Shown here: positions 1 through 53,443 of the stretch, one piece after another | How the letters are laid out: every line of letters starts with the position of its first letter | Numbering within the stretch: the stretch's first letter is position 1 | Source: Hyphomicrobiaceae bacterium | GTDB lineage: Bacteria; Pseudomonadota; Alphaproteobacteria; Rhizobiales; HXMU1428-3 | Length of the DNA stretch: 53,443 nucleotides | Reading direction: 5' to 3' | Assembly: GCA_021775775.1 (NCBI GenBank) | Contig: JAJFHF010000101.1 | Location: 1 to 53,443, forward strand | Made by a program: the position numbers and the translations under genes | Notes under the pieces: model-generated | Database searches by the model: none | Told to the model about the DNA's origin: nothing | The model's input: the letters and a program-made list of their open reading frames with translations, nothing else

Positions 1-139
1 AAAACTGAGCAAATCTCAAGACCATCCTTTTCAACTCAAATATCTAAGAGTACCGTGAAACGAATCACAAACAAACGCCAATCCATGCCGGTAATAGATC
101 AACCAAAACGCAAAGCGGCGCGGTGAAGAGGAGAATATT

Positions 140-1531
140 GTGTCCACTCGTACAGAAACAGATAGTTTTGGCCCCCTAGAAGTCCCCAGTGAAAAATATT
201 GGGGCGCCCAAACACAACGTTCCTTAGGCAATTTCAAAATTGGCAATGAGACGATGCCAGAACCTCTCATACGCGCCCTTGGCATCGTAAAAAAAGCCGC
301 CGCCCTCACCAATTATGATTTAGACAATCTAGATAAAGACCTCATGCAAGCCATCACAAAAGCTGCAGACGATGTCATCGATGGCAAACTCAATGATCAC
401 TTCCCGCTTGTCGTTTGGCAAACCGGCTCTGGCACCCAAAGCAACATGAATTCCAACGAGGTCATCGCCAACCGCGCCATAGAAATTCTAGGCGGTGTTA
501 TTGGATCAAAAGAGCCCATTCATCCAAACGACCATGTCAATCGCTCCCAATCTTCAAACGACACCTTTCCAACTGCCATGCACATTGCCGCAGTTGAACA
601 AGTGCAAAACACCCTTATCCCAGCCCTTGAACATCTACACAAAGCGCTAGATACCAAAGCCAAGAACTGGAACGAGATCATTAAAATAGGCCGCACCCAC
701 TGCCAAGATGCAACCCCGCTGACCTTGGGCCAAGAATTTTCTGGCTACACAACTCAAATTGCTAACGGCATCGACCGTGTCAAAGCTGCCCTACCGCGCC
801 TTATCGCCCTGGCACAAGGTGGCACTGCGGTCGGCACCGGCCTCAATACAAAACCTGGCTTTGCAGAAAAATTTGCAACCCATGTCAGCACCATCACAGG
901 GCTAGATTTTATCACCGCCCCAAATAAATTCGAGGCCTTAGCTGCCCATGATGCCTTCGTTGAAATGTCAGGCGTTTTAAACACCATAGCGGTGAGTTTA
1001 AATAAAATTGCCAATGATATTCGGCTCTTAGGATCCGGCCCCCGCTCTGGCCTGGGCGAACTCAGCTTACCAGCCAATGAGCCTGGCTCCTCAATTATGC
1101 CCGGCAAAGTAAACCCAACCCAATGCGAAGCCATGACCATGGTCGCCGCTCAAATTATGGGCAACAATACAACAATCACTGTGGCGGGCGCACAAGGCCA
1201 TTTTGAACTGAATGTCTTTAAACCAGTAATGGCCTATAACCTTTTGCAATCCATCCGGTTAATCGCAGATGCCTCCATCTCCTTCACTGACAATTGCGTT
1301 ATTGGCATAGAACCAAACCTTGATCATATCGACACCCTTATGCAGCGCTCCTTAATGTTGGTGACAGCATTGGCCCCTACCATCGGCTATGACAAAGCCA
1401 CAAAAATTGCCAAAGTCGCGCATCAAAATGGCACCACATTAAAAGAAGAAGCGATCAATTTAGGCTATGTCACAGACCAAGAATTTGAGGAAGCGGTGCG
1501 TCCACAAGATATGCTTGGACCAAAAGCTTAA
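140..1531 (+). CDS. fumC: Class II fumarate hydratase
   Basis: This enzyme interconverts fumarate and L-malate in the citric acid cycle in the cytosol. The 463 residues match the usual FumC length. Visible family features are the N-terminal WGAQTQRS segment near residues 21-28, the GSGTQSNMN substrate loop near residues 96-104, the [11 protein letters not shown] segment, and the fumarase/aspartase signature [10 protein letters not shown] near residues 317-326 in the catalytic loop. The GTG start at 140 is chosen because an AGGAG ribosome site lies at 129-133, six bases upstream, and because it gives the family N-terminus. It needs no iron-sulfur cluster, unlike class I fumarases. A small ribbon-helix-helix gene follows, as in many Rhizobiales. 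Confidence 0.97.
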
Positions 1532-1567
1532 AACCTCAAAGCCAGCAACCAAATTAAAGATACCTGT

Positions 1568-1618
1568 ATGAGCAATCACTTCACCGATAATGTGCCACCA
1601 AATGATGCCAAAAAATGA
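1568..1618 (+). CDS. Possible 16-codon leader ORF coupled to the ribbon-helix-helix gene
   Basis: An ATG at 1568 opens a 16-codon frame whose TGA (1616-1618) overlaps the ATG of the next gene (1615) in an ATGA arrangement typical of translational coupling. The downstream gene has no clear ribosome site of its own, so coupling would make sense. No good ribosome site precedes this ORF either, and the peptide matches no family I know. It may be chance, or the remains of the DUF4169 gene that often sits here in relatives. Confidence 0.2.
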   Translation: MSNHFTDNVPPNDAKK

Positions 1619-1842
1619 GTGACTTACCCAAAAAAAGGTCTTTGACCATTAAAGGTCATCGCACATCTATTTCTCTGGAAGATGCCTTTTGGCAAGCGGC
1701 ACGTACCATTGCAGCTAGCCAACACATACCTGTCGCACAACTGGTTGAAACAATTGATACCAACCGCAATGACACCGGCCTCTCAAGCGCCATCCGGCTC
1801 TATGTACTGGCCCATTATCAAAACCAATTAAGGAACCAGTAA
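1615..1842 (+). CDS. Ribbon-helix-helix domain protein (RHH_4 type)
   Basis: This is a 75-residue protein of the RHH_4 family, presumed small DNA-binding dimers whose targets are unknown. The pattern fits: a basic strand (KRSLTIKGHRTSISLE, about residues 7-22), then the SLEDAFW helix and the C-terminal LSSAIRLYVL helix at about residues 55-64. Relatives with the same SLExAFW and LSSAxRxxVL motifs commonly follow fumC in Rhizobiales, which supports the call. Its last 15 bases overlap the 3' end of the convergent AsmA-family gene. Start choice rests on the family N-terminus, because the ribosome site is weak. Confidence 0.85.
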   Translation: MSDLPKKRSLTIKGHRTSISLEDAFWQAARTIAASQHIPVAQLVETIDTNRNDTGLSSAIRLYVLAHYQNQLRNQ

Positions 1843-4800
1843 CGGCAAATCAGAACGATCCAGGTCCTCAAGCGGTAAATTTTCCAGCGCCTCTTTTTGC
1901 GCCTTTAACCGCGCGCGTTCTCTCTCAATCCGCTTTAACTCTTCCTGAGCGCGCAACTTTTCTTGCGCCAACTGTTTGGCCTGGCGCTCTAAGCGCTCCT
2001 TTTCCAACCGTTTAAGTTCTTTTTCTTTATATTTCAAATCGAGATATCGCTCAAAATCACTCATATCCAATTTTGCCACAACCGCACCCTCAGATACAAA
2101 CCGCCCGCTCATACTGCGATAAACCGGGGGAAGGGCGCTCAGGCCACTTTTTTTCTTGGAGGGACTCGCCCCCTTCGCTACCCGTTTATCAGGGGCTTGA
2201 ATTTTCCAATCCCCCTGCCAGGCTAAATCTTCCAAATCAAAAACACCCTCAAGCCCAATAACCCCAGGGCGTACGCCCAAGTCAGGGGCACGCAATTTAA
2301 TTTTGCCATCAATCAACTGCAATCCAAGATCAATAGAACCAAGCACCACGCGCTCAGCACTTTCAATTTCACTCAACAATGCTTCTTTCAATTTTTCAGG
2401 CGCAGCCTTTTCATCATTTAGATAACCAACAGCTAATTTTTCTAATGTGGTTGGGTTTAACTGTCTTAAATGCCCCTCTTTGATCTGTATTCCTCCCTCA
2501 CCCACAAGGCTAGCAACCAAATCATGCACACTATTGCCGGCCCCGCTCATAGAAAGGTTCAAAGAAAATTCACCATCCCCCAAATCAACCTCAGAACGCG
2601 CCCCGATCTTATCAAGTTGCCCACCTGTTAAATTTGCCACCCCATTAAAACTATAACCGGTTGCAACACGGCGCAATATGCCAGACGCCAGGAAAGTCCC
2701 ACCCAAGCTTTTCCCTTCAATTTTGGTAATCTCAATACGATCGCCCTCCAGCTCCCAACTCACTTTTACATCAGCTAAGCTCAATTGATCCGTTAAGGCC
2801 AATTCATCTAACCGCAAAGAAAAGGAACGCTTACCAGGCCGCTCATTCGCCCCTTTATTTGATTGGGTCTCACCACCGTTAAAAAACGCCCCCTTAGACC
2901 AAACCTCGTCTTGAACCGATTGATCATCACGAGCGACGAGACCGCCATCAGTTAACGCACCCAATAAAGAGTTCAAATCTAACTTTGAGGTCACCAATGC
3001 CAAATTTAAATTCGGCGTTCCATCACTCTTCTCAGATACCCCAGCGCCTCTAATTTTCAATTGTCCCAGTCCAACCCTCAAATCAGAAAGAGCATACCCA
3101 TTAGGCGTCTGAGAAAAGGTCATCTTAGCGCTGAAAGGTCCCTTTTGATCTTTGGTAAAAGAAAGCCCATCAAGCCCAAACAAAGCCAACATTTTAGCGC
3201 TCTCATCACCCTTCAAATCCAAAATACCATCTGATGCAAACCGGCTAGCCCCCAGCCCAAGCACGCCCTTATATGTCAAGCTAAGATCTTTTTGCTGAAA
3301 ATTAAACTGCCCTTGAAACCCTTTTCCCAAAGACCCGTTAGCAAAAAAGCTCAATCGCCCGCTTTCATCCCCCCCCTCATCATTCCGCGTCTCTTGTCGC
3401 TTTAAACGATCACTTTGATTTAACGGCTCACTTCGACCAAATTGAAATGGCAATAAACGGGCAACCAAGGCATTCCCATCTTCATTATCCATCCCTCCAA
3501 AGATCGTTACCTGCGCATCATCATCCTCTACGCCAGGGACCAACATAGAAAAGGCTGTATTGCTCCCAGCAACCACACCATCAACACGGTAATGCAGGGC
3601 CCCTTCAACAGATTGTCGGCGCACAGCCAAACGAAACGGTAACAACCGCTCTATCAATTGAGCATTAACCTGTTGGTCGCCAGTTCCATTAATCTTAGCC
3701 CCATTAATCTTAGCCCCATTAATCTTAGCCCCATTAATCTTAGTCAAATTAATAAATTCAGTTACAGCTGACGCTTGAGAACCTTCAATAACAAACCGCT
3801 CTCCATTTGTTTTGTCGCCATCATTTTCATAAGAAAACCCAAGCCCTGCTTCACTCACCATAGAAAATGAAACCAAACCAGCAATTGTCTTATCCGCCCG
3901 CCATAACAAAACAACATCCTTTTGCACAGCATCCGAAAACACGACTTTTTCGATCAATAATTCAATTTCTGTTGTTTTTGAACGGGACAAAACAGTGCTC
4001 GTTTTAGACTTGTCTTGTCCTTGTGCACCTCCCCCCCAAAGTTTCACAACAGCTGCAATCGCCTCTTCATAATCCTTTAAAGGAACCCGTCGCCCCAACA
4101 AATCCTCTGTATCAATCTCACCCGCGCGCAAACGAAACCGCGTCACGCCATCTTCATCAATAAAGCCTTGTTGTTTGTCACCCTTTAATTTCTTATCACC
4201 TGGCAACCGGCTATGAACAATCCCACCACTCAAAGATGTGCCCGCAACCACGCCTTTTGCATCATTCAATGAGAACCCAGCGTCATTCATTGAAACAGTC
4301 CCAGAAAGCATATACTTACCCTTAGTATAATCATCGCCCCCTTTCATATGGGGCATAGCCCAGTTTAAAAAAGTTTCAAACTGCAGGCCTCGCAAAAAAA
4401 GAGAACCATCAAAAGAAGGGCCATTCTTTTTTGTCTCAAACATCCCGTTAACACTCATCCGACCACTACCCGGCAGCTTGCCATAAAATTCTTTAACCTC
4501 GACCTTTCCCTTGTCTCCTTTAACATTCAGGCGAAAGTCACCAACATCCCCCCTCCCAACGGTTAATTGCGTAACCTTAGCTTTGATATCAATGACCTCG
4601 AACCAGGCGGCTTGTCGTAACAAAAAATCACTAAGCCCCATCAGCGCATCTCCAGGAGCAATCGTTCCTAGATCAGCACTACCGCGCAAGCTCGCATTTT
4701 GTAGGTCCCCCCCCTGGATCTGCTCTGCCTCTCCCTTATCCATTGCGCTCTTCAAAGAAGATTTATAAAGCTGGTTTAAATCAATAACTTTTCCATCAAT

Positions 4801-5916
4801 ATCAGCAATTAAGCTCAATTCAGTGTGCCAATGAACGCTCGCCTTGCCGCGCATTGTTTGCGGATGAGCCAAACTCCCGCCGCGAATAACAATGTTATCA
4901 AACAACACGCCGCGAGCCGACAAATTGACAGAACTGTTAAGGACAATCTCCTGGGTCAAATCAACAGACGTCTCTGTTTTCTCACCATCTATTATCTTTG
5001 CGCCGTCTATATTCAAAGGGTCTTTTTTAAAAGATTTCTCCCCCCCCTCATCAACAACACCATTACCACCGGCATCTAGTCTCGTTTGAACCGCTCCACT
5101 AAAACCACCTAATATAGCTTTTAACTTTCCCTTAGCGCCCCAGGCATCGCGCTCTTTATGAGCCTCACCATCAAATAAAATTTCACGCCCTCCAGCAACA
5201 ACCATTTTGGCCCGCACAGGATAAGAAGATTTTTCTTGAACACCAATGGCTAAGCGCACCTTGTTCACATGATCGCCTTCTTTATACCCCCCAATAAAAT
5301 GAAATGGACCATTTAAGGTCACAGCAGAAAGCACCCCCTCAACACCGCTCAAAGACAATTGACGAGGCTTTTCAAGCGAAGGCCTCCCAGCGCCAGAGAA
5401 AACCACATCCCCATTTATTATCTGTACATTTTTTAGAGAAATCAGGTTCGGGCTCAACTGAAAAACGGAGAAAGTTGTATCTTCAAATGGCGTATTTTCT
5501 TGAGATTTATTTTTACTTTTTTTAGTCTGTCCATTGCGAGCCCGAAAAGCCAATCGTCCAGCCTCATCAAATTGCAAAACCAACTTTGGTTGATCCAAAG
5601 TCACCCGGCTAGCCTCAATAACCCCCTTCAACAAAGGCGGAACAGAAACCCATAAAGTCAGCGCCTTCACATCAAGAATAGGCTGCCCTTTAATCCCACT
5701 TTCACCGATGCGTAAATTTTCAGCATACACATAGGGGCTAGGAAGCAAACGCACATTCAAACTACCATCAAGCTCAACTTTAGATCCTAAAATTTGAGAT
5801 AAGGTCGCCTCAAAATTAGGCCGATACCCATCCCAATTAATCGCCAATGGTGCAATGAAAAGCACACTGAGGATCAAAACCAAAACCACACCAATTGTCG
5901 TTAAAACATTATTCAA
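1828..5916 (-). CDS. Large AsmA-family envelope protein
   Basis: This is a 1362-residue AsmA/TamB-like protein. Family members are anchored in the inner membrane, with a long periplasmic repeat-beta body thought to help lipids or outer-membrane proteins cross the envelope. The sequence shows one N-terminal membrane segment (about residues 8-26), then the AsmA opening NWDGYRPNFEATLSQ, many beta-rich stretches, and an AsmA-like C-terminal block with the GxGGIQIKEGHL pattern typical of these proteins. The last roughly 75 residues are a highly charged Lys/Glu/Arg coiled coil, which is unusual for the family. The TTG at 5916 is preferred because AAGGG lies at 5929-5925, eight bases upstream; an upstream TTG at 5937 lacks such a site. 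A five-residue KINGA repeat lies near the middle. The substrate is unknown. Confidence 0.85.
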   Translation of the reverse strand: MNNVLTTIGVVLVLILSVLFIAPLAINWDGYRPNFEATLSQILGSKVELDGSLNVRLLPSPYVYAENLRIGESGIKGQPILDVKALTLWVSVPPLLKGVIEASRVTLDQPKLVLQFDEAGRLAFRARNGQTKKSKNKSQENTPFEDTTFSVFQLSPNLISLKNVQIINGDVVFSGAGRPSLEKPRQLSLSGVEGVLSAVTLNGPFHFIGGYKEGDHVNKVRLAIGVQEKSSYPVRAKMVVAGGREILFDGEAHKERDAWGAKGKLKAILGGFSGAVQTRLDAGGNGVVDEGGEKSFKKDPLNIDGAKIIDGEKTETSVDLTQEIVLNSSVNLSARGVLFDNIVIRGGSLAHPQTMRGKASVHWHTELSLIADIDGKVIDLNQLYKSSLKSAMDKGEAEQIQGGDLQNASLRGSADLGTIAPGDALMGLSDFLLRQAAWFEVIDIKAKVTQLTVGRGDVGDFRLNVKGDKGKVEVKEFYGKLPGSGRMSVNGMFETKKNGPSFDGSLFLRGLQFETFLNWAMPHMKGGDDYTKGKYMLSGTVSMNDAGFSLNDAKGVVAGTSLSGGIVHSRLPGDKKLKGDKQQGFIDEDGVTRFRLRAGEIDTEDLLGRRVPLKDYEEAIAAVVKLWGGGAQGQDKSKTSTVLSRSKTTEIELLIEKVVFSDAVQKDVVLLWRADKTIAGLVSFSMVSEAGLGFSYENDGDKTNGERFVIEGSQASAVTEFINLTKINGAKINGAKINGAKINGTGDQQVNAQLIERLLPFRLAVRRQSVEGALHYRVDGVVAGSNTAFSMLVPGVEDDDAQVTIFGGMDNEDGNALVARLLPFQFGRSEPLNQSDRLKRQETRNDEGGDESGRLSFFANGSLGKGFQGQFNFQQKDLSLTYKGVLGLGASRFASDGILDLKGDESAKMLALFGLDGLSFTKDQKGPFSAKMTFSQTPNGYALSDLRVGLGQLKIRGAGVSEKSDGTPNLNLALVTSKLDLNSLLGALTDGGLVARDDQSVQDEVWSKGAFFNGGETQSNKGANERPGKRSFSLRLDELALTDQLSLADVKVSWELEGDRIEITKIEGKSLGGTFLASGILRRVATGYSFNGVANLTGGQLDKIGARSEVDLGDGEFSLNLSMSGAGNSVHDLVASLVGEGGIQIKEGHLRQLNPTTLEKLAVGYLNDEKAAPEKLKEALLSEIESAERVVLGSIDLGLQLIDGKIKLRAPDLGVRPGVIGLEGVFDLEDLAWQGDWKIQAPDKRVAKGASPSKKKSGLSALPPVYRSMSGRFVSEGAVVAKLDMSDFERYLDLKYKEKELKRLEKERLERQAKQLAQEKLRAQEELKRIERERARLKAQKEALENLPLEDLDRSDLPLLVP
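3686..3743. repeat. 15-bp tandem repeat inside the AsmA-family gene
   Basis: The unit CCATTAATCTTAGCC occurs three times perfectly in tandem (3686-3700, 3701-3715, 3716-3730), followed by a 13-base partial copy to 3743. Read on the minus strand each unit encodes Lys-Ile-Asn-Gly-Ala, so copy-number change would add or remove five residues without a frameshift. Confidence 0.95.
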
Positions 5917-6139
5917 CGCGCTTACCCTTAAAAACAAGTTCGGATCAGTATATTAAAGTCTAAAAATTCAACATTAAGGAACTTAAATCTAGTACAGAAG
6001 TTTTATTATCATTAATTTTGTAATATCAGACTATAATAGCAACAATCATACAAATTAGACAAAATTTTAAAAACCATAATAAATGCCCTTCAACCAATAG
6101 TTGAAACCTTGTTAATTGAAGGACTTTGGGCCCAAAACA

Positions 6140-7855
6140 ATGAAAAAAACCAGCCATCCCGTATCAAAAATAACATGGCAACACATTGTCAAATATAGCA
6201 AATGGCTAAACTTAAAGCTACGCCGCCGCCTCAAACCAGCCTGTTATGATCTTTATTATGATCGCATTGCCCCCCATCTAAAAAGCTTTAAAGCAAGCAA
6301 TCAATTCACCCTTTGGTTTTTAGCTCTAATGATTGGCATCACAGTGGGCGGCTCAACCCTTTTGTTTCGCCATGCCATTGGCCTGTTACAATGGACCTGG
6401 CTTGGAACAACCAGCGAACATATGGGAACATTATTTGAAACCACCCCTAAATATGTCTTTTTCTGCGCCCCCATCATTGGTGGGATAATTATTGGCCAAA
6501 TCCTACATCATTTCCTAGATGTCAAACGCGCCCATGCGGTTGCAGATGTGATCGAAGCCAAAGCCATTAAGGGATGCCATATAGATACAAAAACCGGGAT
6601 TTGGAGTGCCATAACAGCCGCTATCTCTCTGGGTTTTGGCGCAAGCGCTGGCCGTGAAGGTCCCATGGTCCATTTGGGCGCAACCTTGTCGTCTCTCATC
6701 TCCAGGGCAACTGATTTCACCCAAGCCGAACGCCGCATTTTACTGGCCGCTGGTGTGGCCGCCGCCGTCTCAGCGTCCTTTAACGCCCCCATCGCCGGTG
6801 TCTTGTTTGCCCATGAAGTGATCTTGGCTCACTATGCCCTGCGCGCCTTTGCTCCTGTGGTCCTTGGCAGTGTTGCAGGCACCATAATCATCCGCCTGAC
6901 AGTGGGAGAATACCCAGCCTTTCTCATTCCGCAATATGCCATCACCTCCTACTTAGAGTTTCCCGCCTTTGCACTCCTCGGCCTTGTCGCCGCGCTTGTT
7001 GCTATTATTTTTCAGCTCTCACTGTCCACAACAGAGCGCATCGCCTGGAGCTTTAACATCCCCATATGGGCCCGCCCCATCATTGGCGGCATAATGATCG
7101 GCACCATTGCCATCTTCTTCCCCCAAGTTCTAGGCGTTGGTTATGACACGACAGATAATGCCCTCAAACAAAATTTAGGCCTCTGGCTCTTGCTTGCCTT
7201 GCTCATTGCAAAAACCGCAGCCACCGCCATCACACTGGCCAGCCGTTTTGGTGGCGGCATATTTTCACCCAGCCTGTATCTAGGCGCATGTACCGGCGGT
7301 GCCTTTGGCATCATCGCCGCCACCCTAATGCCAGAAGCTGCCTCTTCAAATGGACTATACGCCATCCTTGGTATGGGCGGGGTCGCCGCCGCTGTCTTGG
7401 GGGCCCCCATCTCCACCACCATGATAGTCTTTGAGCTCACAGGCGGCTACGAAATGACCATCGCCCTCCTGGTCACAGTCTCCATTTCCACAGCTCTCAG
7501 CCACGCGGTTCTAGGCATGAGTTTTTTCCATTGGCAACTATCACGCCGCGGTCTATTTTTATCCGCCGGGCCTCACAAGCAAGTGGCCAACACCCTCACA
7601 GTCAACACCTTTTACCAACCATTTGAAAGCCCACAAGATATAATCGAAACACCAGACACCCCATCACCTCCAACTTTGTTGCTGTCAGATAACATAGAGA
7701 CCGCCCTGCGCAGTTTTAACAAACATGGCACCAATGAACTGGCGGTTATTGTGGAAAAATCTGACAAAAAAACAATCGGCACCGTCACTCAAATCAATGC
7801 CCTTGATGCTTATAACAAAGCCCTCATCAAGACCCATGAAGAAGAGCACAACTAA
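6140..7855 (+). CDS. CLC-family chloride channel/transporter
   Basis: This is an inner-membrane anion transporter of the CLC family, 571 residues from the ATG at 6140 (an in-frame TTG at 6116 would add eight). Many hydrophobic helices are visible. The GREGP motif with the gating glutamate is at about residues 171-175. The GGGIFSPSL motif is present, as is FNAPIAGVLF, which lines the pore. At the position of the internal proton glutamate of E. coli ClcA (Glu203) there is Val227, as in many CLC channels and some fluoride exchangers. The GSGIP serine motif is also not conserved (AHAVADV instead). The C-terminus (about 520-571) resembles a single CBS repeat. It may therefore conduct anions without tight proton coupling; that is inference. 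Confidence 0.9.
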   Translation: MKKTSHPVSKITWQHIVKYSKWLNLKLRRRLKPACYDLYYDRIAPHLKSFKASNQFTLWFLALMIGITVGGSTLLFRHAIGLLQWTWLGTTSEHMGTLFETTPKYVFFCAPIIGGIIIGQILHHFLDVKRAHAVADVIEAKAIKGCHIDTKTGIWSAITAAISLGFGASAGREGPMVHLGATLSSLISRATDFTQAERRILLAAGVAAAVSASFNAPIAGVLFAHEVILAHYALRAFAPVVLGSVAGTIIIRLTVGEYPAFLIPQYAITSYLEFPAFALLGLVAALVAIIFQLSLSTTERIAWSFNIPIWARPIIGGIMIGTIAIFFPQVLGVGYDTTDNALKQNLGLWLLLALLIAKTAATAITLASRFGGGIFSPSLYLGACTGGAFGIIAATLMPEAASSNGLYAILGMGGVAAAVLGAPISTTMIVFELTGGYEMTIALLVTVSISTALSHAVLGMSFFHWQLSRRGLFLSAGPHKQVANTLTVNTFYQPFESPQDIIETPDTPSPPTLLLSDNIETALRSFNKHGTNELAVIVEKSDKKTIGTVTQINALDAYNKALIKTHEEEHN

Positions 7856-8035
7856 CCTTTGCAAAACCAACATTCATCTCTCACCCCAACTTAACGCCCC
7901 ACAAACCAGTCAACAGGGGAAAACCACCCCTTTTTGGCCTCATAAACACAGCCCCCATCTTGTTCGCCTTTTATTCGCCTGCAAACTTGTCTATTTTAAA
8001 AAATAAAGAATCAACAAAGGCCAGTTTAATTCCTC

Positions 8036-10372
8036 ATGACCGCGTCAAAACCAGATCACTCCTTTTCTGCACAACCAGCTTGTGAGCCAACGGGCAAACC
8101 AAGCCTTTCAGAGCGGGCAACAGCTCGGCCAGCCAATCCTTTATATCTTGCCGGGCTCAATGAAGCCCAAAGTGAGGCCGTTTTATCAACTGAAGGTCCA
8201 GTATTGGTGCTTGCAGGCGCTGGCACTGGCAAAACCCGCGTGCTCACCACCCGCATTGGCCATATTTTAGAAACTGGCAAAGCCAGACCCAATGAAATTT
8301 TGGCCGTAACCTTTACCAACAAAGCCACCAGAGAAATGAAAAACCGCATCGGCCAAATGATTGGCAGCGCTGTTGAAGGCATGCCCTGGCTAGGGACCTT
8401 CCATTCCATCGGGGTAAAAGTTCTGCGCCGCCACGCCGAATTGGTCGATCTCAAATCCAACTTCACCATCCTTGATACCGATGACACCTTGCGTTTGTTA
8501 AAACAGCTCATCAAAGCTCAAAACATCGATGAAAAACGTTGGCCCCCACGCGCCCTCGCCAATCTAATCGATGGCTGGAAAAACCGCGGCCTCTCCCCAG
8601 ACAAAGTCCCCACGGGGGAAGGTGTATCTTTCGGCCAGGGCTTAGGAAAAGAGCTCTACACCGCCTACCAAACTCGCCTCAAAGAATTAAATGCCGTGGA
8701 CTTTGGCGATCTTTTGTTAGAGATGAACAAACTATTTCAAACTCATCCCGATATTTTAAAACAATATCACAATCGCTTTAAATATATTTTGGTCGATGAA
8801 TATCAAGACACCAACATTGCTCAATATCTTTGGCTGCGTCTTGTCGCCCAAGGGACAGGCAACATCTGTTGTGTCGGCGATGATGACCAATCAATTTATG
8901 GCTGGCGCGGCGCTGAAGTTGATAACATCCTGCGCTTTGAAGAAGACTTCCCCGGTGCAAAGGTCATCCGCCTAGAGCGCAACTATCGCTCGACAGGCCA
9001 TATTTTAGCCGCTGCCTCGGGCCTCATCACCCACAACAAAGACCGTTTAGGCAAAACACTTCATACCGATGATGGCTTGGGTGAGCAACTCACCTTACGC
9101 GGCCTGTGGGATGACGCAGAAGAAGCCCGCACCATTGGCGATGAAATTGAAGCCTTGCAAACCAAACAACACCCCTTAAACGAGATCTCCATTCTCGTGC
9201 GTGCCTCCTTTCAAATGCGTGCTTTTGAAGATAGGTTTGTCACCCTAGGCCTGCCCTACCGTGTCATAGGCGGGCCGCGTTTTTATGAACGATTAGAAAT
9301 TAAAGACGCCTGCGCCTATTTTGAAGTTGTCCTTAACCCGGCTAATGATTTAAAATTTGAACGCATCATCAACACCCCCAAACGCGGGTTGGCCACCGCC
9401 ACCCTAGAAGTCTTGCATCAACACGCCAAAGCAAAATCCATATCCCTATTTGAAGCCGCCATTGAGATCGTTGATAGCCAAGAATTACGCCCCAAACCGC
9501 GCGGCTCTTTACGCCATCTCCTTGAACAATTCGCCACCTGGCGCACAGCCATTGAAACCACACCCCATATTGAATTAGCTGAGCGCATATTGGACGAAAG
9601 CGGCTACACGCAAATGTGGCAAAAAGACAAAAGCCCACAAAGTCAAACCCGCCTTGAAAACCTCAAAGAACTAATCCGCTATATGGGCGAATTTGAAAAT
9701 TTGGCTGGCTTTATGGAACATGTCTCACTTGTCATGGATGCTGACGCCAACTCACATGGCGACCGGGTCAACCTCATGACCCTTCATGCCGCCAAAGGCC
9801 TAGAGTTCGACACTGTCTTTTTACCCGGCTGGGAAGAAGGCTTGTTCCCCCATCAACGATCTCTCGATGAAGAGGGACGCGCTGGTCTAGAAGAAGAGCG
9901 CCGCCTAGGCTATGTCGGCATCACCCGGGCAAAAAAACGCGCCCATATCAGCTTTACACAAAACCGGCGCATACATGGCACCTGGTCCTCCCCGCTGCCC
10001 TCTCGCTTTATCGATGAACTGCCAGAAGACCACATAGAGGTTATAGATACGGCCACTAATTATGGCGGTTACATCTCAAATCGCTTTGAGAACATCCCCC
10101 AAAATCATCAACGCACAAAACCCCAATCCGGCCCCTTTGCATCCAAACAACATCCCATAAGCGAAGGGCAACTTATTGAGGGCAAAGTGATTGGTTCTAA
10201 AACAATTTCAAGCACGAACAGCAACACCACAGACTACGCAATCGGCGAGCGGGTTTTTCATCAAAAGTTCGGCTATGGCTCCATTAGCGAGATCACTGGC
10301 GACAAATTAACCATAGATTTTGAAAAATCCGACACCAAAAAAGTCATCGCTTCTTTCGTAGAACGCCACTAA
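8036..10372 (+). CDS. uvrD: UvrD/PcrA-type DNA helicase II
   Basis: This is a superfamily 1A 3'-5' DNA helicase acting in nucleotide excision repair, mismatch repair and removal of stalled complexes. At 778 residues it is somewhat longer than E. coli UvrD (720). All the motifs are visible: Walker A GAGTGKTR (residues 61-68), TFTNKATREM (Ia), DEYQDTN (II), QSIYGWRGA (III), NYRS (IV), LMTLHAAKGLEFD (V) and VGITRAKK (VI). The C-terminus holds the beta-rich tail seen in UvrD/PcrA (HQKFGYGSISEITGDKLTIDFE), which binds RNA polymerase in relatives. The first 35 residues are poorly conserved and no clear ribosome site precedes the ATG, so the start could be further in. Confidence 0.96.
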   Translation: MTASKPDHSFSAQPACEPTGKPSLSERATARPANPLYLAGLNEAQSEAVLSTEGPVLVLAGAGTGKTRVLTTRIGHILETGKARPNEILAVTFTNKATREMKNRIGQMIGSAVEGMPWLGTFHSIGVKVLRRHAELVDLKSNFTILDTDDTLRLLKQLIKAQNIDEKRWPPRALANLIDGWKNRGLSPDKVPTGEGVSFGQGLGKELYTAYQTRLKELNAVDFGDLLLEMNKLFQTHPDILKQYHNRFKYILVDEYQDTNIAQYLWLRLVAQGTGNICCVGDDDQSIYGWRGAEVDNILRFEEDFPGAKVIRLERNYRSTGHILAAASGLITHNKDRLGKTLHTDDGLGEQLTLRGLWDDAEEARTIGDEIEALQTKQHPLNEISILVRASFQMRAFEDRFVTLGLPYRVIGGPRFYERLEIKDACAYFEVVLNPANDLKFERIINTPKRGLATATLEVLHQHAKAKSISLFEAAIEIVDSQELRPKPRGSLRHLLEQFATWRTAIETTPHIELAERILDESGYTQMWQKDKSPQSQTRLENLKELIRYMGEFENLAGFMEHVSLVMDADANSHGDRVNLMTLHAAKGLEFDTVFLPGWEEGLFPHQRSLDEEGRAGLEEERRLGYVGITRAKKRAHISFTQNRRIHGTWSSPLPSRFIDELPEDHIEVIDTATNYGGYISNRFENIPQNHQRTKPQSGPFASKQHPISEGQLIEGKVIGSKTISSTNSNTTDYAIGERVFHQKFGYGSISEITGDKLTIDFEKSDTKKVIASFVERH

Positions 10373-10590
10373 ATCCGCAAGACATGACCAAATTGCCACA
10401 TTTTGAGCCTGAAGTGATAGTTTTATAAACACCAACCACAACAAAAAATTGCATCATAGGCTCCCAAGATTTATAAATAAAAACAGATATTAAGAAGAAG
10501 AAACAAAACTAAAACCTATAAGTGTTTTAAAAGCGAGCTGTAAGACTTAAAGTTTGAGTTGGTTTGTAAAAAGGTAACGGAGTTCATCAA

Positions 10591-12042
10591 ATGAGTGAGG
10601 CACAAGCCGCCGCCAGTTCAATGGCAGGCCAAGCAACAGCTAAAACCCCCAAAAGATTTGAACGTTTTTACCGTCTTTTTCGCCCCTCCAGCTCTGATGT
10701 GCGCCGCCCAGAACGTGATGACGCTCAAAAAACCAAAAAAATCATCAAAGGCCTCACCAAGGTTAAAGCCCCAGAAAAAGAACGCTTCATTCCCGTCGCG
10801 AGCCAATCTTTACTAAAAACTTTAACCCAAGAAGATATGTGGGCCGCTGGTGAGAGCAAGCTAGGCGCACAATTCATGCAAGTTCTAAATGCATGGCGTC
10901 ATCAATCATATCGAGACCGCTTAACTTTGTTAAAAGACAGCTATCTCAATTTCAGCCCAGATAGCGACACCTTGATTGCAGAAAAATTTTCCAAACTACA
11001 AAAACGCGAACTGCGCCATGACTTCATGGAAAATATCGGCGATCTTTTAGAATCTGCCAATTACGAAAAAATCAACCAAGCCAATCTTGATTTGCTGCTC
11101 AGCTCCGATAGCCCCTATGGTCTGCGTCTAGAGGTTGATCTTGATGCCTTTGATGATGTTGTCATTTATTTTCGTGGCGCAGGTACAAAGATTGTTAAAT
11201 ACCGCGATTGGAAATGGCTCTATCTAAAGAAAAAGCCCGTCGATATGCCCATTTTTCAACGGCTCTTTATCGCGCTCAAGCTCAAACCAACAGATGAGCA
11301 AGTCAGCGAATTGATGGTCAAAGAAGATCTCTCACGTCAACAAGCTGAAAAACGCGTGGCTAAAAACCTCAAACTTTTACCCGATGGCGTGACCAGTGAT
11401 CTGATCTATCTAAAACTATTTAAAAACATCCCCCAAGATGATTTGGAGATGATGTTCCCAAACACCAAAGTCGCTTTTAAGCTATTAGATAAACTAAAAA
11501 TTGGGCTCACCGCGGGCGGCGGCACAGTGGCTGGCTTAGCATCAGCCATTCCTAAAATTTTACTTGTCACAACAGCAGCTGCATTAAACCCAATCGCACT
11601 GCTAGCTGCCCTTGCTGGCATCATCGGTCTATTGGTGCGCCAAGTCACCAAAATCTTTCACCAGCGCAATGAATATATGATGACCTTGGCACAAAATCTT
11701 TATTTCCATAACCTGGCCAACAACCGGGGCGTATTAACCCTTTTGGTAGACCGCGCAGAAGAAGAAGACATCAAAGAAGAAATCTTGCTTTATACGTTTC
11801 TATGCCGTCACCAAGATAGAGAAACAAACCTTATCACCGCCAAAGAGGAAATCGAAACATTCTTAAAAACCAAATTTGATGTCGATATAGAATTTGATCT
11901 AGAAGACGCCTTTAGTCGTTTGCTTCGTGATGGATTGGTTGAAAAAAACGGGTCTGGTTATAAAATCCTGCCTCCCCAGCAAGCCATTAATCAAATTCAC
12001 CGCTTATGGCGCGGCGTACTAGAAACACCAGAAACCGCATAA
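10591..12042 (+). CDS. DUF3754 (TMEM143-like) membrane protein
   Basis: This 483-residue protein resembles the DUF3754 family, which also includes the mitochondrial protein TMEM143. Its function is not established. Characteristic segments are ERFIPVASQSLL (about 70-81), the FRDR-like YRDRLTLLKDSY block, VIYFRGAG, FKNIPQDDLEMMFPN and the LYFHNLANNRGVL stretch. Two adjoining hydrophobic helices (about residues 310-350) would form a membrane hairpin, and the N-terminus is basic and soluble. GGAG sits just upstream of the ATG. Its stop codon is only five bases before prmA, so the two are probably cotranscribed. The C-terminal 70 residues look like a winged-helix-type fold, but that is only a guess. 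Confidence 0.8.
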   Translation: MSEAQAAASSMAGQATAKTPKRFERFYRLFRPSSSDVRRPERDDAQKTKKIIKGLTKVKAPEKERFIPVASQSLLKTLTQEDMWAAGESKLGAQFMQVLNAWRHQSYRDRLTLLKDSYLNFSPDSDTLIAEKFSKLQKRELRHDFMENIGDLLESANYEKINQANLDLLLSSDSPYGLRLEVDLDAFDDVVIYFRGAGTKIVKYRDWKWLYLKKKPVDMPIFQRLFIALKLKPTDEQVSELMVKEDLSRQQAEKRVAKNLKLLPDGVTSDLIYLKLFKNIPQDDLEMMFPNTKVAFKLLDKLKIGLTAGGGTVAGLASAIPKILLVTTAAALNPIALLAALAGIIGLLVRQVTKIFHQRNEYMMTLAQNLYFHNLANNRGVLTLLVDRAEEEDIKEEILLYTFLCRHQDRETNLITAKEEIETFLKTKFDVDIEFDLEDAFSRLLRDGLVEKNGSGYKILPPQQAINQIHRLWRGVLETPETA

Positions 12043-12047
12043 TATTA

Positions 12048-12929
12048 ATGAACACCCCAAAACTCTACCAACTCCTCATTCGCGCAGATAAAGCCATCTG
12101 CGCAAACTGTACAAATTTGCTAGAAAACAGCGAACCGGCCCCCTTAAGCTCCAGCCATTATGAAGAAGACAAAGTCTGGAAAAGCGCGCTCATCTATGAC
12201 CATGAACCAAACCTAGGTCTTCTCAAAACCCACATCTGTACAAGCCTTGAAATCAACCCCAGTGAGGTCTCATTACAAAGCGAAACAATCGAAGATAAAG
12301 ACTGGGTCTCCCACGTTCAATCGGGCCTAAAGCCAGTCCATGCAGGTCTTTTCTTCATCTATGGCAGTCACGATAAAGACAAAACTCAAGGGAAAGAATT
12401 CACCATAGAAATTGATGCAGCCCAAGCCTTTGGCACCGCTCATCATGGCACAACCAAGGGCTGTTTAATTGCCATTGATGAGCATGCAAAACAAACAACA
12501 CCAAATACAATTCTTGACCTTGGCACAGGCACCGGAATTTTAGCCATCGGCGCCGCCCTTCTTTGGCCCAAAGCCAAAATTATTGCCAGTGATATTGACC
12601 CAATAGCGATCGGCGTCGCCCAATACAACACGCAGCTCAACAATCAAACAGAATCTATCCATACCCTTTGTGCCGACGGTTTTGACGATAAAACCCTTCA
12701 AGCCAACGCCCCCTATGACCTGGTGATCGCCAACATTCTCGCCAAGCCGCTCATTGCAATGGCCAGCGATCTGAGCCAAATCATCGCCCAAGGCGGCCAC
12801 GCCATTTTATCAGGCATTTTATCAACCCAAGCCAATGCTCTCATCACAAGCTATGAGGCAACCGGCCTTATTCACCGCTCAACCAAACACTACGATGAAT
12901 GGGTAACAATCCATTTTGAAAAACCTTAA
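12048..12929 (+). CDS. prmA: Ribosomal protein L11 methyltransferase
   Basis: PrmA uses S-adenosylmethionine to trimethylate ribosomal protein L11. The 293 residues fit the family. The C-terminal Rossmann domain shows GTAHHGTTKGCL, then motif I ILDLGTGTGILAIGAA, the acidic DIDPIAIGVAQYN, and the NILAKPLIAMA motif that corresponds to the catalytic NxxxxP-like loop. The ATG at 12048 is preferred over an in-frame ATG at 12006, because the latter lies inside the preceding gene and adds an Arg-rich tail foreign to the family. It sits between the DUF3754 gene and the aminopeptidase gene, all in the same direction. Confidence 0.93.
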   Translation: MNTPKLYQLLIRADKAICANCTNLLENSEPAPLSSSHYEEDKVWKSALIYDHEPNLGLLKTHICTSLEINPSEVSLQSETIEDKDWVSHVQSGLKPVHAGLFFIYGSHDKDKTQGKEFTIEIDAAQAFGTAHHGTTKGCLIAIDEHAKQTTPNTILDLGTGTGILAIGAALLWPKAKIIASDIDPIAIGVAQYNTQLNNQTESIHTLCADGFDDKTLQANAPYDLVIANILAKPLIAMASDLSQIIAQGGHAILSGILSTQANALITSYEATGLIHRSTKHYDEWVTIHFEKP

Positions 12930-13010
12930 AAGAATAATTTAAAGCCCTGTTCAAATCGTCCATAGCACGATACTTATAAAAAAGCGCAAGCTTAAAAATG
13001 AGGGCACCCA

Positions 13011-14837
13011 ATGACCACCCACTTCCAAACCTATCAAAATCGCGGCGGACCAACCTATACCAAAGAGCGCATAACAAAATTGCGCGCTGAGTTAAAAAAG
13101 AGAAAACTCAATGGTTTCATTGTCCCCCTGGCCGATGAGCATCTAAACGAATATATCAGCTCTCATGATGAAAGATTGCTCTGGCTCACAGGATTTTCCG
13201 GCTCTGCTGGTATTGCCATCATCCTAGAGCAAAAGGCAGCCATTTTCATTGATGGTCGCTACACCTTGCAGATCCAAACTGAAGTTGATCAATCGATCAT
13301 AACCCCCCTCCCCATTATGGAGACAAGCCCCTCAAATTGGCTGCAACAACACATAAAAAAAGGCGCCCGTATTGGGCTCGATCCTCATTTACAAGCCGTA
13401 TCTAGTTTTGAAACCTTTAACGAAACACTGGAAAAAAAGGCAGCCAAACTTATCTCGGTAAAAACCAATCCCATAGACACCATCTGGGAAGATCAGCCCA
13501 AGCGCCCGCAAGCACCTGTAAATTCGCATCCCAAAAAATACGCTGGCAAAACCGCCGATGAAAAAATCAAAGAAATCCAAGATCATCTAAAAGAAAAACA
13601 AATAGATGCCTTCATCGTCACAGCGCCAGAATCTGTCTGCTGGTTGCTTAACATCAGAGGCAGTGATGTCCCGCGCACCCCGATTATGCTTGCCCATGCC
13701 ATCATTCACGCACGCGCCAAACCCGAACTTTTCCTAGACAAAGAACGTATGAGCACCCGTGCTAAAGATCAATTATCACAGATCACAAAATTACAGCTCC
13801 CTCAAAAATTCGACGAAGCTCTAAGTGCTTTAGGCGCACGCTTTAAAAAAGTCCTCATAGATCCAAAGCGTACCAACAGCGCAATTTATCAAACTCTGCG
13901 CACAGCCCGCGCTGAAATTGTCCGCGGTCAAGACCCCATCGCTCTGCCCAAAGCCAAAAAGAACAAAGCTGAAATTGAAGGCATGAAAACCGCCCATGAA
14001 CGAGATGGCATAGCCATTTGCCAATTTCTCCATTGGCTGAGCGAGACCCAAGAGAAAACAACCATAACAGAGATTAGTGCCGCGCAAACCTTAGAAGAAT
14101 ACCGCCGCGCCACAGGAGCCCTCAAAGACATCAGCTTTGAAACCATCTCAGGCGCTGGTCCCAACGGGGCCATTGTCCATTATCGGGTTAGCGAAGCCAC
14201 CAACCGTTCGTTAAAATCAGGTGAACTCTATTTGGTAGACAGCGGCGCGCAATATCAAGATGGAACCACCGACATCACCCGCACCATCGCCATTGGTGAG
14301 CCAACCAAGCCCATGCGCAAACACTACACCCTTGTATTAAAGGCGCATATTAACCTGACCACGGCCTACTTTCCCAAAGGCACACGCGGTGTGGATTTAG
14401 ACCCCCTAGCCCGCACCCCCTTATGGCGAGCGGGCCTTGATTTCAATCACGGCACCGGCCATGGCGTTGGCAGTTTTTTAGCGGTACACGAAGGTCCCCA
14501 AGGCATCTCGCGGCGCGCAATGGTTCCATTCGAGCCCGGCATGGTCCTATCAAATGAGCCTGGCTATTACAGAGAAGGCGCTTATGGCATCCGTCTTGAA
14601 AACCTCGAACTGATAACTGAGCCAGAAGAAATTTCAGGCGGTGAACACCCTATGATGCATTTCGAAACCCTCACTCTTGCTCCCTTCGACCAAAATTTAA
14701 TCGAGAGCGAACTGCTAACAAAAACTGAAATTAAATGGCTCAATGCCTATCATCGCACGGTCTGGAAAACCATTGGCAAACATCTAAAAGGGGCTCAAAA
14801 GAGCTGGTTAAAAGAAGCAACGACGCCCTTAAAATAA
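13011..14837 (+). CDS. Xaa-Pro aminopeptidase (M24B, aminopeptidase P)
   Basis: This is a dinuclear metal peptidase that removes an N-terminal residue preceding proline. The 608 residues fit the long, three-domain aminopeptidase P form shared with eukaryotic cytosolic enzymes: two creatinase-like N-terminal domains (about 20-150 and 180-310) followed by the pita-bread catalytic domain. Metal ligands are visible as the aspartates of VDSGAQYQDGTTDITRT (about 409-425), the histidine of GTGHGVGSFLAVHEGP (about 482-497), and glutamates in LSNEPGYY and GIRLENLELI. A GAGGG ribosome site precedes the ATG. The gene follows prmA after 81 bases, a neighbourhood common in alphaproteobacteria. No signal peptide, so cytosolic. 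Confidence 0.95.
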   Translation: MTTHFQTYQNRGGPTYTKERITKLRAELKKRKLNGFIVPLADEHLNEYISSHDERLLWLTGFSGSAGIAIILEQKAAIFIDGRYTLQIQTEVDQSIITPLPIMETSPSNWLQQHIKKGARIGLDPHLQAVSSFETFNETLEKKAAKLISVKTNPIDTIWEDQPKRPQAPVNSHPKKYAGKTADEKIKEIQDHLKEKQIDAFIVTAPESVCWLLNIRGSDVPRTPIMLAHAIIHARAKPELFLDKERMSTRAKDQLSQITKLQLPQKFDEALSALGARFKKVLIDPKRTNSAIYQTLRTARAEIVRGQDPIALPKAKKNKAEIEGMKTAHERDGIAICQFLHWLSETQEKTTITEISAAQTLEEYRRATGALKDISFETISGAGPNGAIVHYRVSEATNRSLKSGELYLVDSGAQYQDGTTDITRTIAIGEPTKPMRKHYTLVLKAHINLTTAYFPKGTRGVDLDPLARTPLWRAGLDFNHGTGHGVGSFLAVHEGPQGISRRAMVPFEPGMVLSNEPGYYREGAYGIRLENLELITEPEEISGGEHPMMHFETLTLAPFDQNLIESELLTKTEIKWLNAYHRTVWKTIGKHLKGAQKSWLKEATTPLK

Positions 14838-14894
14838 ACATGCTATTATGAAAACAAGGCACGCAAAGTCTGAAGAAACCAGAGGCATAGTCTC

Positions 14895-16004
14895 ATGTCG
14901 GTACAAAGCACACCTTACCTAATCGTCGGCGCCGGCCCTGTTGGCTTAACAACAGCCATTGAGCTTAACCGGCGCGGCCTCACTCCCCTAATCATAGACA
15001 ATGATGACATTCCAACATCTGAGAGCCGGGCATTGGCCATTCATGCGCGCACACTCGATATTTTTGAGCCCTCTGGCATTACAGGGCGCCTCATTCAAGC
15101 GGGTAATAAAATCAATGGCATCTTGATAAGGAAAAACCAGCGCACCCGCCTTCATTTAAACCTCAATGATCTTCCCCATCACTACAATTTCATTCTGGCA
15201 CTTGCTCAATCACGCACCGAAGAAATATTAATTGACGCTTTAAAAGAACAAGACATCAATATTAACTGGCATACCTCTTTGACAACTTTAAAAAACACCC
15301 CTTCAGGATTTTTATGCAATTTACAAGAAAAAGAACACAAAAAACAAATAACAACAAAGATCATTGTTGGCGCTGATGGAGCCCATTCAACCGTACGCAA
15401 AGCTCTAGACATCCCTTTTGACGGTGAAAGCATCGATGATCAATGGAGCCTCGCCGACATTGAATTAAGCAACTGGCCGCACCCTTTTGATCAGGCTGTC
15501 CTCACCTTAACCTCGCAGGGCCCAGTAGCTTTTTTCCCCCTAGGAAAAAACCATGGCCGCCTCGTTTCATCACATAAAGATATGCTAAACAATTTACCTG
15601 AAGGCATGAAAATTAAAGAAATCACTTGGCAATCATCATTTAAAATCAGCTATCGCCAAGTTTTAAATTACCAACAAGGCAACGCATTTTTAGCCGGTGA
15701 TGCAGCGCACATTCACTCACCAGCAGGGGGACGCGGCATGAACTTAGGCATCGAGGATGGGGCCACTTTGGCTTATCTTTTATCTAAAGAGCGCCAAGAT
15801 AAATACACTCAAATGCGCCATCCTATTGGCAAACAAGTCCTCCAATTCACACAACAACAAACAAAGCAGATCACTTCACCCAACTTCGCTTTTGATTTTA
15901 TGTTAAATTACGTGGCCCCACTCGCCCTAAAAATCCCGTCTATTCGCTCCAAAGCATTAGCCCATATGACCGGACTAGACACCCCAAAACCAGAATGGCT
16001 ATAG
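14895..16004 (+). CDS. FAD-dependent aromatic-type monooxygenase (group A)
   Basis: This 369-residue flavoprotein belongs to the p-hydroxybenzoate hydroxylase-like family. The FAD-binding GxGxxG site is at VGAGPVGLTTA (about residues 11-21), the DG motif is GADGAHSTVR (about 156-165), and the GD motif is LAGDAAHIHSPAGGRGMNLGIED (about 268-290). It lacks the C-terminal thioredoxin-like domain of phenol hydroxylases. The substrate cannot be read from sequence; no catabolic genes are near it, so a ubiquinone-type or general hydroxylation role is possible. An AGAGG site lies upstream of the ATG. The stop codon is one base away from the end of the convergent ligA. Confidence 0.85.
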   Translation: MSVQSTPYLIVGAGPVGLTTAIELNRRGLTPLIIDNDDIPTSESRALAIHARTLDIFEPSGITGRLIQAGNKINGILIRKNQRTRLHLNLNDLPHHYNFILALAQSRTEEILIDALKEQDININWHTSLTTLKNTPSGFLCNLQEKEHKKQITTKIIVGADGAHSTVRKALDIPFDGESIDDQWSLADIELSNWPHPFDQAVLTLTSQGPVAFFPLGKNHGRLVSSHKDMLNNLPEGMKIKEITWQSSFKISYRQVLNYQQGNAFLAGDAAHIHSPAGGRGMNLGIEDGATLAYLLSKERQDKYTQMRHPIGKQVLQFTQQQTKQITSPNFAFDFMLNYVAPLALKIPSIRSKALAHMTGLDTPKPEWL

Positions 16005-16005
16005 A

Positions 16006-18165
<2,160 letters not shown>

Positions 18166-18273
18166 ATCAATAAAACATATATTTAAATTAGCCCAGAACA
18201 AAAGCTGATATTTATCGCCTTGGTCTAACCCTTAAGTTCTCTTAAATCCAAAAATGAAGAACGATGAGAAATC

Positions 18274-19164
18274 TTAAATTTTCAGACTGTTCACAGTGCT
18301 GTCCCACGTTTTAGAAAGCCAAGACCCATTATTCTCACGTGGTTCTAAACCACCAGATTTCAACAATGCATACGTATCTCTATACCATGGCGAGTCAGGG
18401 AAGTTATGGCCCAAAATAGCGCCAGCCGTTTGCGCTTCAGAGGCAATGCCAAGCGCCATATAAGCTTCAGCTATACGTGCCAAAGCTTCTTCAACATGTT
18501 TGGTTGTTTGATAATTTTTCACCACAGACTTAAACCGGATGATAGAGGCCAAATAGTTTTTTCGGTTCAAATAATAGCGCCCAACATTCATATCTGCTGA
18601 AGCCAAAACATCTCTTGCAATCCGAATGCGATTACGAGCGTCACCAGCATAACGTGAATTAGGATAACGGCGCACCAAAGTCTCCAGAGATTCCAAGGCT
18701 TTCTTTGTTCTTTTTTGATCACGCTTAGCATCAGCAATCTGATCATAATAAGACATCGCAATCACATGCTGAGCAAGAGCAGATTCCTTCGTGCCAGGAT
18801 GCAAAGAGCGATAACGTCGTCCAGCCGCAATTGCCTCAGTATAGCTTCGATTCTTATAATTAGAAAAAGCTGACATCACGATAGATTTACGCGCATAAGG
18901 AGAATAAGGGTGCAAACGATCAACATCTTCAAATTTCTTAGCGGCTTCACCATACTTACCAGCTGTAAGCAACTGGTCCGCTTCACCATATAGTTTTGCA
19001 GCAGGCTCAACCTGTTCAGGATCCAAAAATTCTTTATTATCGCCGCCAAACCAGCCGCCCAATGAACCAACTGAAGAGCCAATATCACCCATAGATGAAG
19101 AACAACCGCTTAAAGACGGAAGGCAAATCATCAAAAAAACCAAAGCGAAACGCTTAAAGCTCAC
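18274..19164 (-). CDS. bamD: Outer membrane assembly lipoprotein BamD
   Basis: BamD is an essential lipoprotein of the BAM complex, which folds beta-barrel proteins into the outer membrane. From the GTG at 19164 the protein has 296 residues and a clean lipoprotein signal: basic SFKR, a hydrophobic core, and lipobox LSGC with Cys21. TPR-like helices follow, with KYGEAAKKFEDVDRLHPYSPYARKS typical of BamD near residues 65-90 and YPNSRYAGDARNRI further on. The GTG is chosen over an ATG at 19197 because GGGGGAG lies six bases upstream. It is downstream of lpxC, the normal alphaproteobacterial order, but separated by a 412-base gap. Confidence 0.93.
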   Translation of the reverse strand: MSFKRFALVFLMICLPSLSGCSSSMGDIGSSVGSLGGWFGGDNKEFLDPEQVEPAAKLYGEADQLLTAGKYGEAAKKFEDVDRLHPYSPYARKSIVMSAFSNYKNRSYTEAIAAGRRYRSLHPGTKESALAQHVIAMSYYDQIADAKRDQKRTKKALESLETLVRRYPNSRYAGDARNRIRIARDVLASADMNVGRYYLNRKNYLASIIRFKSVVKNYQTTKHVEEALARIAEAYMALGIASEAQTAGAILGHNFPDSPWYRDTYALLKSGGLEPRENNGSWLSKTWDSTVNSLKI

Positions 19165-19576
19165 AATAAACTCCCCCAAAGGAAATAAGTAAAACATAAG
19201 TCTGCATCATAGTTTCAAAATTATACGAAATAGGCTCAACTTCTCTAAAATCTACAAGTCTAAAAAAGGACATAGCTTTAAAGAACATCAATTTCTAAAA
19301 AGAGGAAAACCCAAAGACTAGCCCAGCACAATCCCATATAACGCAACTTAACATATAAAAACACCATGAATGTGGAGATTCTATGCCTCATTATAAGAAA
19401 TTTCACCCCCAAAGGCGATGATAAATCTAACCATTCGGGTTCTTTTAACAAACAATCAAACTTAAGGTAAATCTATAAAATACATAAGTAAATTATCAAA
19501 AGAAGAGAGGGCAGATAAATAAATACCCACCCTCATACAAAATTTTCAATCAAATTGTCGTTATAACAAATTCATT
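19165..19576. other. AT-rich gap between lpxC and bamD, possible bamD promoter
   Basis: I see no convincing gene here. On the minus strand a perfect TATAAT lies at 19225-19220 with a poor -35 candidate (TTTAGA) 18 bases upstream, so a bamD promoter is plausible but weakly supported. No clear hairpin follows lpxC. Confidence 0.35.
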
Positions 19577-20689
19577 TTAGTTTTTATCAGCAGCAAAATG
19601 AGCAACCGCCATAAGACCAACATCTTGGCTATGTTGATCAACACTCAAATCAGTTGGGTAACGCACATTAGCCTTAGACGGCATAGAAGGTGCATCTACA
19701 TAGCTCCAAGCGTCTTTATCAGCAAGCAATCTTTGCAAAACTTTTGCATTCAGAGCATGCCCACCACGATAAGATTTATAAGAACAAAGCAACGGATATC
19801 CAGAAAGAGCCAAATCACCGACCGCATCAAGCGCTTTGTGACGAACAAACTCATCGCTATATCGCAAGCCTTCACTATTCAATATTTTACCATCATCAAT
19901 GGCCACTGTATTATCGAGCGAAGCGCCAAGTGCGCGCCCTGCAGCCCATAATTGTTCCACATCAGCCATAAAGCCAAATGTTCTAGCACGGGCTAACTCT
20001 TCACGAAAAATCCCTGGGTTAATATCAGATGTAAATTTTTGGCGGCCAATAACAGGCGTCTCAAAATCAATTTCGACTTCAAGACGAAATCCATTATAAG
20101 GCAACAACTCACCCCAACACCCATTCTCTTCCACACGAACAGGTTTCAAAACCTTAATAAAACGGCGCGGCGCATCAAGCTCGCGAATACCAGCGTCTTC
20201 AATCGCGCGCACAAATGGAGAGGCGCTGCCATCCATAATTGGCACTTCACCATTATTAATTTCAACCAAAACATTATCAATAGACAGTCCGCGAAGCGCT
20301 GCCATTAAATGTTCAACCGTCGCAACACAAACCCCGCATTCGCTGCTCAAAACAGTACACAGAGTTAAACTATCAATAAATTGACAGTGTGCTTTAATTT
20401 CAATGTCTTTATTTGAATGCGTAACAGAAAAACGAATACCACTATTTATCTCACTGGGATGCAGCACAATAGAAACAGGCGCCCCAGAATGAACACCCAC
20501 ACCGTCCAAGCGAATGGAAGAACGTATTGTGGTTTGTTTCGCGCCAAGATAAGGACTTCCTGAAGTCCGGCTTTCATTTAAATATGAAGATAAAATTTCG
20601 TCATTAGCGTCATTAATATCCAAACCACCATTAAGTTCAGAATCGTCCTTAAATCCACTGCCGTCAAACTTATCAAAAGAATTACTCAT
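19577..20689 (-). CDS. lpxC: UDP-3-O-acyl-N-acetylglucosamine deacetylase
   Basis: LpxC is a zinc enzyme that catalyses the committed step of lipid A synthesis. Zinc ligands and catalytic residues are visible: VEHLMAAL (His127), RHKALDAVGD (His285, Asp289) and YRGGHALN (His312). They match E. coli His79, His238, Asp242 and His265 with a constant offset of 47-48. The protein has 370 residues, so the excess is almost all an acidic, Ser/Asn/Asp-rich N-terminal extension of about 47 residues before the normal start of the fold (TIRSSIRLDGVGVHSG). The ATG at 20689 has AGAGGG nine bases upstream, which supports the extension as real. The gene follows ftsZ after 512 bases. Confidence 0.96.
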   Translation of the reverse strand: MSNSFDKFDGSGFKDDSELNGGLDINDANDEILSSYLNESRTSGSPYLGAKQTTIRSSIRLDGVGVHSGAPVSIVLHPSEINSGIRFSVTHSNKDIEIKAHCQFIDSLTLCTVLSSECGVCVATVEHLMAALRGLSIDNVLVEINNGEVPIMDGSASPFVRAIEDAGIRELDAPRRFIKVLKPVRVEENGCWGELLPYNGFRLEVEIDFETPVIGRQKFTSDINPGIFREELARARTFGFMADVEQLWAAGRALGASLDNTVAIDDGKILNSEGLRYSDEFVRHKALDAVGDLALSGYPLLCSYKSYRGGHALNAKVLQRLLADKDAWSYVDAPSMPSKANVRYPTDLSVDQHSQDVGLMAVAHFAADKN

Positions 20690-21201
20690 AAGAGTGCACC
20701 CTCTATTTAACCTGTCTTATCTAGACACCCAGAACACATAGAACTATATGACGCCTCATAAGTTCAACTTGTAATCTTGGAGCCCCCCAACAATACAATC
20801 TTTTAACTAGCCATTTAACTTTTTCAAAATTCACAACCAATTATAAAACTATAAATCCACTCATTAGCGCCGTATGAATACGATCTTTTATCTGAGCGTC
20901 TGCCCCAAAGAGCAAAACTGTTCTAAACAACAAAACAGATCTATAATGAAACCATCAAAAGAAAATCAGTCAGCTGATTTTATAAATCTTTTAATAATTT
21001 CAATCGGAAACGAAACACAAAAGTTCACGACTTTATTATTTATTAAACATAACCCAGCCGGCCTCACCAATACAAATCACGGTTTCTTACAGTCTGTTAC
21101 TGACCATAAGACGTTGATTTAAATGAATTTTAAGGAAAGAATCTAGTTTTACAGGCAGCCAACCCCATAAAAACGTAAAGCTCAGAACTCAAAAACAAAG
21201 A
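20690..21201. other. AT-rich gap between ftsZ and lpxC
   Basis: No gene is supported. An 8-bp inverted repeat (AAAATCAG at 20962-20969, CTGATTTT at 20974-20981) with a CTTTT stretch after it on the minus strand could be a weak ftsZ terminator. A plus-strand 82-codon frame at 20874-21122 has no ribosome site and no family resemblance. The lpxC promoter should lie here, but I cannot place it. Confidence 0.4.
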
Positions 21202-23229
21202 TTACCCCTTATTTTGAGTCTTTCTTAAGAAAGGAGGAATGTCCGTAATCGGCTCATCATCATCCATACCCAAATTTACCGGTGGCACTTTATGTATCTC
21301 AAGAGTTGGGTAGCGCTCATCTGGCCGCCCCCCACCTTGTGGTTGAGCAACCTCTCCGTCTCGCACGGAATCTTGCGGTGGTAAAGGCTGAATAGATGGG
21401 TTAACTGGTGGATTATGATAAGGTGAAGCTGGTTTCATTGGCTCACCATAAGGGACACTACCCTGACCAACCACACCGCCCTGTCCAATGACCCCGCCCT
21501 GTCCACCTAAAGCGGCATCACCAACAATCGCAGATGCAGGTACCGGTGTCGGCGCTGGCGGGCGGTTACCATGAGCATCACGAAAAACGGGCTCTCCCAC
21601 TTGTTCTGGCCTTTGTTCAATTTCAGGCTCAGCGCCACGCACAGACTTTACCTCTGGCTGCTCATTATTTGTTTGAGCCCGGTTGCGCCCGGTAATCCGA
21701 TCAAAAAAACCAACCTTTTTCTTTTGGGCAACAACACCATGAGCTGTAGGCGCAGCCTCATAAGCCCTCATTTCAGCTTGCCCTGTCACAGGAAATTCAT
21801 CAATATTAGGCATGCGGCGCAAAGACCGGTGAACAGTTTGTGGCGCGCCAGGGACAAATTCATCCCCCATCGCCACATCACCACCGCGCCCATGTGCAGG
21901 GGCATGAGGCTCCAAACGTCCTTGGTCACCAATTGAAGCATTCATCCCATCACTCATAAAGCGTGGTGGTTTATTCTTAATCTGAACCTGACCTTTTTTC
22001 TCCTGACCATCTCTCAGCTGACCATCTCCCGGCTGACCATGGCCGCCTTGGCCTTGCACTCTGTGTCCATGACCGCTAGCACCATCTTGCGCGACCAACC
22101 GCCCGCCAGGCTGTACAAAGCGCCCATCGGGGCCAGTTTCCAGTTCTTTCAGGCGATCATTCAAACCAGGATTCTGCCCTGAGTTCTGAGATGCCAAACC
22201 CTCTTGTTCTAATTTACTATCTTGCTCCATGCGCACCCGGTCAGCTTCTTCGTGCATAGATTTAGGATGAGCATGATTTAACCCAGAAGCCACTAAAGAA
22301 ACCCGTAAATAACCTTGCAAATGATCATCAAAAGTCGCCCCAACAATGATATTCGCATCAGGATCAACCTCACTGCGAATTCGGCTAGCAACCTCATCCA
22401 CCTCAAACAAAGTCATATCATGACCACCAGAGATAGAAATCAGCAAACCCTTCGCACCAGCGAGTGAAATATCATCAATCAAAGGATTTGAAATCGCTTC
22501 TTCTGCAGCGCGATCGGCACGATTTTCCCCTTCAGCCATGCCAGTACCCATCACTGCGGCGCCCATTTCAGTGATAACAGTTTTAACATCGGCAAAATCT
22601 AAATTGATCAAACCTTCCTTCATAATCAGGTCTGTAACACAAGCTACACCTGAATTAAGCACCTGATCAGCAAGCTGAAAACTATCAGCAAATGTTGTTT
22701 GCTCATTCGCCAAACGAAATAGATTTTGGTTAGGAATAACAATCATCGTGTCAACATGTTGGCGCAATTGCTCAATCCCAGCTTCTGCAATCCGCATCCG
22801 CCGACGCCCTTCAAAATGAAAGGGCTTGGTCACAACACCAACAGTTAAAACGCCCATTTCCTGAGCAATTCGCGCCACCACTGGCGCAGCGCCCGTACCT
22901 GTGCCACCACCCATGCCACAAGCCACAAAAATCATATGCGCGCCTTCTAACAATTGGCGCATCTCATCTAAAACTTCTTCTGCAGCACCTTCACCAATTT
23001 CAGGATTAGAGCCAGCACCAAGCCCTTCAGTTAAGTTTGCACCAAGCTGAAAACGCACATCAGCCCCAGACATAGACAAGGCTTGCGCATCAGTATTCGC
23101 CGCAACAAATTCAACGCCCTGCAAACCTGAAGCGATCATATTATTAACCGCATTCCCGCCAGCGCCGCCAACACCCATAACAATGATGCGCGGTTGTAAT
23201 TCTTGAAAATGATGGTGACTTGAATTCAT
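21202..23229 (-). CDS. ftsZ: Cell division GTPase FtsZ
   Basis: FtsZ is the tubulin-like GTPase that forms the Z ring and recruits the divisome. The tubulin signature GGGTGTG is at residues 107-113, the nucleotide loop [13 protein letters not shown] at 19-31, and the catalytic T7 loop [12 protein letters not shown] near 215. The globular part ends near residue 320. A very long linker of about 330 residues follows, rich in Gly, Gln and Pro with repeated GQGG elements, and the protein ends with the conserved peptide DIPPFLRK that binds FtsA and other partners. At 675 residues it is longer than the roughly 590 of typical rhizobial FtsZ. It is the only ftsZ in the window, directly after ftsA. Confidence 0.98.
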
Positions 23230-23323
23230 CTTATTCCCCGCCTCAATAAAAGAAGCATTTTATTAATTTAACTGATTCGCACGATAAATCCCTAAACAGA
23301 AATAAACACCTGAGAAGGAACCC

Positions 23324-24628
23324 TTAAAAACTTTCTTTCAGCCACGCTCCCATACGTGCCCAATAGCCATTTTGATGCATCCGACGCGCTTGTTTAAACA
23401 AAGCTTCATCGGCTAAATCATAACTTAAAAGCCCCTCAAACAACCCTATAGAGCTTGCAAAAGCTGGCGTTAAGATCTCTTTTGAAATTCCCTCAATAGC
23501 AGGCGGCGCACCAATGCGCACTGGTTTACCAAAAATCTCAGAGGCAAACTCAGCGATCCCATTCAATTGGCTTCCCCCACCCGTCAAAATCATCCTTTGT
23601 CCAGAATGCGCCCCAAATCCGCTATTATTAAGGCGTTCTTGAACCAAAGACAAAATATGCTGAACCCGTGGCCTAATAATATCACACAGCTGCTCTGGAG
23701 AAATTTGCCCCTCAGCCACATTCCCCTCTCCAACAATGGAATAGCTGATCAAACGGCCCTGCTCGCCCCCTTCAGCCATATTTTGAGCACCTAAAGCTGA
23801 GCCATAAAGCACTTTAATCCGCTCAGCTTCCTGCAAAGGACAATTCAAGCTTTGCGCAATTTCATAAGAAATTAAATCCCCGCCCACGGCCAATGCATCA
23901 GAATGAACAAAGTAACCATTTGCAAACAATGCTAACTTTGTAGTCCCCCCGCCAATATCAATCACAGTGGTACCAAGCTCAATTTCACTACTATCAGTAA
24001 CAGCAAGTGCACTCATATAAGAAGAAGCCATCATCCGAGCGGCGCGCAAATGACACCGGTCAAGCAAAAGGGCAATGTTTTTCAACGGAGACACATCAGC
24101 TGTAACGGCATGCAAATCAAGCTCAAGCAAATCACCAACCAAATTCAACGGATCAGCAACACCTGTGACATCATCCAAAGTGAAGCCAAGCGGCATAAGG
24201 TGCAAAACCGCGCGCCCATCATCGGCAGCGTAATCACGCCCAGCAACCATGACTTCATCAATATGCGATTGTTTAATAACCGCCCCATCAAGTCCAACGG
24301 ACGTTGAAAAATTCAAAGAGCGCAACCGCCCACAAGAAACAGCAACCACCAGATTATCGATCTGTTCTCCGGCCTGTTTCTCGGCTTGTGAAACCACATC
24401 ACGCACAGCCATTTCGGCGGCATCTAAATCAACAAGAACACCAGCCTTCATACCGCGTGCGCGTTGATGCCCAACACCGACCACCTTTAAAAAAGCGCCC
24501 AACGGCGCCCCTGATGCCGGCGCATCTTCAACCCATTCACCGATTAAGCAGGTGAATTTACTGGTTCCAAGATCAAGCACGCTAACCCGAGAGCCTTGTC
24601 TTTTCGTTTGTTTTCCCCGTTGAAACAC
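23324..24628 (-). CDS. ftsA: Cell division protein FtsA
   Basis: FtsA is an actin-like ATPase that tethers FtsZ to the membrane. The protein has 434 residues. The phosphate-1 motif VLDLGTSKFTCLIG is near residues 18-31, the phosphate-2 motif TVIDIGGGTTKLALF near 220-235, and the adenosine motif MILTGGGSQLNGI near 344-356. The SHS2 subdomain inserts between them. The C-terminal helix (WARMGAWLKESF) is the amphipathic membrane-targeting sequence. The start is GTG at 24628, 16 bases after ftsQ ends. It is cotranscribed with ftsQ and ftsZ, the standard order. Confidence 0.97.
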   Translation of the reverse strand: MFQRGKQTKRQGSRVSVLDLGTSKFTCLIGEWVEDAPASGAPLGAFLKVVGVGHQRARGMKAGVLVDLDAAEMAVRDVVSQAEKQAGEQIDNLVVAVSCGRLRSLNFSTSVGLDGAVIKQSHIDEVMVAGRDYAADDGRAVLHLMPLGFTLDDVTGVADPLNLVGDLLELDLHAVTADVSPLKNIALLLDRCHLRAARMMASSYMSALAVTDSSEIELGTTVIDIGGGTTKLALFANGYFVHSDALAVGGDLISYEIAQSLNCPLQEAERIKVLYGSALGAQNMAEGGEQGRLISYSIVGEGNVAEGQISPEQLCDIIRPRVQHILSLVQERLNNSGFGAHSGQRMILTGGGSQLNGIAEFASEIFGKPVRIGAPPAIEGISKEILTPAFASSIGLFEGLLSYDLADEALFKQARRMHQNGYWARMGAWLKESF

Positions 24629-24644
24629 TTAATAAGCAACCCCG

Positions 24645-25631
24645 CTAAATTCCATCACTATGAATTGATTGAGAATCAATCTTAAGTTTACTCTTTGCAC
24701 CAAGATCCTCAAGTGTAGAAAGGACTTTTAATTTTCCTCCCTTTTTAGGCCTTAACGTGACCCTATCATCAAGCCGCAAATCAATAACAACCAAGTCTTT
24801 AGCCAAGATATTGTGCTGTATTTGCAACGCCCGAAGCCGGCTTAAACCACGCGCCATCTGCTTTTCAGGTAATAAAATCTGCATTCCATCTTTTAAGATC
24901 AATGACCACCGCCTTTGATCCTTCCGCCTAAAACGAACAAAGAAAGGGCGCAAATCATCAAATTTGTTTAAGGTCTCTAGTAACTGAGCCCCCTCCAATG
25001 GCGCACCACCACCTTCAAATATTGGCAAATTGATATGGGCACCAACATCAATTTTCTCAATGACAACCCCATCTTTATCAAAAACATATCGATTATTGAG
25101 CGTTAACCACCGCCCTATTGGCACCCGTTCTGTTACAAAAATATTAAGCCCATTGGGAAAAGCACGTTCAACAATCGCCTTTTTAACCCAGGGCAATTTC
25201 TCAATTTCGCTTTGCACTTCACCACTATTCAAGGCAAGCAAAGACTGATCCCATATAGGCCCCAACTGATTTATGATGGCCTGTTCTTTTGTATATTTAT
25301 GGCCCACAATATGAACCTGCTCAACAGGGAACTTAACATTCAAAAAAACCTGATGGGTCAGCTCCTTAATGCTTTGCCATGGTTTGAAATCTGACGCTGC
25401 ATTGCGATGGAACCCAAACCACAGACCAGCTCCAGCAATCAAGCCCATAACCAATATAAGTTGGCCAAAGCGCGGCCCCTTACCAGCTTTAGCGCGAGGC
25501 ACATGGACGCTAGATTGAACTTGAAATTCCTGGGCAAATTCATCTTTAACATAACAACCAATAGACGGCAATTCCCGCGACACAGCTGTATCACCTGAAA
25601 TTTTTGTCCCTTTTTTGGTTACCTGTTGCAA
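24645..25631 (-). CDS. ftsQ: Cell division protein FtsQ
   Basis: FtsQ is a bitopic divisome protein that links early and late division proteins through FtsB and FtsL. The 328 residues show a cytoplasmic N-terminus of about 55 residues, one membrane helix (LILVMGLIAGAGLWFGF, about 59-75), a POTRA domain beginning VEQVHIVGHKYTKEQAIINQL and then the FtsQ beta domain. The start is TTG at 25631, supported by GGAGG seven bases upstream; the start overlaps the end of ddl by 13 bases, suggesting coupled translation. The cytoplasmic N-terminus is longer than in E. coli, as is usual in alphaproteobacteria. Confidence 0.93.
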   Translation of the reverse strand: MQQVTKKGTKISGDTAVSRELPSIGCYVKDEFAQEFQVQSSVHVPRAKAGKGPRFGQLILVMGLIAGAGLWFGFHRNAASDFKPWQSIKELTHQVFLNVKFPVEQVHIVGHKYTKEQAIINQLGPIWDQSLLALNSGEVQSEIEKLPWVKKAIVERAFPNGLNIFVTERVPIGRWLTLNNRYVFDKDGVVIEKIDVGAHINLPIFEGGGAPLEGAQLLETLNKFDDLRPFFVRFRRKDQRRWSLILKDGMQILLPEKQMARGLSRLRALQIQHNILAKDLVVIDLRLDDRVTLRPKKGGKLKVLSTLEDLGAKSKLKIDSQSIHSDGI

Positions 25632-26545
25632 GAGGCATCCTCCACAAGAAAATTCACTAATTCTTCAAAGTTCCACCCCGCATGCGCAGCCATTTCCGGC
25701 ACCAGCGATGTCTGCGTCATCCCCGGCTGAGTGTTCACCTCAAGAAAAATGAGCCGTTCATTTTCTGGGTCATACCGAAAATCAGACCGGCTAATACCGC
25801 GGCACCCAAGCGTGCGATGAGCTATAAGTGTCCATTTCTGTATGATTTGATAAATATCTGGGGAAATTTCAGCCGGTAAGATATGTTCAGACCCGCCCAA
25901 TTCATATTTTGCACCATAATCATAAAATTCATGGCCCCCAGAGGGACGAATTTCCAAAACATCAAGGGCGCGATCTCCTAACACAGCACATGTCAGCTCA
26001 AGACCAGGGATAAATTCTTCCATTAACAATTCATCTTTTTCATCCCCAGCGGCTAAAATTTCTTCTCCCGGCGGTGCCAAAGCATCTTCACCAACAACAA
26101 AAATTCCAACACTAGATCCATCTGCAATCGGCTTTATCACGTAAGGAGGTGACATAAGATGTCCCAATGCAGCCTCTCCTCGTGCAACCACTTTATCGCT
26201 CGCGAACGGCATCCCCGCTTGCGTAAGAGCTTTTTTTGTCGCCAGCTTATCCATCGCCACAGCCGAGGCTAACACCCCAGAATGGGTGTAAGGAATTTTC
26301 ATAATCTCCAGCAAGCCTTGAATACAGCCATCTTCACCATAAGGCCCATGCAAGGCATTGAAACACACATCAGGTTTAATAGAGAGCAATCTCTCTACCA
26401 CATCGGCGCCAACATCAAGCTCGCTTACTTGGTGTCCTTCGCCGCGCAGTGCTGTCGCGCATGCCTTACCACTTTCCAAACTCACATCGCGCTCACCAGA
26501 TACCCCCCCCATCAAGACACAGACATGGCGTTTATCAATCGTCAT
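25619..26545 (-). CDS. ddl: D-alanine--D-alanine ligase
   Basis: Ddl makes the D-Ala-D-Ala dipeptide that MurF adds to the precursor. The 308 residues match DdlB. ATP-grasp features are visible: VLMGGVSGERDVSLESG at the N-terminus (about 10-26), the HGPYGEDGCIQGLLE loop near 65-79, YVIKPIADGSSVGIF near 134-148, and the C-terminal SRSDFRYDPENERLIFLEVNTQPGMT with the metal-binding Glu and Asn. Its start overlaps the murB stop by four bases (ATGA) and its end overlaps ftsQ, so the three are one transcription unit. Confidence 0.97.
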   Translation of the reverse strand: MTIDKRHVCVLMGGVSGERDVSLESGKACATALRGEGHQVSELDVGADVVERLLSIKPDVCFNALHGPYGEDGCIQGLLEIMKIPYTHSGVLASAVAMDKLATKKALTQAGMPFASDKVVARGEAALGHLMSPPYVIKPIADGSSVGIFVVGEDALAPPGEEILAAGDEKDELLMEEFIPGLELTCAVLGDRALDVLEIRPSGGHEFYDYGAKYELGGSEHILPAEISPDIYQIIQKWTLIAHRTLGCRGISRSDFRYDPENERLIFLEVNTQPGMTQTSLVPEMAAHAGWNFEELVNFLVEDASCNR

Positions 26546-27498
26546 AGTGCTAAATCCTCTCCCATCACCTCAGCTATCCCAAGTCGTTTAATTTCCCACT
26601 CAAGCTTAATACCGCTATTTTCAAATACACGTTTACGTACAGTCTCACCTAGCCGCTCTATATCCGTAGCGCTCGCGTCACCCTCATTGATTAAAAAATT
26701 ACAATGTTTGGTTGAAACCCGCGCACCGCCAACATTCAAACCGCGACAACCGGCTTCATCAATTAACTTCCAAGAACTATACCCGTCTGGATTCTTAAAC
26801 GTGCTGCCCCCGGTTCGGTCTTTAACCGGTTGCTTTTCTTCTCGGTAATCAACCACCTCCTGGTTCGCTTTTTCAATTTCTTCAGGAGTGCCCTGCTTTC
26901 CTTGAAAAACCGCAGACGTAAAAACATAAAATTTAGGCAAGCTACAATTTCGATAGCTATGCCCCATCTCTTTTACGCTAAAATTATGAACGTTTCCTTC
27001 AAAGTCGACAGCCCTTGCCTCAACCAGAAAATCACGCGTCTCTCCTCCATGCGCCCCTGCATTCATCCGCAAAGCCCCCCCAATCGAACCTGGGATGCCC
27101 CGGTAAAAACTCAAACCGGCAATGCCATGATCCGCGGCCCCACGTGCCAGTTTCATATCAGGCACGGCTGCCCCCACCAAAATACGGTGATTATCCAAAG
27201 GTTCAATTTGGTTAAACCCACGCCCCAACCGGATGACAATTCCTGGTATACCGCCATCTCGCACCAACAAATTAGAGCCAAGCCCAATCACTGTAATGGG
27301 CAAATCAACAGATAAATCAGTAGGTTTGTTTTTAAAAAAATAAGCAAGGTCATCTTCGTCAGCCGGCGTGTATAAAAGTTGGGCTGCCCCCCCCACACGA
27401 AACCAAGTTATATCAGACATAAGTGCATTGGCCTTCAAACGCCCACGCAGCTCTGGCATGGCTGCCAAAAACACCTCAGAAAAATCCTCAAACACCAT
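26542..27498 (-). CDS. murB: UDP-N-acetylenolpyruvoylglucosamine reductase
   Basis: MurB is an FAD enzyme that reduces enolpyruvyl-UDP-GlcNAc to UDP-MurNAc. From the ATG at 27498 (GGAG six bases upstream) it has 318 residues; a GTG at 27510 would add four. The FAD-binding part shows TWFRVGGAAQLLYTP and VIGLGSNLLVRDGG, and GLSFYRGIPGSIGGALRMNAGAHG follows. The catalytic serine lies in DRTGGSTFKNP and the C-terminal glutamate in the region ending SGIKLEWEIKRLG. It is a type I or II enzyme with the short insert usual in alphaproteobacteria. It sits 173 bases after murC ends. Confidence 0.96.
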   Translation of the reverse strand: MVFEDFSEVFLAAMPELRGRLKANALMSDITWFRVGGAAQLLYTPADEDDLAYFFKNKPTDLSVDLPITVIGLGSNLLVRDGGIPGIVIRLGRGFNQIEPLDNHRILVGAAVPDMKLARGAADHGIAGLSFYRGIPGSIGGALRMNAGAHGGETRDFLVEARAVDFEGNVHNFSVKEMGHSYRNCSLPKFYVFTSAVFQGKQGTPEEIEKANQEVVDYREEKQPVKDRTGGSTFKNPDGYSSWKLIDEAGCRGLNVGGARVSTKHCNFLINEGDASATDIERLGETVRKRVFENSGIKLEWEIKRLGIAEVMGEDLAL

Positions 27499-27671
27499 CA
27501 ACATCTCCACACAAACGAATGTGATTAACGCCTATAACCGAACAATGAAAAGAGTACTGCCATTGGGACAATAAAAAGTTTACAAAAACAAACTATTTAG
27601 CCAAACAAAAACACCCAATGACCAAATTGCCGATCGCAAGCTCTCTTTTAAGCCGGAACCGGCAACTTCTT

Positions 27672-29093
27672 TTAAGCAGCAATTTGTCTCAAGGCAGCAG
27701 GAAGCCCATTCATCCAGGCAGAAATAGACCCAGCCCCCAAACCAATAACCAAATCACCCGGCCCGGCTAATTTACGCACCAGCCCCACCAATTCGCTTTC
27801 ATCTTCAATGAAATGCACCTCTTGTCCCCGCGCTTTCACACCAGCACCCAAAGTTTTATGATCAAACCCTTCCAACGGCAGCTCACCAGCGGCAAACACA
27901 GGGGCCATAATCACAATATCAGCTTGTTCAAAACAGGCCTGAAACTCATCAAAATGACATTTCAACCGCGAATAACGATGCGGTTGCATAATCGCGATAA
28001 CATTTCTTTTTGTGGTCATTTTGGCCGCGCCCAAAACTGAATTTATCTCTACAGGATGATGCGCATAATCATCATAAAACGACACATCACCAAGGGACCC
28101 CACATGGCTAAAACGCCGCTTCACCCCGCCAAATTCAGACAAACCGCGCACAAGCCCCTCAACCTTAACCCCGATTTCATGGGCAACGGCAATCGAAGCG
28201 ACAGCATTGAGCGCATTATATTCCCCAGGCAGCGGCAAATGAAACCCACTCAAAGTCTGGGCGCCGCCCCTCATTTTGTTAGACAATTGCACATCGAACC
28301 GCACATCGCCGGCCCCCAGCTCACAATTAATCAGCCGAACATCGGCACTCTCATCCACACCATAAGTCAACAACCGGCGCGACGATAACCCACTTGATGA
28401 CCTGATATTATCCACAAGTTCACGCACCACACTGTGATCAATGCCCGCAAGCGTAAAGCCATAAAAAGGGATCTGTTCAACAAATTGCGCAAACGCCGCC
28501 TTAACGCCATCAAAGTCGCCATAATGTTCCATATGCTCGGGGTCAATATTGGTAATCACCCCAATCTGGCAAGGCAATTTTAAAAAACTACCATCAGATT
28601 CATCCGCTTCAGCCACCAACCATTCACCAGTGCCCACCCGGGCATTCGAGCCAAACGCCTCAATAATGCCCCCATTAATCACGGTCGGGTCAACCCCGCC
28701 AGCCACCAACACAGAGGCCATCAAAGACGTTGTGGTCGTTTTGCCGTGGGTACCTGCAATCGCTATAGAAGATTTAAGCCGCATCAATTCAGCCAACATC
28801 TCCGCGCGCAACACAATCGGAATGCCAGCGCTCCGCGCCGCAACCAATTCAGGGTTATCAGATTTAATGGCGCTAGAGACCACCAACACTCCAGCTCCTG
28901 TAACATGGCCGCCCTCATGCCCAACAAAAGCTTTAGCCCCCAAGCCCACAAGCCGCTCTACATTGGCATTCGCACTTAAATCACTGCCTTGCACCTGATA
29001 GCCTAAGGCAAGACACACCTGAGCAATCGCACTCATACCAATGCCGCCCATCCCAACAAAATGCAAAGGTCCAATCTGTTTTGGCAACTTCAT
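27672..29093 (-). CDS. murC: UDP-N-acetylmuramate--L-alanine ligase
   Basis: MurC adds L-alanine, the first stem residue, to UDP-MurNAc. From the ATG at 29093 it has 473 residues; an upstream frame start at 29123 gives ten extra residues foreign to the family. The N-terminal Rossmann fold begins LHFVGMGGIGMSAIAQV, the ATP loop is GTHGKTTTTSL (about 110-120), and NIDPEHMEHYGDFD and DDYAHHPVE mark the central and C-terminal ligase motifs. The ribosome site AAAGAG lies just upstream of the chosen start. A gap of 130 bases separates it from murG. Confidence 0.97.
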   Translation of the reverse strand: MKLPKQIGPLHFVGMGGIGMSAIAQVCLALGYQVQGSDLSANANVERLVGLGAKAFVGHEGGHVTGAGVLVVSSAIKSDNPELVAARSAGIPIVLRAEMLAELMRLKSSIAIAGTHGKTTTTSLMASVLVAGGVDPTVINGGIIEAFGSNARVGTGEWLVAEADESDGSFLKLPCQIGVITNIDPEHMEHYGDFDGVKAAFAQFVEQIPFYGFTLAGIDHSVVRELVDNIRSSSGLSSRRLLTYGVDESADVRLINCELGAGDVRFDVQLSNKMRGGAQTLSGFHLPLPGEYNALNAVASIAVAHEIGVKVEGLVRGLSEFGGVKRRFSHVGSLGDVSFYDDYAHHPVEINSVLGAAKMTTKRNVIAIMQPHRYSRLKCHFDEFQACFEQADIVIMAPVFAAGELPLEGFDHKTLGAGVKARGQEVHFIEDESELVGLVRKLAGPGDLVIGLGAGSISAWMNGLPAALRQIAA

Positions 29094-29223
29094 ACATAAC
29101 TCTTTCTTAAATAGACAAATCAAACGTTAAAAATGACGCTGACAAACTATGATGTTAGGTTCTTAAAAATCGCGAGCACACCTAATTTATCGTAGAATCC
29201 ATTCATCAAGTCGTTCCCGATCT

Positions 29224-30306
29224 TCAAATAGACCCAAGCACCAAATCAGCCAAACGCACCACAGCATCGGGCTGTCCTAAGGATTTGGCAGTATTTGCTC
29301 TTTTTTGCAAGTCTTCGGGCTGTGCAAAAAGCACGCTAATTTGCTCTAAAAAGCTTTTTTTATCTAATTCATCTTGAGAAACAACCCATCCTGCCCCAGC
29401 ATCAACCAAAGATTGAGCATTTAACAATTGATCTTGATCCAAAGCATGCGGCAATGGCACCATTATGGCAGGGCGCCCACAAACCGCCAACTCAGCCACA
29501 CTAGAAGCCCCAGAACGGCAAAGAACCAAATGCGCTTTAGCCATCTGTAACGGCAAATCATCAAAAAAGGCAGCGCAATGGGCCTTAATGCCAGCGCGCG
29601 CATAAATATCTTTGACCCGATCCACATCTTCTACCCGGCATTGTTGAACAACACTAAGCCGCGATCGCAAAACTGGATCAAGGTCAACCAAAGCGTCAGG
29701 AAAAAAGTCAGAGAAAAACCGCGCCCCCTGCGAGCCCCCAAAAATCAAAACACGGATGCCATCATCAAAATGAGGATAAGGCACATCTTTAACTGCCAAT
29801 ACTTTTTTGCGCACCGGGTTCCCCGTCATTGTCACTTTAGAGGACAACTTTGGAGGCAAATATTTCACATGAGCAAACGAGGTCGCAATAACATTCACTC
29901 TGGCTGCCAAAAGCCGATTGGCCCGCCCCATAACCGCATTCTGGTCATGCAACCCACAAGGTATGGACATCAACCGAGCGCCAATTAAAGGAGGAAAAGT
30001 TGGATACCCCCCAAACCCCAATACAAAATCAGGTTTGATTTTTTTCAACAAGGTTCGCGCAGCAAATACCCCGCGCGCTAGCGTCATGCTCGTCTTAGCC
30101 ACACCAAGAGGTGATTTGCTTTTTAATGTTGCAGAAGGCACCACATGCATATCGCTCGCAACCGTTTGATCACGAAACTGATCAACCCGTTCATCACTAA
30201 CAATATGCACATCAACACCGCGATCAACCAACTCTTCGCACAATGCAAAAGCGGGGAACAAATGCCCCCCGGTGCCACCAGCTGCCAATAATATCTGTTT
30301 TGACAT
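29224..30306 (-). CDS. murG: Undecaprenyl-PP-MurNAc-pentapeptide GlcNAc transferase
   Basis: MurG is a peripheral inner-membrane GT28 glycosyltransferase that converts lipid I to lipid II. The 360 residues carry the acceptor-side glycine loop LLAAGGTGGHLFPA at residues 6-19, GFGGYPTFPP, HDQNAVMGRAN, the second glycine loop IFGGSQGARFFSD, and the nucleotide-sugar motif RSGASSVAELAVCGRPAIMVPLPHALDQDQLLNA, with the glutamate and the glutamines that bind UDP-GlcNAc. It is directly downstream of ftsW, with 30 bases between them. Confidence 0.97.
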   Translation of the reverse strand: MSKQILLAAGGTGGHLFPAFALCEELVDRGVDVHIVSDERVDQFRDQTVASDMHVVPSATLKSKSPLGVAKTSMTLARGVFAARTLLKKIKPDFVLGFGGYPTFPPLIGARLMSIPCGLHDQNAVMGRANRLLAARVNVIATSFAHVKYLPPKLSSKVTMTGNPVRKKVLAVKDVPYPHFDDGIRVLIFGGSQGARFFSDFFPDALVDLDPVLRSRLSVVQQCRVEDVDRVKDIYARAGIKAHCAAFFDDLPLQMAKAHLVLCRSGASSVAELAVCGRPAIMVPLPHALDQDQLLNAQSLVDAGAGWVVSQDELDKKSFLEQISVLFAQPEDLQKRANTAKSLGQPDAVVRLADLVLGSI

Positions 30307-30336
30307 AATTAAAGCCTTACTCCAAAATCCCGTTGA

Positions 30337-31452
30337 TTAGATCTGATTTTTAACGCCTGATCTTGTCAGTGCGATTGTTACCCCCAATAAAAGACAAGTC
30401 CCTATCAAAGACGTCCCTCCATAGGAAATCAACGGCAAGGTCATCCCCTTAGCTGGGATCATTCCCAAATTCACACTCATATGAATCGATATTTGCAAAG
30501 CAAACAATAACATCAATCCACTGACAGCCAACCTGATAAACCCATCAGTATGACGGCGCACCCTTAGTAAGCTCAAAAATACGATGCCTGCATAAATCAA
30601 AAGCAATAACAAACAAGCAAACACACCAAATTCATCGGCAATGGCGGCAAAAATAAAATCATTATGAGCATCAGGCAAATATTGTTCAGCCAAGCTACTC
30701 TCACCCGGGCCCCGGCCAAACCAACCGGCATCACGAAACGCTTGCAACGCCCGCTCAATCTGGTAGCTCTCGCCCAAAGGATCTAAAAAGTGATTAATTC
30801 TCGCTGCCACATGGGGGAGTAAATAATAGGCCAAAAACAAAGCGGCAATCCCCGCCAAAAAGAAAAACAAAACCCAGCCCCACGCCAAGCCAGCCAAAAA
30901 AAACATACCCACCCATGTCGCCGTTAACAGCAAGGTCTGGCCAAAATCAGGTTGCAAAATTAACAACACAACACAAAGCCCATAAAACCCACTGGCCATA
31001 AAATAAGCCGGAACATCGCGCCGCTTCAAACCTTCAGAAAAAGCCCAAGCCGTTAAAACAATGAAAGATGGCTTCATAAGCTCTGATGGTTGCAAGGACA
31101 TGCCAAAAAACCGTATCCAACGCTTGGCACCATTCAACTCCGGGCCAAACAACAAAACCCCGATCAAGGCCACAATAGAGAATATAAACAACACCAGCGC
31201 CAACCGGCGAACGTTTAAAGGACTTAAAAAAGAAACCCCAAGCAATACGCCGACGCCCAAAAGCGCAAACACCATCTGTCTTTTGACAAAATAGAACGGC
31301 TCTAGCCCATACCGAATGGCCACAGGCGGACTTGCAGAGAGCAACATAACCAAACCAATAATCAACAACAGGCAAACCAAGCCCAATACCGAGCGATCAA
31401 TGGTAAACCACCACTCAGTTAAATGGCTTCGCTCTGAACGCGACAGCACCAT
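30337..31452 (-). CDS. ftsW: Septal peptidoglycan polymerase FtsW (SEDS)
   Basis: FtsW is a SEDS-family glycosyltransferase that polymerises lipid II together with its partner FtsI. It has 371 residues and about ten membrane helices. Conserved stretches include FGMSLQPSELMKPSFIVLTAWAF in the middle, the large loop with LDPLGESYQIERALQAFRDAGWFGRGPG, HNDFIFAAIADEFG, and GMIPAKGMTLPLISYGGTSL near the C-terminus. The catalytic aspartate of SEDS proteins would be in the LDPLGES loop. GGAGA precedes the ATG. It sits between murD and murG. Confidence 0.97.
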   Translation of the reverse strand: MVLSRSERSHLTEWWFTIDRSVLGLVCLLLIIGLVMLLSASPPVAIRYGLEPFYFVKRQMVFALLGVGVLLGVSFLSPLNVRRLALVLFIFSIVALIGVLLFGPELNGAKRWIRFFGMSLQPSELMKPSFIVLTAWAFSEGLKRRDVPAYFMASGFYGLCVVLLILQPDFGQTLLLTATWVGMFFLAGLAWGWVLFFFLAGIAALFLAYYLLPHVAARINHFLDPLGESYQIERALQAFRDAGWFGRGPGESSLAEQYLPDAHNDFIFAAIADEFGVFACLLLLLIYAGIVFLSLLRVRRHTDGFIRLAVSGLMLLFALQISIHMSVNLGMIPAKGMTLPLISYGGTSLIGTCLLLGVTIALTRSGVKNQI

Positions 31453-31494
31453 TTACAGGTCTCCTTACTTAACGATCATATCTAAAGTCTTCAT

Positions 31495-32913
31495 TTAAAG
31501 TTTGAAGAGAACATCGCCGCCAAGCGCCCCAACAGCACATGAAAATGCCTGACCGCGCTCCTCAAAATTCTTAAACTGATCAAAACTGGCAGCAGCTGGT
31601 GACAACAAAATGGCCGCCTCACCCACCGCTTGCTCACAAGCCACTTCAAAGGCACGTTTTGTGGCCAACTGAACATCGTCGCAAACCTCAAAATCAACCC
31701 CGCTTGTTTGTAAAGTCTGAGAAAAATCAGGCACACTCTCCCCAAAAAGAAACGCTTTTTTGACCGACCCAAAAGCGTCTTTTAAAGGTTCAATCCCCCC
31801 CGTCTTTGCTTGCCCACCTACGATCCAATAAATCTCATCATAACTGGCCAAAGCCATCGCGCTAGCCTCTGCATTCGTGGCCTTAGAATCATTCACAAAC
31901 AACAAATTTTGATCGCCATCCCCCCGATACCGTCCAATCACTTGGCCCCGGTGCGCCAACCCAGGAAAGCTCTCAAAACCTGCAAGCAACCCATCATGAT
32001 TGTCGCTGACCAATGTACTAAGCAAATAAGAAAAAGCTGCATTTTGAGCATTGTGCCCGCCGCGCAAACTAGGAGCAGTGCTAAGATCAATGCACTTCCC
32101 CTCAACACCATTTTCATAAAGAACAAACCCACGATCAACCAACCGGGCTCCATTTGGCAGATCCCCTTTTGATCCAACCAACATCACATTTGCATGAGTT
32201 TCCAACCGGGCCGCTATTGCATGACAATACTCATCATCAATGGATATAATGCCGCGTCCGGCCCCATCAAGCTGATCAAACACCCGCGATTTCACCTCAG
32301 CATAATGTTCAACACTGCCATGACGGTCAATATGATCGGGGCTAATATTCAAAAGCGCCGCACCAGTAGGGGCAAGCGAAAGCGTGAGATCAATTTGATA
32401 AGATGACATCTCAAGCACATAGATCGTCTCCGACCCAAAATCAGGCAAGTCCAGCACGCCGAACCCAATATTCCCCCCCATCACTGCCCGCTCACCCGCT
32501 TCTTTTAAAATATGAGTGGTCAATGCCGTCGTGGTGGATTTGCCATTTGTGCCTGTGATCACCAAAACTTTATCTCGGTGACCTCTGACTAAAAATTCTT
32601 GAAAGAAAAGTTCAGTATCCCCAATCACCGGCACACGGGCCTCTTGCGCTTTTTGCACAGTCCAATGTGGCTCTGGATGCGTTAATGGCACTCCTGGCGA
32701 TAAAGCCAAGCAAGAAAAACTTGCCCAATCAGCAAGCTTGAGGTCCTCAACTTCAAACCCAAGCTCACGGGCACGATCAAGCCGCGCCGGCGTTTCATCC
32801 CAAACAATGACATCAGCCCCACCCGCACGCAAAGCTTTGGCTGCACTAAGACCAGAAATACCAAGCCCAAACACCGCCACTTTTGTACCAGAAAAAGTTG
32901 TCACCTTTATCAT
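31495..32913 (-). CDS. murD: UDP-MurNAc-L-alanine--D-glutamate ligase
   Basis: MurD adds D-glutamate to the growing stem peptide. The 472 residues show the N-terminal Rossmann-like start VAVFGLGISGLSAAKAL (about 12-28), the ATP loop VITGTNGKSTTTALT (about 118-132), NISPDHIDRHGSVEHYAEVK, the HNAQNAAFSYLL motif, and the C-terminal VNDSKATNAEASAMAL, in which the lysine and asparagine help hold substrate. The gene precedes ftsW with 42 bases between and follows mraY after 116 bases. Confidence 0.97.
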   Translation of the reverse strand: MIKVTTFSGTKVAVFGLGISGLSAAKALRAGGADVIVWDETPARLDRARELGFEVEDLKLADWASFSCLALSPGVPLTHPEPHWTVQKAQEARVPVIGDTELFFQEFLVRGHRDKVLVITGTNGKSTTTALTTHILKEAGERAVMGGNIGFGVLDLPDFGSETIYVLEMSSYQIDLTLSLAPTGAALLNISPDHIDRHGSVEHYAEVKSRVFDQLDGAGRGIISIDDEYCHAIAARLETHANVMLVGSKGDLPNGARLVDRGFVLYENGVEGKCIDLSTAPSLRGGHNAQNAAFSYLLSTLVSDNHDGLLAGFESFPGLAHRGQVIGRYRGDGDQNLLFVNDSKATNAEASAMALASYDEIYWIVGGQAKTGGIEPLKDAFGSVKKAFLFGESVPDFSQTLQTSGVDFEVCDDVQLATKRAFEVACEQAVGEAAILLSPAAASFDQFKNFEERGQAFSCAVGALGGDVLFKL

Positions 32914-33029
32914 TCAAGTCTCCTCAACGCCCCAAAAGCTGACCCCCATTGCAAAAACAAAAAATGGCAAAACAAAAGCCAACATACCCTCAACAAGGTA
33001 CGTTCTTAAAAAGGTCCCGCGCATTGGGT

Positions 33030-34118
33030 TTAACGTAATTTCAGGGTACTAAGGCCAATTAATGCGAGAACCACGGCGATAATCCAAAACCGCACAACAA
33101 TGGTCGCTTCAGCCCATCCCTTTTGTTCATAATGGTGATGAAGGGGGGCCATACGAAACACCCGCTTGCCGGTTAATTTAAACGAGGCAACTTGCACAAT
33201 CACCGAGACAGCCTCTAACACAAACAAGCCACCCACAATCGCCAACACCAACTCATGTTTCACCGCAACAGCAATGGCACCCAGCGCCCCGCCCAAAGCA
33301 AGCGAGCCAGTATCGCCCATAAAAATCATCGCGGGCGGTGCATTGAACCATAAAAACCCAAGCCCCGCGCCAACCAGAGCGCCGCAAAACACTAACAACT
33401 CACTGGTCCCTGCCACATAATGGATTTGCAAATAATCTGCAAAACTAACATGGCCAACCAAATAAGCGATTAACCCAAAAGTGGCAGTGGCAATCATAAC
33501 AGGCACGATCGCCAGTCCATCAAGCCCATCAGTTAAATTCACGGCATTCCCAGAGCCGGCAATCACCAAAGCCCCAAAACAAATGAACAAAACCGGCCCT
33601 AAATTTATCAAAGTATCTTTAAAAAATGGAATAGTAAGCGACGTTGAAAAAGGCTCTTTTCCTAAGGATATAAAAACCGAGCAAGCAATGCCAGCAATTA
33701 GCAGCTCTAACCCCAAACGAATTTTACCAGAGAAACCAGACGTCGTGTGTTTAGCAACCTTCAAATAATCATCATACAATCCAATCAAACCATAGCTCAA
33801 TGTCACAAAAAGCACGATCCAGACATAAGGATTTCGCAAATTCCCCCACAAGAGAGTGGCAACAAAAAGGGCGGCTAAAATCATCAACCCCCCCATAGTT
33901 GGCGTGCCCTGTTTTTCAACAATATGACGCTGAGGACCATCTTCTCGAATGGGCTGACCCTTGCCCTGGCGCACCCGAAGATTTTTGATCAAACTTGGAC
34001 CAAATAAGAAAACAAACAAAAGCGCTGTCATAATCGCGCCCCCGGTCCGGAATGTGATATAGCGAAACACATTTAAAAACCCGAACTGATCTGCCAACCC
34101 TACCAATTCATAAAACAT
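33030..34118 (-). CDS. mraY: Phospho-MurNAc-pentapeptide transferase
   Basis: MraY moves phospho-MurNAc-pentapeptide onto undecaprenyl phosphate, making lipid I in the inner membrane. It has about ten helices and 362 residues from the ATG at 34118; a TTG one codon earlier is also possible, and GAGGG lies upstream of both. Signature motifs are [20 protein letters not shown] (the Asp pair that binds magnesium), [11 protein letters not shown], and [15 protein letters not shown], followed by [14 protein letters not shown] near the end. The order murF-mraY-murD is standard. Confidence 0.97.
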
Positions 34119-34153
34119 CAATAACTTCCCTCAAAACAGCCCCGTAATATGCA

Positions 34154-35572
34154 TTACAATGAGAATTTCTCGCGCAAACGGCTAACAATCGCGCCCATAT
34201 CACTCCCTAAAGAGCCTTTTACCATAATCACATCGCCGCGCTGCATATTTTTTTCGATAACCCCACAAAGGTCTAAAGAACAGGGCATAAACGCACCTTT
34301 TTTAGCCTCTGGCAGCACATCAAACAAACCTTTCATCATCTCTCCTGAGGCATACACCTGATCGATATCAAGCGTACGAATCAGCGGCTCCAATGCGCTA
34401 TGATAGGCCTTTGAACGCGCCCCCAATTCAAGCATATCCCCTAAAACCGCAATACGGCGCGAGGGGGTAGGTCCCTTAATCATACTAAGATTTTTCAAAG
34501 CAATTTCCATTGAGGCAGGGTTTGCATTGTAACTCTCATCAATCAACAAGGCTTGCCCCTCTGGCAAAATAAGATCAAAACGCCCACCGCGCCCCTCTGG
34601 GGCCTCAAGAGCCGCAATAACTCTGACCGCTTTCTCCTGATCTCCCCCAACCAAGTGAACACACCCCAACGCGCCAATTAAATTCAGCGCAATATGAGCC
34701 CCCGGCATAGACGTTTGGAAAGAAACGCGCGTCCCCCTAATGTCAGCCTCAACCGTGCTACCATCAGGGCCAAATTGCCCCTCAATCAAACAAAAATCAG
34801 CAAGCTGGCTTTGGCCAAATCCCAAAACTTGCCCAACATTGGCGCGGCGCGCTGCTTCAACCAACCGAGGGAAATGCCGGTTATCAGCCGGTAGCACAAC
34901 CGCCCCTTCAGGCCCAACACCAGCAAAAATCTCAGCCTTTGCATCTGCGATTTCTTCTTCATTGGCAAAGTACCCAATATGCACCGGGGCAACCGTCGTG
35001 ATCAAAGCCACATCAGGTCCAATCATCTTAGAAAGCGGCAAAATTTCACCCGCATGGTTCATCCCAACCTCAAACACCCCATAAGCACTCTCACATGGCA
35101 TCCGCGCAAGCGATAAAGGAACCCCCCAATGATTGTTAAAAGACTTCACTGAGGCATGGGTCAATCCAGTCGGCGCCAGCATGGCTTGCAAAGCCGCCTT
35201 TGTGCCGGTTTTACCAGCGCTCCCCGTCACCGCAATCACTTTGGCTTGGCTGCGTTCTCTTGCCGCGCGCGCTAAACCTTCAAGGGCGACAAGAGTGTCA
35301 GGCACACGAATGCAAACCTCATCACAAACACATACATAATCATCGCGCACCAGGGCCACGCCGGCCCCGGCATCAAATGCGGCTTTTACAAATTTATGCC
35401 CATCTTGGCTCACACCTTGTATGGCCACATAAAGCGCGTCTTTCTCTAATGAGCGACTATCAATAGAAACAGAAGAAATCCCCAAGCCGTCATGGTCCTG
35501 CAAACATTGTCCATTCACGGCGCGCGCAATCTCACCAACCGTCCATAAATCACTCATTCTCACATCATCCAT
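34154..35572 (-). CDS. murF: UDP-MurNAc-tripeptide--D-Ala-D-Ala ligase
   Basis: MurF adds the D-Ala-D-Ala made by Ddl to complete the pentapeptide. The 472 residues carry the ATP loop AVTGSAGKTGTKAAL (about 114-128), then FNNHWGVPLSLARMP, FEVGMNHAGEI, TVAPVHIGYF and the C-terminal ligase DESYNANPASMEIAL and LGDMLELG motifs. An internal ATG five codons in is an alternative start, because the first ATG has no clear ribosome site. It begins six bases after murE ends, so translation is probably coupled. Confidence 0.96.
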   Translation of the reverse strand: MDDVRMSDLWTVGEIARAVNGQCLQDHDGLGISSVSIDSRSLEKDALYVAIQGVSQDGHKFVKAAFDAGAGVALVRDDYVCVCDEVCIRVPDTLVALEGLARAARERSQAKVIAVTGSAGKTGTKAALQAMLAPTGLTHASVKSFNNHWGVPLSLARMPCESAYGVFEVGMNHAGEILPLSKMIGPDVALITTVAPVHIGYFANEEEIADAKAEIFAGVGPEGAVVLPADNRHFPRLVEAARRANVGQVLGFGQSQLADFCLIEGQFGPDGSTVEADIRGTRVSFQTSMPGAHIALNLIGALGCVHLVGGDQEKAVRVIAALEAPEGRGGRFDLILPEGQALLIDESYNANPASMEIALKNLSMIKGPTPSRRIAVLGDMLELGARSKAYHSALEPLIRTLDIDQVYASGEMMKGLFDVLPEAKKGAFMPCSLDLCGVIEKNMQRGDVIMVKGSLGSDMGAIVSRLREKFSL

Positions 35573-35578
35573 CTAAAA

Positions 35579-37030
35579 TCACACATAACCAGACAAAACC
35601 TCTTCAACCACATCATGATCAGAAAAAGGCAAAACCTGATCCCCCACAATCTGTCCGGTTTCATGTCCCTTACCGGCCACCAACAACACATCACCTAGCT
35701 CAAGCTGCTCAATTCCCACTTTTATCGCTTCTGCGCGATCGCCAATCTCAAGGGCATTAGGCGCGCCACTTAAAATCTCCGCCCGAATGGAGGCGGCATC
35801 TTCAGAGCGCGGGTTATCGTCAGTTACAATGATAACATCACAAAGCTTATGAGCAATCTGGCCCATCATAGCCCGTTTCCCTCTATCACGGTCCCCCCCA
35901 CACCCAAAACAAACGATCAGTTTGCCCTTTTTATAGGGCAACAAAGCGCCAATAGCGCTCTCTAATGCATCAGGTGTATGCGCATAATCAATAAACACCG
36001 GTGCCCCTTTTTTTTGCTCTACCAGTCTTTGCCCCACCAGCTCCAACCGCCCCTTAGCCCCTTGCAAGCGCTCCAACTGGGCAAGAACATCCAAAATCGG
36101 CACGCCCCCAGCTGCCACCAAGCCAGCCGCAACCAGCGCATTGCTAGCCTGAAAATCCCCAACCAACGGCAAACGTATTTCACTTCTTCCTCGGTGATGA
36201 ACCAAAGAGAGCACCTGTTCAAACCCATCTCGTTCTATCGAACAAACATGCAAATACCGTCCCATTTCACCAACGGTCATCACATTCACTTCATTACGTT
36301 CACACAAAGCCACCACTTCATCAGCGCCAGGCGCATCTGCATCCACAACCGCAATCGCTCCAGGGGCGAGCAGATCAACAAACAATCGTTTTTTGGCGTT
36401 AAAATAAGCCTCAAACGTCTCATGATAATCAAGATGATCTCGTGAAATATTGGTGAAAGCGGCAGCTTCAAATTTCATTCCGTCCAAACGGCGTTGCGCC
36501 AGCCCATGGCTAGAAGCCTCAAGGACCACATGGTCAACCCCGCCCACAGCCAAATCATGTAACAAGCCATGCAATTCAACCGGTTCAGGGGTCGTGTGAG
36601 CAAGTTTAACCTCACCCAATTTAGAGACCACACCGACAGTACCCAAGCTGGCACCATCAATACCCAAACCTTGCCAAATCTGGCGCACAAAACTGGCCAC
36701 AGATGTTTTGCCATTGGTTCCTGTCACACCAATCATATGGCCCGGTTGCGGCGCATAAAACCGCGCCGCCATCTGTGCCAAACCCAATCGCGGGTCATCT
36801 TGTTTAATCAAAGGGATAGAAGAAGGAACCTCACCATCAAACCCATAATGGGTTAAAATAGCGCTTGCCCCACTGGCAAGTGCTTGATCAATAAATCTAG
36901 CACCATCAACAGCCACACCTGGCAATCCGGCAAATAAAAACCCGCGCTCAACCGCCCGGCTGTCGCAAGTAAGACCTGATATCTCTATATCAGCCCCCTC
37001 AACGCCATCAATCAAATCAGATAATTTCAT
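35579..37030 (-). CDS. murE: UDP-MurNAc-tripeptide synthetase, meso-DAP adding
   Basis: MurE adds the third stem residue. The DNPR motif in VTDDNPRSEDAASI (about residues 411-424) identifies the meso-diaminopimelate-specific form rather than the lysine form. It has 483 residues. Other features are the SRAVERGFLFAGLPG N-terminal domain, the ATP loop GVTGTNGKTSVASF (about 109-122), the EASSHGLAQRR segment, NISRDHLDYH, and the C-terminal VDYAHTPDALESA and VAGKGHETGQ. It lies 80 bases after ftsI ends and just before murF. Confidence 0.97.
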   Translation of the reverse strand: MKLSDLIDGVEGADIEISGLTCDSRAVERGFLFAGLPGVAVDGARFIDQALASGASAILTHYGFDGEVPSSIPLIKQDDPRLGLAQMAARFYAPQPGHMIGVTGTNGKTSVASFVRQIWQGLGIDGASLGTVGVVSKLGEVKLAHTTPEPVELHGLLHDLAVGGVDHVVLEASSHGLAQRRLDGMKFEAAAFTNISRDHLDYHETFEAYFNAKKRLFVDLLAPGAIAVVDADAPGADEVVALCERNEVNVMTVGEMGRYLHVCSIERDGFEQVLSLVHHRGRSEIRLPLVGDFQASNALVAAGLVAAGGVPILDVLAQLERLQGAKGRLELVGQRLVEQKKGAPVFIDYAHTPDALESAIGALLPYKKGKLIVCFGCGGDRDRGKRAMMGQIAHKLCDVIIVTDDNPRSEDAASIRAEILSGAPNALEIGDRAEAIKVGIEQLELGDVLLVAGKGHETGQIVGDQVLPFSDHDVVEEVLSGYV

Positions 37031-37110
37031 ATAGGTGTGGCCTTTACCGCGTTAAATTCACTTAGAAATAAGCGAATCTTATGTCCAAGCAAGACCCAGA
37101 ATTTAAAAAG

Positions 37111-38820
37111 TTAACGGCCCGACGTCAAACGATAAGCCACAGGAAAGAAGGGTTTTATTTTAAAAAGCGGACCCAAACGGGCAATAATCCGCCCTGTTGT
37201 TGGCGCGGCATTGATCCCAGCTGTGGTCAAACCAAGGGCAGCCTTGGTTCCTTGGGGTTCATCCAGCATGACAAAAACCACATATTCAGGCTTGTCATAC
37301 GGAAAAATCCCTACAAAACTCGTGCGCACGAGATCTTTAGAATATTTGCCATTCACAACTTTATTCGCCGTACCCGTCTTTCCGCCCACTTGATAAGGAG
37401 CCACCTCAGAACGGCGCGCTGTCCCATGCCGATCGGTTACATTGGCCCGCAAAAGCAAACGAATGGCCTCGCTTGTCGCAGCTGACACCACACGTTTAGC
37501 ACTCTTTTTTGCATCGCGCTCAGACCGTTTTAAAAATGTCGGAGGGACATAAACCCCGCCATTGACCAACGCCCCAATCGAGCTCACAAATTGCAAAGGG
37601 GAAACAGAAATACCATGTCCATAAGAAGCGGTCGCTGAGTGCACTTGTCCCCAACGCGCCATAGTCTCTGGGGCGCGCAACAAACCAAGTTCAGTACTAA
37701 GTTGATCAGTAAGATGCATCTTTTTCAAAAACGCCTTATGCTCTTTTGGGCTAACTTTAAGCGCTAATTTTGCCGTCCCAATATTCGAAGAACGGACAAA
37801 GATATCACGTAAAGAAAGATCACCCTTCACACCATGGAAATCATTAATTTTATGAGGTCCAATTTTCAAAGGACCGGTAACATCAATCTTGGTATCAAAT
37901 GTCGCTAATTTCTTATCCAACACCATCGCCATGGTCACAGTCTTAAACACAGACCCCAACTCAAACACACCGCCTGCAATGCGGTCAAAACGATCTTTCT
38001 TTGATAATAAAGATGGCTTTTGCGGATCGATCACCGGCAAAGAGGAGAGAGCAACCACTTCCCCGCTATTTACGTTCATCACAATACCAGCTGCATATTT
38101 GGCTTTATAACGCTCTTTTGCTTTTAATAATTCATCTTGCAAAATATGATTTGCCGCCACATTCAATGACAATTGAACCGGCGATAAATTTCCGGCCTCC
38201 TGGTGAGAGCTCGCACCAAGGGCCCTTGTTTGCAAAGCATCATCAATATGCCTCTCAATACCCGCACGCCCAATATTATCTATATCCACATGTCCAAGCA
38301 CATAACCACCAAGAGCACCTTTAGGGTAAACCCGGCGCACTTCTTGGGTCACACCAATGCCTGGTAGCCCCATATCAAAAACCTGCTGCGCCTTGGCCGG
38401 GTGCATGCCGCGTTTAACAAATACAAATTGTTTTTTCTCATGGGTGAGTTTACGCAATAAATTCATTTCATCTAAATCAGGTAGCGCTTTTTTCAAATTA
38501 CCAACCACACCGGCCGGGTCCATCAACCCAGAAGGATTGGCATAAAGTGAAGGCGCTTCAATATCTGTTGCAAGCAATATCCCGTTGGTATCAACAATAT
38601 CAGGCCGCGCTTTTTGCACACCCAAAGGGGCCGCCCGATGCAATCCAATCTGAGCCGGTTTTAAAACTGCCAATGAAATTAAATTCCCACCGATCAAACA
38701 AAAAATCGAAAACAAACCACCCAATAACAATCCCTGCCTGACAAGAAACTGAGACCGCCCCTCGCTTAACGTTTGAGGGTTAGCCTGAGCTCTCCAAACG
38801 GCACCGGTTCTATTGGTCAT
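37111..38820 (-). CDS. ftsI: Septal transpeptidase FtsI (PBP3)
   Basis: FtsI is the class B penicillin-binding protein that cross-links septal peptidoglycan, working with FtsW. The 569 residues have one N-terminal membrane helix (about 29-53), a pedestal domain, and the transpeptidase domain with the active-site SVFK (Ser290), the SSN motif (344-346) and KTG (481-483). GGKTGTANK and the AxxSYGHG-like SYGHGISVSPLQ segment are also typical. Its start overlaps the end of ftsL by 11 bases, so translation is probably coupled. Confidence 0.97.
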   Translation of the reverse strand: MTNRTGAVWRAQANPQTLSEGRSQFLVRQGLLLGGLFSIFCLIGGNLISLAVLKPAQIGLHRAAPLGVQKARPDIVDTNGILLATDIEAPSLYANPSGLMDPAGVVGNLKKALPDLDEMNLLRKLTHEKKQFVFVKRGMHPAKAQQVFDMGLPGIGVTQEVRRVYPKGALGGYVLGHVDIDNIGRAGIERHIDDALQTRALGASSHQEAGNLSPVQLSLNVAANHILQDELLKAKERYKAKYAAGIVMNVNSGEVVALSSLPVIDPQKPSLLSKKDRFDRIAGGVFELGSVFKTVTMAMVLDKKLATFDTKIDVTGPLKIGPHKINDFHGVKGDLSLRDIFVRSSNIGTAKLALKVSPKEHKAFLKKMHLTDQLSTELGLLRAPETMARWGQVHSATASYGHGISVSPLQFVSSIGALVNGGVYVPPTFLKRSERDAKKSAKRVVSAATSEAIRLLLRANVTDRHGTARRSEVAPYQVGGKTGTANKVVNGKYSKDLVRTSFVGIFPYDKPEYVVFVMLDEPQGTKAALGLTTAGINAAPTTGRIIARLGPLFKIKPFFPVAYRLTSGR

Positions 38821-39253
38821 GGCTAACCTCTTCTCGTTTTGCGTTTAATTGAAGAAAATCATTCACAAGATCATTTTTGACCCTTTGAGCTTTATGAGCA
38901 CCTTCACCTGCAACACTCTCATCAAAGTGAGAAGCTTGCCCTGGTGCAAACTGCGAGCCCACATCACGACCAGACGCCAGCGGTAAAGCATCAAGATCAC
39001 GATAAGAAATAATTTGTTGAGGTTTAAGAGGTTCAAGACCTAAGAGCGCAGCAAGTTTATCAATACGGCGCGGATGCGTAAGAATGCTCCATTCCGCTTT
39101 AAGAACGGCCAATTGCTGGCGTTCAGTAGCAATTTGTTTGCGCAAAGCCACCGCTTCACGCTGCAAACTACGTGTATCATATTTAATTTTATAAAGCACA
39201 CCCGCAACACATAGCGTTGCCGCTAACACGGATACTGTCAAAAAACGCAACAT
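38810..39253 (-). CDS. ftsL: Cell division protein FtsL
   Basis: FtsL is a small bitopic divisome protein that pairs with FtsB through a coiled coil and helps activate FtsWI. The 147 residues show a membrane helix at about 5-22, then a Leu/Ala/Glu-rich coiled coil (about 30-60), the short HPRRIDKLAALLGL motif common to alphaproteobacterial FtsL, and a polar tail of about 55 residues. The sequence family is weak, so the call rests on its size, its topology and its place between rsmH and ftsI. Confidence 0.88.
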   Translation of the reverse strand: MLRFLTVSVLAATLCVAGVLYKIKYDTRSLQREAVALRKQIATERQQLAVLKAEWSILTHPRRIDKLAALLGLEPLKPQQIISYRDLDALPLASGRDVGSQFAPGQASHFDESVAGEGAHKAQRVKNDLVNDFLQLNAKREEVSHDQ

Positions 39254-39355
39254 AATTTTTACTCAATCACCACGCATTACAAAGCGCAATGTACTCATTT
39301 ACTAAAATTACTCACAACAAAAACAACAAATTTAAAAACAACAAACACGAAAAAA

Positions 39356-40387
39356 TTACAATTGAAGAGGCCTCAAACCCAGCCCCGCCTCATCATACTC
39401 ATGGGTGGGGTTTTCTGTCCGAATGGCAGATCGTAACAAAGCGGATCGTGCCCGTGGATTAAAGGAAATTTCTTCCCCTTTAGCTTTAACAGCTCTTTGG
39501 TTAACGATCTGGAAAGGCGGCGCATTTTCTTTATTAAGATCTGGTAAATGTCTGGATTGATTTGGCACACGCCCCCCAGAAACACGCAAATAAGTCTTAA
39601 CAATCCGATCCTCAAGGGAATGAAATGAAACAACCACCAACCGCCCGCCAGGTTTTAAAACACGACAAGCCGCGTTTAAACCACGTAATAATTCGCCCAA
39701 TTCATCATTCAAATAAATCCGCAACGCTTGAAACGAACGTGTGGCAGGGTGAATTTTATCTTGTGGTTTTTTAGGCATTATTTTTTCGATTAACTGTGCC
39801 AAGTCTCCCGTTTCTTGAAAGGGGGTCTCTTGGCGCCGCTCCACAATCGCGCGCGCAATGAGGCGAGATTTTCTCTCTTCTCCAAAACGAAACAAAACAT
39901 TGGCAATTTCCTCTTCGCTCAACCCATTGACCAAATCAGCCGCCGTTGGACCTGCTTGCGACATACGCATATCCAAAGGTCCGTTATTACGAAACGAAAA
40001 CCCGCGCCCCTCTTGATCAATTTGCATCGAAGAGACACCAATATCCAGTACAACCCCATCAACCAGATCAATACCAAGCCCGCTCAGATGATCTCGCATT
40101 TGAGAATAACGCCCCTGCACCAGATCTAACCGCGGACCAAATTCTTTTAACAAAGGGCGACCATCGCGCACCGCATCAGGGTCCTGGTCAATACCAATAA
40201 CCTTGCAAGAAGCCGCCTCTAAAATCTCACGCGAATAACCACCGGCACCAAAGGTACCATCAACAAAAATCTCATCATCTTTAGGAGCAATCAATTCAAG
40301 CATCGGTTTTAAAAGAACCGGAATGTGACGGTTGGTACCGCCCGCAAAGAAATTATCTTCAATATCTACCTTGCTAACCGTCATCAT
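39356..40387 (-). CDS. rsmH: 16S rRNA m4C1402 methyltransferase
   Basis: RsmH (MraW) adds the N4-methyl group to C1402 of 16S rRNA in the decoding centre. From the ATG at 40387 it has 343 residues; AAAGGG lies six bases upstream. An upstream TTG at 40405 is less likely because the ribosome site would then be inside the gene. Motifs are HIPVLLKPML at the N-terminus, the S-adenosylmethionine loop VDGTFGAGGYSREIL, DQDPDA, LDIGVSSMQIDQEGRGFSFRNNGPLDMRM, and SFHSLEDRIVK. It sits between mraZ and ftsL, the normal second gene of the cluster. Confidence 0.97.
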   Translation of the reverse strand: MMTVSKVDIEDNFFAGGTNRHIPVLLKPMLELIAPKDDEIFVDGTFGAGGYSREILEAASCKVIGIDQDPDAVRDGRPLLKEFGPRLDLVQGRYSQMRDHLSGLGIDLVDGVVLDIGVSSMQIDQEGRGFSFRNNGPLDMRMSQAGPTAADLVNGLSEEEIANVLFRFGEERKSRLIARAIVERRQETPFQETGDLAQLIEKIMPKKPQDKIHPATRSFQALRIYLNDELGELLRGLNAACRVLKPGGRLVVVSFHSLEDRIVKTYLRVSGGRVPNQSRHLPDLNKENAPPFQIVNQRAVKAKGEEISFNPRARSALLRSAIRTENPTHEYDEAGLGLRPLQL

Positions 40388-40452
40388 CCCAGACCCTTTA
40401 CACAACCAACATCACAACCCATTTAATTGTACTATAAAAATCATCATTAATC

Positions 40453-40959
40453 TTAAGTAGTTTTATCGTCTTTAAAATCGTCAACTTTGGCAGCATCAGT
40501 TATGTTTTTCTTTTTGGCTGACCCAAGCAACGCGCGCAAATCGCGCACCTTACTACGCGCCAATTGGCGCGCGTCTTCAAATTGTTTTGGTTCCCAAATT
40601 TGGAACTTATCACCCAGCCCGACAAACGTAACCGTGTTAGATAAACCAATCACATCACGCAACCTTTGCGGCAAAACGATGCGTCCATCGCTATCCAGCT
40701 TTAAATATTCACTTTCACCAAACAACGCAGTGGCCAATTGATCTTTTTCATCAGAATAAGGCGCTAATTCTTCCAACAAACCGCGAATATGTTTGACCAA
40801 ACGAGGCCCCCCCGCATCAAGGGCGGGCGCATCAAGCGCCGGGTGACAAAAAATTTCATCTGATTGTTCTTTGGCCAACACCGCACGAAAGGCTGCCGGA
40901 ACCGAAACGCGCCCCTTAGCATCAATCTTATTTGTAAAACTGGAAACAAACTCTTCCAT
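40453..40959 (-). CDS. mraZ: Transcriptional regulator MraZ
   Basis: MraZ is an AbrB-like DNA-binding protein that controls the dcw cluster, usually by binding TGGGN repeats before its own gene. The 168 residues (from the ATG at 40959; a TTG at 40965 would add two) carry both halves of the tandem fold, each with the DxxxR element: NKIDAKGRVSVPAAFR (about 10-25) and LKLDSDGRIVLPQRLRD (about 86-102). The C-terminal tail is longer and Lys/Asp-rich. It is the first gene of the cluster, and a box array lies 106-160 bases upstream of its start. Confidence 0.95.
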   Translation of the reverse strand: MEEFVSSFTNKIDAKGRVSVPAAFRAVLAKEQSDEIFCHPALDAPALDAGGPRLVKHIRGLLEELAPYSDEKDQLATALFGESEYLKLDSDGRIVLPQRLRDVIGLSNTVTFVGLGDKFQIWEPKQFEDARQLARSKVRDLRALLGSAKKKNITDAAKVDDFKDDKTT

Positions 40960-41064
40960 TAACAAAACACTCGCACAAAAAACAAAAAATTGGGGGAGGT
41001 CGCAGCAAATTCGGTGGCCTCATTGAAAGTGCGCTAAACCAACCCCCACCCCGCATCATCCGAT

Positions 41065-41119
41065 TGGGTATATATGGGATACTATGGAAAATTATGGGAG
41101 TCAATGGATTTTAATGGTT
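41065..41119. promoter_or_regulatory. Array of TGG-type repeats, probable MraZ operator
   Basis: Six TGG-led pentamers follow each other on the plus strand with exact 10-base spacing: TGGGT at 41065, TGGGA at 41075, TGGAA at 41085, TGGGA at 41095, TGGAT at 41105 and TGGTT at 41115. A degenerate AGGAT follows at 41125. E. coli MraZ binds three TGGGN repeats separated by five bases, the same geometry. That MraZ binds here is inference from position and pattern. Confidence 0.8.
41076..41104 (-). promoter_or_regulatory. Possible mraZ promoter overlapping the box array
   Basis: On the minus strand TTGACT (41104-41099) is followed after 17 bases by TATCCC (41081-41076), a good -35 with a weak -10. 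It would give a leader of roughly 110 bases before mraZ. It lies inside the repeat array, so a bound MraZ would block it. Confidence 0.45.
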
Positions 41120-41306
41120 AATTAAGGATTTAAAATGGTTTTCCACACCCCTTAATTTTGAGAGTTCAATCTATGACCATCATAGAAAAGTGAATGAACC
41201 CCATAGCTAATGGTCCCCCTCCCCAGCTATCACAGGCGCAACAATTGACACTGCGTGACAGCCCAGATAAATCAATGGCAACCATCAGTGATAGGAAAGA
41301 GACAAA

Positions 41307-41702
41307 ATGAGCCTGACCGCGCAAACAAGTTTCACGGTTACATCATGGGAAGAAAAACCCTATGAGGGCAGCACTGATGAACTCAAAATCACCCAAGCTC
41401 TGGTTACAAAAAATTACACAGGTGATATTGAAGGTGTAGGCTCGGTCATCTACATCATGAAACACCAAGCCGATGGCACAGCCAGTTTTATTGGCTTAGA
41501 GCAAATTAACGGGACGCTCAAAGGTCAAGCGGGAAGTTTTGCAATAGAGCAAACTGGCCATTTTGATGGCAAAGAAGCCAAAGGCACATGCCAGATAAAG
41601 ACCGGCGCCGGTACTGGCGACTTAGCCCACCTTGCAGGAAATGGAAATTTTAGTGCCCCTGTCGGCATGCTTGGAAATATGAATTTGAACTATAATATAT
41701 AG
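41307..41702 (+). CDS. DUF3224 domain protein
   Basis: This 131-residue protein matches the DUF3224 pattern: a small allene-oxide-cyclase-like beta barrel with unknown function. Visible are the opening FTVTSWEEKPY, then ITQALVTKNYTGDIEGVGSVIYIM, FIGLEQINGTLKGQAGSFAIEQTGHFDG and the closing GTGDLAHLAGNGNF. There is no signal peptide, so it is probably cytosolic. AGGAAAGAG lies upstream of the ATG. It stands alone, upstream of and in the same direction as the antiporter gene after a 114-base gap. The high content of Thr and Gly is normal for the family. Confidence 0.85.
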   Translation: MSLTAQTSFTVTSWEEKPYEGSTDELKITQALVTKNYTGDIEGVGSVIYIMKHQADGTASFIGLEQINGTLKGQAGSFAIEQTGHFDGKEAKGTCQIKTGAGTGDLAHLAGNGNFSAPVGMLGNMNLNYNI

Positions 41703-41816
41703 TCTCTAAGCCGCAAAAAAATTTGTCACGTTATAAAATAAAAACGAACAATTTCATTATTCCTAGAATATACTCACTTTCATCTTAAATTTTATGTCGA
41801 TTAAGGACACCCAAAA

Positions 41817-43685
41817 ATGACCGATGTCTTGTTACTTGCTTTTATTTTTTTAATAGCCGGTATAATCGCGGTCCCCATTGCGGCACATCTTAAATTGGGG
41901 TCAGTCCTTGGTTATCTAATCGCTGGCATCCTCATCAGCCCCCTTCTCACCTTCCTTCATGTCGATGTCATATCAATCCAGCACTTTGCAGAATTTGGTG
42001 TTGTTATGATGCTGTTCTTGATCGGTCTAGAACTTGACCCAAAATTACTTTGGTCTATGCGCGGACAATTATTTGGTCTGGGTGGCGGACAAGTAATATT
42101 AAGCGCCGGCGCTGTCATGATTATAGCTATGATTTTGGGACAACCATTAAAAATAGCTTTAGCTATCGGTCTCGTTTTAGCGCTCTCATCAACCGCGATT
42201 GTATTACAAACATTAAATGAAAAGGGGTTGATAAAAAGTGACGGTGGGCAAGCAAGTTTTTCAGTATTATTATTTCAAGACATCGCTGTCATCCCAATGC
42301 TAGCCCTCATTCCCTTACTGGCCATGCCAGAGCTAATAGACCTCACCCCCAACCTTGTTGGAGACCACGCGGATAAGGGAACTGAGCACGCAACCAGCAT
42401 GAGCTTAATCGACGGCCTAAAAGGGTGGCAAACAGCATTGGTTACAATCAGTGCCATCGCCGCCATTATCATAGTCGGAAATTTTCTAACCGGCCCCTTC
42501 TTTCGCTACATTTCCTTGGCCAATCTGCCAGAACTTTTCACCGCAACTGCCCTTATGATGGTTATAGGCATAGCCCTCTTAATGTCACTCGTTGGGCTGT
42601 CCCCAGCTCTGGGCACATTCCTTGCCGGTGTAGTCCTGGCCAATAGTGAATACCGACATGAACTAGAATCAGACATCGCCCCCTTTAAGGGCCTATTACT
42701 CGGTCTATTTTTCATGACTGTAGGGGCAAGTATAAATTTTGCGCTCCTATCTGAAAATTTCGCATCAATTCTTGCCCTAACAATTGGCTTAATGACTTTA
42801 AAAGCCATCATTTTATTGATCTTGGGCTGGGGCTTCAAACTGAAGGGAGCAGATAAATGGCTCTTGGCTTTAGGGCTCTCACAAGCAGGTGAGTTTGGGT
42901 TTGTCTTACTGTCCTTTACAGTTCAAAACGCTGTAATTCCAGCGCCCATCGCAGACCAACTCTTGTTAGTCGTCGCCCTCTCCATGCTTTTGACACCACT
43001 GCTTTTTATACTCTACGATCGGATAATCCTCCCTCGTTACAACACCCCCCAAAACAAAACACCCGACAAGATAGAAAAACACAATAACATTATCATTGCA
43101 GGTCACGGACGAGTGGGCGGTGTGGTCAATCGAATGCTCAAAGGGGCTGGTTTTGATACAACAGTCATTGACTTCAGTTCCAAACAACTGAAACTGATCT
43201 CCAAATTTGGGTTTCATGCTTATTTTGGTGACGCAACACGCCCCGACCTCCTTCACTCGGCAGGCATTAACCAAGCAAAGCTCTTTGTTATAGCCATTGA
43301 TGACAAGGAACAAATAACGCAGCTAACAAAATATGCGATCAAACATTATCCCCACTTACACATAATTGCGCGCGCTGTGAATCGCAATCATGTCTATGAG
43401 CTATACGCCATTGGTTGCCGCGACATCATACGCGAAACTTATGACAGCTCCATCCGCATGGGCCGATCTGCCTATGAAGCCTTGGGCGCCACTCCAAATC
43501 AAGCCGAGCGAATGAAAAATACTTATGACACACTTGATCGCAAAAGAATTACAACCATGGCGCAGCATTTTGATCCCAGTTTACCACTCCATGAAAACGA
43601 AACTTACATGGCCAAAATACGTGAGACATCTGAGCTTTGGGAAAAAGACCTCAACGATCAATTAAACAAAATTTTAAAAGAATAA
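41817..43685 (+). CDS. KefB/KefC-type cation/proton antiporter with RCK domain
   Basis: This is a monovalent cation:proton antiporter-2 family protein, probably moving potassium out against protons. The 622 residues comprise about 12-13 membrane helices (1-390), with GVVMMLFLIGLELDPKLLW and the ALSSTAIVLQTL motif typical of Kef proteins, then a TrkA-N/RCK nucleotide-binding domain starting IIAGHGRVGGVVNRML near residue 424. In E. coli KefC this domain is held closed by glutathione and opened by glutathione adducts. A glutathione S-transferase gene lies convergent next door. The ribosome site AAGGA precedes the ATG. Confidence 0.92.
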   Translation: MTDVLLLAFIFLIAGIIAVPIAAHLKLGSVLGYLIAGILISPLLTFLHVDVISIQHFAEFGVVMMLFLIGLELDPKLLWSMRGQLFGLGGGQVILSAGAVMIIAMILGQPLKIALAIGLVLALSSTAIVLQTLNEKGLIKSDGGQASFSVLLFQDIAVIPMLALIPLLAMPELIDLTPNLVGDHADKGTEHATSMSLIDGLKGWQTALVTISAIAAIIIVGNFLTGPFFRYISLANLPELFTATALMMVIGIALLMSLVGLSPALGTFLAGVVLANSEYRHELESDIAPFKGLLLGLFFMTVGASINFALLSENFASILALTIGLMTLKAIILLILGWGFKLKGADKWLLALGLSQAGEFGFVLLSFTVQNAVIPAPIADQLLLVVALSMLLTPLLFILYDRIILPRYNTPQNKTPDKIEKHNNIIIAGHGRVGGVVNRMLKGAGFDTTVIDFSSKQLKLISKFGFHAYFGDATRPDLLHSAGINQAKLFVIAIDDKEQITQLTKYAIKHYPHLHIIARAVNRNHVYELYAIGCRDIIRETYDSSIRMGRSAYEALGATPNQAERMKNTYDTLDRKRITTMAQHFDPSLPLHENETYMAKIRETSELWEKDLNDQLNKILKE

Positions 43686-43777
43686 AGCAATCTGCAAAAA
43701 TGAAATAACATACGCCCAGCACCCCCCAGTTCCCATTTCAAAGTCACGAAGTTTAAGCTTTAAAGGCACCCAAAAAT

Positions 43778-44389
43778 TTAAGCCACCGGCTCACCTTCAA
43801 AAGGAACGGTTGTTTGCATGGAGGGACGTAACCGCATATCTTGATACCAAGCAGAAAGTTCAGAGTGACGGTCACGCCATTTCAAATGCGGCAAACGAAA
43901 ATCCACAAAACCAAGCGCACAAGCAATAGCAATATGCCCAATATTTAGTTGTGCATCCATGCTTTTCACAAGTTTAGCCGCAACCCCAACACCGCGTGCA
44001 ACGGTTAATTCATCGCGCATAATTATTTCTTTTACTTGCTTATCTTGAGGGCGGCGGCGCTCTAAAAGAGGACGAATGCCAACATCAATCATATTATCTG
44101 CATGAGCTTGCGCCTGCAAAACGATCCAACGATTAACACCCTCAGGCACAAATTTAGGCCCTTGCATGGTGCTATCAATATAATCAGCAATAAGAGCACT
44201 ATCATAAAACACCACACCATTCGTCAAAACCAATGCTGGCACCCGGCTCAAAGGATTGAGGGCCAATAGCTCATCCTTAGAGTCCCAAGGATTATGCATC
44301 TCAACCTCAATATCATCAAAGCCTTTCTCAATCAGCAAAACGCGAATTTTACGAGCAAAAGGTGATGTGGTGCTAGCAATTAACTTCAT
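43778..44389 (-). CDS. Glutathione S-transferase family protein
   Basis: This 203-residue cytosolic protein has the two-domain glutathione S-transferase layout. The N-terminal thioredoxin-like domain starts MKLIASTTSPFARKIRVLL, with Ser/Pro-Phe-Ala-Arg in the active-site turn; NPLSRVPAL holds the cis-proline that binds the glutathione backbone, and FYDSALIADYID carries the Ser/Asp that bind its gamma-glutamyl part. The helical C-terminal domain follows. The substrate is unknown. The GGGG ribosome site is seven bases upstream of the ATG. It converges with the Kef-type antiporter gene and is followed upstream by rnpB. Confidence 0.92.
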   Translation of the reverse strand: MKLIASTTSPFARKIRVLLIEKGFDDIEVEMHNPWDSKDELLALNPLSRVPALVLTNGVVFYDSALIADYIDSTMQGPKFVPEGVNRWIVLQAQAHADNMIDVGIRPLLERRRPQDKQVKEIIMRDELTVARGVGVAAKLVKSMDAQLNIGHIAIACALGFVDFRLPHLKWRDRHSELSAWYQDMRLRPSMQTTVPFEGEPVA

Positions 44390-44547
44390 ACAGAAACCCC
44401 AATATTTTAAAATAAATCAGAACACAAAAATCACTCTTGATAGTTAAAAACAACTCTCTTTAGAAAGTTTCAGTCTGATAATTCACTCATCATGTCAAGG
44501 TAAATCACCCAATGAAAAATATTTTTACAAAAACAAACGTTATTAAA

Positions 44548-44944
<397 letters not shown>

Positions 44945-44974
44945 GGCCGAATGTGACAACCCCAAGCCTTCCCG

Positions 44975-45754
44975 TCAAGCCTTTATCTGATCATGCAACA
45001 AATCAATTAACGCCGTTGTTTCACCGTCCAAAACACCGCTCACCAAACCTTGTCGAAAATGACGCTGAAACGCAGTGACAACCAAGACCGTGCGATCATC
45101 AAACACCCCTGTCACCTCCAATCCATAACCAATCACACTTAGCTGTTGTTGAACCAAACGGATGCCCCTCTCATCAAGGTCACCCATAGGGCCAACCTCA
45201 CTCCCTCCAAGCTCAACCCAAAGCCCAACCCCTTCATTTGCCAAGGCTTTCCAGTCAAAATGAGCACCAGGATCTTGCTTGCGATGCGGAGCAACATCAG
45301 AATGCGCCAACACACGAGACGGGGGAATATTGTGGCGCCGCACAATATCTTTGCTAAGATCAATCACAGCCGCCATTTGGCGGCGCCCATAAGCCGGCAC
45401 ACGAGCCAAAGCGGCCCCTTGATTTTGAATCTCGATACCAATTGAGCATGAGTTAATATCACACTCGCCATCCCAAAAGGCATCGCCGGCATGCCAGGCA
45501 CGATAGTCTTCGCCAACCAACTGAAAAATCTCTCCCTCCCCATCTATCAGATAATGAGAAGAGACCCCTGCGTCTTTAGACGTTAACAACTCTAGCGCAT
45601 AAGCATTTGTAGGCGTCGCCGTATAGTGCAAGAGCAACAAATCAACGGACCTGTTGTTTAATCGTTTTTCAAAATTAGGCGAAGGCACCCAGCACTCAGC
45701 CTTTAACAAATCTGTATCATTCGGCATCTTAATTTCAGGCAAAGAACAACTCAA
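44975..45754 (-). CDS. ampD: N-acetylmuramoyl-L-alanine amidase (AmpD-like)
   Basis: This zinc amidase cuts between MurNAc and the stem peptide, in AmpD proteins acting on recycled muropeptides. The 259 residues show the Amidase_2 fold with zinc ligands His43 (LLLHYTATP), His151 (LAHSDVAPHRKQDPG) and Asp161, matching E. coli AmpD His34, His154 and Asp164. A C-terminal peptidoglycan-binding domain follows (about 190-255, with LVQQQLSVIGYGLEVTGVFDDRT), so it resembles the AmiD/AmpD hybrids seen in Rhizobiales. There is no signal peptide. Its ATG overlaps the stop of the DnaJ-like gene (ATGA), indicating coupling. Confidence 0.93.
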   Translation of the reverse strand: MSCSLPEIKMPNDTDLLKAECWVPSPNFEKRLNNRSVDLLLLHYTATPTNAYALELLTSKDAGVSSHYLIDGEGEIFQLVGEDYRAWHAGDAFWDGECDINSCSIGIEIQNQGAALARVPAYGRRQMAAVIDLSKDIVRRHNIPPSRVLAHSDVAPHRKQDPGAHFDWKALANEGVGLWVELGGSEVGPMGDLDERGIRLVQQQLSVIGYGLEVTGVFDDRTVLVVTAFQRHFRQGLVSGVLDGETTALIDLLHDQIKA

Positions 45755-46470
45755 AGCTGACGCTCCTTCACGATCACATCATAGGCCTCATTAATCACCT
45801 TCAAACGCTCTGTTGCAATGCCCAAAAATTCCTCTGGCACCCCGCGGCCAATTAAAATATCCGGATGATTTTCTTTAACAAGCGTATGATACCGTGCCTT
45901 TAAATCCTCATTGCTAATCCCAACAGGCACCCCCAAAACATCATACGGGTTATTGCCAACATCACGAACATGACGCACTTTAATAGACTCAAACTCTTCA
46001 TGGCTAAATCCAAAAATATCTGCCACCTGCTCTAAATAATCTATCTCATGCGGGTGCAAAACATTGTCAGCTTTCGCAATATGAAACAGCCCATCTAAAA
46101 CATCTTGTAGAGTTGGCTTATCATCGCTCATTAAATCAGCCAACTGGCGCGCATAAGCTTCAAAGCCAGCAACATCTTGTTTCGCCAAATCAAACAAGCG
46201 TGCCACATTCTTCATATCATCTTCAGGCACCTTAAACACTTCACGAAAGGCATAAACCTCATCGCGCACAACAACCCCATCCGCCTTGGCAATTTTAGCG
46301 CCAAGCGCAATCACCCCAACGGTAAAGACCACTTCTTTTTCAGATGGGCGTTCCTCACCCAGCCATTGATCAAGTGTAAAATGGCCCGCAACCAACCCCA
46401 GCACGCCGCCAAGCGGACCGCCAATCATTAACCCTGCAGCACCACCTGCCAGCTTGCCCCATAAAGACAT
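45751..46470 (-). CDS. djlA: DjlA-like co-chaperone (TerB plus DnaJ domain)
   Basis: This is a membrane-associated DnaJ-like co-chaperone. The 239 residues have a Gly-rich hydrophobic N-terminus (about 7-28, GGAAGLMIGGPLGGVLGLVAGH) that may anchor or associate with membrane, as in DjlA, then a TerB-like helical domain (about 45-155) and a C-terminal J domain with NPYDVLGV and HPD at 202-204, needed to stimulate DnaK. The ribosome site AAAGGGAA precedes the ATG. It is coupled to the AmpD-like gene, and the pair upstream of rnpB and mraZ is common in Rhizobiales. Confidence 0.93.
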   Translation of the reverse strand: MSLWGKLAGGAAGLMIGGPLGGVLGLVAGHFTLDQWLGEERPSEKEVVFTVGVIALGAKIAKADGVVVRDEVYAFREVFKVPEDDMKNVARLFDLAKQDVAGFEAYARQLADLMSDDKPTLQDVLDGLFHIAKADNVLHPHEIDYLEQVADIFGFSHEEFESIKVRHVRDVGNNPYDVLGVPVGISNEDLKARYHTLVKENHPDILIGRGVPEEFLGIATERLKVINEAYDVIVKERQL

Positions 46471-46581
46471 TGAATTCCCTTTCCAGTGAACCGCCTATCC
46501 GTTAAACTCATAGTATAAATATCGAATTTTAAGATCTTTTGATACCCTAAAGCAGCAACTAACTCACACATAGCCCCTTTT

Positions 46582-49500
46582 ATGTCAAACCAGTGCAATT
46601 CAAACAAACAATGGTCATTTTTCATTGACCGTGGTGGCACCTTCACAGATATCATTGCCATCACGCCACAAGGAGAGAAATGCGCTCTAAAATTACTCTC
46701 CGAAAACCCTGACCAATACCAAGATGCAGCCATTGAAGGCATACACCGTTTGGCAGGCATTCCTCAAACCAGCCCGACCCCCAAAGACCTTATCGCACAG
46801 GTTCGCATGGGCACCACTGTCGCAACCAACGCCCTCCTTCAACAAAAAGGTGAACCCACGCTTTTGCTCACCAGTGAGGGCTTAAAGGACTGCATAGAAA
46901 TTGGCACACAGGCCAGAGACGATATCTTCGCCCTCAACATCAAAAAACCCAAAATGCTCTATGAAACATCTGTAGCTTTAAAGGAACGGGTCTCAAGCGA
47001 TGGAACGATCATCACCCCCCTTGATGAAGAGCACGCCCGGAACATTTTACAAAGCCACTACAAACAAGGCCTGCGCGCCGTGGCCATCCTATTCATACAC
47101 GCATACCAATTCCCCGCACATGAAAAAACAGTGGCAAAACTGGCCAAAGAAATCGGGTACACCCAAATCTCTACCAGCCATGAAGTGAGCCCACTGATAA
47201 AATACATCACCCGCGGCGACACCACCATCGTTGACGCGTATCTCACCCCCATCTTGAACAACTACACAACAAAAATTGCCAGCAAGCTCGACACAAAACG
47301 CACCAACACAAAACTGTGGTTCATGACATCGGCTGGCACCTTGACCCCACCAGATAAATTTCGCGGCAAAGATGCCATCCTGTCAGGCCCCGCCGGCGGC
47401 ATTGTTGGCGCGGCCAAAACCGCACAAACCAACGGGTTTGAGAAAATCATCTGTTTCGACATGGGTGGCACCTCAACAGATGTCGCCCTCTTTAATGGCA
47501 ATTACGATTTAAGCTTAGAAACCAACATTGCCGGGCACCGCCTCCAATCCCCCATGTTAGCCATTCACACGGTGGCTGCCGGCGGTGGCTCTGTTCTCAC
47601 CTTTACCAATAACAGAATGAGTGTCGGCCCACAAAGCGCTGGTGCCAATCCAGGCCCAGCCTGCTACCGCCAAGGCGGGCCCTTAACCATCACTGACGCA
47701 AATTTAATGACCGGCCGCCTCACTCCCCGAACCTTCCCGCATATCTTTGGAAAACACCAAGATCAACCCCTAGATCAAACCATCGTTACAAAAGCTTTTG
47801 AAAGCTTAAGCAAAACAATCAATCAAGCCAGTGGTCAAAGCTTAAGCCCACAAGCCATCGCCCAAGGCTATATCGACATTGCCAACCAAAATATGGCCGC
47901 CGCCATCAAAAAAATCTCCATTGAACGCGGCATAGACATCCAAGATTACACCCTCCAATGCTATGGCGGGGCCGGCGGCCAACATGCAGCCGCCATCGCC
48001 CAAAGTTTAGGCATTTCAAAAATTTTCATTCATGGCCTGAGCGGGGTTTTATCTGCCTATGGCATGGGCTTAGCCACCCAAGCGAACCGAGCGCGCAAGC
48101 GGCTCAATAGGCCTCTCAAAGGCGCAAGCCTCAAAGAACTATCACAACAAGCCCAAGACTTAAGCACCAAAGCAAAAAAAGACCTCAGCGCGCAAGACAA
48201 CCAGACACGAACTACAACCCATTGCTATCTGGCCTACAAAGGGGTGGAGACAAAACTCCCAATACTTTTAAACAAACCAGAACAAATGCATCAAGAATTT
48301 GAAGCAGCCCACCAAACCCACTTTGGTTTCTTGCAACAAAACACACCCATCATCATCGAACATATGGAAGTTGAAGTCGCCCAAATCAGCAATGAAGAAC
48401 GCCAACATGAAGAGCAACAAAACTTCCTCAATTCAGACCCCCAAGCGCACCTAACAACGCCCACTCAAATCGACATATTTGAACAAGACAGCTGGCACAA
48501 AGCCTCTCTCTATGACGAGCGAACAAACCTCTCTCTTCAACCAGGCGCTACCCAAACAGGCCCTGCCCTTTTGGTTGCCTCCAATCAAACAGTCTATGCC
48601 CCTAGCAATTGGTCAATGACCAAAACGCCAAACGGCCATATCATCCTGGAACGGACCCATAAAGAGCAAACCAAACCCAATATCGATACCAAAAAAGCAG
48701 ACCCCGTGCGCCTAGAGCTGTTTAACAATCTTTTTATGTCAATAGCAGAACAGATGGGCGAGGCCCTGCGCGCCACCGCCCAATCAGTGAACATTAAAGA
48801 ACGCCTTGATTTTTCCTGCGCCATATTTGACCCCAATGGCAACCTGATCGCCAACGCCCCGCACATGCCCGTTCACTTAGGCTCAATGGACCAAGCTGTC
48901 ATCTCAATCATAAAAGCCAACTTGAAAACCTCTAACAAACCAAACATCACACAAGATGATGCCTTCATGATCAACGCGCCTTATAGCGGCGGTACGCACT
49001 TACCAGATATCACCGTCATCACTCCCGTCTTTGATCAAGACCAGCTCATTGCCTTTGTGGCCGCCCGTGGCCATCACGCAGACATAGGCGGCATCACGCC
49101 AGGTTCAATGAGCCCCAACGCCACCACCATTCATCAAGAAGGCGTCTCATTTGAAAATTTTCACTTAGTCAAAAAGGGGCGATTCCAAGAACAGGCTGTC
49201 AAAAAACTTCTCACTGATCATCCCTACCCAGCGCGCAACCCAGATCAAAACATCGCCGATTTAAAAGCCCAACTCGCGGCCTGTTCAAAAGGGGTCAAAG
49301 AATTAAAAACCGCCAGCACTCAATTTGGCACCAACGTGGTAAGTGCCTATATGGGCTTTGTGCAGACCCAAGCTGAAACCGCAGTTAAAGCCCTGATCAA
49401 ACGCATCGCCACGAATAAGCTAGATGGGCTTTTCAAAGGCAGCTATCAGCTAACAACCGATCAAGGCTCAACCATAGCCGTGACCATCACACCAGACCCC

Positions 49501-50292
49501 ATAAAAGAACAACTAACCATCGACTTCACCGGCACCAGCGCCCAAACCAATGATAATTTCAACGCCCCAGCCCCCATAACCCGCGCTTCTGTTTTATATG
49601 TTTTACGCACACTTGTGGCCGCCAACATCCCCATGAATGCCGGCTGTTTAGCCCCGATCACCCTCATCATCCCTGAAAAATCCTTGCTGGCACCCCAATT
49701 TCCAGCCGCTGTCGTGGCAGGCAATGTCGAGACCAGCCAAGCGCTGACCAATTGTCTTTATGGGGCATTTGGCTGTTTAGGTCTGGCCCAAGGCACCATG
49801 AACAACCTAACCTTTGGCAATGACACCCTCCAATATTATGAAACCATCTGCTCAGGGGCACCAGCTGGCCCTCCCTATAATGGCAAGCAAGGTTTTGATG
49901 GTGCCAGCGCCGTCCACACCCACATGACAAATTCTCGTTTAACCGACCCAGAAATTCTAGAAACCCGATATCCCGTACTTTTAAAAGATTTCTCCATCCA
50001 GCACGGCTCGGGTGGCAAAGGCAAATACTGCGCTGGCGATGGCATCAAACGCACCATAGTCTTTCATGCCCCGATGCAACTGGCCCTATTAACTGGATAT
50101 CGTGAACAAGCCATCCCCGGCATCAATGGAGGGCAACCAGGAGAAAAAGGTCAAAACTTATTAATCAGCCAAACAGGCCAGACGGCCAAACTCAAAAGCT
50201 GTTGTGAGATAGACATAAAAACAGGGGAAAGCATCACCATAATCACCCCCACCGGCGGCGGTTTTGAAAAAATTAGCAATCATGATCAATAA
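46582..50292 (+). CDS. Fused hydantoinase/5-oxoprolinase (HyuA-HyuB)
   Basis: This 1236-residue protein fuses the two subunits of ATP-dependent hydantoinases/5-oxoprolinases, as in the eukaryotic OPLAH. The first half (about 1-690) is HyuA-like: [15 protein letters not shown] at residues 13-27, [23 protein letters not shown], and the ATPase motif [12 protein letters not shown] near 293-304. The second half begins near 705 ([20 protein letters not shown]) and has [17 protein letters not shown] and the GHHADIGG and GSMSPNA motifs of HyuB. It probably cleaves 5-oxoproline or a similar lactam with ATP, in glutathione recycling. Substrate assignment is inference. No clear ribosome site precedes the ATG. 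It stands alone on its strand. Confidence 0.93.
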
Positions 50293-50349
50293 GAACAAAT
50301 CAAAAACGATCGGCATAAATAGCAAATAATACTTGAGATATCTTCCAAA

Positions 50350-50598
50350 TTAACCAATACTCTCCCCTATCACATGATTAACGCGCAATAATAAGACTGT
50401 TAAAGTGACAACTGCCAAGCCCAAAAACCTGACCCGATAACCCGGTCTAGAATAAGGGACAGCAAAACAAGTCATACCAAAAGCAGCAAGAAACCAAGTG
50501 CAAGAAACCATGTTTGCGTATGACTGAAGGAGGCTCTTTCTTATGCAAGTAACAAACACAATCGCAACGGCGACAACCATTTTAGCATTCGGCGTCAT
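50350..50598 (-). CDS. Doubtful small hydrophobic ORF
   Basis: An 82-codon minus-strand frame would encode three hydrophobic stretches; the last two flank a basic loop (RPGYRVRF), which resembles a membrane hairpin. It has no ribosome site at its first ATG or at internal ATG codons at 50580 and 50511. It overlaps the better-supported plus-strand mini-ORF antisense. A 14-bp tandem duplication inside it would have broken its frame. I keep it only as a possibility. Confidence 0.2.
   Translation of the reverse strand: MTPNAKMVVAVAIVFVTCIRKSLLQSYANMVSCTWFLAAFGMTCFAVPYSRPGYRVRFLGLAVVTLTVLLLRVNHVIGESIG
50486..50513. repeat. Tandem 14-bp direct repeat
   Basis: GCAAGAAACCAAGT (50486-50499) is followed at once by GCAAGAAACCATGT (50500-50513), 13 of 14 bases equal. 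It ends 13 bases before the AAGGAGG site of the mini-ORF, so it could be a regulatory site or a chance slippage duplication. Confidence 0.8.
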
Positions 50599-50626
50599 CG
50601 CCGCTGCAATCGTTGGCTTAATTTAA
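50543..50626 (+). CDS. Putative 27-residue single-span membrane peptide
   Basis: A short ORF of 27 codons starts with ATG at 50543. A perfect ribosome site AAGGAGG lies at 50527-50533, nine bases upstream, the best such site in the region. The peptide begins with about ten polar residues (MQVTNTIATA) and continues with a hydrophobic stretch ending in GLI, enough for one membrane helix. It resembles the tiny membrane proteins that regulate larger membrane complexes, but I recognise no family. A 20-base palindrome follows 19 bases after the stop. Neighbours are the hydantoinase gene upstream and flagellin downstream. Confidence 0.5.
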   Translation: MQVTNTIATATTILAFGVIAAAIVGLI

Positions 50627-50645
50627 AGACCGAACCTATATGCAA

Positions 50646-50665
50646 ACTTAGCTTGCAAGCTAAGT
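50646..50665. repeat. Perfect 20-bp palindrome
   Basis: ACTTAGCTTGCAAGCTAAGT is its own reverse complement. As RNA it could only form a hairpin with a tight loop, and no T-run follows on either side, so an intrinsic terminator is not convincing. As DNA it has the form of a site for a dimeric regulator. It lies between the mini-ORF and the flagellin gene. Confidence 0.85.
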
Positions 50666-50940
50666 ACATTCACTTTTGAGATGAATACCGTCTTAAGAGG
50701 TTGGATGATTTAGTCTTCCGCGATGGATTTAATCTCCCGCGATGTTCTGTAACCTTTTTCTCTTAGCCCCACCCCAACACGTCTCCCAAGCACTAGATAC
50801 CCCCCAAACAGCCATTAAACATAGTTAATGGTATTTAGCGATATTCTTTAACTTGTTTTTAAATATTCTCTTTTAGGGTGTTCGAATGTTGCTCAGAAAG
50901 AGCAATACGTTTTTAGTACCTAGGAAAGGGTAATAGTATT
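50666..50940. other. Upstream region of the first flagellin gene
   Basis: This stretch holds the flagellin leader and presumably its promoter. No clean sigma-54 or sigma-28 site was found: TAAA (50816-50819) and CGATAT (50839-50844) resemble a sigma-28 promoter, but the spacing is two bases too long. The GGAAAGGG at 50923-50930 is the ribosome site. Confidence 0.35.
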
Positions 50941-52371
50941 ATGGCTGGAGGAATCACTCTATCTAGTGCAGTGCGTTCAAATTTACTTGCACTTCAAGAC
51001 ACCGCTCAACTTCTCGGAAAAACCCAAGAAAAATTAGCAACAGGCCTGAAAGTAAACAGCGCGTTGGATGACCCAACCGCATTCTTTACTGCCTCTTCAT
51101 TGAATAGCCGTTCAAATGACTTGTCACGTTTGCAAGACTTTGTCGGTAACGCCGTTCAAACCATTAAAGCAGCAGATGAAGGTATCTCAGCGATCACCAA
51201 ATTGGTGGAAAGCTCTGAAGCGACCGCTCGTCAAGCTCTACAATCAGCTGGCAACACAGCCTCTTCAACAGGCAGTGTTGATATTTCAACACCATCTGGC
51301 GATGCAGTTGTAACTGGTGATGTTGACCTCACTGGTGAAACAGACATCGGCGCCAACGTAGCTGGCGTTGCTGATGCGGATGCATTCACAGTCGCAGTTG
51401 GCAGCGGCGCTGCGACAACCATCACCATTGCAGATGGCGACGGCACAACTGATCTTTTAGCTGATCTAAATGCGGTCGACGGCTTAACAGCCTCTCTAGA
51501 TGATGATGGGTTCTTATCTTTAACAGCTGATGATGGCCAAGCCATCACCATTGCAGAAGGTACAAACACACCAGCAGCCGCTCTTGGCTTAACTGTTGGT
51601 ACAACTGGCTTAGCCGGTGGAGCAGGCGCATTGGGCGATGATTTCTCAGTCGCTGTTGGCACTGGAACAGCTGTCACCATTGAAAATGATGGCAACTCAG
51701 AACGTCTATTGGCTCAATTAAATGCAATTAGCAATGTAGAAGCTTCAATCACTGATGATGGTTATTTGTCAATCGAAGCCTCCAACGGTGAAGATCTTGT
51801 TATCACTGATGGCACAAACACATTTGGTGATAGTCTTGGCTTTACGGCTGGTACAACTGCTGCAACTGAAAACACTGACAGAACAGCATTTGCCACTCAA
51901 TTTAACGAGCTTCGCTCACAAATTGACCAATTAGCCAATGACGCCAGCTACAACGGCATCAACCTACTTGATGGTGACAACCTAACAGTTACCTTCAATG
52001 AAGATGCAACCTCAAGCTTGGCAGTAAGTGGTGTTACATTTAACTCCAATGGCCTTGGCATTTCATCTTCACAAAACACCTTCCAAACAGATGGTGATAT
52101 TAATGCAGCCGTTGCAGACCTAAAAGGCGCAACCGATACTTTGCGGGCTCAAGCTTCTAAATTCGGTTCAAACCTATCTGTTGTTGAAACACGTCAAGAC
52201 TTTACCAAAAACTTGATCAACGTGCTTGAAACTGGTGCAGCGAACCTAACACTTGCTGATACCAACGAAGAAGGCGCAAACTTGCTAGCTCTACAAACAC
52301 GCCAGCAATTGTCTTCAACAGCACTATCATTGGCCTCTCAAGCAGACCAAAACGTACTACGTCTCTTCTAA
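50941..52371 (+). CDS. Flagellin
   Basis: This is a filament subunit exported by the flagellar type III system. The 476 residues have the conserved N-terminal D0/D1 helices (SSAVRSNLLALQDTAQLL, then KLATGLKVNSALDDPTAFFTA, residues 8-52) and the matching C-terminal helices ending NVLRLF. The central part, about residues 113-310, is Asp/Gly/Thr-rich beta sheet and has no cysteine. It contains two similar modules, at about 147-222 and 234-306, of the flagellin hook IN type, each with a DDxGxLSxxA core. The GGAAAGGG ribosome site lies upstream. A strong terminator and a second flagellin gene follow. Confidence 0.96.
   Translation: MAGGITLSSAVRSNLLALQDTAQLLGKTQEKLATGLKVNSALDDPTAFFTASSLNSRSNDLSRLQDFVGNAVQTIKAADEGISAITKLVESSEATARQALQSAGNTASSTGSVDISTPSGDAVVTGDVDLTGETDIGANVAGVADADAFTVAVGSGAATTITIADGDGTTDLLADLNAVDGLTASLDDDGFLSLTADDGQAITIAEGTNTPAAALGLTVGTTGLAGGAGALGDDFSVAVGTGTAVTIENDGNSERLLAQLNAISNVEASITDDGYLSIEASNGEDLVITDGTNTFGDSLGFTAGTTAATENTDRTAFATQFNELRSQIDQLANDASYNGINLLDGDNLTVTFNEDATSSLAVSGVTFNSNGLGISSSQNTFQTDGDINAAVADLKGATDTLRAQASKFGSNLSVVETRQDFTKNLINVLETGAANLTLADTNEEGANLLALQTRQQLSSTALSLASQADQNVLRLF
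51277..51634 (+). repeat. Conserved tract shared with the second flagellin gene (copy 1)
   Basis: This stretch of 358 bases matches 52934-53291 with about 13 differences by eye (roughly 96% identity) and no gaps. The 297 bases before it, encoding the normally best conserved N-terminal helices, differ at about 56 positions. Confidence 0.85.
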
Positions 52372-52402
52372 GTTTCTTAAAAAAGACAAATCCAAAGACA
52401 AA

Positions 52403-52429
52403 AAAACGGGGCTTTTTAAGCCCCGTTTT
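52403..52429 (+). terminator. Strong intrinsic terminator after the first flagellin gene
   Basis: A 12-bp stem (AAAACGGGGCTT at 52403-52414 with AAGCCCCGTTTT at 52418-52429) closes a three-base loop and runs into TTTTATTA. It lies 31 bases after the flagellin stop, so the two flagellin genes are mainly transcribed separately. Confidence 0.93.
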
Positions 52430-52597
52430 ATTAAATATAAAGCCCAAGCCATCCATGAGTTATTAACAAACCCTTACCAAAATCAGCTCTTTTTTCCCTT
52501 ATTAAGGTATGATTAACCAAACCGCTTTAATTTCTTAACTGATTCATTAGTAAGGAGCGTGCGTTAAAATCAATACCTACTTAAAGGGTTAAGTAAA

Positions 52598-53443
52598 ATG
52601 GCTAGAGATATTACACTCTCAACTGCAGTACGGTCAAACCTGCTTGCACTACAAAATACCGCCGACCTACTCGGCAAAACACAAGAAAAATTGGCAACAG
52701 GCCTGAAAGTAAACAGCGCCTTAGATGATCCAACCGCATTTTTCACAGCTTCCTCATTAAACGGCCGCGCTAACGACTTATCTCGTTTACAAGATTTTGT
52801 CGGTAACGCAATCCAAACCATTAAAGCCGCTGACGAAGGCATCTCAGCGATCACCAAATTGGTAGAAAGTGCTGAGGCAACCGCTCGTCAAGCCCTGCAA
52901 TCAGCTGGCAAAACGGCAGAAACAACAGGCGGTGTTGATATTTCAACACCATCTGACGATGCAGTTGTAACTGGTGATGTTGACCTCGCTGGTGAAACGG
53001 ACATCGGCGCCAACGTAGCTGGCGTTGCTGATGCGGATGCATTCACAGTCGCAGTTGGCAGCGGCGCGGCTACAACCATCACCATTGCAGATGGCGACGG
53101 CACAACTGATCTTTTGGCTGATCTAAATGCAGTCGACGGCTTAACAGCCTCTCTAGATGATGATGGGTTCCTATCTTTAACAGCTGATGATGGCCAGGCC
53201 ATCACCATTGCAGAAGGTACAAACACACCAGCAGCTGCGCTTGGCTTAACTGTTGGTACAACTGGCTTAGCCGGTGGTGCAGGTGCATTGGGCGACGATT
53301 TTACAATAGCTGTTGGCACAGGAGCAGCTATCACCATTGAAAATGATGGTAACTCAGAACGTCTATTGGCTCAAATAAATGCAATTGAAAATGTACAAGC
53401 CTCATTAACTGATGATGGTTATTTGTCAATCGAAGCCAGAAAT
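52598..53443 (+). CDS. Second flagellin, cut by the window end
   Basis: This frame is open at the right edge after 282 codons. The N-terminal helices (STAVRSNLLALQNTADLL, KLATGLKVNSALDDPTAFFTA) match the first flagellin without gaps, and the central domain matches it almost exactly to about residue 231, after which differences become frequent again. The ATG at 52598 has AAGGG nine bases upstream. The 226-base spacer holds the terminator of the first gene and an AT-rich stretch, so it probably has its own promoter. The C-terminal helices lie outside the window. Confidence 0.95.
   Translation, partial: MARDITLSTAVRSNLLALQNTADLLGKTQEKLATGLKVNSALDDPTAFFTASSLNGRANDLSRLQDFVGNAIQTIKAADEGISAITKLVESAEATARQALQSAGKTAETTGGVDISTPSDDAVVTGDVDLAGETDIGANVAGVADADAFTVAVGSGAATTITIADGDGTTDLLADLNAVDGLTASLDDDGFLSLTADDGQAITIAEGTNTPAAALGLTVGTTGLAGGAGALGDDFTIAVGTGAAITIENDGNSERLLAQINAIENVQASLTDDGYLSIEARN
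52934..53291 (+). repeat. Conserved tract shared with the first flagellin gene (copy 2)
   Basis: This is the counterpart of 51277-51634, with a constant offset of 1657 bases and no gaps. The few differences are mostly synonymous. Confidence 0.85.

Follow-up and report, generated by a model that had tools for sequence, protein, structure and literature searches.

What protein reads a run of TGG boxes repeated every 10 bp in front of mraZ, and what would its binding do to the dcw cluster that mraZ heads? Few bacterial regulators are as conserved as MraZ, yet its logic is known from a few species. Both array and gene lie in the window, the whole stretch of Hyphomicrobiaceae DNA that was analysed (53,443 nt):

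40453..40959, minus strand: mraZ, at the head of an intact dcw cluster, above the Pfam and NCBIfam cut-offs
41065..41119, plus strand: six strict TGG(G) boxes in 10-bp steps, CCA when read on the mraZ coding strand
41125..41129, plus strand: degenerate seventh unit AGGAT, in phase, CCT on the mraZ strand, at the same place in all genus members
41136..41140, plus strand: eighth unit TGGTT, after an 11-bp step and one base out of phase, kept by all genus members

A phased array of boxes precedes mraZ

The six TGG triplets start at 41065, 41075, 41085, 41095, 41105 and 41115 (plus strand), and the six-unit run spans 41065-41117. Since mraZ is encoded on the minus strand, its coding strand shows the units as CCA, and the boxes point away from the gene. 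Six unbroken boxes and a degenerate seventh had been described in the first-pass annotation, and these positions, with AGG at 41125, bear this out; the eighth TGG, at 41136, had been overlooked, and across the order Hyphomicrobiales, in which named relatives place the genome, a C-rich unit is seen again with a comparable slip. The accompanying proposal that all boxes share one face of the DNA holds approximately, given that the helical repeat of DNA is ~10.5 bp per turn and each 10-bp unit consequently drifts by ~17 degrees, a drift partly reset by the conserved 11-bp step upstream. Conservation in relatives, on which the same annotation had staked its reading, was observed in 8/8 genomes of the genus, which have between four and six strict CCA units along with the same degenerate units. 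The six units of the window are the upper end of the usual range and not unique; the notion of a 'six-box' record was rejected, since six strict boxes are reached in 11/125 Hyphomicrobiales loci.

By chance, 3.6e-5 six-unit TGG runs with a 10-bp step are expected in the window on both strands, and when the intergenic region was shuffled 20,000 times with dinucleotides preserved, the longest TGG run had four units. When all 64 triplets were scanned in the window at periods 7-15, the TGG array was the longest run. In a search of all 2.7 Mb of the genome it was also the sole match to patterns of four and of five boxes (none for the reversed-pattern control), and no other run of four or more units was found there. 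Looser 3-box matches numbered 21 across the genome versus 5 in the control. Seven loose matches were inspected as candidates for a second MraZ target and set aside, five being inside long ORFs and the remaining two, which overlap on contig C24, being read as a short open frame.

The gene product scored 65.9 bits against PF02381 (cut-off 23) and 164.7 bits against the NCBIfam equivalog NF001477 (cut-off 162), so that the curated cut-off for the MraZ family is exceeded, and its predicted single-chain model has the MraZ fold. This model, built from a 73-sequence alignment (pLDDT 90.8, compared to 47 for a 7-sequence version), matched MraZ structures including that of Mycoplasma (Z ~17), among them PDB 9sz7, Mycoplasma MraZ 'in complex with 4 box promoter'. 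At 168 aa, the window protein has a C-terminal tail (40453-40510, minus strand) ~17-19 residues longer than in its genus relatives (149-151 aa). After mraZ, on the same strand, come rsmH, ftsL, ftsI, murE, murF, mraY, murD, ftsW, murG, murC, murB, ddl, ftsQ and ftsA (names beyond ftsI were read from translations); divergent neighbouring genes encode a DUF3224 protein and a KefB-like exchanger. Both direct TGG(G)-type repeats with a 10-bp period and a position upstream of mraZ as first dcw gene, the marks of an MraZ box array, are present.

The boxes are inverted and lie on the predicted core promoter in Alphaproteobacteria

Placing the array relative to the promoter requires three predicted elements:

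41099..41104, minus strand: predicted -35 element, TTGACT, contained in one box unit (CCATTGAC), by the alphaproteobacterial RpoD consensus (PMC8144410)
41076..41081, minus strand: predicted -10 element TATCCC after AG (Caulobacter-type GCtANAWC), its 3' half being the next box
41068..41070, minus strand: predicted mraZ/dcw transcription start, near 41069, placed from the -10 position

A TTGACT -35 element within the array had been noted before, and we can add that it runs from 41104 to 41099 on the minus strand, as mraZ does. Its location within one box unit is the commonest arrangement among the Alphaproteobacteria sampled. The predicted start lies 6-8 nt after the -10 and is overlapped by the first box. 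The window -10 (AGTATCCC) is a weak match, and a generic sigma-70 scan of the mraZ upstream region returned no promoter match, which we attribute to a -10 that is alphaproteobacterial in type and merged with a box. Alignment of 120 alphaproteobacterial loci yielded the consensus CC[AG]TTGACNC CCATNNNATC CCATGNTATC CCATNNNTGC CCG, with a core form that ends in CCAT after CCATGNTATC; it contains TTGACGS followed 14 nt on by GCTATCCC, near the Caulobacter RpoD consensus TTGaCgS/GCtANAWC (PMC8144410). Phased CC columns occur at -31, -21, (after an 11-bp step) -10, 0, 10, 20, 30 and 40, eight in all, with values close to 100% in the central four and of about half in those on either side. The modal strict box count is four (57/125 loci), which fits the Mycoplasma complex with four boxes whose structure has been solved (9sz7).

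Upstream of mraZ in 133 loci (those of the order plus a few from other Alphaproteobacteria), distances between CCA pairs peaked at 10, 20 and 30 bp (409, 290 and 169, against a background of ~20) and those between TGG pairs were flat; nearly all mraZ-bearing alphaproteobacterial loci sampled have 3-6 strict units. Relative to mraZ, the boxes are inverted in 124/127 Hyphomicrobiales loci and in 32/34 other alphaproteobacterial loci, whereas in non-alphaproteobacterial Pseudomonadota 22/25 loci have same-strand TGG boxes and 0/25 inverted ones, these counts being descriptive, as some loci are near-duplicates and they are not phylogenetically independent. Among the three Hyphomicrobiales loci scored as non-inverted, one has only 164 nt of upstream DNA, one is a tie, and the last, L130, on inspection does have the array with an irregular step; the two other exceptions are loci of Rhodobacteraceae type (L124, L127), where reduced remnants, CCCATTGATTT...CCCATG, are left. 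One contig labelled Pirellulaceae (L103) has a Hyphomicrobium-like mraZ locus, probably through a binning error.

In the non-alphaproteobacterial loci the first box lies 18-43 nt downstream of TTGAC wherever the latter was found. Boxes in the window cover the -35, the spacer, the -10 and the predicted start, while elsewhere all boxes are downstream of the -35, so the operator has been turned round as well as displaced upstream, and the E. coli/Burkholderia-type layout (coding-strand boxes that all follow the -35 and lie at the -10 or beyond it) is absent from the window. Throughout the Alphaproteobacteria sampled, then, the operator is inverted and moved onto the core promoter compared to E. 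coli and other Pseudomonadota. The first-pass annotation was right to place an array of conserved phase upstream of mraZ but missed both its inversion and this move. No earlier report of the inverted orientation was found in the literature searched, which excluded Eraso 2014 and Fisunov 2016, so prior notice is possible. Across 73 MraZ proteins drawn from the two orientation groups, the motifs that face the DNA, DxKGR and DxxGR, do not vary, which suggests that box reading is unchanged and that only the side of the promoter differs.

The operator core is absent where mraZ is absent

mraZ is missing from 26/81 genomes sampled in the order (G011-G085), and none of these 26 has a PF02381 match. 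Using the pattern CCRTTGACNNCCATN6CCATNNTATCCCA with up to three mismatches, we found the operator core in 26/28 mraZ-bearing Hyphomicrobiales genomes, with every match at the mraZ locus and zero in the control, and in 0/26 mraZ-less ones, in which, moreover, none of the 22 intact rsmH loci had chains of more than two units. The same contrast is seen within families, since operator presence follows mraZ both in f28 (G034 without and G076 with the gene) and in f35 (G041 and G082, one genome of either kind). Its co-loss with mraZ is the strongest evidence for MraZ as the likely reader of the array, which, judged from these sequence comparisons, is almost certainly an MraZ operator. That so conserved a regulator has been lost repeatedly, even inside otherwise mraZ-bearing families (f28, f35), is an observation in its own right.

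Other elements at the locus: a leader hairpin and a CtrA-like site

Two further elements flank or overlap the array:

40984..41047, minus strand: terminator-like element of the leader, a hairpin with a U run behind it, at an UpsM-like place, in 8/8 genus members
41111..41125, minus strand: CtrA-like site TTAA-N7-TTAA (TTAATTAACCATTAA), perfect, overlapping boxes 6 and 7

The leader hairpin is GC-rich, with an invariant GAGGCCAC in its loop region and then at least five U in 8/8 genus members. Its inner helix has compensatory changes, and the covariation score of the whole structure was reached by 0/500 shuffles; the fold of the window's own leader was no stronger than those of shuffles, and an Rfam search of the leader gave no match. 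It is a putative, genus-specific terminator-like element. Other Hyphomicrobiales (L019-L120) have a conserved leader after the array that starts CCG[TA]CCGCACCGGG and includes a CGACCGCCACGG element, mostly without a U run, and this may be an RNA structure.

TTAA-N7-TTAA is perfect in the window and in one relative. With at most one mismatch it occurs in 64/119 loci, compared to 4.5 in shuffles, and in 47 of these the TTGA of the -35 supplies three of its letters. TTAA stands exactly 11 nt before TTGAC in 47/120 loci, mostly of the Hyphomicrobium set, as against 1-8 at other positions. This spacing points to a possible control of the MraZ operator by CtrA, and for S. meliloti a CtrA motif ahead of mraZ had already been predicted (PMC3616915).

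A model for steric autorepression and its alternatives

In the mraZ promoter the core boxes, four in number and strictly conserved, fall on the -35, on the spacer and on the 3' half of the predicted -10, and an overlap of this kind would mean that MraZ and RNA polymerase cannot share the DNA. We favour, with a probability of about 0.8, an autoregulatory MraZ operator in which occupancy of the core boxes would exclude RNA polymerase and repress the dcw cluster. Ring-shaped MraZ oligomers would contact successive boxes and, as MraZ accumulates, block the core promoter in a negative autoregulation of the cluster. Boxes 6-8, farther upstream, may seat a second ring beside the first or add avidity, and the extra boxes probably do raise it. 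From the sequence we infer MraZ binding, repression, the start site and the presence of one or two rings, and likewise a role of the array in setting the dose of the whole cluster, which the first-pass annotation had also proposed, along with repression of mraZ. E. coli MraZ binds and represses via such repeats (PMC7761207), and in M. genitalium mraZ deletion raises the transcripts of the cluster (PMC8475190).

MraZ is not a repressor everywhere, given that its overexpression raised FtsZ in M. gallisepticum (PMC8475190). It could thus be an activator or dual regulator here as well, if boxes upstream of the -35 were to place a ring that helps the polymerase and only full occupancy were to repress. 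Box 6, AGG and the eighth TGG are all upstream of the -35 unit, unlike in E. coli, and about half of 119 loci keep in-phase CC units upstream. Yet these upstream boxes are the degenerate ones, whereas those strictly conserved overlap the -35, spacer and -10, where bound protein would block polymerase, and we consider such activation improbable. Less credit still is due to a reading of the phased CCCAT repeats by CenR, NtrX, CtrA, MucR or a nucleoid protein, or to an intrinsic DNA-curvature element. CenR and NtrX are enriched upstream of Rhodobacter mraZ, and the CtrA-like site over boxes 6-7, with its TTAA 11 nt before TTGAC, would point the same way; but the published CenR (TGA-N8-TGA) and NtrX (GCA-N9-TGC) motifs differ from the repeat, a CtrA-like site explains TTAA and not CCCAT every 10 bp, and the confinement of the operator to mraZ, with none in the mraZ-less genomes, speaks against any reader other than MraZ. 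Slippage can produce short tandem units, and a repeat without function made in this way, or by chance, is scarcely conceivable here: besides the minute chance expectation, the sequences between boxes differ and other families and orders keep the boxes at equal distance from the promoter, so that conservation and spacer diversity refute it.

Steric autorepression by MraZ remains our preferred reading, and around it a broader scenario can be sketched, as a speculation with the odds well against it. An early alphaproteobacterial ancestor would have reversed and moved the operator, keeping one end anchored near the -10 and start in both lineages, so that it now reaches upstream over the -35 and the CtrA-like site. 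Its eight phased units, one per subunit of a DNA-wrapped octameric ring or shared by two adjacent 4-box rings, would in that case act as a cooperative switch in competition with both RNA polymerase and CtrA for the cell-division cluster.

A class-wide inverted operator on the core promoter, lost together with mraZ, amounts to a clean experiment of nature: from it one can see which boxes matter and where the dcw promoter of Alphaproteobacteria, symbionts and pathogens included, is likely to lie. It predicts direct steric repression in this class and suggests contact between the MraZ and CtrA control of division.

Comparison with known mraZ control regions

Like the UpsM leader of Rhodobacter sphaeroides (PMC5089854), the window leader has a putative Rho-independent terminator-like hairpin downstream of the mraZ promoter; the sequences differ, and the genus of the window is outside Rhodobacteraceae, to which the UpsM arrangement was held exclusive (PMC5089854). 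A leader of the UpsM type would further be expected to yield an abundant Hfq-bound sRNA. With the Pmra operator of E. coli (three TGGGN direct repeats; L238) the array shares TGG(G) repeats in 10-bp steps before mraZ and dcw, and a homologous MraZ. The count of three repeats given for E. coli in the first-pass annotation agrees with the three boxes at 10 bp of K-12, compared to six strict ones in the window. The E. coli boxes are on the mraZ strand, beyond the -10 and near the start, while those of the window are on the opposite strand and reach from the start across and beyond the -35. The B. cenocepacia site, four 7-nt repeats with 3-nt spacers bound by MraZ in gel shifts (PMC7761207), has the same 10-bp period and overlap with the dcw start (predicted in the window), but is found beyond the -10, and its repeats read GTG on the strand of mraZ (PMC7761207). 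Mycoplasma MraZ boxes (AAAGTG[T/G]) differ in sequence, in their opposite polarity as published and in being four in number. They resemble the array in forming a single genomic site at mraZ, served by a protein of the same fold (Z ~17), and, as in 9sz7, recognition of several boxes by one MraZ oligomer is predicted here too.
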